Shown piece after piece: positions 1 through 37,144 of a DNA stretch of 37,144 nucleotides. The notes under the pieces are model-generated. The model was not told the DNA's origin. It saw only the letters and a program-made list of their open reading frames with translations, and searched no databases. The DNA is from a virus: positions 1-37,144 of IMG/VR virus record IMGVR_UViG_3300033979_000319; one strand, given 5' to 3'. A program made the position numbers and the translations under genes. Numbering within the stretch: position 1 is the first letter of the stretch; each line of letters begins with the position of its first letter.

Positions 1-120
1 AAGCGTAAGCGCATCGCGGCGGGCTCCGGCGAAAAGATGAGAAAGCCGGGAACTAAAGGTGCGCCCACCGCGCAGGCGTTTAAAGACTCAGCTAAAACGG
101 CAAAACCGAGGAAAAAATGA
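1..120 (+). CDS. small basic protein, 3' part (full copy at 36963-37115)
   Basis: This is the C-terminal 39 codons of the 50-residue basic protein whose complete gene lies at 36963-37115. The reading frame is open from base 1 to the TGA at 118-120. It is truncated only because the circular genome was opened here. Its stop overlaps the next start (ATGA), as in most neighbouring late genes. Confidence 0.85.
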   Translation, partial: KRKRIAAGSGEKMRKPGTKGAPTAQAFKDSAKTAKPRKK

Positions 121-149
121 AGACACCCGCGTGGCAACGTAAAGCCGGC
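1..149. repeat. left copy of the 149-bp end overlap
   Basis: These 149 bases recur at 36996-37144. The only difference is base 127 (C) against 37122 (A). The overlap cuts through two genes, so the window most likely represents a circular or circularly permuted genome opened at an arbitrary point. A true short direct terminal repeat is possible, but such ends usually lie outside genes. Confidence 0.95.
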
Positions 150-419
150 CAGAATCCAAAGGGCGGCTTGAATGCCACCGGTCGGGCGTCTTATAATGCA
201 GAAACAGGGGGATCCCTGAAAGCGCCGGTGAAATCCGGCGATAACCCGAGACGAGCTTCTTTTCTCGCTAGGATGGGCAACATGCCCGGCGCCGAGCGTA
301 AAGATGGCAAGCCGACAAGGCTGTTGTTATCTTTAAATGCATGGGGCGCATCATCCAAGGCGGACGCAAAGGCAAAAGCTAAAGCTATTTCCGCAAGGAA
401 TAAGGCGAAAAGCAAATGA
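117..419 (+). CDS. small basic phage protein (DUF6321-like)
   Basis: A 100-residue, Lys/Arg/Gly/Ala-rich protein starting MKTPAWQRKAGQNPKGG. I recognise the opening (TPAWQRK.G.NP.GGLN..GRASYN) as that of a short family common in phages, which I recall as DUF6321; its function is unknown. The C-terminus is a lysine/alanine-rich tail. It overlaps the preceding stop and the following start by ATGA junctions, so it is translated with the head-tail genes. The partial second copy at the right end (37112-37144) encodes His instead of Pro at residue 4. A virion or DNA-binding role would be a guess from charge and position. Confidence 0.8.
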   Translation: MKTPAWQRKAGQNPKGGLNATGRASYNAETGGSLKAPVKSGDNPRRASFLARMGNMPGAERKDGKPTRLLLSLNAWGASSKADAKAKAKAISARNKAKSK

Positions 420-1066
420 CCTACTTAGAACTCGTCAACGATGTGCTACTCCGGCTGCGGGAGCAGACGGTATCTACCGTTGCCCTAACCAACTATTCTC
501 AGCTCATCGGCAAGTTTGTTAACGACTCCAAGCGCCAGATCGAGGACGCCTACGACTGGAACGCTCTCGGCACTGAAGTCACTGTCACCACTTCCGCAAG
601 TGTTTACGAGTATTCGCTATCCGGCGCGGGTCAGAAGTTTCGCGTCAGTAGCGATCCACTGAACACGACCTCCAACGTCGTCATGCGCAACATTACGGTA
701 GGCGACATGCGGCGCAAGCAGAACCTCCAGCCGTTTGTGAACGCCGTGCCTACGGAATATTGCTTTGAAGGTGTCGACAACAGCGGCGACGCTAAAGTGC
801 AACTGTGGGGTCGGCCTGATGGCGTGTACACCATTAAGTTTTTCCTGACCGTTCCGCAGGCAGTGCTGTCGTCGGACAGCACGTCAGTGCTGGTGCCGGA
901 TGTGCTGGTGGCGCAGAATGCTTACGCCAGAGCGTTGGTTGAGCGAGGCGAAGATGGCGGTCTAAATTCCTCAGAGGCATATGCACTGTACAGAAGTATG
1001 CTTTCTGATTATATAGCGCTGGAAGCTACTCGCTTTCCTGAAATGCAGGAGTTCATCGCGACATGA
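416..1066 (+). CDS. head-tail adaptor / tail tubular protein A-like
   Basis: A 216-residue protein in the position where podoviruses encode the adaptor joining the portal to the tail (T7 gp11 or P22 gp4 type). The N-terminal helical stretch (TYLELVNDVLLRLRE...FVNDSKRQIEDAYDWNAL) is the feature I recognise from this group: an amphipathic N-terminus followed by a beta-rich middle and a C-terminal helix. The start overlaps the preceding stop (ATGA) and its own stop overlaps the next start, so it is coupled to the hub gene. Assignment rests on the N-terminal pattern, length and synteny; sequence conservation in this family is low. Confidence 0.75.
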   Translation: MTYLELVNDVLLRLREQTVSTVALTNYSQLIGKFVNDSKRQIEDAYDWNALGTEVTVTTSASVYEYSLSGAGQKFRVSSDPLNTTSNVVMRNITVGDMRRKQNLQPFVNAVPTEYCFEGVDNSGDAKVQLWGRPDGVYTIKFFLTVPQAVLSSDSTSVLVPDVLVAQNAYARALVERGEDGGLNSSEAYALYRSMLSDYIALEATRFPEMQEFIAT

Positions 1067-2622
1067 GCCAGGCGATACAAACCTACGGCATTTCAGCGCC
1101 AGGTTTTTATGGCCTGAATACGCAAGACTCGCCGCTCGATTTGAACGCGGGTTTTGCGTTGACGGCTATTAATTGCGTTATTGATCAATATGGCCGTATT
1201 GGCGCACGTAAAGGTTGGGACAACCTCAACGCCAGCACGGGCAACCTCGGCTCAAATCCGATTGGCGTCATCCATGAGCTGGTGGTGGCCGATGGCACGT
1301 ACACAATCCTGTTCGCAGGTAACAACAAGATTTTTAAGCTCGACGGTAGTAATGCCGTCGTCGAATTAACTTATGGTGGTGGCGGCACAACACCGACGAT
1401 TACGGCCAACAACTGGCAATGCGCGTCGCTTAACGGCATTACGTATTTTTTCCAGACTGGCCATGATCCGTTAATTTACGATCCGGCGGTTAGCACGACA
1501 ACTTACCGTCGAGTTAGTGAAAAGACAGGTTATGCAGGCACGGTGCCGTCTGGCAATATCTGCATTTCTGCCTATGGTCGTCTGTGGATAGCCAATACGG
1601 CGTCCGATAAAGCGACATTGACTTTCTCTGACCTACTCGCTGGCCACATCTACACCGGCGGCACGTCTGGCACGTTGAACGTCAATAGTGTTTGGCCGAA
1701 TGGGCCGGACGAGATTGTGGCGCTGGCTGCGCATAACGGCTTCTTATTCATTTTTGGTAAGCGTCAGATTCTGGTTTACCAGGGGGCAACCGCGCCAGCT
1801 ACGATGTCATTGTATGACACAGTAATCGGCATCGGCTGCATTGCTAGAGATTCAGTGCAGGCCACTAACACTGATGTTTTGTTTTTGTCGAACAGCGGTG
1901 TACGTTCAATATTACGCACAATCCAAGAGAAGTCCGCACCGTTCCGCGACATTAGCAAAAACGTCCGAAACGACTTAATGGGTATTGTGGCCGGTGAAAC
2001 AGCCGCTAACATTAAGGCGGTTTACTCTGAAGTTAACGCGTTTTATTTGCTGACTTTACCCCTTAATAAGTCGGTCTATGTGTTCGATACCCGCACCACA
2101 TTACCTGACGGTGCGTCCAGAGTAACTACTTGGACAGATATTGAACCGACCGCATTGCTGTCACGTCGTAACGGCGACCTGCTAATCGGTAAGACGGGCT
2201 ATGTCGGTAAGTACACCGGTCAAACTGATAACGGTACTTCTTACCGTATGCAGTACTACACGAATCACTCTGATCTAGGGGATCAAAGCGTCACTTCTAT
2301 TTTGAAGCGACTACTCGTTGTCGTGATTGGTGGTACGAATCAGTTCATTACGATGAAGTGGGGGTTTGATTTTACCGAGAACTATCTGTCGCAAAACGTA
2401 CAGATCCCTACGCAAAGTGTTGCCGAATACGGTATTGCAGAATACGGCGCTAACGGTGTGCCTGTTGCACAGTATGCAGACGGTATTGCTTTGCAGACAC
2501 TCTATGCACAAGCTACTGGCTCTGGAAAAATTGTGCAGACCGGATATGAGGCAGACATTGATGGCTCGGCGCTGTCGATTCAGCGAATTGAAATCCAAGC
2601 TAAGAATGGAAGGGTGTCATGA
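1063..2622 (+). CDS. tail hub / nozzle protein (P22 gp10-like)
   Basis: A 519-residue beta-rich protein directly behind the adaptor. It contains repeated short stretches such as YTILFAGNNKIFKLDG, YFFQTGHDPLIYD and GFLFIFGKRQILVYQG, which look like blades of a propeller. This is typical of podovirus tail stabilisation or nozzle proteins. It would form the lower part of the short tail and hold the fibre. Start and stop both overlap neighbours (ATGA junctions). Fold and role are inferred from the pattern and gene order rather than from a catalytic motif. Confidence 0.75.
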   Translation: MSQAIQTYGISAPGFYGLNTQDSPLDLNAGFALTAINCVIDQYGRIGARKGWDNLNASTGNLGSNPIGVIHELVVADGTYTILFAGNNKIFKLDGSNAVVELTYGGGGTTPTITANNWQCASLNGITYFFQTGHDPLIYDPAVSTTTYRRVSEKTGYAGTVPSGNICISAYGRLWIANTASDKATLTFSDLLAGHIYTGGTSGTLNVNSVWPNGPDEIVALAAHNGFLFIFGKRQILVYQGATAPATMSLYDTVIGIGCIARDSVQATNTDVLFLSNSGVRSILRTIQEKSAPFRDISKNVRNDLMGIVAGETAANIKAVYSEVNAFYLLTLPLNKSVYVFDTRTTLPDGASRVTTWTDIEPTALLSRRNGDLLIGKTGYVGKYTGQTDNGTSYRMQYYTNHSDLGDQSVTSILKRLLVVVIGGTNQFITMKWGFDFTENYLSQNVQIPTQSVAEYGIAEYGANGVPVAQYADGIALQTLYAQATGSGKIVQTGYEADIDGSALSIQRIEIQAKNGRVS

Positions 2623-3305
2623 GTAATTACACTAAATCTACCGATTTTGCAGCCAAAGATGCGTTGGCATCTGGTAACGCGGGTAAGATCGTCAAGGGCA
2701 CCGAGATTGATACGGAGTTCAACAATATCGCGACTGCGGTTGCCACCAAGGCTGACCTTGCCTCACCGACATTTACCGGCACACCGTCGCTGCCTTCGGG
2801 AACTACAGGCGTCACACAATCGTCATCGGATGACAGTACTAAATTAGCCACGACCGCGTTTGTGCAAGATGTCCTTGCTGCCATAAAGAGCGAGCTATAC
2901 CCAGTCGGCTCTATCTACACTAACGCAACCAGTAGCACTAACCCTGGAACTTTGCTTGGGTTTGGTACTTGGACAGCATTTGGTGCAGGCCGCGTCATGG
3001 TGGGTCTTGACGCAGGCGATGCTTCGTTTGATACAGCAGAAGAAACTGGCGGGTCTAAAAATGCTGTTGTAGTTAGCCACACGCACACGGCTACAGATGC
3101 AGGACACACACATACCGGCGTAGCAAAGGTTCAAACTACTTTTGGTTTTGGTGGCGGTGGGTCAGTTTATGGTGCGGTTTTTCAATCAAATCAAACATCA
3201 GATTCAGGAACAGCAAGCATTTCAGTTTCTACTGAAGGTTCATCTGGCACTAATGCCAATTTGCAACCGTACATCGTGGTCTATATGTGGAAGCGGACTG
3301 CATGA
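2619..3305 (+). CDS. short tail fibre with tail-collar domain
   Basis: A 228-residue fibre protein. Residues about 90-150 carry the phage tail-collar signature (YPVGSIYTNATSSTNPGTLL followed by GFGTWTAFGAGRVMVGL). A His/Thr-rich segment (SHTHTATDAGHTHTG) follows, and the protein ends in NANLQPYIVVYMWKRTA, the usual end of this family. The N-terminal part has the SPTFTGTP..PSGTTGVTQ and STKLATTAFVQ motifs found in many fibre shafts. It probably forms part of the receptor-binding apparatus. Its last codon overlaps the cupin start by ATGA. Confidence 0.85.
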   Translation: MSNYTKSTDFAAKDALASGNAGKIVKGTEIDTEFNNIATAVATKADLASPTFTGTPSLPSGTTGVTQSSSDDSTKLATTAFVQDVLAAIKSELYPVGSIYTNATSSTNPGTLLGFGTWTAFGAGRVMVGLDAGDASFDTAEETGGSKNAVVVSHTHTATDAGHTHTGVAKVQTTFGFGGGGSVYGAVFQSNQTSDSGTASISVSTEGSSGTNANLQPYIVVYMWKRTA

Positions 3306-3625
3306 TTGTTGAAACATTACCCGACCATCAGCTTATTCACCATTTTTCTGACGGTCTATACGCCAAAGAAATACGCGTAAAAGCTGGACAGGCGATATTG
3401 AAACACACGCACGACTTTAGTCACTTGTCGATTTTGGCTAAAGGCAAAATTGCGGTACTGGTAGGCGAAGAAATTGAAATCGTGAACGCTCCGGCGTGCA
3501 TTGAAATTAAAGCGGGCATCACGCACGGCGTGAAGGCGATTGAAGATTGTGTTTGGTTTTGTATCCACGCAACGGATGAAAAAGACCCGGCGAACGTGGA
3601 TAACATATTAATTAAAGGAGAATGA
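3302..3625 (+). CDS. cupin-fold metal-binding protein
   Basis: A 107-residue single-domain cupin. The first cupin motif is visible as His35, His37 and His41 in KHTHDFSH, and the second as His75 in GITHGV; both sit in the expected beta-barrel spacing. The start at 3302 is favoured over an ATG 15 bases upstream because it makes an ATGA junction with the fibre stop. A cupin between a fibre and ejection-protein genes is seen in environmental podophages, but I know of no proven role. Options are a small virion protein or a carbohydrate-binding or modifying accessory. It is followed by GGAG and the next gene. Confidence 0.8.
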   Translation: MIVETLPDHQLIHHFSDGLYAKEIRVKAGQAILKHTHDFSHLSILAKGKIAVLVGEEIEIVNAPACIEIKAGITHGVKAIEDCVWFCIHATDEKDPANVDNILIKGE

Positions 3626-3626
3626 C

Positions 3627-4718
3627 ATGCCTATCGCTGCCTCAGCTATAAGTGCTGGCGCAGGGCTACTAGGTAGCTCCATGCAGTCAAGGGCTGCTCG
3701 AAGAGCCGCAGAGACTGCTGCCAACGCGCAGATTCAAGCCGCGCAAATTGCTGCTGCGGAGGCGCGGTTTCGGCCAGTAGGCATCACGACACGTTTTGGC
3801 CGTAGTCAGTTCACGACTGGCCCCGACGGCCGTGTATCGGGCGCGTCCTATACGCTGACGCCTGAACTCCGTGCCTATCAAGATGAACTGATGGGGATGG
3901 CTGGCGGCGCCGGGCTTGATTATCTAGCTCAAGCGCCAGAGCTGTACGCCCCGATGACTGACGCTGCCGGCAGACTATTTACTTTAGGTGGGCGTTATCT
4001 ATCTGAGTCGCCGGAACAAGTGGCGCAACGCTACATGACCTCGCAGCTCGACATCTTGGCGCCGCAACGTGAGCGTCAATTGGCCGCACTGCGCAACGAA
4101 CAGTTCCAAGCAGGCCGCACTGGTTTGTCGGTTGGTGCGACTGGTTTGCGTCCAGGTGGCGGTGTAGGGTTAGGCGCAACGAATCCAGAGATGGAGGCGT
4201 ACTACAACGCGCTTGCACAGCAAGACGCTGAACTAGCAGCTAGAGCGCAGACAGAAGGGCAGCGTCAGTTAGCGTTTGGCACCACGCTGTTCGGCACCGG
4301 TGCCGATTTGCTGGGCGGCTACCAGCGCGGTCTGGTCGGCTCACTCGCACCATTCCAAGGCTACCTCGGCGCAGCAGGTGATATCGAGGGGCTTGGTCAA
4401 CAGTCCTTGGACATCGGCGCGCAACTGGGTGGCCGCCAAGCCTCGCCAGCAGGCGCGCAAGCGCTGTTAGAGGGTGGTATGGGAGCAGCACGGACTATGC
4501 AGGCAGCAAACATGCTGAATCCGACAGCCGATTTCTTACGCGGAATAGCCAGCGATAAACTATTGACTTCGAAATTAGGAGAGTATGCAACGAACTTGTT
4601 TAGCGGTGGTGGAAGAAGCGCCCCCGCCTACAACCAGACGCAGTTAAGAAGCGATTACGCCGGAGACAGCCAATTTACTAACTATTTTGGCGCTAACCAG
4701 CCATACGGAAATTACTAA
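3627..4718 (+). CDS. internal virion / DNA ejection protein candidate 1
   Basis: A 363-residue Ala/Gly/Gln-rich protein. The N-terminus is a small-residue hydrophobic stretch (PIAASAISAGAGLLGSS) followed by an Ala-rich helix. Next comes a motif I recognise from environmental podophages (FRPVGITTRFGRSQF...DGRVSGASYTLTPELRAYQD). A Gly-rich middle (residues about 165-190) and low-complexity C-terminus follow. The first of three consecutive large proteins, it fills the slot of the P22/T7 ejection proteins, which leave the virion with the DNA to cross the envelope. The start is supported by AAAGGAG. Role is by position and composition only. Confidence 0.65.
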   Translation: MPIAASAISAGAGLLGSSMQSRAARRAAETAANAQIQAAQIAAAEARFRPVGITTRFGRSQFTTGPDGRVSGASYTLTPELRAYQDELMGMAGGAGLDYLAQAPELYAPMTDAAGRLFTLGGRYLSESPEQVAQRYMTSQLDILAPQRERQLAALRNEQFQAGRTGLSVGATGLRPGGGVGLGATNPEMEAYYNALAQQDAELAARAQTEGQRQLAFGTTLFGTGADLLGGYQRGLVGSLAPFQGYLGAAGDIEGLGQQSLDIGAQLGGRQASPAGAQALLEGGMGAARTMQAANMLNPTADFLRGIASDKLLTSKLGEYATNLFSGGGRSAPAYNQTQLRSDYAGDSQFTNYFGANQPYGNY

Positions 4719-4745
4719 GAACGCAGTGACGAATTAGGAGCCATC

Positions 4746-6326
4746 ATGGCAAGCGAAATTTTAGGTCTGTTCACCTCGCCCGAGATGTATCAACAGCAGC
4801 AAGACCTGATGATGGAACGTCAGGCTGCGGAACTCGCGCAACTTGATCCGTATCAGAGCATCCGCTTCGGCGCGATTCGTGCGGGTCAGCAGTTCGGCCG
4901 TGGCTTGGCTGGCCTGCTGGGCGCGGAAGACCCACAGTTGCGCATGATCAGCGCGCGCCAGTCGGTGCTAGGTGGGCTTGACCTATCAAACCCAGAAGCT
5001 ATTTTTTCTGCTGCGCGGCAACTATCCGGTATGCGTGATCCACAAGGTGCGTTGGCGTTAGCGGAGTATGGCCGTAAAGTGCAGGGTGACAAAGCATTGG
5101 CTGAACAGCGTACGCGTGAAAGAACGTCGCCCGCACTGCTGGCGGCTGCGCGTATCCGAGAGTTAGACTCAGGAAAACAAAAACTTATAGCCGAAGGTGC
5201 TTCTGCGGACAGCCCTGAAATTAAACTTATTGACACGGAAATAAGTGACTTGCGGCGTGGCGGCAGAGCTGACGGAGGAGGTACAAACGAGCAAAAGAAT
5301 GCCTTTGCTTTAGCCTCTCTAAAAGGTGAACCTGGTTCAGAAGCGTTTAATACTGAATATGCAAAACAGCTCCCGCTAATGCTAGGAAAAGGCGGAGCTA
5401 AAGACGCCGATAAACAGCTAGTTTTAGCTGACGCTATAGTTGATTTAGAAAAACAAATACGCAATGCGCCTGACCCTAACTCCCCAGACGTAACGGACTT
5501 GAAGTCCAAACTCGAAATACTGCGCGGTGGGCTAAGGAAAGATAAGCCAAATCTCACCGTTGTTGGTGAGGTAAAAACAGGGCCGGATAAAGGTAAAGCT
5601 GTATTTGTGGATGAAATGAAAGACGAACAGTTTGTGTACGACGTTAAAGACGGTAAACAAGTCCGCAAACCGTTTGTTGGAGATGTTGATCGGATTACAA
5701 CTCAAGTTACAGCGACTGCTACTTCTTCACTTCCTTCTGGGCCAAAACAAGTAGTTGAAGGGTTAGCTAAATTAGACGTTGAAGAGATAGCTATAGCTAG
5801 AGCAAACAAACGCAATGCTGTGGCAAGTAACACCGCACTTGCGCGGCTTGCTGATCTTGATAGTCGAGGTTTAATAGGTGGATCTTTTGCCGCAAACCGT
5901 GTAGGCGCGGCTAACTTTTTAAACTCGTTAGGTTTAATTAGTAAAAGTGATGCTGACACGCTGTCTAGATCAGAGCAGTTTCAAAAATCAGCTTCGGATC
6001 TTATTTTACAAAGTATGGGTGGGAAGTTGGGCGGAGGCATATCTAATGTCGACCTAGAATTTGTTAAGGGTGTTGTTCCTCGCTTAGAAAACAGCGCTTC
6101 TGCCAGACGTGAGCTAATAGATTATTTAAGAGATAGAAATAGCGCGATAATTAAAGAAGCTGACTCCGCAGAAAATTATTTGCGTAAGAATCAGTCGCTT
6201 TCAGGCTATACGCCTACATACACCGGCATATTTACTGGCCCCAGCAGCGTTGGTGGGACATTAACTAATATGACTGATGCCCAGTTAAAAGCTGAACGCG
6301 CTAGGTTGACTGGAGGTAAAAAATAA
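4746..6326 (+). CDS. internal virion / DNA ejection protein candidate 2
   Basis: A 526-residue, mostly helical protein in the second ejection-protein slot. It opens with SEILGLFTSPEMYQQQQ and a Gln/Met/Ala-rich helix, with RFGAIRAGQQFGRGLAGLLG next. The middle is Lys/Asp/Glu-rich and the C-terminus ends in LKAERARLTGGKK. The start follows TTAGGAGCCATC. Base composition changes inside the gene: up to about 5160 it is GC-rich like its neighbours, then clearly AT-richer up to the stop. This suggests that the distal two thirds came by recombination. The stop overlaps the next start as TAATG. No enzymatic motif was seen. Confidence 0.65.
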   Translation: MASEILGLFTSPEMYQQQQDLMMERQAAELAQLDPYQSIRFGAIRAGQQFGRGLAGLLGAEDPQLRMISARQSVLGGLDLSNPEAIFSAARQLSGMRDPQGALALAEYGRKVQGDKALAEQRTRERTSPALLAAARIRELDSGKQKLIAEGASADSPEIKLIDTEISDLRRGGRADGGGTNEQKNAFALASLKGEPGSEAFNTEYAKQLPLMLGKGGAKDADKQLVLADAIVDLEKQIRNAPDPNSPDVTDLKSKLEILRGGLRKDKPNLTVVGEVKTGPDKGKAVFVDEMKDEQFVYDVKDGKQVRKPFVGDVDRITTQVTATATSSLPSGPKQVVEGLAKLDVEEIAIARANKRNAVASNTALARLADLDSRGLIGGSFAANRVGAANFLNSLGLISKSDADTLSRSEQFQKSASDLILQSMGGKLGGGISNVDLEFVKGVVPRLENSASARRELIDYLRDRNSAIIKEADSAENYLRKNQSLSGYTPTYTGIFTGPSSVGGTLTNMTDAQLKAERARLTGGKK

Positions 6327-8452
6327 TGGCACAGACACCTACACTGGAGGAAGTTGAAGCCGAAATGCGTCGGCGCGGTCTATTGACCGTAAGCGGCTCA
6401 GTGATGGACGAGCCAGGAACGACGCTTAAAGAGTTTCAGAATTTTGGTGAGTCGTTATTTAAAGGTGGCGCTAAAGGCGTTGTCGACATCCTTGGTGGTT
6501 GGGGAAATCTGTACGATTACCTTAAGAAAAGTAACGACCCTAATGCGTTCTCTTCTGCAGGTATGGTGCGCGGCATACGTAATTTGACCGGCATAGATTT
6601 GCTTTCGATACCCGGTTACAAAGGCGCGTATGAGTTTTCATCCGCCGGCACGCCAGCAGCCGCGCTAACGGCAGTTGGTGTTCCCGGCTTGTTTGGCCGC
6701 ACTAAGATGGGTGTTGCAGGTGAATATGGTGTTGGTGGCACAACAGGTCTTTTCGCCGGCACGGTAGCGCCAGAAAGTCCTGCCGCACAACTTGCTTTGG
6801 GCATGTCGCCTTACGCTACAAAGGCTAGTTACCTTGGCGCGCAGCGCGCGTTGACGCAGCCCCGCGTTACGATGCCATCAGTAGCAGAGACAAGTGAGCT
6901 GCTTAGTGTTGGCCGATTGACGCCGGGCGAAGCGGCGCTAGACCGCCAGCAGTTAGCCATTGAAGCGAGAACCGAGTCGTCAACGCGTAGCGGACAAGCG
7001 CCCATTGCGTTTCGTCAAGGGCAAGCCATCGACGTCGAAGGATTTCTTGATCGGCTATTTCAACGCTCTGCTGGCGCGCCAGTCACGCTTCAGCGGGCAG
7101 AAGCCGCAACTCAGGCGGTATACGACGCGTTTCAGAATTACGGCAAGGCACTGTCGTCGAAATTACGCGGCGACGCTAAGAAAGACTTCAACGCGGCCAA
7201 GTCAGCCGGCGGCATGATCGACACCTCACCAGTCGTCGATAAAGTCCGCCAGCAACTCGCGACTATTGCGCCAGAAGAACCTGGCTTTGCCCAGCTAAAA
7301 TCGTCGTTAGAGCGTATCCTGACTGAGTACGTTGAGCCGGGCAAACCTGCGACGACCACAACATCAACTGTGCTTGGCCCAGGCGGTACACCGGCTAGTA
7401 CGATCGTGACGCCCGCGACACCGGATGTCATTCGATCGATTGATATCAAACGATTGCAAGATAACTTGGCCATATGGGGCGACGCCGCCTATTCGGGTAA
7501 GGCCACGATTGGCGGCAGCAATATCTTTGAAGGCGTAGCGCCAGGCAAAGCCAAAGGCATTGCCATGAACGTATTGCGTGGATTCAAGGAATCCTTAGAC
7601 GCGGCCATTCAAAATAAGGTACCCGGCGCGGACAAACTGCTTCAGGCGCGCGACAACTTTGCGGCCAACCTCCGTCGCATTGAAGAGTTCTCTGACCGAC
7701 CACTTACAAAAGCTTTTGATAAGGCTAACGTAACGGAATTGGTGCCAGAACAAGTTTTGGCTAGGCTGAAAAAATTGCCGGAGTCGCAGCAGAACTTCTT
7801 AGTTCAAGTTATGTCGGCGCACCCTAACCCACAAGTAACGTCGGTGTTGGACACGGTACGCCGCAGTGCTTTAGACGACGTACTGACACAGGGTCGTGCT
7901 AGTGGGTCGGCGCTTGACCCGGCGGTAAGTATCGACAATATGCTAAAAGCCTTGCAGAAAAAGGGCGACTTAGCGGCGCTGTTCCCTAACGCGGCTGATC
8001 TGAAAGAAGCCCAGTTAGCTGTGAAATACATGCAGCGCGTGTTGTCCAGACAAACCGCAGCGGGCACCGCAGGCCCATCTGCTGGCACGGTCTATAGCGT
8101 ATCACGCGGCGCCGGCGCCACTGCTACGCAAAGTCTGTTGCTTAAAGAAGCTGGTGCTTTGGTCGACGCGCTAATTGCCAGCCCAGAAGCATTCTCTCGA
8201 GTGTTGTTCGAGGGCAACAACCGTAAACTGTTGCTAGATTTGGCTAAAGGAAAAACCAAGGGTGAGAAAGCCTACAACGCAATACAGACGCTTGGTAAAG
8301 GAGTGGCGATTACTGGCGCGCGCGGTGGTCCAATGGTGGATGTAATGCAACCTAATCTACCGGCTGAAGTAGCGGCGCCTGAAGCGGCCCCTGAACCGTC
8401 TTTGTCGGATATTGAAGAAGAGATGCGTCGTCGCGGTATTTCTATGGAGTAA
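6326..8452 (+). CDS. large internal virion / DNA ejection protein candidate 3
   Basis: A 708-residue protein, the largest of the ejection-type trio. No peptidoglycan hydrolase motif was found. A Gly-rich, weakly hydrophobic region lies at about residues 95-160 (SIPGYKGAYEFSSAGTPAAA onward), with long helical segments after that. The same short motif occurs at both ends: VEAEMRRRG at residues 10-18 and IEEEMRRRG at about 696-704. Its start overlaps the previous stop (TAATG). The next gene follows 3 bases behind its stop, on an ATT start whose GGAG Shine-Dalgarno lies inside this gene's last codons. Confidence 0.65.
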   Translation: MAQTPTLEEVEAEMRRRGLLTVSGSVMDEPGTTLKEFQNFGESLFKGGAKGVVDILGGWGNLYDYLKKSNDPNAFSSAGMVRGIRNLTGIDLLSIPGYKGAYEFSSAGTPAAALTAVGVPGLFGRTKMGVAGEYGVGGTTGLFAGTVAPESPAAQLALGMSPYATKASYLGAQRALTQPRVTMPSVAETSELLSVGRLTPGEAALDRQQLAIEARTESSTRSGQAPIAFRQGQAIDVEGFLDRLFQRSAGAPVTLQRAEAATQAVYDAFQNYGKALSSKLRGDAKKDFNAAKSAGGMIDTSPVVDKVRQQLATIAPEEPGFAQLKSSLERILTEYVEPGKPATTTTSTVLGPGGTPASTIVTPATPDVIRSIDIKRLQDNLAIWGDAAYSGKATIGGSNIFEGVAPGKAKGIAMNVLRGFKESLDAAIQNKVPGADKLLQARDNFAANLRRIEEFSDRPLTKAFDKANVTELVPEQVLARLKKLPESQQNFLVQVMSAHPNPQVTSVLDTVRRSALDDVLTQGRASGSALDPAVSIDNMLKALQKKGDLAALFPNAADLKEAQLAVKYMQRVLSRQTAAGTAGPSAGTVYSVSRGAGATATQSLLLKEAGALVDALIASPEAFSRVLFEGNNRKLLLDLAKGKTKGEKAYNAIQTLGKGVAITGARGGPMVDVMQPNLPAEVAAPEAAPEPSLSDIEEEMRRRGISME

Positions 8453-8455
8453 AAA

Positions 8456-9151
8456 ATTGACCCACTAACCCTTCTTGCCGCTGCAAACGCCGCAGTCGCG
8501 GCGGTCAAGAAGGGCTGCCAGCTTTACAAGGACATCAAGGGCGCCAGCGGCGAGGTGTCAGAAGTACTGAAGGATTTGCGTGCGCAGTTCGATAAAGTAA
8601 CGGGCGGCAATCCGACCGTCGAGCAGAAACAGAAGTACAACGCCGAGGTGCAGCGCGTCCAGGAGATCGCTAAGGCCGATCCGAACGACGTGTACACCGA
8701 GATTGGCAACCAGTTGGGCGCGTTGATGGACTCGTATGACGCGTTGAGCAAGGCGCTGTTAGCCGAGCAGGTAGAAGGCAAGAAAGTGTACAAGGGTGAG
8801 GAAAGCATCGGTCGCCGGGCGCTGCGCCGTATCATCATCACGACACGATTAGATGCCATGCTGGCGGAGATACGCGAAACGATGGTGTACCGTAGCCCGC
8901 CAGAATTGGGCTCACTTTGGAGCAAGTTTGAAGAGATGTGGCAGACCATCGTGGCCGAGCAAGATCAGGCACACGCAGAAGAGCTTAAACTGATTCAGAT
9001 GGCGAGATGGCGACGCAAAAGAAAAATAGCGGAACTAAGAGCCAAAATAACATGGATTTCGGCGGTCGTTTTCGTAGTGCTGTGGGGAGTGGGACTAATG
9101 TGGCTAACGACAAGAAGCGCGATGATGAAGACGTCCCTTGGTCACTACTGA
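8456..9151 (+). CDS. membrane-anchored phage protein with an ATT start
   Basis: A 231-residue protein if read from the ATT at 8456, giving (M)DPLTLLAAANAAVAAVKKG. Next comes a helical domain (QLYKDIKGASGEVSEVLKDL...), a charged middle and a C-terminal membrane segment (KITWISAVVFVVLWGVGLMWL). No ATG, GTG or TTG lies near the natural N-terminus; the first is a GTG at 8555 inside the helical domain. A GGAG at 8446-8449 sits six bases before the ATT, so initiation at ATT fits well. I have seen this N-terminus in other environmental phages with ATG. It precedes the lysis genes; function is unknown. Confidence 0.7.
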   Translation: MDPLTLLAAANAAVAAVKKGCQLYKDIKGASGEVSEVLKDLRAQFDKVTGGNPTVEQKQKYNAEVQRVQEIAKADPNDVYTEIGNQLGALMDSYDALSKALLAEQVEGKKVYKGEESIGRRALRRIIITTRLDAMLAEIRETMVYRSPPELGSLWSKFEEMWQTIVAEQDQAHAEELKLIQMARWRRKRKIAELRAKITWISAVVFVVLWGVGLMWLTTRSAMMKTSLGHY

Positions 9152-9312
9152 TCACCGTCATGGCAGTGCTACTGACTTTCTTTATCGTCATGCCCATATT
9201 GGCGTTCATGTATTACGACATGTATGTCGCAACGCAGGCGGCGGTGCAAGAGGTTAAGAAAATGCGGGAATTGCGGCGTGAAATTCAAGTTGAAAGGATG
9301 TACGGCAGATGA
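9007..9312 (+). CDS. single-span membrane protein, holin or virion accessory candidate
   Basis: A 101-residue protein with one strong transmembrane segment (SLLITVMAVLLTFFIVMPILAF) at about residues 46-67, followed by a charged amphipathic helix. It overlaps the previous gene by 145 bases in another frame, which is long for this genome. A start at the internal ATG 9052 (MDFGGRF) would shorten the overlap to 100 bases; neither start has a good Shine-Dalgarno. The stop overlaps the endolysin start (ATGA), so translational coupling to lysis is likely. Whether it acts as a holin cannot be told from sequence. Confidence 0.6.
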   Translation: MATQKKNSGTKSQNNMDFGGRFRSAVGSGTNVANDKKRDDEDVPWSLLITVMAVLLTFFIVMPILAFMYYDMYVATQAAVQEVKKMRELRREIQVERMYGR

Positions 9313-9929
9313 TTACCGAAGCCCAACTACGTCAGATCATTCCACAGAATAAGTACGTCGAGTACTGGCACCGCGCGCTTGCGCAACTCTTTCCCGATTA
9401 CGACATCAACACCCCGAAGCGCATGGCGGCGTTCTTAGCCCAGTGTGCGCATGAGTCGGGTGGCTTTTCCAGCATCGTCGAAAACCTTAACTACAAACCC
9501 CAGGCGCTGCGGCGCTTATTCCCGAAATATTTTTCTGACGATGTCACAGCTAATCAGTATTGCGCGCGGCCTAACAAACAAGAGGCCATTGCAAATCTTA
9601 TCTATGCTAACCGTATGGGCAACGGCAATGAGTCTAGCGGGGACGGTTATCGTTTTCGCGGCCGTGGGCTTATTCAGCTTACTGGACGATCAAACTATCA
9701 GGCTTTTGCTGACTCCCTGGAGATGAGCATCGACGACGTGCCAGAGTACTTAGGCACGTTCGAAGGCGCAGCGCAGAGCGCCTGCTGGTTCTGGGAGACG
9801 AACAACCTGAACAAGTTTGCGGACGCCGGCGATATTCTTGGCATGACCAAGCGCATCAATGGCGGCACCATCGGACTCGAGGATAGGAAAAAACACTATG
9901 ATCATGCGCTTCATATTTTTGGCGCTTAG
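9309..9929 (+). CDS. endolysin, glycoside hydrolase family 19
   Basis: A 206-residue chitinase-like (GH19) lysozyme that would cleave the glycan strands of peptidoglycan during lysis. The catalytic glutamate is visible as Glu49 in CAHESGGF. The family signatures YANRMGNGNESSGDGYRFRG and RGLIQLTGRSNY lie at about residues 99-130, and the C-terminal ACWFWETNNLNKFAD and KRINGG motifs are present. No signal peptide or SAR anchor is seen, so export probably depends on a holin. Neighbouring small membrane proteins (9007-9312, 10098-10532) are the holin candidates. Length is typical of phage GH19 enzymes. Confidence 0.93.
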   Translation: MITEAQLRQIIPQNKYVEYWHRALAQLFPDYDINTPKRMAAFLAQCAHESGGFSSIVENLNYKPQALRRLFPKYFSDDVTANQYCARPNKQEAIANLIYANRMGNGNESSGDGYRFRGRGLIQLTGRSNYQAFADSLEMSIDDVPEYLGTFEGAAQSACWFWETNNLNKFADAGDILGMTKRINGGTIGLEDRKKHYDHALHIFGA

Positions 9930-10101
9930 TCTGATCGGCGTCGTCTGGCTGGTCGGCTGCGAAGACCGCTTCCGCTATCCTTGCCAGGATAACAAGAACT
10001 GGAACAGGCCCGAATGCCAACGCCCGACCTGCGCTGTGACCGGCACCTGCCCAGATCAGCTAGTGCCCGCGTCTGACTTCAAGCCGGAGGAACAAAAATG
10101 A
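9898..10101 (+). CDS. small phage lipoprotein
   Basis: A 67-residue lipoprotein starting MIMRFIFLALS, with a hydrophobic signal and a lipobox LVGC placing the acylated cysteine at about residue 20. The mature part is Cys- and Pro-rich (DRFRYPCQDNKNWNRPECQR, then PTCAVTGTCPD), a pattern I recognise in lysis regions of environmental podophages. The start at 9898 is chosen because AGGA lies nine bases before it and the lipoprotein signal begins there; an upstream start at 9859 would bury the signal. It overlaps the endolysin 3' end and the holin candidate start (ATGA). Confidence 0.8.
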   Translation: MIMRFIFLALSLIGVVWLVGCEDRFRYPCQDNKNWNRPECQRPTCAVTGTCPDQLVPASDFKPEEQK

Positions 10102-10532
10102 AATGGACACCTGATCTAATCGACAGCGTTATCAAGCTAATCATTGGCGCCACCTTCTGTCTGGTGCTGTTAATGATGTCGAGCTTGGCCATGTATTCGG
10201 TCGTGTTCGTAACGCAGCCGATGGTGGGCATTGCGCCAGCGGACAAGCAGTTCTTTATGTTGCTCTCCGATATGTCGAAATACATATTGGGCGCGCTGGC
10301 AACGCTCTTGGCCATCAAAGGAAAAGATGGCGTTGCCAAATTGATCGACCCACCGCCTGGCGTATCTAAGGCCAGCGACTGGACAGATCCGACGCCACCT
10401 AAGACGCCGCCGCCGTCGCCGACTCATGCGCCGGTGCAGCGCGTTGAGCCGCAACTCGCCTCGGCACCTGTCGTCACCGGTTTCGGCGGCAAGGCAGCGC
10501 CGCCCCCAGCACCTCAACCTGAGATTGAATAG
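10098..10532 (+). CDS. holin-like two-span membrane protein
   Basis: A 144-residue protein with two hydrophobic segments: about residues 13-37 (LIIGATFCLVLLMMSSLAMY...) and about 55-73 (MSKYILGALATLLAIKGK). A long Pro-rich soluble tail (TPPKTPPPSPTHAPV...APPPAPQPEIE) follows. Position after the endolysin and lipoprotein, small size and the membrane topology make it the best holin candidate. The short N-terminus before the first span and the Pro-rich tail are similar to several phage holins that carry extended periplasmic or cytoplasmic tails. Start is coupled to the lipoprotein stop. Confidence 0.65.
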   Translation: MKWTPDLIDSVIKLIIGATFCLVLLMMSSLAMYSVVFVTQPMVGIAPADKQFFMLLSDMSKYILGALATLLAIKGKDGVAKLIDPPPGVSKASDWTDPTPPKTPPPSPTHAPVQRVEPQLASAPVVTGFGGKAAPPPAPQPEIE

Positions 10533-10541
10533 GAGATCGTC

Positions 10542-10709
10542 ATGAAGAAACTCGTTGCACTTATTGCGTTTGTGCCGATGGTGGCGTTTGCCGGCGGTGA
10601 GATGAAGAAAGTCTGCCGCACCGAGAAGGTCAAGGGTAAGGACACCGAGGTCTGCAAGACCATCAAGGTCCATAAAAAGCTCGAAGGCACGAAGGTACCA
10701 CCAAAGTGA
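10542..10709 (+). CDS. small exported protein with two cysteines
   Basis: A 55-residue protein with a clear Sec signal peptide (MKKLVALIAFVPMVAFAGG, cleavage probably after AFA). The mature remainder is a short Lys-rich peptide of about 37 residues with two cysteines (VCRTEKVKGKDTEVCK) that could form a disulfide. The start has AGGAG eight bases upstream. Placement in the lysis region suggests a periplasmic role, but there is no recognisable domain. Confidence 0.75.
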   Translation: MKKLVALIAFVPMVAFAGGEMKKVCRTEKVKGKDTEVCKTIKVHKKLEGTKVPPK

Positions 10710-10717
10710 GGTGACAC

Positions 10718-11302
10718 ATGGATGATGCGTTAAAAAAATTGACCAATCTGTTAGTAGAAGGCGCGGTTAAAAGCTACGGCGCGGTTGCTGATAGGGCTAA
10801 AATGCCGTCGAACAAACGCCTGTACTTAGAGACGTTTGCAGACGAGAACAAGTCGCCTATAACAGAGCGAAATTTTACCGAACAGGAGCTACAAACTATT
10901 GCGGCACTTATCCGCGCGAAACAAGCGACGGATCCTTACGGTCTTTCCGGCGTCATTCAATATAAAGATTACGCTCCATTTATGACGGAAAAAGAAACTT
11001 CGCAGTCTTCGGGAGTGAACGCAGGAACGCGCAATCCTTTTGAGAACATACGCACAAGTCTAGGCCAGTTTAGGTATGTAATAGACCCTAATACTGGGGC
11101 GGCGCGTGTTTTAGACCAGTATGATTTTAATCGCTTACCAGAGACTAGATTTAACCAAGCTATGTCTAGAGGTGATTACGTAGTAAACACTTTAGACCCT
11201 TACGCTATTTTGCGTATATACGCCGGCGAACGTATGCCCCCAGGAACAGGTAGGCCAGTTGAATTAAATATACCCGGCCTGTTTAGCGGGGTTAAAAAAT
11301 GA
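10718..11302 (+). CDS. hypothetical protein, AT-richer insertion in the lysis region
   Basis: A 194-residue soluble protein with no signal peptide and no domain I recognise. It begins with a helix (DDALKKLTNLLVEGAVKSYG). Later segments such as DPYGLSGVIQYKDYAPF, NPFENIRTSLGQFRYVIDPN and NTLDPYAILRIYAGERMPPG resemble short motifs of phage virion proteins of unknown function. Codon use is AT-richer than in the flanking lysis genes, which suggests separate acquisition. The start follows GAGGTGACAC; the stop overlaps the Rz start (ATGA). Confidence 0.65.
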   Translation: MDDALKKLTNLLVEGAVKSYGAVADRAKMPSNKRLYLETFADENKSPITERNFTEQELQTIAALIRAKQATDPYGLSGVIQYKDYAPFMTEKETSQSSGVNAGTRNPFENIRTSLGQFRYVIDPNTGAARVLDQYDFNRLPETRFNQAMSRGDYVVNTLDPYAILRIYAGERMPPGTGRPVELNIPGLFSGVKK

Positions 11303-11793
11303 ACCCCTATTTTCTTGCTGGTGCCGTTATCGCGGTGGTCGTTGCGGGCGGCGCTGGCTACGTCAAGGGGACGTCGCACGGCAAGATGGTCGTGCAGGCC
11401 GAGTGGGACGCCGAGCGCATCAAGCAGCAGGCAGAACACGCGAAGGCGTTACAGGCGTCGATTGAAAAACAACAGGCGATCCAGGCGGACGCTGATCACT
11501 TGAGACAGGAGAAAGATCGTGAAACGCGTGATTTGCTTGCTAGGAATACCGCTCTTAACAACAGCCTGCGCAACCGCGCCGAGCGCCCCACCACCGAAGC
11601 CGGTGCCGTGCCCGGTGCCACCGGTACTGGATCAGGCGGTTGTACCCCAAGAGAGCTTTACCGACAGGATAGCGAAGTGGTTGTTGGACTCGCCAGAGAA
11701 GCCGACGAAGTCCGGCTCGCCCTCAAGCAGTGCTACGCCCAGTACGAAGCCGTCCGGCTCAAACTAGGCGGCGGCGCAATTGCTGGCAGATGA
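11299..11793 (+). CDS. Rz: Rz-like inner membrane spanin
   Basis: A 164-residue i-spanin candidate. It has an N-terminal transmembrane segment (PYFLAGAVIAVVVAGGAGYVKG), a long charged coiled coil (about residues 38-95, rich in Glu, Gln, Lys) and a C-terminal part with two cysteines (GGCTPRELYRQDSEVVV...KQCYAQYEAVR). Spanins join inner and outer membrane at the last step of Gram-negative lysis. A complete Rz1-type lipoprotein gene lies inside it in another frame, the classical nested arrangement. Its 3' end overlaps the convergent leftward gene 11759-11938 by 35 bases. Confidence 0.85.
   Translation: MNPYFLAGAVIAVVVAGGAGYVKGTSHGKMVVQAEWDAERIKQQAEHAKALQASIEKQQAIQADADHLRQEKDRETRDLLARNTALNNSLRNRAERPTTEAGAVPGATGTGSGGCTPRELYRQDSEVVVGLAREADEVRLALKQCYAQYEAVRLKLGGGAIAGR
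11519..11767 (+). CDS. Rz1: Rz1-like outer membrane spanin lipoprotein (nested in Rz)
   Basis: An 82-residue Pro-rich lipoprotein wholly inside the Rz gene in another frame. It has the signal MKRVICLLGIPLLTTAC with lipobox LTTAC (acylated Cys at residue 17). A Pro-rich stretch follows (APSAPPPKPVPCPVPPVLDQ), as expected for o-spanins. The start is a GTG at 11519 with AGGAG seven bases upstream. The C-terminal third is Ser/Thr/Pro-rich low complexity forced by the overlapping frame. Confidence 0.83.
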   Translation: MKRVICLLGIPLLTTACATAPSAPPPKPVPCPVPPVLDQAVVPQESFTDRIAKWLLDSPEKPTKSGSPSSSATPSTKPSGSN

Positions 11794-11938
11794 CGCGGTC
11801 GCGCGTCGTCATGATGACGGTATCGCGCGACCCGCACTCTACAGGTGACGGCCCCTTGGGTTCAGGTAAACCAATGGCCAGAAAAGCGAACGTCGCCAAC
11901 GCGATCGCCGCGTAGTACACCACCACAAGGTCTTTCAT
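11759..11938 (-). CDS. small membrane protein, last gene of the leftward block
   Basis: A 59-residue reading frame starting MKDLVVVYYAAIALATFAFL, with one N-terminal membrane segment and a short polar tail containing two cysteines (VECGSRDTVIMTTRDRVICQ). Its ATG overlaps the stop of the upstream leftward gene as ATGA, the junction type this genome uses for coupled genes, which is the best support. It runs tail-to-tail into Rz (35-base overlap) and Rz1 (9 bases). No homologue can be named with certainty. Confidence 0.6.
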   Translation of the reverse strand: MKDLVVVYYAAIALATFAFLAIGLPEPKGPSPVECGSRDTVIMTTRDRVICQQLRRRLV

Positions 11939-12150
11939 ATCCGCAGCAGTCTCCCGAAGAACTTGGTGAGGGACGACTCTTTATAGGGTTTCGTCCCCAG
12001 CACCACGTCCTGCATAAACCGCTCTTCAGGCGTCGACGCGCGCTGGAATAGTGGCGGATCGTAGAACACGCCAATCCTGACCTTGCCGGTGTCATACGGC
12101 GCAGGCTTTACCGCAGTGTTGTCTTGAACGAATCTTCCTTTATGTAACAT
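11935..12150 (-). CDS. hypothetical protein in the leftward block
   Basis: A 71-residue protein (MLHKGRFVQDNTAVKPAPYD...). The start at 12150 is chosen over an upstream ATG because AGGAG lies eight bases before it. It is Pro/Tyr/Phe-rich with a basic C-terminus (SLTKFFGRLLRI). No known domain is recognised. It overlaps its upstream neighbour by a few bases and its downstream neighbour by ATGA, so it belongs to the same leftward operon. Confidence 0.65.
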   Translation of the reverse strand: MLHKGRFVQDNTAVKPAPYDTGKVRIGVFYDPPLFQRASTPEERFMQDVVLGTKPYKESSLTKFFGRLLRI

Positions 12151-12385
12151 CGGTTTTTCTCCTATCTTCATTTGCCCGGCAAACGTCAACCTCTTTCTTT
12201 TTTATTAACGCTGCCTCCTCTTTAGTATAAACCGGCTCCGCGCCATTGACCGTTGCTTTCAGCCACACCTCGGCCGTGTAGGCATTGAACTTGCATTCCT
12301 TGCACCGGCGCTGGCGGCGCAGCCCGCCGGCCATGTTGATGACGTTGACGACATACGTCCGTTCCCCGCACTGCATACACTTCAT
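12140..12385 (-). CDS. zinc-ribbon protein
   Basis: An 81-residue protein with two Cys pairs, CMQC at residues 3-6 and CKEC at about 28-31, forming a zinc ribbon similar to the N-terminal domain of NrdR. A Lys/Glu-rich tail follows. It overlaps the stop of the upstream gene (ATGA). The second zinc-ribbon protein in this leftward block (14422-14640) has the same layout, so the two may be related. The likely role is nucleic acid binding or regulation, but no target can be named. Confidence 0.7.
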   Translation of the reverse strand: MKCMQCGERTYVVNVINMAGGLRRQRRCKECKFNAYTAEVWLKATVNGAEPVYTKEEAALIKKKEVDVCRANEDRRKTDVT

Positions 12386-12582
12386 GGTCGTACCGCCTTG
12401 GCCATGATCTCGATCCGCTCCCGTGCGTCGCGTAGGGCGCAGTAGCGTTGGTGCAGGCGCTGCAAAATGGAGCTGCGGCGCTCATGTATGGATTCGTGCG
12501 TCAGTAGCGCGAAGACCTCTTCCTCCGTCATGGACGGCAGGCGATCGTTAAGCGCGCGCCAACTTAAATGTTTCGTTTGCAA
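12382..12582 (-). CDS. small helical protein with a TTG start
   Basis: A 66-residue charged, helical protein (HLSWRALNDRLPSMTEEEVF...LQRLHQRYCALRDARERIEI). The start codon is TTG at 12582 with GAGG six bases upstream; no ATG is available nearby. The N-terminal WRALNDRLPSMTEEEVFALLTHE resembles short phage early proteins of unknown function. It sits in the leftward operon with start and stop overlaps on both sides. Confidence 0.6.
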   Translation of the reverse strand: MQTKHLSWRALNDRLPSMTEEEVFALLTHESIHERRSSILQRLHQRYCALRDARERIEIMAKAVRP

Positions 12583-12718
12583 TTCTGGCCTCTGTTCGTT
12601 GTAGTCTCTGATTTGCTCGGTATAAAGCCCGAGCCGCTTGGTTGTATTCCTTACTGCGCTGGCGGTATTCTGCCCGCGCTGCCTTGTGTTGCGCTTTCCA
12701 GTAATCCAGGCGCTTCAT
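12548..12718 (-). CDS. small basic coiled-coil protein
   Basis: A 56-residue Arg/Gln/Ala-rich helix (MKRLDYWKAQHKAARAEYRQ...). The start at 12718 has GGAGG five bases upstream and is preferred to an ATG eight codons earlier. It overlaps the next gene by 35 bases. Composition suggests a coiled coil or nucleic-acid-binding helix. No known family is recognised. Confidence 0.6.
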   Translation of the reverse strand: MKRLDYWKAQHKAARAEYRQRSKEYNQAARALYRANQRLQRTEARIANETFKLARA

Positions 12719-12738
12719 AGCTACCTCCGTAGACTTTA

Positions 12739-13098
12739 TCAAAATCGTAATGCTTCCGGCGTCGTCTGAATAAACTGCACGGCAGGAATTGCACGACGAT
12801 CGCCGTCTTGCAATTCAATATGTACGATGCCGTTTGATTGCGACCAGCAACCGCGCATTGCTTCGCTATACCGATTAACTTCAAACATCTTGTATCGGTT
12901 CCAACATACGCCGCCTTGTTCTGGTGTCAGCACGGCGCGGGTGCCAGCACCAGTTAAATAGACGGTATAGAGCACATTGGGCGCGGGTATTAAAACTGTC
13001 GCGCCTTTAGTCGGTGGCGGCGGCGCAGGCGGCGTTTCGACTAGCCTCACGCCAGCGAAAGCCGGCGCGGCCAGCAAGAGCAAAAGTAGGTATCTCAT
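12739..13098 (-). CDS. exported hypothetical protein
   Basis: A 119-residue protein with a textbook signal peptide (MRYLLLLLLAAPAFAG). A Pro-rich linker follows (ETPPAPPPPTKGATVLIPAP) and then a small domain with two cysteines (GGVCWNRYKMFEV, MRGCWSQSNGIVHIE). The start at 13098 has GGAGG seven bases upstream; the longer frame to 13200 would bury the signal. The start lies just inside the helicase 3' end. An exported protein inside an early DNA-metabolism block is odd; it may modify the envelope or block superinfection, but this is inference. Confidence 0.7.
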   Translation of the reverse strand: MRYLLLLLLAAPAFAGVRLVETPPAPPPPTKGATVLIPAPNVLYTVYLTGAGTRAVLTPEQGGVCWNRYKMFEVNRYSEAMRGCWSQSNGIVHIELQDGDRRAIPAVQFIQTTPEALRF

Positions 13099-14432
13099 TT
13101 CAATGCCTCCAATGCGATGTCTGAGATGGCTCGTTTGTCGTGCAGGGCAGCCCAGATTTTTTCGTCGACCGTTCTCTGTGCCATAAGGATATACACCCAT
13201 ACCTCTCGCAGTTGCCCGGAACGATGCAGACGTCCGACGGTCTGCTCGTACAGCTCAAGGGACCACGGTAGGGATATAAAAGCAATGCAGCTCCCTCCGT
13301 ACTGTAGGTTGAGTCCGTGTCCCGCGCTTTTCGGGTGAATGGCCATAAGCTCGACCAACCCTTTATTCCAACGCTCCACCGCGTCCACGTCATCCAATGT
13401 CTGAACCTGCGGATAGCGCCTTTTAATCTCCGCCAGTTCTTCCTCAAACTGGTAAACCAGGATCGTATTGGCATGTTGGTTTTCCTCCAAAAGGTCATGC
13501 AACAAATCGAACTTGTGACTGCTAAACCAAACCGCTTTCTTGGTGACGGTGAACTTGCCGGGCATGGCGCTGGCGAGTTTCGTCGTGTCGTAAACAAAAC
13601 CGGACGCCATCTGCTGGAGCTTGTTAGTCACCACGGCCGCGTTAGCCGCCACCGCCTGGGCGTCAGGAAAGTCCACCACGAAGTCGCGCTTCATCGTTTC
13701 ATACGGCTGACGATCGTCGATCTCGCAGCGCAGCTCGACAACATGACACGGCGGCAGTTTGTCCTTGTAGTCGCCCGGCTCCAGTAGGAACGTCGCCGGC
13801 TTGATGCGTCGCATGACCTGTTCCAGCGAGCCTTTGCGCGGCGCCCAGTCGCCGAAGTCGCGATTGGTGCAGACGAAGTACTGCTGCATGAACGCGCCCT
13901 TCGCACGGCCGAGTAGCTTCTCATCGACGATCTTGCACTGACCGAAGACGTCCTCCAGACCGTTACTGGTGAACGACCCGGTCAGACCCCAGCGCACTGG
14001 GAACTGTTCGATCACACGCTGCAACGCCTTGAAGCGTTTGCCTGATGGGTTCTTGAGTTTGGTCAGCTCGTCGAACACGATCGCGTCAAAGCCGCTCAAG
14101 TTTTGCCCGACCAACCATTGCAGGTTGTCGTAATTGATCACGACGATGTCATAACTTTTATCCGCCAGTACCTTCTGCCGCTCGGCGGACGTGCCAATGG
14201 CCACACCAAGTTTTAACGTCGACCACTTCGGCGCCTCGACCGGCCAAACGCTGGTGCAGACGCGTTTGGGCGCGAGTACAAGAAAACGCTGCGCGATCTT
14301 GTCTGCAATGATGTCGCCCATTGCGGTTAACGTGATCGCGGTCTTGCCGGCGCCCACAGGCGCCAACACCAACGCGCGGTCGTTCTCGTACAAGAAGTCG
14401 GCGGCCTCTTCCTGGTAAGGTCTAAGCTGCAT
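13095..14432 (-). CDS. SNF2-type superfamily 2 DNA helicase
   Basis: A 445-residue helicase/translocase. Visible motifs in order: Q-motif region RPYQEEAADFLYEN; Walker A LAPVGAGKT (about residues 23-31); motif II DELTKLKN (about 121-128, DELT in place of DEAH); motif III LTGSFTSN; and motif VI QTVGRLHRSGQ (about 397-407). The last is the SNF2/RapA form with an arginine finger. It would use ATP to move on duplex DNA during replication or recombination. The start has AGGTGGGG upstream. It lies downstream of a VRR-NUC nuclease; the two domain types often occur side by side or fused in phages, supporting a shared repair/recombination role. Confidence 0.92.
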   Translation of the reverse strand: MQLRPYQEEAADFLYENDRALVLAPVGAGKTAITLTAMGDIIADKIAQRFLVLAPKRVCTSVWPVEAPKWSTLKLGVAIGTSAERQKVLADKSYDIVVINYDNLQWLVGQNLSGFDAIVFDELTKLKNPSGKRFKALQRVIEQFPVRWGLTGSFTSNGLEDVFGQCKIVDEKLLGRAKGAFMQQYFVCTNRDFGDWAPRKGSLEQVMRRIKPATFLLEPGDYKDKLPPCHVVELRCEIDDRQPYETMKRDFVVDFPDAQAVAANAAVVTNKLQQMASGFVYDTTKLASAMPGKFTVTKKAVWFSSHKFDLLHDLLEENQHANTILVYQFEEELAEIKRRYPQVQTLDDVDAVERWNKGLVELMAIHPKSAGHGLNLQYGGSCIAFISLPWSLELYEQTVGRLHRSGQLREVWVYILMAQRTVDEKIWAALHDKRAISDIALEALK

Positions 14433-14640
14433 CTTTGCCCCACCTATTGGCGTGCTTTCTCATTTCGGCCATGTGTTCCGGCGTGCGGCGACCTGCGGCT
14501 ATTTCGCCGGTATCGACAACTTTTTCGTGCGTTGTAAACCGTATGCTGCAACTATCGCAAATGTGCCGCCGCATGACATATGATTTACGCTGGCGTGTGT
14601 CTATTACCGTTGACCGAGAATTACAGCTAGGACATTTCAT
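14422..14640 (-). CDS. NrdR-like zinc-ribbon protein
   Basis: A 72-residue protein with a zinc ribbon made of CPSC (residues 3-6) and CDSC (about 28-31), and the stretch STVIDTRQRKSYVMRRHICD that matches the N-terminal domain of the regulator NrdR. The ATP-cone domain of NrdR is absent, so it is not an NrdR orthologue. A charged tail follows. The start has GGAG eight bases upstream. It could act as a transcription co-factor or DNA-binding protein in the early leftward operon. Confidence 0.75.
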   Translation of the reverse strand: MKCPSCNSRSTVIDTRQRKSYVMRRHICDSCSIRFTTHEKVVDTGEIAAGRRTPEHMAEMRKHANRWGKDAA

Positions 14641-14849
14641 TTACACAGCTCCTTGATCGTTTTGATCGGCCAACCGGTCGCGTCGTGAATGCGCAGGATG
14701 ACGTGTGCGCGGATCGGCGTGTAGCGTGAACGATACCGACTAATGTTAGACGGCGACATCTTCAATGCGCGCGCTAACGCCGCGTCGTTTTTCAATTTGT
14801 AAATTTCTATGATTCGGTCGAACAACGGGTGAGGTATAAACGACGCCAT
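14637..14849 (-). CDS. HTH transcriptional regulator (Cro/CI-like)
   Basis: A 70-residue protein that is almost only a helix-turn-helix domain. NDAALARALKMSPSNISRYR (about residues 21-40) gives the two HTH helices, and ILRIHDATGWPIKTIKEL the C-terminal helices. It resembles short phage regulators of proteobacterial phages. AGGAG lies eight bases before the ATG. Being the second gene of the leftward early operon, it may repress the divergent promoters at 15113-15163; direct repeats there (cores at 15153 and 15182) are candidate sites. No dimerisation or cleavage domain is present, so lysogeny control of the lambda kind is not implied. Confidence 0.75.
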   Translation of the reverse strand: MASFIPHPLFDRIIEIYKLKNDAALARALKMSPSNISRYRSRYTPIRAHVILRIHDATGWPIKTIKELCK

Positions 14850-15106
14850 TCATCAATCTCCTGTAGGTTAATCAGTAACGCGTAGCGTTGTTGTAATTTG
14901 ATTACTTCGTCGCGAAACAATGCTTGCAAAGGTGCTAACCGTCCGCCCTTGGGTCGCTTCAATTCGATGAACCACGTCTCGCCGTTCGGCAGGCACACGA
15001 TCCGATCAGCAACCCCGCGCTGGTTGGGCGACTTGAATTTCCAAGCGCGGCCGCCCAAGGTTTCCACCGTCCACACCAAATAATTTTCGACTTCAGATTC
15101 GCGCAT
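14807..15106 (-). CDS. VRR-NUC domain nuclease
   Basis: A 99-residue stand-alone VRR-NUC nuclease of the PD-(D/E)XK fold. The N-terminal ESEVENYLVWTVETLGG, the core GVADRIVCLPNGETWFIELK (Asp in GVADR, Glu and Lys in IELK) and PLQALFRDEVIK are the family hallmarks. Such proteins cut branched or structured DNA. It is the first gene of the leftward early operon, ahead of an SNF2 helicase. The ATG at 15106 has no Shine-Dalgarno. A predicted -10 box ends seven bases before it, so the transcript may start at the A of the ATG and be leaderless. Confidence 0.88.
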   Translation of the reverse strand: MRESEVENYLVWTVETLGGRAWKFKSPNQRGVADRIVCLPNGETWFIELKRPKGGRLAPLQALFRDEVIKLQQRYALLINLQEIDEWRRLYLTRCSTES

Positions 15107-15112
15107 GTCCGA

Positions 15113-15141
15113 AATATAAAGGCTAAAAAAGTATTTGACAA
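15113..15141 (-). promoter_or_regulatory. leftward early promoter
   Basis: On the minus strand, TTGTCA (15136-15141) and TATATT (15113-15118) are separated by 17 bases, each one mismatch from the sigma-70 consensus. The predicted transcription start is about 15106, the first base of the VRR-NUC ATG. The -35 box overlaps that of the rightward promoter by five bases. Confidence 0.65.
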
Positions 15142-15163
15142 GAATTATTTGCGGCGGTACAGT
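15135..15163 (+). promoter_or_regulatory. rightward early promoter
   Basis: A perfect -35 TTGACA (15135-15140), 17 bases, then TACAGT (15158-15163, four of six matches) on the plus strand. Predicted start near 15170, giving a leader of about 22 bases with GGAGG before the GTG at 15192. The -10 box lies inside the first of two direct repeats (CGGCGGTACAGT 15152-15163 and CGGAGGTACAGT 15182-15193), which could be operator sites. Confidence 0.6.
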
Positions 15164-15191
15164 CGAGGCTCAAACAGTAAACGGAGGTACA

Positions 15192-16313
15192 GTGAACCAT
15201 TCCAATATCGTCGGCGGCAGCACCGCCAAGCGCGTCATCAACTGCCCGGCGTCGGTCAAGCTTGTGCAGCAGATGCCGCCGCGTCCATCGAGCGAACACG
15301 CCGACCGTGGTACGCTCCTGCACAATGTGATTGCTGAATTACTGGAGTTCGACAAACCGCCCGCGCAGTGCCTGGGCGCCACGTACAACGATCAGGTTCT
15401 CACGCAGGAGTTGCTCGATGAGAAAATTATTCCCGCTCTCGCGGCCCTCGATGTCATTGATCCAGACAAGCGAATGGAGTACATGGTTGAAACTCGCGTT
15501 GGCTTTGGTGATTTCCTTCCAGGTGTATTTGGCAGTACAGATTTGCTTGGGCGCATCGGCGCCAGAGCCATTGTCCTTGATTGGAAGTTTGGCGACGGTG
15601 TACTTGTTGACGCTGTGGATAATTCTCAACTCCTCTTCTACGCAGCAGCAGCCATGCGAACCGAAGCGGCGAAGTGGGTTTTTGAGGACGCCGATGAGAT
15701 TGAACTCATCATCGTACAACCGCCAGAAATCCGGCGCTGGACTACTACTAAGGCACGGATTCTTTCTTTTGAACAAGAGCTCGCAAAAGCGGTAAAGCGT
15801 GCGCAACAAGACGGCGCGCCGATGCAGACGGGCGAGCATTGCCGTTGGTGCGCAGCGAAACCGATTTGCCCGCAGATGAACGGCGCAGTGGATCGCGCAG
15901 TGCATCAACAGATTGTCAATCTCGATAAAGAACAGCTCGGCGCGTATCTTGAGAAGGCCGATATGTTGGAAGATTGGATCAAAGACCTGCGGGCGCTGGC
16001 GTTTCAAGTGTTAGAATCAGGTGCAGAAGTGCCAGGCTACAAGTTGGTGCCCAAGCGCGGCACGCGACAGTGGGCGTCTGAAGCCGCGATTGAAGCGTGG
16101 GCGGATGTGAATGGCATCACCGATGCGTATGAGACAAAAATAAAGTCGCCTGCGCAGATGGAAAAAGTGCTGAAGAAGCACGACAAAGAATTACCCAGCG
16201 ATCTCGTCGTCACGGTATCGTCAGGTAGTACGTTGGCACCGGCGTCAGACCCGAGGCCAGCGGTGTTACAAATCGGGAAGCAGTTGACTGCAGCCCTTTC
16301 TAAACTCCAATAA
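15192..16313 (+). CDS. RecB/Cas4-like PD-(D/E)XK nuclease (DUF2800 type)
   Basis: A 373-residue protein read from the GTG at 15192, which has GGAGG just upstream; a frame extended to TTG 15135 would start inside the promoter. Nuclease motifs: His44 in RGTLLHNVIAEL, Asp117 in GSTDLL, Asp130 and Lys132 in VLDWKFG, and Gln145 in NSQLLFYAAA. Cysteines at about 18, 217, 220 and 226 (INCPAS; HCRWCAAKPIC) have the one-plus-three layout of the Fe-S cluster in Cas4/AddB-type nucleases. It probably processes DNA ends in recombination-dependent replication. First gene of the rightward replication operon. Confidence 0.85.
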   Translation: MNHSNIVGGSTAKRVINCPASVKLVQQMPPRPSSEHADRGTLLHNVIAELLEFDKPPAQCLGATYNDQVLTQELLDEKIIPALAALDVIDPDKRMEYMVETRVGFGDFLPGVFGSTDLLGRIGARAIVLDWKFGDGVLVDAVDNSQLLFYAAAAMRTEAAKWVFEDADEIELIIVQPPEIRRWTTTKARILSFEQELAKAVKRAQQDGAPMQTGEHCRWCAAKPICPQMNGAVDRAVHQQIVNLDKEQLGAYLEKADMLEDWIKDLRALAFQVLESGAEVPGYKLVPKRGTRQWASEAAIEAWADVNGITDAYETKIKSPAQMEKVLKKHDKELPSDLVVTVSSGSTLAPASDPRPAVLQIGKQLTAALSKLQ

Positions 16314-16324
16314 AGGAAACTATC

Positions 16325-16945
16325 ATGGCCTTTGAATTAGCAAACCTCCCTCCTGTTTCTTCCCTATCAGTTGCTCTGCGTCAGCTTGAGAAAGATGTCG
16401 GCCCTGCCGGCAGCGTGATCTTGAAGATGGACAAGCGCGGTGACTGGGTCTTCGGCGCAGACCAAACCGAAGTGGACGAAGGCACCCTCTGGGCTGTCAA
16501 TCCGTTCTCATTCGTCCACGGCTACATTGCGTGGGGCGACGGTGAAGTGTTGGGCGAGAAGATGGTATCGGTATCGCATCCGCTGCCAGAGATGGAAGCG
16601 GCACCTGCAGGCGCCAAGCGTGGTTGGGAGACGCAGGTCGGCATGTCGTTGAAGTGCATCAGTGGACCAGATAACGGTCTCGAAGTGCGCTACAGTGTCA
16701 CGTCAGTCGGCGGCAAGCGTGCCGTGCAAGGTTTGGCCGTTGCGATCGCGCAGCAAGTTGAGAACGATCAAAGCAAGCCAGTACCTGTCGTCACGCTAAA
16801 ACGCGATCACTATACGCACAAGAGCTACGGGAAAATCTATACCCCGGTGTTCGAAGTGCAAGAGTGGATGAGCATGGACGGTGGCAAGGCCGAAGGTGAA
16901 GAACCTAAAGCTGACGCTGCACCAGCACGTCGTCGTCGCGGTTAA
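16325..16945 (+). CDS. candidate single-stranded DNA-binding protein
   Basis: A 206-residue protein beginning MAFELANLPPVSSLSVALRQ. It has a beta-rich core (LWAVNPFSFVHGYIAWGDGE...) and a C-terminal part that is acidic, then basic (GGKAEGEEPKADAAPARRRR). I cannot match it to a named family with confidence. Position between a DUF2800-type nuclease and DNA polymerase is where many phages encode a single-strand-binding protein, and a charged flexible tail would fit. The start has AAAGGAAAC upstream. About 180 bases without a convincing gene follow. Confidence 0.6.
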   Translation: MAFELANLPPVSSLSVALRQLEKDVGPAGSVILKMDKRGDWVFGADQTEVDEGTLWAVNPFSFVHGYIAWGDGEVLGEKMVSVSHPLPEMEAAPAGAKRGWETQVGMSLKCISGPDNGLEVRYSVTSVGGKRAVQGLAVAIAQQVENDQSKPVPVVTLKRDHYTHKSYGKIYTPVFEVQEWMSMDGGKAEGEEPKADAAPARRRRG

Positions 16946-17124
16946 GTTTTACGGGCCGAAAGCGGATACTGAAGAGCGCCAGAACGCACCACTGGCACAG
17001 AGAAAGCTTCAGGCGCAGCGAGTAGGCCCACCCTTCTATGGCTCCGGTCATTTTGGTGTCGTGCATCCTTGGTCGGATCAGTGTGACAGTGCCGGAATGG
17101 CTGGGGCCACCCTCTTCCAATATC
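16946..17124. other. noncoding stretch before the first HNH gene
   Basis: About 180 GC-rich bases between the candidate SSB gene and the HNH nuclease. Open frames on both strands cross it, but none has a start signal or recognisable motif. Together with the HNH gene it may be an inserted unit, since the downstream polymerase has no Shine-Dalgarno. No promoter could be identified. Confidence 0.45.
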
Positions 17125-17502
17125 ATGACTAATTACGCAGAATGCCCGACGTGCAAAAAGCAATTCGTTAAGTCACGTCCGTGGAGCAAATTCTGCGCGC
17201 CTAAATGCAGACACAACGCACCAGATAAAAAATTAGTGACCCGCGCATTTCAGCAAAGTCGGCGCGACTTAGTAAATAAAATAAAAGTTGATAAGGGTTG
17301 TGCTAAGTGTGGCTATAGCGTTCATGCTGCAGCGTTAGATTTTAATCATGTGCGCGGGGATAAAAAATTTAATGTAAGCCAAGATACCAAAGTAGCGTTG
17401 CAGAAACTATTAGATGAAATAGCTAAGTGTGAGGTACTTTGCGCTAATTGCCATCGCATTCACACTTACGAGAACCGGCATTGGCACACAAACCGAAAAT
17501 AA
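17125..17502 (+). CDS. HNH endonuclease with N-terminal zinc finger
   Basis: A 125-residue free-standing HNH nuclease. An N-terminal zinc finger (CPTCKKQF...SKFCAPKCR) is followed by a basic linker and an HNH core: CAKCGY, the LDFNHV histidine, and the closing VLCANCHRIHT motif. Start at 17125 is favoured because it places the zinc finger at the N-terminus; the Shine-Dalgarno is poor. It lies directly before DNA polymerase, with five bases between its stop and the polymerase ATG. Codon use is AT-richer than in the flanking replication genes. These features fit a homing-type nuclease recently inserted next to the polymerase gene. Confidence 0.85.
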   Translation: MTNYAECPTCKKQFVKSRPWSKFCAPKCRHNAPDKKLVTRAFQQSRRDLVNKIKVDKGCAKCGYSVHAAALDFNHVRGDKKFNVSQDTKVALQKLLDEIAKCEVLCANCHRIHTYENRHWHTNRK

Positions 17503-17507
17503 CTAAT

Positions 17508-19478
17508 ATGCTTTGGTTAGATTATGAGTCCATGAGTGAATGCGATCTTCCGGTGAGAGGAGCATATAACTACGCCCAGCACTCAACAACTAAGATGCTA
17601 TGCGCAGCATACGCGTTCGATGATGAAGACGTTCAGTTATGGTGGGGCGATGAGCCTGTGCCAGAACGCATACGCCAGTATTTTGCCGGTAACGGCCAGA
17701 TACGCTGCCACAACGCTTCGTTTGACAGATTAATTACCTGGTATGTTGTGTGCCAGGATTACGGATTGCCCGAACCCGCGCTGACGCGCTGGTATTGCAC
17801 GGCTGCACAAGCCCGTGCTAACTGTTTGCCGGGCAGTTTGGAGGATGTAGGCCGCGCAATATCCAGCAATATGCGCAAAGACCATCGAGGCAAACAACTT
17901 ATTCGGCAATGTTGCCTGCCGCCATTCAGTAAAGACCCCGCGTTGCTACATGAGTTGGGCGAATACGCCATGCAGGATGTCCGCTCCATGCGCGAGATCA
18001 GCAAGGCCATGCGCCAGCTCACCGAGGATGAGCTACTCGATTACCACGTCAACGAGCGCATTAACGACCGTGGCGTTTTGCTCGACCTACCGCTCGCCCA
18101 GGCCGCGATCAAATACGCCGCGACCGAGATGGAAGAGATCGAGAACCTGGTGCAAGATATAACCAAGGGTGATATCTCTTCAGTGCGCAGCCCGCGCATG
18201 AAGGCATGGGTGATGGAGCGCGTCGGCGAGCAGGCGCTAAAGCTGATGGAGGTCTACAAGGACGGCGAAAAGAAGTACAGTATTGATAAGACGGTACGCG
18301 CCAACTTGCTCAAGTTTGCAGAGGAAAATCCTGATGAAATTCCGGCCCATGTTGCGGACGTCATTCAATGCGCGGATGACCTTTGGGCGTCGTCGGTTGC
18401 GAAGTTCAGCCGCCTTAGCGAGCTGGCTGACGAAGTTGATCACCGAGTACGAGGTGCATTTGTCTTCGCCGGCGGATCTGCCACCGGGCGTGCGTCAAGC
18501 TATGGGGCGCAATTACACAATATGTCGCGAAAGTGCGCCGAAGACCCCGAAGCAATTCGCCACGCTATGGTCCGTGGCCACAGCATCACGCCACGATTTG
18601 GAAAACGCACTACAGATGTTTTACGGGGAATGCTCCGGCCCTCACTAATTCCGGCGCCCGGTAAAGTATTTGTTGGTTACGACTGGTCAGCTATTGAAGC
18701 GAGGATGACACCTTGGGCGTCCGCCGATCCGCAGGCTGAAGAGGTGTTACAGGTCTTCCGTGACGGCCGCGACATCTACAAGCGGGAAGCCGCCGGCATC
18801 TACCGCGTACCAGAAGAAAAAGTATCAAAAGAGCAACGCCAGATAGGCAAGGTGGCGATTCTGTCGTTAGGATTCGCCGGGTCGATCGGCGCGTTCGCTG
18901 CGATGGGACGCAACTACGGCATCACGCTGCCCGAGTCGGATGCGCGGCGGATTGTGGATGCGTGGCGCCGTGCGAACGCATGGGCGGTGCGTTACTGGGC
19001 CAAGCTCGAGGACGCTTACACACGCGCGCTACGCAACCCAAGGCGTGAGTTCTCAGCCGGGCGCGTGACGTATCTCTACGACGGTCAGCATCTCTGGTAC
19101 GCGCTGCCCTCGGGTCGGATTCTCTGTTACCCATTCGCTAAGTTCGAGGGCGACGAGATCACCTATATCAAGGCGGCGTGGAAACCGGCGGCCGACGCTA
19201 AAGAATGGCCGCGAGCGCGCTTGTGGAAGGGATTGGCCACGGAAAACATAACCCAAGCTGCGGCGCACGATTTATTACGTGAGACGTTACGTGCGTTAGA
19301 TCGTGAGGGGCTTAACGTGGTAGCCCACGTGCATGATGAAGCGGTCGTGGAGTGCCGCGCAGAAGACGCCGAGCGAGTGAGCGCGCTTATGCTAGAGGTG
19401 ATGACAACCGCACCCACGTGGGCGCAAGGGTTGCCGCTGGCTGCCGAAGGTAGTATAATGTTACGATACGGCAAGTAA
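17508..19478 (+). CDS. family A DNA polymerase with 3'-5' exonuclease
   Basis: A 656-residue replicative polymerase of the PolA/T7 type. Exonuclease motifs: I LDYES (Asp5, Glu7), II HNASFD (Asn69, Asp73), III YAMQD (Tyr153, Asp157). Polymerase motifs: A YDWSAIEAR (Asp about 392), B RQIGKVAILSLGFAG, and C HVHDEA (Asp about 610). Both activities look intact, while the extra N-terminal domain of bacterial PolI is missing, as usual in phages. The ATG at 17508 is fixed by exonuclease motif I, yet no Shine-Dalgarno precedes it (AAAATAACTAAT). The original signal may have been displaced by the upstream HNH insertion, leaving it dependent on read-through from the HNH stop. Confidence 0.95.
   Translation: MLWLDYESMSECDLPVRGAYNYAQHSTTKMLCAAYAFDDEDVQLWWGDEPVPERIRQYFAGNGQIRCHNASFDRLITWYVVCQDYGLPEPALTRWYCTAAQARANCLPGSLEDVGRAISSNMRKDHRGKQLIRQCCLPPFSKDPALLHELGEYAMQDVRSMREISKAMRQLTEDELLDYHVNERINDRGVLLDLPLAQAAIKYAATEMEEIENLVQDITKGDISSVRSPRMKAWVMERVGEQALKLMEVYKDGEKKYSIDKTVRANLLKFAEENPDEIPAHVADVIQCADDLWASSVAKFSRLSELADEVDHRVRGAFVFAGGSATGRASSYGAQLHNMSRKCAEDPEAIRHAMVRGHSITPRFGKRTTDVLRGMLRPSLIPAPGKVFVGYDWSAIEARMTPWASADPQAEEVLQVFRDGRDIYKREAAGIYRVPEEKVSKEQRQIGKVAILSLGFAGSIGAFAAMGRNYGITLPESDARRIVDAWRRANAWAVRYWAKLEDAYTRALRNPRREFSAGRVTYLYDGQHLWYALPSGRILCYPFAKFEGDEITYIKAAWKPAADAKEWPRARLWKGLATENITQAAAHDLLRETLRALDREGLNVVAHVHDEAVVECRAEDAERVSALMLEVMTTAPTWAQGLPLAAEGSIMLRYGK
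19431..19459 (+). promoter_or_regulatory. promoter for the second HNH gene, inside polymerase
   Basis: TTGCCG (19431-19436, four of six) and a perfect TATAAT (19454-19459) are 17 bases apart at the 3' end of the polymerase gene. Predicted start is near 19466, about 30 bases before the HNH ATG. The match lies in coding sequence, so chance is possible. Confidence 0.45.
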
Positions 19479-19494
19479 CTTTATAGAGGACGTA

Positions 19495-19974
19495 ATGATT
19501 ACGCAAGAGCGGCTAAAAGAGCTATTAGATTATGCGCCGGAAACCGGCGTATTTACGTGGAAAGTTAGCCATCCTAGAGCGCAACAGGGTGCGGTTGCTG
19601 GGGCGAAAGACGGTTACGGTTACGTCGTCATTCGATTAGATACTGTATTGTACAAAGCCCATCGTTTAGCGTGGCTTTACGTTTATGGTGAATGGCCGGC
19701 AAAAGGCTTGGATCATATAAACCGCGTTAAAAACGATAACCGGTTGAACAACTTGCGGCTTGCAGATCAATCAGTGAACATGCACAATGTTCCGGCTCGG
19801 TCCTGCAGTAAAAGCGGTGTATCGGGCGTCACGTGGCGCGCAGATCGCAAAAAATGGAACGCGCGTATCAAGGTGGGCTACAAAAACTTTAATTTGGGTT
19901 TGTTCGACGATATGTCGGCTGCGATTGCTGCACGGCACGCCGCCGAAACGCGTTTGTTAAGCGCCATAAAATAA
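19495..19974 (+). CDS. HNH endonuclease with AP2-type DNA-binding domain
   Basis: A 159-residue homing-type nuclease. An N-terminal segment (TQERLKELLDYAPETGVFTW) leads to the HNH core YKAHRLAWLYVYGEWPAKGL, DHINRVKNDNRLNNLR. A C-terminal AP2-like domain follows (SGVSGVTWRADRKKWNARIK...FNLGLFDDMSAAIAARHAAE). This domain order is well known in selfish phage HNH genes. GAGGACGTA precedes the ATG. It is flanked by its own apparent promoter and a hairpin terminator, so it looks like a self-contained mobile gene between polymerase and primase. Confidence 0.9.
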   Translation: MITQERLKELLDYAPETGVFTWKVSHPRAQQGAVAGAKDGYGYVVIRLDTVLYKAHRLAWLYVYGEWPAKGLDHINRVKNDNRLNNLRLADQSVNMHNVPARSCSKSGVSGVTWRADRKKWNARIKVGYKNFNLGLFDDMSAAIAARHAAETRLLSAIK

Positions 19975-20000
19975 AAAAAGCCGCCTGGCAGGGCGGCTTT
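19972..20000 (+). terminator. rho-independent-type hairpin after the second HNH gene
   Basis: Nine-base-pair stem AAAGCCGCC (19977-19985) and GGCGGCTTT (19992-20000) with a six-base loop. A run of A precedes it, but only TTT follows on the plus strand, so it may terminate weakly. The primase-helicase gene starts 20 bases beyond, so some read-through must be needed. Confidence 0.65.
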
Positions 20001-20020
20001 AACTACTACGGGAGAAGCAC

Positions 20021-22324
20021 TTGGAGTTCTTAGAGTATCTCACAAAACTCGCGCCTGAAGGCGAAACCCTATTAATCGTTCGGCAAAAGCCGAAACTCAA
20101 AGACGGACAGGTCGAACTGCACGCCGACGGGGCGGTCAAAGCCGTCTGGCCTGCGTTCTATCCTGATCACCGTCGCCGTGATGGCGAGGCGTGGTACGGC
20201 AACACCGCGTCGTTTATCGTCGATCGGTTCACCGACGGCAAACCTAGTGCCAGCGCCGCTAATTGCGAGTACGTCTTGGTAATGGTGCTAGACGACGTGG
20301 GCGACCCGGCCAAAGCGCCTGAGACGCCGCCGTTAGCACCCACTTGGATCATGGAGACGTCGCCCGGATCGTTCCAGTGGGGCTACGCGTTCTCGGAACA
20401 GCCGACCAAGGCCGACTATGCCGCGGCCATTAAAGCGATCGCAGCGGCCGGCTACAGCGACCCAGGCGCCTGCAATCCGGTACGCAACTTTCGCCTGCCG
20501 GGCTCGGTTAACCTGAAACCCGGCCGCAACAGCTTCGCCGCGCAGTTGACCGAGTTTCACCCCGAGCGCGAATACACGCTAGACGAAATCTGCACGGCAT
20601 TGAACGTCACGCCGGTGCCGGTCGAGTCGATCGGCGTTAACCCGATCAAACTGGCGGATGACGGTGGCGACGACGTCTTCGGCTGGCTGGGCGAGCATGG
20701 TTTGGTGCTCACCAAACCCAACCGCGAGGGATGGGCTGGCGTCGTTTGCCCGAATAAGGATCAGCACACGGACGGCAACCCGGAAGGGCGCTACAACCCG
20801 TCCTCGAGGGCGTATTGCTGCCTGCATTCGCATTGCATTGACTTGAGTTCAACCGACTTCCTCGCGTGGGTTGCGGCCAATGGCGGCCCTGAGCGCGCGC
20901 CTGGGCTACGCGAGGAACTGATCGTTGGCACGATGAACATGGCGCTGGCCAAACTCGAACCGACGGACGAGTTCCCGGACGTGGCGGCCGAGGTGGTCGA
21001 GGCCGTCGAGCGCCGGCAATTGGCGCGCGTTGAGCGCGAGGGGTGGTATGAGCGCTTTGCGTACGTTGTCGAGGATGAGGCGTACTTCGACCTAGTCGAC
21101 CGGCGAGAAGTGACGCGCAGCGCGTTCAATGCCCTTTTCCGCCACATTAGTTGCCTGTCGATTCATAACGGCCGCCGGATCGAGGCGTCCGTCTGTTTCG
21201 ACGAGAACCGAGACGCGAAAGGCGCAATGGCTCTGACCGGCATCACCTACGCGGCCGGCGATGGCGTGGTGGTGCGCCGTGATGGCGTCGAGTTCGGTAA
21301 CCGCTGGCGCGACGCGCGGCCGGTACCGGTGCCCGGCGACGCGTCCCCGTGGCTCGAGCATGTCGAACGCATGGTGCCGAACTCGGACGAGCGCGAGCAT
21401 TTGCTAAACGTCCTTGCTTACAAAATTCAAAACCCGAGCGTGAAAATCAATCACGCCGTCTTGGTCGGCGGTTTACCCGGCAGCGGCAAAGACACCATGA
21501 TGGCGCCGTTTTTCTGGGCGATCGGCGGCGACACTAAACAAAACTGCAGTTTGGTGCGCAACGAGGAACTGACGTCCCAATGGGGCTATGCGCTCGAGTG
21601 TGAAGTCATGGAAATCGCCGAGCTGCGCCAGAGTGAAGCGCGGGACCGGCGCGCGCTTGAAAATAGTCTAAAACCCATCATCGCCGCGCCGCCGGACTTT
21701 TTACAGATTAACCGCAAGGGTCTGCACCCTTACATGGCGCCTAACCGCGTCCTGGTGGTTGCATTCTCAAACGAACGGGCGGCGATTAGTATCCCAACCA
21801 ATGACCGGCGGTGGTTTTGCCTATGGTCGGACGCCGGCCGCTTACCCGAAGCCGACGCGCGGCGCTTATGGGCTTGGTATAAACACAAGGGCGGCTTTGC
21901 GGCTGTTGCGTCTTATCTGCATAGCCGTGACGTGTCAATGTTTAACCCAGGCGCCGCGCCGCCGATGACCGAAGCCAAGGCGATTATGATCGACCACGGC
22001 CGCAGTACGGCCGAGTCTTACCTAGTCGAACTCATTACCGGCCGCGTGGGTGAATTCGCGGCCGGTGTCGTCGCGTCCCCGTTTTTCTCGCTTTGTGACC
22101 GCTTGGCCGGATCCGCACCGGCCGGTGTCAAGATACCGCCGGTTGCGCTTCTGCACGCGTTGACCGAAGCGGGATGGGTAGACCTCGGCCGCGTGCATTC
22201 GCGGGACTTCAATACCAAAAAACAACTGTTCTGCGCGCCAGATATGGCCGACATGTCGCGTACTGAGCTCAGGCGCTTGGCCGAGCAACCGCCGGCACCG
22301 GCGGCCGTGCGCTTGGTGAAATAA
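20021..22324 (+). CDS. primase-helicase (primase-polymerase plus DUF5906-type helicase)
   Basis: A 767-residue replication protein. The N-terminal third looks like an archaeo-eukaryotic primase-polymerase: an acidic motif in VLVMVLDDVGDP and the RNFRLPGSVNLKPGR signature. A Cys/His zinc-finger-like segment follows (CPNKDQH...AYCCLHSHC, about residues 243-272). The C-terminal third is a helicase of the type found with DUF5906, with Walker A GLPGSGKDT at about 485-493 and the conserved YMAPNRVLVVAFSNERAAIS. The start is TTG at 20021, with GGAG six bases upstream. It would prime and unwind DNA for the family A polymerase encoded upstream. It ends just before a strong hairpin. Confidence 0.87.
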   Translation: MEFLEYLTKLAPEGETLLIVRQKPKLKDGQVELHADGAVKAVWPAFYPDHRRRDGEAWYGNTASFIVDRFTDGKPSASAANCEYVLVMVLDDVGDPAKAPETPPLAPTWIMETSPGSFQWGYAFSEQPTKADYAAAIKAIAAAGYSDPGACNPVRNFRLPGSVNLKPGRNSFAAQLTEFHPEREYTLDEICTALNVTPVPVESIGVNPIKLADDGGDDVFGWLGEHGLVLTKPNREGWAGVVCPNKDQHTDGNPEGRYNPSSRAYCCLHSHCIDLSSTDFLAWVAANGGPERAPGLREELIVGTMNMALAKLEPTDEFPDVAAEVVEAVERRQLARVEREGWYERFAYVVEDEAYFDLVDRREVTRSAFNALFRHISCLSIHNGRRIEASVCFDENRDAKGAMALTGITYAAGDGVVVRRDGVEFGNRWRDARPVPVPGDASPWLEHVERMVPNSDEREHLLNVLAYKIQNPSVKINHAVLVGGLPGSGKDTMMAPFFWAIGGDTKQNCSLVRNEELTSQWGYALECEVMEIAELRQSEARDRRALENSLKPIIAAPPDFLQINRKGLHPYMAPNRVLVVAFSNERAAISIPTNDRRWFCLWSDAGRLPEADARRLWAWYKHKGGFAAVASYLHSRDVSMFNPGAAPPMTEAKAIMIDHGRSTAESYLVELITGRVGEFAAGVVASPFFSLCDRLAGSAPAGVKIPPVALLHALTEAGWVDLGRVHSRDFNTKKQLFCAPDMADMSRTELRRLAEQPPAPAAVRLVK

Positions 22325-22360
22325 AAAACCCCGATACTGCACCTGAAAACAGTATCGGGG
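22323..22360 (-). terminator. terminator between the convergent replication and leftward blocks
   Basis: An 11-bp perfect stem, CCCCGATACTG (22329-22339) and CAGTATCGGGG (22350-22360), with a 10-base loop. Read leftward it is followed by a run of T (the A-run at 22323-22328), a good rho-independent terminator for the block ending at 22445. Read rightward the stem stands right after primase-helicase but has no T-run. About 85 bases to 22445 show no gene. Confidence 0.8.
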
Positions 22361-22444
22361 CAAAAGGCCGCGCCACATGGCGCCGCCAAGGGGAGATGAC
22401 GCGCCTACAGTCTACGCAAAATTATCATTACGGCGGCGAAAAGT

Positions 22445-22753
22445 TTAATCAAAATCATAGCGGCCACCTTCTGAATCGTTGCTTTCTTGGTCCAGTACTT
22501 CGGCCGCTTCGCGCTCCAGGCGCTTGATTACGCGCGAATCTAAGACATCGGCGATATCGCAGGGTGAACCGGCCGGCCGCGCATGGATTAGCCAAGCGGT
22601 AGCCGGTAGACCTACCGACCGATCGGCCGGCTCAAAATCGTACCAACAGGTCAACTCAATATCGGCTATTGATTGTTCGACGCGCTCCAAATAGTGGGCG
22701 TATGGGCGCCGAGCGCCGGCGACAGCGGCCGCGTCTTTTCTCGCTTCATTCAT
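22445..22753 (-). CDS. hypothetical protein, leftward block
   Basis: A 102-residue acidic protein (MNEARKDAAAVAGARRPYAH...). The core contains SIADIELTCWYDFEPADRS and TAWLIHARPAGSPCDIADVL, and the C-terminus is Glu/Asp-rich. The start at 22753 has GAGG nine bases upstream and overlaps the previous gene by eight bases; the longer frame to 22960 lies inside that gene. No family is recognised. The sequence is unusually rich in GGCC. Confidence 0.65.
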   Translation of the reverse strand: MNEARKDAAAVAGARRPYAHYLERVEQSIADIELTCWYDFEPADRSVGLPATAWLIHARPAGSPCDIADVLDSRVIKRLEREAAEVLDQESNDSEGGRYDFD

Positions 22754-23024
22754 CGGTAAATACCTCGCATAGTGGAATTGTGGAGTCGTACTGAGCGGCC
22801 GTGTCGGCGCTGGCGCCGTCATATCGGACCGCCTGCAGAAAATTGAGCACGTCGAACCGGCGAATGTATTCGGCCGTCGATACCGACTCGGTCCAAAGCG
22901 GAAATTTCCGTATGTCTTTAGGCTTTTTGGGCTTGTAAGGCTTGCGCGCCGCTTTGGCAAGCTCTATCGGATCCCGATCAAATTTCACTTTATAGGTTGT
23001 TCCGTCGACAATTATTGTTTGCAT
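22746..23024 (-). CDS. hypothetical protein, leftward block
   Basis: A 92-residue protein, basic in its first half (IELAKAARKPYKPKKPKDIR) and acidic at the end (TIPLCEVFTDE). GGAGGG lies eight bases before the ATG. There is no recognisable domain. Gene order and spacing place it in the same operon as the Cys-rich protein upstream. Confidence 0.65.
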   Translation of the reverse strand: MQTIIVDGTTYKVKFDRDPIELAKAARKPYKPKKPKDIRKFPLWTESVSTAEYIRRFDVLNFLQAVRYDGASADTAAQYDSTIPLCEVFTDE

Positions 23025-23044
23025 AGTGTTAACCCTCCATTAGT

Positions 23045-23272
23045 TTAGATTGTGCAACATCCGCAACAAGGCGCATCAATGCAGCGGCCGCGCGCGTTGC
23101 GGTAATAATCGCGCGGGCCGTGTTCACCCACTAGCGTAATAGTGTCGATTCGGGCCGCTTTGCGCTCCAATAGCACCGAGCGGCCGCGTTGCCATTGAAT
23201 GATGTCGCCTGGCAGGATCCGCGCGCCAGTGGCCGCGCAGAATCCGTCGTATTTCGCTGTGATCGTTTTCAT
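23045..23272 (-). CDS. small Cys-rich protein
   Basis: A 75-residue protein (MKTITAKYDGFCAATGARIL...) ending in DAPCCGCCTI. The N-terminal KYDGFCAATGARILPGDIIQ resembles a small zinc-binding or treble-clef module seen in phage and bacterial short proteins. It has six cysteines, four of them in the last ten residues. The start at 23272 immediately follows the stop of the upstream gene (TGATATG). A metal-binding or regulatory role is plausible but unproven. Confidence 0.65.
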   Translation of the reverse strand: MKTITAKYDGFCAATGARILPGDIIQWQRGRSVLLERKAARIDTITLVGEHGPRDYYRNARGRCIDAPCCGCCTI

Positions 23273-23273
23273 A

Positions 23274-23957
23274 TCAGGCCGCCTTTTCCATGAAAAATAC
23301 TTTTTCCGCTTTTTTGGCGCCAGATCCGTGCGCCAAGAATCCGACGATCGTCGGCCGATCCGAGCGCGCGCACAATTGACAATCAGCGCATGAAACGTCG
23401 TCACGCAGTTGCGCAGGGCATGTGACGACCAGGCGGCCGGCCGGCGTGCGGTTTTTAGCGCCGGCGTCGATCGGTAGGATTGTGACGACGGGACCGGCGC
23501 CGGTGTCGGCGAGCGCGTCGGCGTGCGTCAAATCATTGGCCGATAGGTTGATCGTAAAGCCGGCCGCATTGGCCGCTTTAATCTGCGCCAGGTTGTCGGC
23601 CGTGGCGGGTTTGTGGGTGTAAGTAAAGCCACGGCGGCCGGCGTTGGCGTTGACTAGCATTTCGAGCGCGGCCGGATTAATGGAGTTATCCAGGCCTGGT
23701 AAATCCCCGGCTTGATTGTGGCGCCACAATTGACCGGCCGGTAATTGTGCTATCGCTTCGCAGAAGCTTTGCCAATCCAGGCCGCGCTCGCCGGCCGTGA
23801 CAGCGCGCCAATGTATGGCAAGCGGGCCGCCGTCGGCGTAACAGCCGCCGCTTTTGAGCGGGCACGCGCTCGGGCACGATAGCGCCGATGTCGTCGACAC
23901 CGGTATAGGACCGGTTTTTACGTTATTGGATTTCAGCGTCAAGTGTACGGTTTTCAT
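23274..23957 (-). CDS. Cys-rich phage protein, radical-SAM-like (DUF7227-like)
   Basis: A 227-residue protein starting MKTVHLTLKSNNVKTGPIPV, a phage family I recall as DUF7227. Cysteines at residues 28, 32 and 39 (CPSACPLKSGGC) and a C-terminal CADCQLC suggest metal or Fe-S binding. The alternating core (FTYTHKPATADNLAQIKAAN, INLSANDLTHADALA, VVTILPIDAG) is consistent with a barrel related to radical SAM proteins. The strict CxxxCxxC of radical SAM enzymes is not present; the spacing here is C-x3-C-x6-C. AGGGG lies upstream of the ATG. The substrate is unknown; the gene is common in phage early regions. Confidence 0.75.
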   Translation of the reverse strand: MKTVHLTLKSNNVKTGPIPVSTTSALSCPSACPLKSGGCYADGGPLAIHWRAVTAGERGLDWQSFCEAIAQLPAGQLWRHNQAGDLPGLDNSINPAALEMLVNANAGRRGFTYTHKPATADNLAQIKAANAAGFTINLSANDLTHADALADTGAGPVVTILPIDAGAKNRTPAGRLVVTCPAQLRDDVSCADCQLCARSDRPTIVGFLAHGSGAKKAEKVFFMEKAA

Positions 23958-23982
23958 TGGTCGGATCCCCTATTACAGGTTT

Positions 23983-24069
23983 TTAGAATGACATTAAAAC
24001 GAAAAGAAACGCCCACAAGTACAGAAAAACAAGGGTCCCTAATAGGATTTCGAGAATTGTTTGTTTCAT
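23983..24069 (-). CDS. 28-residue membrane peptide
   Basis: A tiny reading frame, MKQTILEILLGTLVFLYLWA and eight more residues, forming a single membrane helix. It is supported by a strong upstream signal (AGGGGAAAACATC) that is base-for-base the same as that of the next gene upstream (24083-24235). It could be an early membrane-active or host-interfering peptide; no homologue is known to me. Confidence 0.55.
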   Translation of the reverse strand: MKQTILEILLGTLVFLYLWAFLFVLMSF

Positions 24070-24082
24070 GATGTTTTCCCCT

Positions 24083-24235
24083 TTAGATGAATGACAGGCC
24101 CGACATGCGGAAACATGCGCCGGATTCGGTTTCGATATCGATAGTGCCGAATTTGTACACGGCCAATACAGTGACAGTCTGAAGCTTGCCAAAAACGTGA
24201 ATTTTGATTTTTTGGCCGATAGTAGGTTTTTGCAT
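24083..24235 (-). CDS. small beta-rich protein, 50 residues
   Basis: A 50-residue protein (MQKPTIGQKIKIHVFGKLQT...) with alternating hydrophobic residues suggesting a small beta barrel (TVTVLAVYKFGTIDIETESG). It is too short for most gene callers, but its ribosome site AGGGGAAAACATC is identical to that of the next gene. It lies between two similarly small leftward genes. An RNA- or DNA-binding fold is possible. Confidence 0.6.
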   Translation of the reverse strand: MQKPTIGQKIKIHVFGKLQTVTVLAVYKFGTIDIETESGACFRMSGLSFI

Positions 24236-24254
24236 GATGTTTTCCCCTAATGAT

Positions 24255-24272
24255 GGCCGGCTTTCGCCGGCC
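24255..24272 (-). other. intercistronic GNRA-tetraloop hairpin
   Basis: Between two leftward genes, GGCCGGC (24255-24261) and GCCGGCC (24266-24272) form a perfect 7-bp GC stem. In the leftward transcript the loop is GAAA, a stable GNRA tetraloop. No T-run follows, so it is more likely an mRNA stability or attenuation element than a terminator. Confidence 0.55.
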
Positions 24273-24280
24273 GATTTGGT

Positions 24281-24448
24281 TTAGATGTAATTCCAAGCTT
24301 TAGCGCCGACGGATTTCGCGAATTGCTTTGCGTCGCGCTTCTGGCGGAAAGTAGCTTCTGTAATGATGTTTTCCAAAAGCGGTTTAACACCATTAACGAT
24401 TGCAATTTTCCAGCCGTCGCGCGTTTTTGTAAGGTGAGCCGTGATCAT
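24281..24448 (-). CDS. small basic protein, first gene of the leftward block
   Basis: A 55-residue protein (MITAHLTKTRDGWKIAIVNG...) with beta-strand then helix (TEATFRQKRDAKQFAKSVGA). The start at 24448 has AGGGG seven bases upstream and is preferred to a frame running to 24505, which has no signal. It is the promoter-proximal gene of the leftward block. The length and charge suggest a nucleic-acid-binding or host-takeover peptide, but no domain is recognised. Confidence 0.65.
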   Translation of the reverse strand: MITAHLTKTRDGWKIAIVNGVKPLLENIITEATFRQKRDAKQFAKSVGAKAWNYI

Positions 24449-24495
24449 TTGATAACCCCTTCGTTTTGTTTTGTAAAGAAATGTGCTGCAGAAGC

Positions 24496-24523
24496 AAAAT
24501 AGCACACTTTTAGAGAATGTAAA
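24496..24523 (-). promoter_or_regulatory. leftward promoter for the 24.4-22.4 kb block
   Basis: On the minus strand TTTACA (24518-24523) and TATTTT (24496-24501) are 16 bases apart, about 45 bases before the first ATG. The -35 box lies within an 8-bp palindromic repeat, ATGTAAAA (24517-24524) and TTTTACAT (24530-24537), a candidate operator. Confidence 0.5.
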
Positions 24524-24569
24524 AGAATTTTTTACATGCTAGTGAATAACCCTGGGAAATATAAGGGTT

Positions 24570-24793
24570 TGTGGGCAATGTGGGTCATTGTGTGGGTCAT
24601 GTTTTTGGGGCAAATGACCCACACCAAATGCGTTGATGCGCCACGGTTTTAGGGGTTTGTGGGTCATGTGGGTCATCATTTTCAAAGTCTGTCAGAAATA
24701 CACAGAATTGTGAAATAATGGCCGCGCTGAGATTTAACACTTGGAGCGGCGCCGACTTAAAATGCATGACCCACATTGCCCACATGACCCACA
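24570..24793. repeat. array of nine 10-bp repeats (iteron or operator)
   Basis: TGTGGGTCAT occurs exactly at 24579-24588, 24591-24600, 24658-24667 and 24667-24676 on the plus strand, and at 24614-24623, 24766-24775 and 24784-24793 on the minus strand. The variant TGTGGGCAAT is at 24570-24579 (plus) and 24775-24784 (minus). The outer parts form a 19-bp inverted repeat, TGTGGGCAATGTGGGTCAT, at 24570-24588 and 24766-24784. The centre (24677-24765) is AT-richer. The array separates the leftward block from the rightward late block and overlaps the start of the small gene at 24809, fitting a replication origin or a multi-site operator. Confidence 0.85.
24734..24763 (+). promoter_or_regulatory. rightward promoter for the RHH-like gene
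   Basis: TTAACA (24734-24739), 18 bases, then TAAAAT (24758-24763), each one mismatch from consensus. Predicted transcription starts near 24770, inside the right-hand repeat cluster (24766-24793). Binding there would block initiation, as expected for autoregulation. Confidence 0.55.
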
Positions 24794-24808
24794 TCACTTT
24801 TTGACAAC

Positions 24809-25018
24809 ATGCCAAAACCACCCACATTGACGCCCAAAAGATTCGACAGAAAATTGACGTTAGAACAACTAAATATTTTAGCGGCCGCCGGATCCGGAAA
24901 CATCACAAAAGGTCTTGATGTCGTTTTGAGTTGCTACCAAGTACTGTATAACGCCGGCGTCAAAAGTGATGACAAGTTGTTAATATTACTTTCAGATATA
25001 CGGAAATCAGGTAACTAA
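24809..25018 (+). CDS. small ribbon-helix-helix-like DNA-binding protein
   Basis: A 69-residue protein. A short basic N-terminus leads to RKLTLEQLNILAAAGSGNIT and KGLDVVLSCYQVLYNAG. This pattern (a short strand, a helix over LTLEQLNILAAAG, then GNITKGLDVVL) is the one I recognise from short ribbon-helix-helix regulators of phages and plasmids. Such proteins bind arrays of short repeats in direct or inverted order, as the Omega and CopG families do. The gene starts 15 bases after the last 10-bp repeat. The ATG has no evident Shine-Dalgarno. The assignment is moderate; the operator link is inference. Confidence 0.6.
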   Translation: MPKPPTLTPKRFDRKLTLEQLNILAAAGSGNITKGLDVVLSCYQVLYNAGVKSDDKLLILLSDIRKSGN

Positions 25019-25109
25019 GGGTTTTTGATATATAGGCGCTTGGCCATACAGGTACCTGCGAAATGGTGCCGCACGCATTCACCTATCACTAAAAAGCTAT
25101 CAACCCTGG

Positions 25110-25232
25110 GCAATCGATAGCCTGGCTCTATCCCCAATAGCTTGCGCCAATGGCCTGCGCATCATTGCCGCGTAACCAGCGTTATGTAAAACGCGTGCGG
25201 CCGCCGGCCGGTAGGCATTGGCTATCGATTGC
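25110..25232. repeat. 13-bp perfect inverted repeat enclosing smaller hairpins
   Basis: GCAATCGATAGCC (25110-25122) and GGCTATCGATTGC (25220-25232) are perfect reverse complements 97 bases apart. Inside are TGCGC/GCGCA (25143-25147 and 25157-25161) and GCGTT/AACGC (25179-25183 and 25190-25194). A competing pair AAGCTAT/ATAGCTT (25094-25100 and 25137-25143) overlaps the left arm. The whole could fold as a closed multi-branched RNA or cruciform. Confidence 0.65.
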
Positions 25233-25239
25233 TTGCTTT

Positions 25240-25279
25240 TCTGACAACTTTGATGGGGGGGAGGGGGTGGTCTGTCAGA
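25240..25279. repeat. hairpin with G-rich loop
   Basis: TCTGACA (25240-25246) and TGTCAGA (25273-25279) form a 7-bp stem. The loop carries seven G (25255-25261), then A, five G (25263-25267), T and GG. The G-runs could form a quadruplex. Confidence 0.6.
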
Positions 25280-25361
25280 TTAAAATTTGCGGGTACCTCC
25301 AACCCACAAAAAAAAGCAAACCGGCTACAATGCCCACAGCTTTCCAACTGGAGAAAAAGCG

Positions 25362-25709
25362 ATGGCAACGGAATACAAAGCACCGCGCAAACTGCCGATG
25401 ACTGAGAGTCAGAAGATCAAGGAGTTGCGCCGGATGATGATCGAGGGGCGCGGCAAGGCGGTCGTGCAAAAGATCATCGACATTGCGTTAGAGGACGGCC
25501 ACCCAGGCCAGATGGCGGCGCTAAAGATGTGCGTCGACCGCACGCTCCCGGTCAGTATGTTCGAGAAGACCAACGGCCAGCGTAGCGCAGTCACCATCAA
25601 CATTACAGGCATAGACGGCACGCCACTTCAGATCGGCGCGCCTAGCGCATCCGAGCCACTGACGCTCGAGATGGAGACGCTCCAGCCCCAAGGAGACATC
25701 AATGGATAA
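25362..25709 (+). CDS. terminase small subunit candidate
   Basis: A 115-residue, basic, helical protein (MATEYKAPRKLPMTESQKIK...) directly upstream of the packaging block. RRMMIEGRGKAVVQKIIDIA, LEDGHPGQMAALKMCVDR and LPVSMFEK belong to a short protein I have seen before terminase genes of environmental podophages. It would recognise the packaging site and load the large subunit. The start at 25362 has GGAG eight bases upstream. Its last nine codons (LQPQGDING) are partly repeated at 26205-26231, evidence of recombination at this locus. The next start lies inside its end. Confidence 0.65.
   Translation: MATEYKAPRKLPMTESQKIKELRRMMIEGRGKAVVQKIIDIALEDGHPGQMAALKMCVDRTLPVSMFEKTNGQRSAVTINITGIDGTPLQIGAPSASEPLTLEMETLQPQGDING
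25683..25709. repeat. junction repeat A, copy 1 (terminase small subunit end)
   Basis: A 27-base stretch covering the last codons of the terminase small subunit and the ribosome site plus first codons of cargo gene 1. It recurs exactly at 26205-26231 in front of cargo gene 2. Confidence 0.95.
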
Positions 25710-26187
25710 TTGGATAGCTCAGTACGAAAAATTTAGTGCCATGCCTTGGAAACCAACGCAACTCTCGGACAAAGAAGAGAAGCAGTTTCAAAAGTGGCTG
25801 CAAGGGACTCAATTGTTTTCGTCTGTTAAGCCATACTTGGCGCAAGACGCCGGAGTGCCGGTCGAAAAGTTGAGCAATAGTAAGGCTTTGCAGCTTATGC
25901 TTGACAATGCAGACTACGACTATCGCGGCGCTTGGAAGTCGGGCGTCACCGAAGTTATCAGCCCTTACGACAATCGCCCGCACTGGCCCTCCGCCACACC
26001 AGAAGGGCGGATGCTAAAAAATCCTACCCACCCCACCGCGTGGAAAGAGTTTTTTATGCGCCAATACAATGTCGACCCTGACGAGTTAGGGTTAGACACC
26101 TTTGCAAAAGCCCGCGCTTACCAAATGCAGCCGTCTCCGCTCGAGCCGGCGTTCATGTACAAGGATCCGTTCGGGGCACCGGACTGA
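25702..26187 (+). CDS. cargo gene 1 in the terminase locus
   Basis: A 161-residue protein. The middle (NADYDYRGAWKSG, HWPSATPEGRML, NPTHPTAWKEFF) carries a pattern widespread in phage virion-associated proteins: DYD-RGAW, then HWPS, then HPT. Its function is unknown. It ends PAFMYKDPFGAPD. The start uses GGAG inside repeat A and overlaps the small-subunit stop. The stop TGA overlaps an ATG that begins a 14-codon chimeric ORF made of terminase large and small subunit pieces. A small virion protein is plausible. Confidence 0.75.
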   Translation: MDNWIAQYEKFSAMPWKPTQLSDKEEKQFQKWLQGTQLFSSVKPYLAQDAGVPVEKLSNSKALQLMLDNADYDYRGAWKSGVTEVISPYDNRPHWPSATPEGRMLKNPTHPTAWKEFFMRQYNVDPDELGLDTFAKARAYQMQPSPLEPAFMYKDPFGAPD

Positions 26188-26208
26188 TGGCTGACCTTAA
26201 CTTTCAGC
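26187..26208. repeat. junction repeat B, copy 1 (terminase large subunit start)
   Basis: Twenty-two bases identical to the first 22 bases of the terminase large subunit gene (26928-26949). Here they follow the stop of cargo gene 1 and run into repeat A copy 2. Confidence 0.95.
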
Positions 26209-26231
26209 CCCAAGGAGACATCAATGGATAA
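26205..26231. repeat. junction repeat A, copy 2
   Basis: Exact 27-base copy of 25683-25709. It provides the ribosome site and first codons (MDN) of cargo gene 2, the same first codons as cargo gene 1. Confidence 0.95.
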
Positions 26232-26928
26232 CATCTTATTTGTAGACGGCAATAAAGCTTATGTTGGTGTTGAGCATGGCAAAAAAGCCAACCTATCCTC
26301 CGAAGACGCTAGAAAACTAGCCCAGATAGCCGAACGATATGGCGCCTATTACGAAGGCACTGGTGGCGACACGGCAGCCGTAAGTGTTTTACCTAAAAGC
26401 GCGTACAAAGGATCTTGGGACACCCTAATGCAACAGAATATGCAGGGCTACCCATCCGAGTTTCTGTACACGTTGTTTACCAATGTAGCCGTTAACAAAC
26501 AAAACGAGGCGCTGACTGCGCCCGACAAAAGCATTTTTGATGCTGTGCTATCTGCGCAAGACAAGATCAGCGCCCTAAAAGGGCGGACATTTACCGCCGC
26601 GACATTGCGAGAGTTTTTGCAAAACGCCAGCGAAAAGAATGTTGATTTGTTAGAGTTGGCCAAACAACCGGCAACAAAAGCTAACGTGCGGCGCTTCCTT
26701 AGTACGGGCGAGAATTTGATGTGGCCGGAAACGTCCGACACCAACGCAGTTAGTAAGGCCGGCGCGTTAGCTCAGAAAGCCAACGCTCAGCGCCAACAGT
26801 TTTTAGCAAATCAACCCGGCGGTGTCTATGTCGTTGGAAGCGATCACATAAAAGATTTGCTCCGGCTTGCTCAACCAACAGTTACCGAAACGCCTTTCTA
26901 TCAAGACCCATTTGGATTCCCGTTCTAA
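26224..26928 (+). CDS. cargo gene 2 in the terminase locus
   Basis: A 234-residue protein starting MDNILFVDGNKAYVGVEHGK and ending PFYQDPFGFPF. Apart from the first three residues and the C-terminal DPFG.P ending it shows no similarity by eye to cargo gene 1. It has a helical middle (EFLQNASEKNVDLLELAKQP) and no recognised domain. Its stop overlaps the terminase large subunit ATG (TAATG). Sharing the same flanks and the same C-terminal ending with cargo gene 1 suggests the two are alternative occupants of one locus, with a common signal at the C-terminus. Confidence 0.7.
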   Translation: MDNILFVDGNKAYVGVEHGKKANLSSEDARKLAQIAERYGAYYEGTGGDTAAVSVLPKSAYKGSWDTLMQQNMQGYPSEFLYTLFTNVAVNKQNEALTAPDKSIFDAVLSAQDKISALKGRTFTAATLREFLQNASEKNVDLLELAKQPATKANVRRFLSTGENLMWPETSDTNAVSKAGALAQKANAQRQQFLANQPGGVYVVGSDHIKDLLRLAQPTVTETPFYQDPFGFPF

Positions 26929-28187
26929 TGGCTGACCTTAACTTTCAGCTCCTCCCGTGGCAGCAGACGGTCTTCTCCGACCCGACGCGGTTTAAGGTTG
27001 TCGCGGCCGGACGCCGGTGCGGGAAATCCAGACTGGCGGCGACGACTTTGCTGATCGAGGGGCTGCGCTGCCCGCCCGGATCAGCCGTGCTGTATGTGGC
27101 GCCGACCAACGGGCAGGCGCGGCAGATTATCTGGAACGTGTTGCTGGACTTGGGGCGGGATGTGATCGCCGGCAGTCACATCAACAACCAGGACATCACG
27201 CTGATCAACGGGGCGACGATCTATGTCAGGGGCGCCGATCGGCCGGACACGCTGCGGGGGGTTAGCTTGACCTACGCCGTGCTGGATGAGGTGGCCGACA
27301 TTAAGCCCGAGGCGTGGGAGCAGGTCATCCGGGCGTCCTTGTCGGACAAGAAGGGGCGGGGGCTGTTCATCGGCACGCCCAAGGGCAGGAATTGGTTTCA
27401 CGACTTGTACAAGTTGGGGCAGACGCAAACGGACGACGACTGGAAGAGCTGGCACTTCACTACCAAGGACAACCCGCTAATCGACCCAACTGAGATTGAG
27501 TCGGCGAAAAAGACCCTGTCGACGTTTGCATTTAAGCAAGAATACATGGCGAGCTTTGACAACGCCGGGTCGGACGTATTCAAGGAGGACTGGATCAAGT
27601 ACAGCGACGAGCCGCAGTACGGCAGCTACTACGTGGCGGTTGATCTGGCGGGGTTTGAAGAGGTGGCCAAGCAGGCGGCGAATTCCAAGAAACGCCTAGA
27701 CGAATCGGCGATTGCGATTGTGAAGGTGACCGAGGACGGCACGTGGTGGGTGAAGGACATCTGGCACGGGCGGTGGGACATCCGGGAGACGGCGGCGAAG
27801 ATTCTGATGGCCATGCGCGACTACCGGCCGATGTCGGTGGGGATCGAGCGGGGGGCGCTAAAGAACGCGGTTTTGCCGTATTTGAGTGACTTAATGCGGA
27901 AGAATAATGTATATTCGCACATAGTTGACCTGACGCACGGCAACCGAAAAAAGGCCGACCGGATAATCTGGGGACTCCAAGGTCGTTTCGAGCATGGACG
28001 CATCGTGCTAAACGAAGACGGCGATTGGGAAACATTCCTCGACCAACTGCTGTTGTTTCCTGCGCAGGGCGTGCATGATGACCTGCCCGATGCATTGTCC
28101 TACATAGACCAGTTGGCCGTAACCTCTTACTTTGCGGACGACGCGGATGATGATTGGGAACCAATCGACGTGATCGCTGGAGTGTGA
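26928..28187 (+). CDS. terL: terminase large subunit
   Basis: A 419-residue packaging motor. ATPase: Walker A AAGRRCGKS (residues 26-34), Walker B YAVLDE (116-121), coupling motif IGTPKG (about 148-153). Nuclease: Asp239 in YVAVDLAG, Glu307 in VGIERGA, and Asp384/385/388 in HDDLPDAL. Both active sites look intact. It would cut and pump DNA into the prohead through the portal encoded next. Its first 22 bases are duplicated at 26187. The portal ATG follows its stop after one base. Confidence 0.96.
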   Translation: MADLNFQLLPWQQTVFSDPTRFKVVAAGRRCGKSRLAATTLLIEGLRCPPGSAVLYVAPTNGQARQIIWNVLLDLGRDVIAGSHINNQDITLINGATIYVRGADRPDTLRGVSLTYAVLDEVADIKPEAWEQVIRASLSDKKGRGLFIGTPKGRNWFHDLYKLGQTQTDDDWKSWHFTTKDNPLIDPTEIESAKKTLSTFAFKQEYMASFDNAGSDVFKEDWIKYSDEPQYGSYYVAVDLAGFEEVAKQAANSKKRLDESAIAIVKVTEDGTWWVKDIWHGRWDIRETAAKILMAMRDYRPMSVGIERGALKNAVLPYLSDLMRKNNVYSHIVDLTHGNRKKADRIIWGLQGRFEHGRIVLNEDGDWETFLDQLLLFPAQGVHDDLPDALSYIDQLAVTSYFADDADDDWEPIDVIAGV

Positions 28188-28188
28188 G

Positions 28189-30237
28189 ATGGACCAAAAC
28201 GACTTTGATCAGCCAGACGAGGCCGATAAAGAGTTAGTTTCTTTCGTGACTGATCATTGTGATCGGTGGCGTACCTACCGAGACATCAATTTCCTGCCGA
28301 GCTGGGAAGAATACGAACGTATCTTCCGTGGCGAATGGGCAGTCGAAGACAAGACCCGCGATTCCGAACGCTCCCGCCTAGTCACGCCGATGACGCAGCA
28401 GGCGGTGGAGACGCGCCACGCCGAGATCATGGAGGCGATTTTTGGCTCGGGCGAGTACTTCGACATCGAAGACGACTTGAAGGACATCGACGGCAGCCCA
28501 CTGGACGTGGAGATGCTAAAGCGCCAGTTGATGGAGGACTTCAAAAAGGACAAGATCAGAAAATCTATCGATCACATCGAGTTGTTAGCCGAAATCTATG
28601 GCACCGGTATTGGTGAGATCGTGGTCAGCATGGAGAAGGAGTACATGCCGGCTACGCAAGCGATTCCCGGGCAGATGGGGCAGGCGGCCATTGGCGTGAT
28701 TGAGAAGCCGCGCGTGTCGGTCAAGCTAGTGCCGGTGAACCCGAAAAACTTCCTGTTTGACCCCAACGGCACGTCGGTCGACGACTGCATGGGTGTGGCG
28801 ATTGAGAAGTACGTATCGATCCACAAGGTGGTGCGCAACATCGAGCGCGGCATCTATCGCAAAGTCAACATCACCCCGACGTACGACGATACTGATCTGG
28901 AGCCGACACAAGAGGTCAGCTCCTACGAGGATGAGAAGGTCAAACTGCTGACCTACTACGGTCTGGTGCCCAAAGAGTACATCGCCAAGTTGAACGAAAG
29001 CGACGAGGAGATGGTCGATCTGTTCCCGGAGGATTCAGCGGCCGAGGACTACAGCGACATGGTCGAGGCGATCGTCGTGATTGCCAACGACGGGATGCTC
29101 TTGAAGGCCGAAGAGAATCCGTACATGATGAAGGATCGTCCGGTGCTGTCGTACCAGGACGACACGGTGCCGAATCGTCTGCTAGGGCGGGGGACGGTTG
29201 AGAAGGCGTACAACATGCAGAAGGCGATTGACGCAGAAGTGCGCTCGCACCTGGATGGACTGGCGCTGACATCGGCGCCGATGATGGCAATGGATGCGAC
29301 GCGTCTGCCGCGTGGCGCGAAGTTTGAAGTGCGTCCGGGCAAGGCGATCCTGACGAACGGCAACCCGAACGAGATTCTGTTCCCGTTCAAGTTTGGTCAG
29401 ACGTCGAACGACAACTTGGCCACCGCCCAGCGGTTTGAGACGATGCTGTTGCAGGCAACTGGCACGTTGGACAGTCAAGGGATGGTCAGTCAAGTCTCGC
29501 GTGACGGTGGCAACGCCGGCATGTCGATGGCAGTCGCCTCGATCATTAAGAAGTACAAGCGCACGCTGGTGAACTTCCAAGAAGACTTTTTGATGCCATT
29601 CATCAAGAAGTCGGCGTTTAGGTACATGCAGTTCGATCCCGAGCGCTATCCGTCGGTGGATATGAACTTCATCCCGACGGCGACACTAGGCATTATCGCT
29701 CGCGAGTACGAGCAGGCGCAGTTCATTGCGCTGTTGCAGACCTTGGGGCCAGACACACCGGTGCTGCCGTTGATTCTGAAGGGCATTGTGGCCAACAGCT
29801 CACTGTCGAACCGCATGGAGTTGATGGAGTCGCTGACACAGATGGCGCAGCCGAATCCAGAACAGCAGCAGATGGCGCAGATGCAGCAGCAGTTGGCGAT
29901 GGAAGCGGCGCAGGCGCAGATCGCGGTCAATCAGACGCAGGCCGAGCAGAACCGTGCAGAGGCCACGAAGACGCTGATCGAGGCGCGGTTGAAGCCCGTC
30001 GAGACGGAAGCGAAGATTATGTCGGCGACCACGCAGAATTTGCCGACTAGCGACGATCTGGCGTCCAAAGAGTTCGACAAGCGGGTCAAATTAGCAGAGT
30101 TGATGCTGAAAGAAGCCGACATCAAGAACAAATCGAAGATCGTTGAGATGCAGATGGCGGATAAGCAGAACAAGATCAGCGGCATGGAAGAAGACTTCCT
30201 TGAAGAACTGACCAAGGAGCTGTCGAATGGACGTTGA
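28189..30237 (+). CDS. portal protein (podovirus head-tail connector)
   Basis: A 682-residue portal in the size range of P22-type portals. Recognised stretches are QAVETRHAEIMEAIFGSGEY near the N-terminus, AEIYGTGIGEIVVSMEKEY, VPVNPKNFLFDPNG and the wing/crown region. The C-terminus (from about residue 560) is a long Gln/Met/Ala-rich coiled coil (MAQMQQQLAMEAAQAQIAVN...), like the barrel of long podovirus portals. Twelve copies would form the DNA channel. The gene follows terminase, and its 3' end overlaps the fibre start by 11 bases. Confidence 0.9.
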   Translation: MDQNDFDQPDEADKELVSFVTDHCDRWRTYRDINFLPSWEEYERIFRGEWAVEDKTRDSERSRLVTPMTQQAVETRHAEIMEAIFGSGEYFDIEDDLKDIDGSPLDVEMLKRQLMEDFKKDKIRKSIDHIELLAEIYGTGIGEIVVSMEKEYMPATQAIPGQMGQAAIGVIEKPRVSVKLVPVNPKNFLFDPNGTSVDDCMGVAIEKYVSIHKVVRNIERGIYRKVNITPTYDDTDLEPTQEVSSYEDEKVKLLTYYGLVPKEYIAKLNESDEEMVDLFPEDSAAEDYSDMVEAIVVIANDGMLLKAEENPYMMKDRPVLSYQDDTVPNRLLGRGTVEKAYNMQKAIDAEVRSHLDGLALTSAPMMAMDATRLPRGAKFEVRPGKAILTNGNPNEILFPFKFGQTSNDNLATAQRFETMLLQATGTLDSQGMVSQVSRDGGNAGMSMAVASIIKKYKRTLVNFQEDFLMPFIKKSAFRYMQFDPERYPSVDMNFIPTATLGIIAREYEQAQFIALLQTLGPDTPVLPLILKGIVANSSLSNRMELMESLTQMAQPNPEQQQMAQMQQQLAMEAAQAQIAVNQTQAEQNRAEATKTLIEARLKPVETEAKIMSATTQNLPTSDDLASKEFDKRVKLAELMLKEADIKNKSKIVEMQMADKQNKISGMEEDFLEELTKELSNGR

Positions 30238-33154
30238 AAGCCTCGCTAAACAGTTAATTCTGCAAAACATGACGCCAGAACAGCAAAATGCTGTTCTGGA
30301 GTCGGTTCGTGCGTCACTTTTAGAGGCTAGAAGCAACCAAAAACGTCGTGTCAGTGAGAACGTCGGCATGGTGGTCGACGCCTTGAAGAAGATCGAGGCG
30401 GACATTCGTGCGAAATACGACGATCTAGGTCAGAAAATCACGGATCGGGTCAACTCGGTACGCGACGGTGTCGATGGTATCGACGGCCGCGACGGTAAAG
30501 ACGGTAAAGACGGTCGCCCAGGCCGGGATGGCGCTACGGGACCGATGGGTCCAGCCGGTAAAGATGGCGTTAATGGCGTCGATGGTGAAGACGGTGTGTC
30601 GGTTACCGACGCTAAGATTGATTTTGATGGCTCACTCGTCATTACACTGTCGAATGGCCGCGAGATCAATGTCGGTGAGGTGGTCGCACCTGATCTAGCC
30701 GAGCGCATCAAGGTCATCACTAATGGTGGTGGTACGTCGCAGACAGTGTTAGACGCCTTGGCAAGTCTTCAAGCGCAGATTGATGCCTTGGTGGTGCTTG
30801 ACTATAAAGGCACATGGAACGCATCAACCAATACGCCGACATTGGCGTCAGGCACCGGCACTTCGGGCTACTACTACATCGTGTCAGTAGCGGGGTCAAC
30901 TAATCTTGACGGCATTACCGATTGGCAGCCGGGTGATTGGTTGATTTTTAATGGCACGGTCTGGCAAAAAATCGATCAGAGCTGGGCGACAGCAGGTGCG
31001 AACAATAACATCACCTCGATGACGGGGATCACTGGCGGCATTTCGTCTCCAGACTTCATTCAGTTTGATACAGGCGCAACGGTCACGAACGCGGCTGGCC
31101 GACTGTATTGGGATGCTACTCAGCAGACGATGACAGTTGGCTTGAATGCCAATATTGCTGCTGATATTGGTCAGACTTTGTACGCCTACGCGACGAACGA
31201 TGAGGCAGTGACGATTAACAAGGGCCAGCCGGTCTACATGTTTGCGGCACAAGGCGATCGGGTATCAGTCAAACTCGCAAGTAACACGGGCGACGCGACA
31301 TCGGCGAAGACACTGGGCGTTTGCGCGGAAAATATCGCGGCAGGTCAGGCCGGCATGATTCTGTGCCAAGGTGTGCAAGATGGTTTGGATCTGAGCGCAT
31401 ATAGCCCAGGCGACACGCTTTACGTAGGTGCGACTGCCGGCACACTAACGAATGTGAAGCCGTATGCACCAAATCATTTAGTCTATATCGGTGTGGTTGA
31501 GCGGGCGAATATGGGTAACGGTCGTCTGTACGTGCGCGTACAGAACGGCTATGAGCTGGACGAGCTGCATAACGTCTCAGCGCAGAACCCATCAAACGGC
31601 CAGGTGTTGATTTATAACGCGTCGACCAGTCTGTGGGAGAAAAACACACTGACTGACGGTACCGGCATCACGATCACAGAGGGTGCTGGATCGATTACGG
31701 TTACTAATGCGGGCGTATTAAGCGCCGTAGCTGGCACTGGTATTTCTGTGTCTGGTGCAACAGGTAATGTGACGATCACCAACAGTGCACCAGATCAAAC
31801 AGTCGCTTTAACCGCCGGCACTGGCATATCGACGTCTGGTACTTACCCGAACTTTACGATCACCAATAGCGCGCCGGATCAGACGGTGTCGTTAACTGGC
31901 GCAGGTACGACTAGCATTTCAGGTACCTACCCGAACTTTACGATCACGTCGAACGATCAGTACGTTGGCACAGTCACTAGCGTTGGCGGCACCGGTACGG
32001 TCAATGGTATTACGTTGACCGGTACAGTAACTTCGAGCGGCAATCTTACCCTTGGCGGTACGTTGTCAGGCGTGAGTTTGAGTACCCAAGTAACCGGTAC
32101 GTTGCCGATTGCTAACGGTGGTACAGGCGAGACGACAAGGCAAGCAGCAATGGATGCGCTTGCTGGAGCCGTCACCTCTGGTCAATATTTGCGGGGTAAT
32201 GGCACGGACGTAGTGATGTCGGCTATTCAGGCAGCAGATGTCCCTACATTAAATCAGAATACGACAGGCAGCGCAGCGACGCTAACCACTGCTAGAACTA
32301 TTCAGACAAACCTTGCTAGTACGTCTTCTGCTTCGTTTGATGGGTCTGCAAATATTACGCCTGGCGTAACTGGTGCGTTGCCGATTGCTAATGGTGGTAC
32401 TGGACAAACCACACAAACCGCCGCGTTTGATGCTTTATCGCCGGCGACTACTAAAGGTGATTTAATCGTACATGACGGGACAAACGACATTCGTTTACCT
32501 GTCGGCACAAATAATTTTGTATTGACCGCAGACTCTACCCAAGCATCTGGCGTCAAATGGGCTGCCGGAGGTGGTGGAGGGCTATCCGACCCCGGAGCTA
32601 ACGGTGTTGTTGTACGCACATCGCTTAACACTACTACTGCTCGCACAATTACGGCTGGAACAGGGATTAGTGTTTCTAACGGAGATGGAACCGCTGGTAA
32701 TCCTACGATTACAAATAGTGGAATGCTGCTGTCAGGGGATCAAACCGCTAGCGGAAATAAAACGTTTAGCGGGGAGATTCGTAGCAATGCTACTAATACG
32801 CCACCTATCTTAGCTGATAGTGCTGGTAATACATTAACATGCCGTTCGTGGGTTAGATTTAGCGCCGTTAGCGGTTCAATTTCAACTGCCGGGTCTTTTA
32901 ATGTATCTAGTGTATCAAGAACTAATTCAGGACGATATACAGTAAATCTTACTAATGCTGCGCCTGATGGTAATGGTACGTCTGTGATGGGGGCATATAA
33001 CGGAACGGCGGCTCCATCTTCCGGAACTTTTTTAGCTTCTGTTTATACGGTTTTTGCTTACGTTGTTTCTTCATCTGCTATACAAGTAAGCAGCACTACA
33101 TCAACAAATGTTTATACCGATCTAGGTCAATATAGCGTTGTTCTTTTCCGTTAG
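30227..33154 (+). CDS. collagen-like long tail fibre
   Basis: A 975-residue fibre. Residues 1-75 are a helical anchor. An uninterrupted collagen-type stretch of about 15 Gly-X-Y triplets (81-123) comes next, then a globular part, then shaft repeats: SGTYPNFTIT twice, and LPIANGGTG twice with TT..AAMDAL or TAAFDAL behind. The distal end from about 32430 is AT-richer in codon use than the rest, as is common where receptor-binding tips have been exchanged. The fibre sits between portal and scaffold rather than at the end of the tail cluster. Two small accessory proteins follow, as for many fibres. Confidence 0.87.
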   Translation: MDVESLAKQLILQNMTPEQQNAVLESVRASLLEARSNQKRRVSENVGMVVDALKKIEADIRAKYDDLGQKITDRVNSVRDGVDGIDGRDGKDGKDGRPGRDGATGPMGPAGKDGVNGVDGEDGVSVTDAKIDFDGSLVITLSNGREINVGEVVAPDLAERIKVITNGGGTSQTVLDALASLQAQIDALVVLDYKGTWNASTNTPTLASGTGTSGYYYIVSVAGSTNLDGITDWQPGDWLIFNGTVWQKIDQSWATAGANNNITSMTGITGGISSPDFIQFDTGATVTNAAGRLYWDATQQTMTVGLNANIAADIGQTLYAYATNDEAVTINKGQPVYMFAAQGDRVSVKLASNTGDATSAKTLGVCAENIAAGQAGMILCQGVQDGLDLSAYSPGDTLYVGATAGTLTNVKPYAPNHLVYIGVVERANMGNGRLYVRVQNGYELDELHNVSAQNPSNGQVLIYNASTSLWEKNTLTDGTGITITEGAGSITVTNAGVLSAVAGTGISVSGATGNVTITNSAPDQTVALTAGTGISTSGTYPNFTITNSAPDQTVSLTGAGTTSISGTYPNFTITSNDQYVGTVTSVGGTGTVNGITLTGTVTSSGNLTLGGTLSGVSLSTQVTGTLPIANGGTGETTRQAAMDALAGAVTSGQYLRGNGTDVVMSAIQAADVPTLNQNTTGSAATLTTARTIQTNLASTSSASFDGSANITPGVTGALPIANGGTGQTTQTAAFDALSPATTKGDLIVHDGTNDIRLPVGTNNFVLTADSTQASGVKWAAGGGGGLSDPGANGVVVRTSLNTTTARTITAGTGISVSNGDGTAGNPTITNSGMLLSGDQTASGNKTFSGEIRSNATNTPPILADSAGNTLTCRSWVRFSAVSGSISTAGSFNVSSVSRTNSGRYTVNLTNAAPDGNGTSVMGAYNGTAAPSSGTFLASVYTVFAYVVSSSAIQVSSTTSTNVYTDLGQYSVVLFR

Positions 33155-33167
33155 TTGGGGGTTGAGT

Positions 33168-33470
33168 ATGTCAAACCAAATAATCGCTTATGAAAAAGAC
33201 GACGGCGGCGTTGCCATTGTCATCCCTACTAATGAAGCATTAAATCAACTTGGGATTAATGCTATTGCGCTTAAAGATGTACCTGCTGGAAAACCATTTA
33301 AAATTGTTGATGCGTCTGAGATACCACAAGATTTTACGTTTTTTGACGCATGGGAAATTGTTATTGATGAGCCTGATGGCTCCGGTGCTGATTACGGTGT
33401 TGGCTCCACAAATGAAGTTGTTGGTTGGGATGATGAAAGAAACCCAATTATCAGGGGGGCAAACGAGTGA
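33168..33470 (+). CDS. tail fibre-associated small protein
   Basis: A 100-residue acidic protein (MSNQIIAYEKDDGGVAIVIP...). The run LKDVPAGKPFKIVDASEIPQ with FFDAWEIVIDEPDG after it is characteristic of a small protein found directly downstream of phage tail fibres, often together with the protein encoded next. It may assist fibre folding or attachment. The start at 33168 follows GGGGGTTGAGT; a frame from 33138 would overlap the fibre end. AT-rich codon use matches the fibre tip, so the two were probably exchanged together. Confidence 0.75.
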   Translation: MSNQIIAYEKDDGGVAIVIPTNEALNQLGINAIALKDVPAGKPFKIVDASEIPQDFTFFDAWEIVIDEPDGSGADYGVGSTNEVVGWDDERNPIIRGANE

Positions 33471-33700
33471 TTACGATCAATATCGACAAAGCTAAAGCAA
33501 TTGGTCACGATATGCGTCGTGCAGCCCGTGCCGAAGAATTTAAGCCACATGATGAAGTCATCATGAAGCAAATTCCTGGGGCAGACGCTCAAATAGCAGA
33601 GGCAGCGCGCCAGGCTATTCGTGAAAAATACGCGGCCATACAAGCAGATATTGATGCTGCCACTACGCCAGACGAAATTAAACAAGTGTTAGGTATCTGA
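33467..33700 (+). CDS. tail fibre assembly chaperone-like protein
   Basis: A 77-residue helical protein starting on GTG at 33467, overlapping the previous stop (GTGA). ITINIDKAKAIGHDMRRAAR at the N-terminus and TTPDEIKQVLGI at the C-terminus match a small phage protein located after tail fibres, resembling chaperones of the DUF4376/T4 gp38 kind. It would help fold or trimerise the fibre. Function is inferred from position and pattern. Confidence 0.7.
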   Translation: MITINIDKAKAIGHDMRRAARAEEFKPHDEVIMKQIPGADAQIAEAARQAIREKYAAIQADIDAATTPDEIKQVLGI

Positions 33701-33939
33701 TGACGCCTGAATTGCAAAAATACTATGAAGACAGGTTTTCCATGATGGCCACACCTGGCTGGGCGGATCTGTTGGAAGATATTGACAAGATAATATTGAC
33801 GCTGCAGGATATTTCTACCATTGATGGCGAGAAAGACTTACAATTTAAGAAAGGCGAATTGTCTATCCTGACTTGGCTGAGAAACCTTAAATCGGTCAGC
33901 GAACAAGCTTACGAGGACTTAAATGCGCAGGATGTATGA
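33700..33939 (+). CDS. conserved phage hypothetical, helical
   Basis: A 79-residue protein, MTPELQKYYEDRFSMMATPG with LKSVSEQAYEDL near the end. I recognise this as a short conserved protein that sits near the capsid genes of many podophages, next to the small zinc-ribbon protein. Its role is unknown. The start overlaps the previous stop (TGATG) and its 3' end overlaps the next gene by 17 bases. Confidence 0.75.
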   Translation: MTPELQKYYEDRFSMMATPGWADLLEDIDKIILTLQDISTIDGEKDLQFKKGELSILTWLRNLKSVSEQAYEDLNAQDV

Positions 33940-34150
33940 ATTTCTCTGCGAAAGCGGCGAATTAATTGAAAGATTGGCAACTTTTGAGCAGCAAGTAGTA
34001 AGTTGCAAGTGTGGCAAGTCAGCCCGCCGCACGATTTCTGCTCCGCACTTTAACCTTGAAGGGTGGTCTGGTCATTTTCCGACGGCGTATCATCAATTTG
34101 ACCGGAAACATCGTGAAAAGTTAGAATCGGAGCGCAAAGCGAACGGATAA
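33923..34150 (+). CDS. FmdB-like zinc-ribbon protein
   Basis: A 75-residue protein with an FmdB-type opening (MYEFLCESGELIER) and a single CKCGK pair, then ARRTISAPHFNLEGWSGHFP. The usual first CxxC of the ribbon is degraded: CESG instead of CxxC. It may therefore not bind zinc in the usual way. The gene lies between the fibre accessory genes and scaffold in many environmental phages. About 65 noncoding bases follow before scaffold. Confidence 0.7.
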   Translation: MRRMYEFLCESGELIERLATFEQQVVSCKCGKSARRTISAPHFNLEGWSGHFPTAYHQFDRKHREKLESERKANG

Positions 34151-34214
34151 GCATTTTTGCCCCGTTCATGTTTAATCCTGGGAACCAAAAGATGGCAGGA
34201 AAAGGAACCACGAC

Positions 34215-34973
34215 ATGTTGATTGACAATGAACCCGAGATGCCTAGCGAGTTAGAGGCAGAGGAAGCGAAACTACCTGACGCAGTAGCGGAGTCTAAGCC
34301 GGAATTACCGGATCGGTACCGAAATAAGTCGCTTGAGGACATCGTAAAGATGCACCAAGAGGCCGAAAAGGTCATCGGAAGACAGGCGCAGGAAGTCGGG
34401 GAAGTGCGGAAACTGGCCGACGAGCTGATCAAGCAAAACCTTGGGGCACGGCAAGCGACTGTTGAAAAAGAAGAGCCGGAAGTAGACTTCTTTGAAGACC
34501 CTAAAACGGCAATTCACAAGACGATCGAGACGCACCCGGATGTTCTGGCCGCTCGCGAAGCAAGCGCCCAGTTCAAACTGTTGCAAACGAAGCAAAAGCT
34601 GTCGCAGGCGCACCCTGACTATGAGCAGTTGATCAATAGTGAGGATTTTGTGAACTGGGTTAAGTCATCCCCAGTGCGCATTGAGCTGTTTGCAAAGGCC
34701 GACGCTAGAGCAGATTTCGATTCGGCAAATGAATTGTTTAGTACCTACAAAGAACTGCGCAATATTCGTGGTGAGCAGGTCAAGCAGCAGGCAACTGCCG
34801 CGCGCCAGCAGACCATGAAGGCCGCGCAAGTGGATAGCGGGGGTACTGGGGAGAGTTCAAAGCGGGTTTACCGACGTGCTGACCTTATTCGGCTGAAAAT
34901 GACCGACCCAGCCCGGTATGACGCACTGTCTGAAGAAATCATGGCGGCGTATCAAGAGGGGCGGGTCAAATAA
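34215..34973 (+). CDS. capsid scaffolding protein
   Basis: A 252-residue acidic, helical protein immediately before the major capsid gene. It has an N-terminal Glu/Pro-rich region, a helix over PDRYRNKSLEDIVKMHQEAE, a central FFEDPKTAIHKTIETHPDV and a C-terminal basic helix (KRVYRRADLIRLKMTDPARY). Such a C-terminal basic helix is where scaffolds bind the coat protein. Composition, length and position all fit a scaffold. AAAGGAACCACGAC precedes the ATG. Confidence 0.82.
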   Translation: MLIDNEPEMPSELEAEEAKLPDAVAESKPELPDRYRNKSLEDIVKMHQEAEKVIGRQAQEVGEVRKLADELIKQNLGARQATVEKEEPEVDFFEDPKTAIHKTIETHPDVLAAREASAQFKLLQTKQKLSQAHPDYEQLINSEDFVNWVKSSPVRIELFAKADARADFDSANELFSTYKELRNIRGEQVKQQATAARQQTMKAAQVDSGGTGESSKRVYRRADLIRLKMTDPARYDALSEEIMAAYQEGRVK

Positions 34974-34998
34974 ACTTTTGACTTTTTAGGAGCTAGAC

Positions 34999-35973
34999 AT
35001 GGCTAACACAGCTTTTTCCCCAGCAAATAGCGTTACCCCAACAACAGCAGCAACATTCATCCCAGAAATTTGGAGTGATGAAATTGTTGCCGCCTACAAG
35101 AAGAACCTCGTTCTGGCCAATCTGGTCATGAAGATGAACTTCCGTGGCAAGAAGGGTGACACCGTCCACATTCCAGCACCGACCCGTGGCTCTGCATCGG
35201 CCAAAGTATCGACCGACGCAGTGACCCTGATCGCCGCAACCGAGTCCGAAGTTCAGGTGTCAATCAACAAGCACTATGAGTACAGCCGCTTGATCGAAGA
35301 CATCGTCGAAGCCCAAGCTTTGAACTCGCTGCGTCAGTTCTACACTGCCGACGCTGGTTACGCGCTGGCTCGTCAGGTCGACACCGATCTGGTTCGTCTC
35401 GGCCGTGCTTTCAACGGTGCAACCGTTGGTACTGACGACTACGCAACCAGCAACACCACGACCAAAGCCTTCATTGGCTCGGATGGCACCACCGCGTACA
35501 ACAGCACCAGCACAAACGCTGCTGCGCTGACCGACGCTGCTATCCGTCGCACGATCCAGCGTCTGGATGACAACGACACCCCGATGGACGGTCGTTTCTT
35601 CATCATCCCACCATCGTCGCGTAACACCTTGATGGGTCTGGCTCGCTACACTGAACAGGCATTTGTTGGTGACGGCAGCGCCATCCGCAACGGTGAGATC
35701 GGCAACCTGTACGGCATCCCAGTGTTCGTCACCTCGAACGCTGACTTCGGCGCTGGTAGCTCGGGCACTGACCGTATCTGCCTGATGGGTCACCGCGACT
35801 CGATGGTGCTGGTTGAGCAAATGGCGATCCGTTCGCAGACTCAGTACAAGCAGGAATACCTCGGTACCCTGTTCACTGCTGACACCCTGTACGGCGTAAA
35901 AGCTATGCGTACTGCGGCCACCACTGGCGCAGCTCTCTCGTCCTCGGCATTCGCTCTGGCTGTTCCAGCCTAA
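34999..35973 (+). CDS. major capsid protein
   Basis: A 324-residue HK97-fold coat candidate. Recognised stretches include FIPEIWSDEIVAAYKKNLVL and MNFRGKKGDTVHIPAPTRG at the N-terminal arm, SINKHYEYSRLIEDIVEAQA (spine helix) and DGRFFIIPPSSRNTLMGLAR in the P/A domains. QYKQEYLGTLFTADTLYGVK near the end is typical of podophage coat proteins. AGGAGCTAGAC precedes the ATG, and codons are uniformly the GC-ending ones expected for a highly expressed gene. A strong terminator follows. Confidence 0.93.
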   Translation: MANTAFSPANSVTPTTAATFIPEIWSDEIVAAYKKNLVLANLVMKMNFRGKKGDTVHIPAPTRGSASAKVSTDAVTLIAATESEVQVSINKHYEYSRLIEDIVEAQALNSLRQFYTADAGYALARQVDTDLVRLGRAFNGATVGTDDYATSNTTTKAFIGSDGTTAYNSTSTNAAALTDAAIRRTIQRLDDNDTPMDGRFFIIPPSSRNTLMGLARYTEQAFVGDGSAIRNGEIGNLYGIPVFVTSNADFGAGSSGTDRICLMGHRDSMVLVEQMAIRSQTQYKQEYLGTLFTADTLYGVKAMRTAATTGAALSSSAFALAVPA

Positions 35974-35980
35974 TTGAACG

Positions 35981-36005
35981 CCCCCGGTGAAAGCCGGGGG
36001 TCTTT
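35981..36005 (+). terminator. terminator after the major capsid gene
   Basis: Seven-base-pair stem CCCCCGG (35981-35987) and CCGGGGG (35994-36000), loop TGAAAG, followed by TCTTT. It would cap or attenuate transcripts after the coat gene, lowering expression of the following virion genes. Confidence 0.8.
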
Positions 36006-36025
36006 AACCTAATTAGGAGAACATC

Positions 36026-36352
36026 ATGGCAAATGCTACTTCCGTGACCGTCCGTGCTGGCAATGACCAGTTTCGCGGTCTTTACACTAACACTTGGCTA
36101 GTCCGCGCCACGCTAGATGCCGACGATCTGTCGGATGGCGCAGGCGATACTGATACCGTAGCGGTTCCAGGCGTTGCTTTGGGCGATATGGTATTGAGCG
36201 CATCGCTGGCCGTGGACGTGGCGGGTCTGATCGTGACTGCGTATGTCAGCGCAGCCAACACTGTCAGCATCCGTTTCCAGAATGAGACTGGCGGATCCGT
36301 TAACTTGGCTTCGTCGGTACTGCGTCTGGTCGTCGTTCGTTCGTTGGCGTAA
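36026..36352 (+). CDS. candidate head decoration protein
   Basis: A 108-residue beta-rich protein (MANATSVTVRAGNDQFRGLY...) placed right after the coat gene and its terminator. Alternating strands (DTDTVAVPGVALGDMVLSAS, TVSIRFQNETGGSVNLASSV) suggest a jelly-roll or small barrel. Position and size fit a capsid decoration or head-fibre protein; no motif proves it. AATTAGGAGAACATC precedes the start. A UUCG hairpin follows. Confidence 0.6.
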   Translation: MANATSVTVRAGNDQFRGLYTNTWLVRATLDADDLSDGAGDTDTVAVPGVALGDMVLSASLAVDVAGLIVTAYVSAANTVSIRFQNETGGSVNLASSVLRLVVVRSLA

Positions 36353-36356
36353 TACC

Positions 36357-36374
36357 CGGGGGCTTCGGCCCCCG
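36357..36374 (+). terminator. UUCG-tetraloop hairpin after the decoration gene
   Basis: CGGGGGC (36357-36363), loop TTCG, GCCCCCG (36368-36374): a 7-bp stem closed by C-G around UUCG, an extra-stable RNA hairpin. No T-run follows, so it may be an attenuator or 3'-end stabiliser rather than a true terminator. Confidence 0.6.
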
Positions 36375-36394
36375 AACTCACTTCTGGAGGCAAC

Positions 36395-36601
36395 ATGGCC
36401 GCGACATTCCGCTGCTTGCAAAGCGGGCAAACTGTTACGTTTACGCTCCAGCACGATATAGACAGCATGAAAGGCCACGCTGGATACGTCCGTGTTGATG
36501 AAGACGCTCCCGTGGAGTATGAAACTAGACAGATTGCTATGACGCCGCCTGAATACGCGCGCCGTCCCGGCCGTCCAAGGAAAGATCATGTCAGAAATTG
36601 A
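36395..36601 (+). CDS. conserved phage hypothetical
   Basis: A 68-residue protein, MAATFRCLQSGQTVTFTLQH with IDSMKGHAGYVRVDEDA next and a basic tail (YARRPGRPRKDH). I recognise the N-terminal pattern (FRCL.SG.TVTFTLQHDIDSM) from other environmental podophages; its function is unknown. CTGGAGGCAAC precedes the ATG. The 3' end overlaps the next gene by 14 bases. Confidence 0.75.
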   Translation: MAATFRCLQSGQTVTFTLQHDIDSMKGHAGYVRVDEDAPVEYETRQIAMTPPEYARRPGRPRKDHVRN

Positions 36602-36797
36602 CCCAAGAGAGTTCGGCAAGCTAGAAGCGCAGGTAGAAGCGCTTCAACTAGAGGTTCACGCCATGCGGAGCGACATTAAGCAGTTGCTGGAGATGGCCAA
36701 CAAATCTAAAGGTGGATTTTGGGTTGGCATGTCAATCGCGTCTGCCGTTGGTGGTGTTATGACTTTTGTTGCAGATCGTTTATTTTTTAAAGGGTGA
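36588..36797 (+). CDS. small membrane protein with coiled coil (XhlA-like)
   Basis: A 69-residue protein with an N-terminal coiled coil (LEAQVEALQLEVHAMRSDIK) and a C-terminal transmembrane helix (GFWVGMSIASAVGGVMTFVA). Coiled coil plus one span is the layout of XhlA-type hemolysin/holin accessory proteins. It lies far from the endolysin, so it may be a second lysis-associated or virion membrane protein. The start lies within the end of the previous gene. Confidence 0.7.
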   Translation: MSEIDPREFGKLEAQVEALQLEVHAMRSDIKQLLEMANKSKGGFWVGMSIASAVGGVMTFVADRLFFKG

Positions 36798-36801
36798 CAT
36801 C

Positions 36802-36966
36802 ATGCCAATGGTCGACGGAAAGAAGTACCCATACACGAAAAAAGGCAAGCAGGAAGCTGCTTCGGCCAAGATCAGCAAACTGCGCAAGGAAGGCTACCCG
36901 CAGAAACAAGCGGTTGCGATCGGTTTGAGCATGGCCGGCATGGCTAAGAAAAAGGCCAAAAAATGA
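36802..36966 (+). CDS. small Lys-rich protein
   Basis: A 54-residue, strongly basic protein (MPMVDGKKYPYTKKGKQEAA ...MAKKKAKK). The MPMV.GKKYPYTKKG opening is shared by many phage small proteins. The start at 36802 has AGGGTGAC upstream; the longer frame from 36766 overlaps the membrane protein gene. It is likely a DNA-binding or internal head protein by charge alone. The stop overlaps the next start (ATGA). Confidence 0.72.
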   Translation: MPMVDGKKYPYTKKGKQEAASAKISKLRKEGYPQKQAVAIGLSMAGMAKKKAKK

Positions 36967-37115
36967 AGCCCGGCCTGTACGCCAACATTAACGCCAAGCG
37001 TAAGCGCATCGCGGCGGGCTCCGGCGAAAAGATGAGAAAGCCGGGAACTAAAGGTGCGCCCACCGCGCAGGCGTTTAAAGACTCAGCTAAAACGGCAAAA
37101 CCGAGGAAAAAATGA
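36963..37115 (+). CDS. small basic protein (complete copy)
   Basis: A 50-residue basic protein (MKPGLYANINAKRKRIAAGS...) rich in Lys, Ala and Gly. Its 3' part is also present at 1-120 because of the end overlap. ATGA junctions on both sides couple it to the preceding Lys-rich protein and the following DUF6321-like protein. No known domain. Three small basic proteins in a row here suggest virion-internal or DNA-binding roles. Confidence 0.75.
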   Translation: MKPGLYANINAKRKRIAAGSGEKMRKPGTKGAPTAQAFKDSAKTAKPRKK

Positions 37116-37144
37116 AGACACACGCGTGGCAACGTAAAGCCGGC
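36996..37144. repeat. right copy of the 149-bp end overlap
   Basis: Matches 1-149 except for A at 37122 against C at 127, which changes codon 4 of the DUF6321-like protein from Pro to His. Confidence 0.95.
37112..37144 (+). CDS. DUF6321-like protein, 5' fragment at the window end
   Basis: First 11 codons of the gene that is complete at 117-419. It reads MKTHAWQRKAG, with His at residue 4 where the complete copy has Pro. It is cut by the window edge, not by a mutation. Confidence 0.85.
   Translation, partial: MKTHAWQRKAG

Follow-up and report, generated by a model that had tools for sequence, protein, structure and literature searches.

The window (the whole 37,144-bp stretch of DNA that we analysed, an IMG/VR virus record) belongs to a podophage with an SU10/P22-type portal. 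Between two divergent ORFs (24281–24505 on the minus strand and 24809–25018 on the plus strand) we found seven exact copies of TGTGGGTCAT and two TGTGGGCAAT variants at 24570–24793, in both orientations, as the initial annotation had described; the flanking ORFs and the perfect 19-bp inverted repeat formed by the outer clusters (24570–24588 and 24766–24784) also agreed with it. Because adjacent copies overlap by one shared T, the true unit of the array is 9 bp (TGTGGGTCA). The seven copies of the 10-mer lie within 230 bp, as compared to a maximum of 3 for any 10-mer in 200 dinucleotide-preserving shuffles. Neither iteron 9-mer has an exact copy elsewhere in the 37,144-bp window, in which there is one site with a single mismatch (at 4927), and each of the three TGTGGGTCA genomes that we checked has a single array of this type.

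On one side of the array is the leftward block of small genes behind the primase, on the other the rightward late block; the array itself lies 2.2 kb downstream of the primase-helicase gene and beyond the leftward ORFs. The primase-helicase matches DUF5906 above the Pfam cut-off and RepB_primase weakly, below the cut-off, and its PHROG match is DNA primase. It is predicted to join a primase domain, a DUF5906/D5-type SF3 helicase and a C-terminal winged helix. AlphaFold2 modelled the complete protein with a pTM of 0.40, and confidence is confined to the helicase and the C-terminal part; at residues 680–750 the pLDDT is about 75–86 and the elements follow one another as in a winged helix. The helicase part folds like NrS-1 PrimPol, ASFV PrimPol, SaPI5 PriRep1 and poxvirus D5/E5, and a sequence search of the PDB gave a confident match to the NrS-1 helicase region only. 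In the replication block at 13095–19478, a SNF2-like helicase, a DUF2800/PD-(D/E)XK nuclease and a family A polymerase stand beside the D5-type primase-helicase, an arrangement that resembles the TV-Pol/D5 association (PMC7581432). A leftward operon encodes a 70-aa CI-repressor-like helix-turn-helix protein (14637–14849, minus strand; PF07022, E 8e-5).

Table 1. Features of the array, its surroundings and the replication genes in the window
Feature	Position	Strand	Remark
Iteron array, nine 9-bp sites	24570–24793	both	same nine positions, changed words in relatives
Array layout			left cluster (+ + + -), middle pair (+ +), right cluster (- - -)
Iteron 1	24570–24579	+	TGTGGGCAAT variant
Iteron 2	24579–24588	+	TGTGGGTCAT
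Iteron 3	24591–24600	+	TGTGGGTCAT
Iteron 4	24614–24623	-	TGTGGGTCAT
Iteron 5	24658–24667	+	TGTGGGTCAT
Iteron 6	24667–24676	+	TGTGGGTCAT
Iteron 7	24766–24775	-	TGTGGGTCAT
Iteron 8	24775–24784	-	TGTGGGCAAT variant
Iteron 9	24784–24793	-	TGTGGGTCAT
Spacer between opposed iteron clusters	24677–24765		57% A+T; candidate unwinding region
Most A+T-rich 40-mer near the array	24510–24549		78% A+T; alternative candidate unwinding region
69-aa protein adjoining the array	24809–25018	+	argued not to be the binder; RHH identity not established
Primase-helicase, 767 aa	20021–22324	+	proposed origin-binding initiator; Pfam, PHROG and fold matches
Predicted winged-helix domain, residues 663–755	22007–22285	+	AlphaFold2
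Winged-helix elements			H1 663–673, S1 683–685, H2 688–698, H3 707–716, S2 720–727, wing, S3 730–738, H4 747–755
Putative specificity segment HSRDFNTKK, residues 726–734	22196–22222	+	wing hairpin; best of 759 scan windows
R728 codon	22202–22204	+	presence matches G at iteron position 2
Family A DNA polymerase	17448–19478	+	same replication module; Pfam, PHROG; start codon uncertain

Repeat words in related phages

When we searched for the 10-mer in relatives, as had been proposed with the initial annotation, we found the exact tandem TGTGGGTCATGTGGGTCAT in 71 other viral contigs. Among the resulting 72 contigs (window included), a large terminase gene is near the array in 66, a likely small terminase in 45, and the primase-helicase is on the fetched piece in 39; this shared neighbourhood indicates that the array belongs to one broad phage group and is kept at one place. 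The group is sizeable, with more than 500 primase relatives in IMG/VR, and a megablast of the window against named phages returned no match. Two close relatives of ~37 kb, 3300044620_000180 (L082, L089) and 3300034012_000681 (L077, L091), both start and end at other genes than the window does, which fits circular or circularly permuted genomes. Contigs of the same group (L190–L197) are found in MAGs labelled actinobacterium, betaproteobacterium, Rhodoferax, Mucilaginibacter and Armatimonadetes; as these bins fall in different phyla, they do not settle the host.

In close relatives that keep the 69-aa gene, the nine sites are at the same places and all or nearly all of them carry another word, with TGCGGGCAA or TGAGGGCAA replacing TGTGGGTCA. 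More distant relatives have TGCACGTCA, TTTGGGTCA, TGTGGACAA, TGTAGTCAA and others, so that 82 phages hold 24 fully determined words, and on the primase tree the word changed at least 37 times. Scattered sites that change together in this way require a binding protein that has altered its specificity as well.

Among phages whose primase bodies are 94–95% identical to that of the window, the tail VHSRDFNTKK goes with TGTGGGTCA and VGTREHQTKK with TGCGGGCAA, and at 87–88% identity the tail VSTREHQTKK goes with TGAGGGCAA. Between one TGTGGGTCA phage (L088) and three TGCGGGCAA phages (L092–L094), the primase is closely similar except in the last ~60 residues. At the DNA level, the same comparison shows two islands of divergence, the 3' end of the primase gene and the array, and the ~2 kb between them is mostly about 90% identical apart from small indels. 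Another phage, L095, combines the TGTGGGTCA word and an HSRD wing with a primase body that resembles those of TGAGGGCAA phages.

To quantify this association, we used 82 phages with both a primase and an array, in which the arrays were called blind to the protein. Our first motif caller often took coding repeats (CGGCGG-type) or a second palindrome, and long ORFs were then masked; low-scoring loci were left out of the association test. For all 759 nine-residue windows of the primase, we compared window distance with word distance while correcting for core distance. All of the top nine windows fall at residues 720–736 and the correlation peaks at 726–734 (r 0.36), as compared to a background elsewhere with a mean of 0.018, an sd of 0.063 and a maximum of 0.22. 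In a partial Mantel test, 0 of 999 permutations reached the observed value, a figure that is not a strict probability because the correlated pairs are related phages, and for which the tree-based counts are the safer guide. The primase core hardly predicts the unit (r 0.06), and prediction of the unit missed 1.38 of 9 positions from the wing as compared to 2.37 from the core. When 17 other gene families, including the terminases, the polymerase and the 69-aa protein, were scanned in the same phages, their best window was always below the wing.

These comparisons bear on two other candidate readers. The initial annotation had called the 69-aa neighbour RHH-like and had raised the possibility of a switch between the early and late blocks; on this reading, an RHH-type (Omega/CopG-like) protein would use the array as its operator and turn early into late transcription. 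The gene adjoins the array with its start close to the right cluster, and RHH proteins bind short repeat arrays. However, L081 and L082 encode 69-aa proteins that are identical over the first 66 residues and have arrays of TGCGGGCAA and TGTGGGTCA, respectively, and since they share the protein and differ in the word, we argue that the 69-aa protein is not the reader. Members of its family can be recognised in no more than 11 of the 72 array-bearing contigs, and across relatives the repeat unit does not follow this putative RHH protein (best window r 0.16, as compared to 0.60 for the primase wing in the same 23 phages). The protein has no Pfam or PHROG match, and its AlphaFold2 model is of low confidence (pLDDT 61) and all helices, with no N-terminal strand. 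We therefore regard this assignment as very unlikely. The 69-aa protein is conserved in one phage subgroup, and its N-terminus is strongly conserved (MPKPPTLTPKRF).

The terminase genes near the array in most contigs could instead suggest that the array is a packaging (pac) site and that the small terminase, encoded beside it in most relatives, reads it. In the likely small-terminase family (n=42), however, the best window reaches r 0.15 as compared to 0.37 for the wing; in a second small-terminase-like family (n=19) the values are 0.31 and 0.61, and for the large terminase they are 0.37 and 0.47. We consider a pac site extremely improbable. Covariation thus points to the primase-helicase as the protein that reads the array.

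Wing residue 728 and the second base of the unit

We also compared single positions of the wing with single positions of the unit. The residues that covary with the word are on the wing, and H3 (707–716) hardly varies; in the AlphaFold2 model, R728 is placed at the turn of the S2–S3 hairpin. Of the 82 phages, 68 combine R728 with G at position 2 of the unit; in the other 14, residue 728 is G, S, A or T and the base is T, A or C, so that agreement is complete (82/82) over seven independent switches. All seven phylogenetically independent pairs follow the rule (sign test p 0.016). The neighbouring residue behaves less strictly: 10 of the 11 cases of T727 have a non-T base at position 3, and S/T727 tracks position 3 loosely (78/82 overall). 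These data suggest that the wing reads bases and that R728 touches G2.

With the rule fixed beforehand, we fetched 113 new contigs and called their arrays by the same script; in 48 of them (about 40%) the array call was weak or absent. The remainder comprised 37 with R and G, 23 with neither, 3 misfits and 2 in which position 2 could not be assigned. Thus 60 of the 63 scorable contigs agree, although most of these phages come from lineages already sampled, which makes this more a consistency check than an independent one. All three misfits have the word TAGTGGCCAC, which is part of another palindrome, TTAGTGNNCACTAA, and are not iteron calls. Dropping any preference at position 2 from the caller left the held-out table almost unchanged (35, 4, 0, 23). 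One phage, L257, with the wing LMSRDYPS and a low-scoring call of NTTTAGTCAT, may be an exception to the rule or may have a misaligned unit. The palindrome TTAGTGNNCACTAA itself is absent from the window; 28 related loci have between one and three copies of it (for example L002:2116-2153, L011:11930-11966, L031:2511-2585 and L119:14717-14754), and in several of these loci it is near the iteron array. It may serve the late block as an operator or promoter element.

The same rule bears on whether a host DNA-binding protein, such as a DnaA-like initiator, uses the array. The unit TGTGGGTCA resembles TGTGGATAA, and its TGTGG core is similar to a DnaA box. However, the units TTTGGGTCA, TGCACGTCA and TGTAGTCAA have no likeness to a DnaA box, and the unit follows the phage-encoded wing, down to the complete agreement at one residue. 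We reject host DnaA-like binding because the units diverge together with the phage protein, and we give it next to no probability.

A candidate replication origin and its known counterparts

Taken together, these data suggest that the array serves this phage as its replication origin, with iterons bound by the C-terminal winged helix of the phage's own primase-helicase, mainly via the wing; we give this reading a probability of roughly 0.87. Of the options raised in the initial annotation, an origin of replication is thus supported, with the primase-helicase taking the place of the RHH protein as the binder. We propose that the winged-helix domain would bind the 9-bp iterons and read each unit chiefly with residues 726–734 of the wing, where R728 probably contacts the G at position 2. 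Helicase would gather at the opposed iteron clusters that flank the spacer; once it is loaded, the spacer would be opened, and the fused helicase and primase would then begin DNA synthesis for the family A polymerase of the phage. We infer these steps, from direct binding through helicase loading and strand opening to initiation at the array.

An AT-richer centre had been annotated; the spacer does exceed its surroundings in A+T, but the peak of A+T content lies left of the array. That the spacer is only moderately A+T-rich counts against the origin reading, and so does the GC skew, which has no sign change at the array.

The primase-helicase could also bind the array chiefly to regulate the divergent genes or the late block, with the origin elsewhere. 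The array does stand between divergent genes and ahead of the late block, a promoter-like TTAACA-18-TAAAAT (24734–24763) abuts the right cluster, and TATAAT is found just downstream of the last iteron in L074, L082 and L087. However, the start of transcription that had been predicted for the gene at 24809 comes from consensus matches only, of which there are 4 as compared to 2.3 expected from shuffles. Such near-chance matches were not found to be conserved among aligned relatives, and known relatives of this protein class use repeats of this kind for initiation (PMC7581432). We therefore judge a mainly regulatory array to be unlikely. An early/late switch could arise as a side effect of binding beside promoters, and nothing points to it as the main role.

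An origin bound by the primase-helicase has close counterparts in staphylococcal elements. In SaPI Rep and SCCmec Cch2, which are proposed to be self-loading helicases, the C-terminal domain binds the iterons of the origin, and SaPI5 Rep fuses primase and helicase (PMC7581432). The phage helicase matches the fold of SaPI5 PriRep1 (7ola, Z 15.9 over 214 residues, rmsd 3.7). In contrast to these proteins of a satellite or cassette, whose origin is directly downstream of the gene, the present one is encoded by a whole phage, has 9-bp units and has its array 2.2 kb away, near terminase genes. Because the array is not directly downstream of the initiator gene, we describe the system as working like SaPI Rep and do not file it as one.

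The alpha protein of satellite phage P4 recognises the iterons of ori1/crr with its C-terminal part. It is a fused primase and helicase that is used for initiation (PMC7145576), but it differs in its primase domain (the phage protein has the weak RepB_primase match) and in its repeat word, and we found no second array in the window. By fold, the helicase and C-terminal region are closest to the NrS-1 primase-polymerase (Z 22.0 over 283 residues, rmsd 7.6), at a sequence identity of about 16%; the NrS-1 genome has two copies of an 8-nt recognition sequence and no array (PMC7102993). In RepA of the V. cholerae PLE, a phage satellite, the DNA-binding domain covaries with the iterons of the origin, and the two are exchanged as one module against an otherwise conserved protein; swaps showed that cognate domain–iteron pairs are necessary, and the covariation was linked to an origin-directed nuclease (PMC8263062). 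RepA is of the RepA_N family and has few variants, whereas here we see a primase-helicase, dozens of units and a rule at the level of residues. The nearest named phage record, Podoviridae sp. ctNMl277 (MW202483.1; L199), encodes a primase that is 49% identical. It has its own unannotated cluster of eight ATGTAAAC copies near the terminase genes (28220–28480), a candidate origin, with a word unrelated to that of the window and a very different wing, CFAPELSTKRH.

Covariation of an initiator domain with its iterons, and hence this kind of system, is already known. Within the open-access literature, four things appear to be new: this group of phages, where its proposed origin lies, how many natural words exist, and the sharp rule that relates a wing residue to a base. 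A bolder reading, which we hold tentatively and at somewhat less than even odds, is that these phages have a naturally evolving and nearly modular origin code, in which the wing and not the recognition helix sets the word and single positions map to single bases; selection against shared origins (through origin-targeting defence, satellites or competing co-infecting phages) would lie behind the dozens of times that word and wing switched together.

The array and the primase-helicase provide a probable origin and initiator for a large group of uncultured freshwater phages. They also form a natural series of matched protein–DNA pairs, from which one could learn, residue by residue, how the wing of a winged helix recognises DNA, and they raise the evolutionary question of what forces phages to change all copies of the origin word and its reader at once. 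The repeated joint change of the word and a nine-residue segment of the wing hints at a readable protein-to-DNA code.
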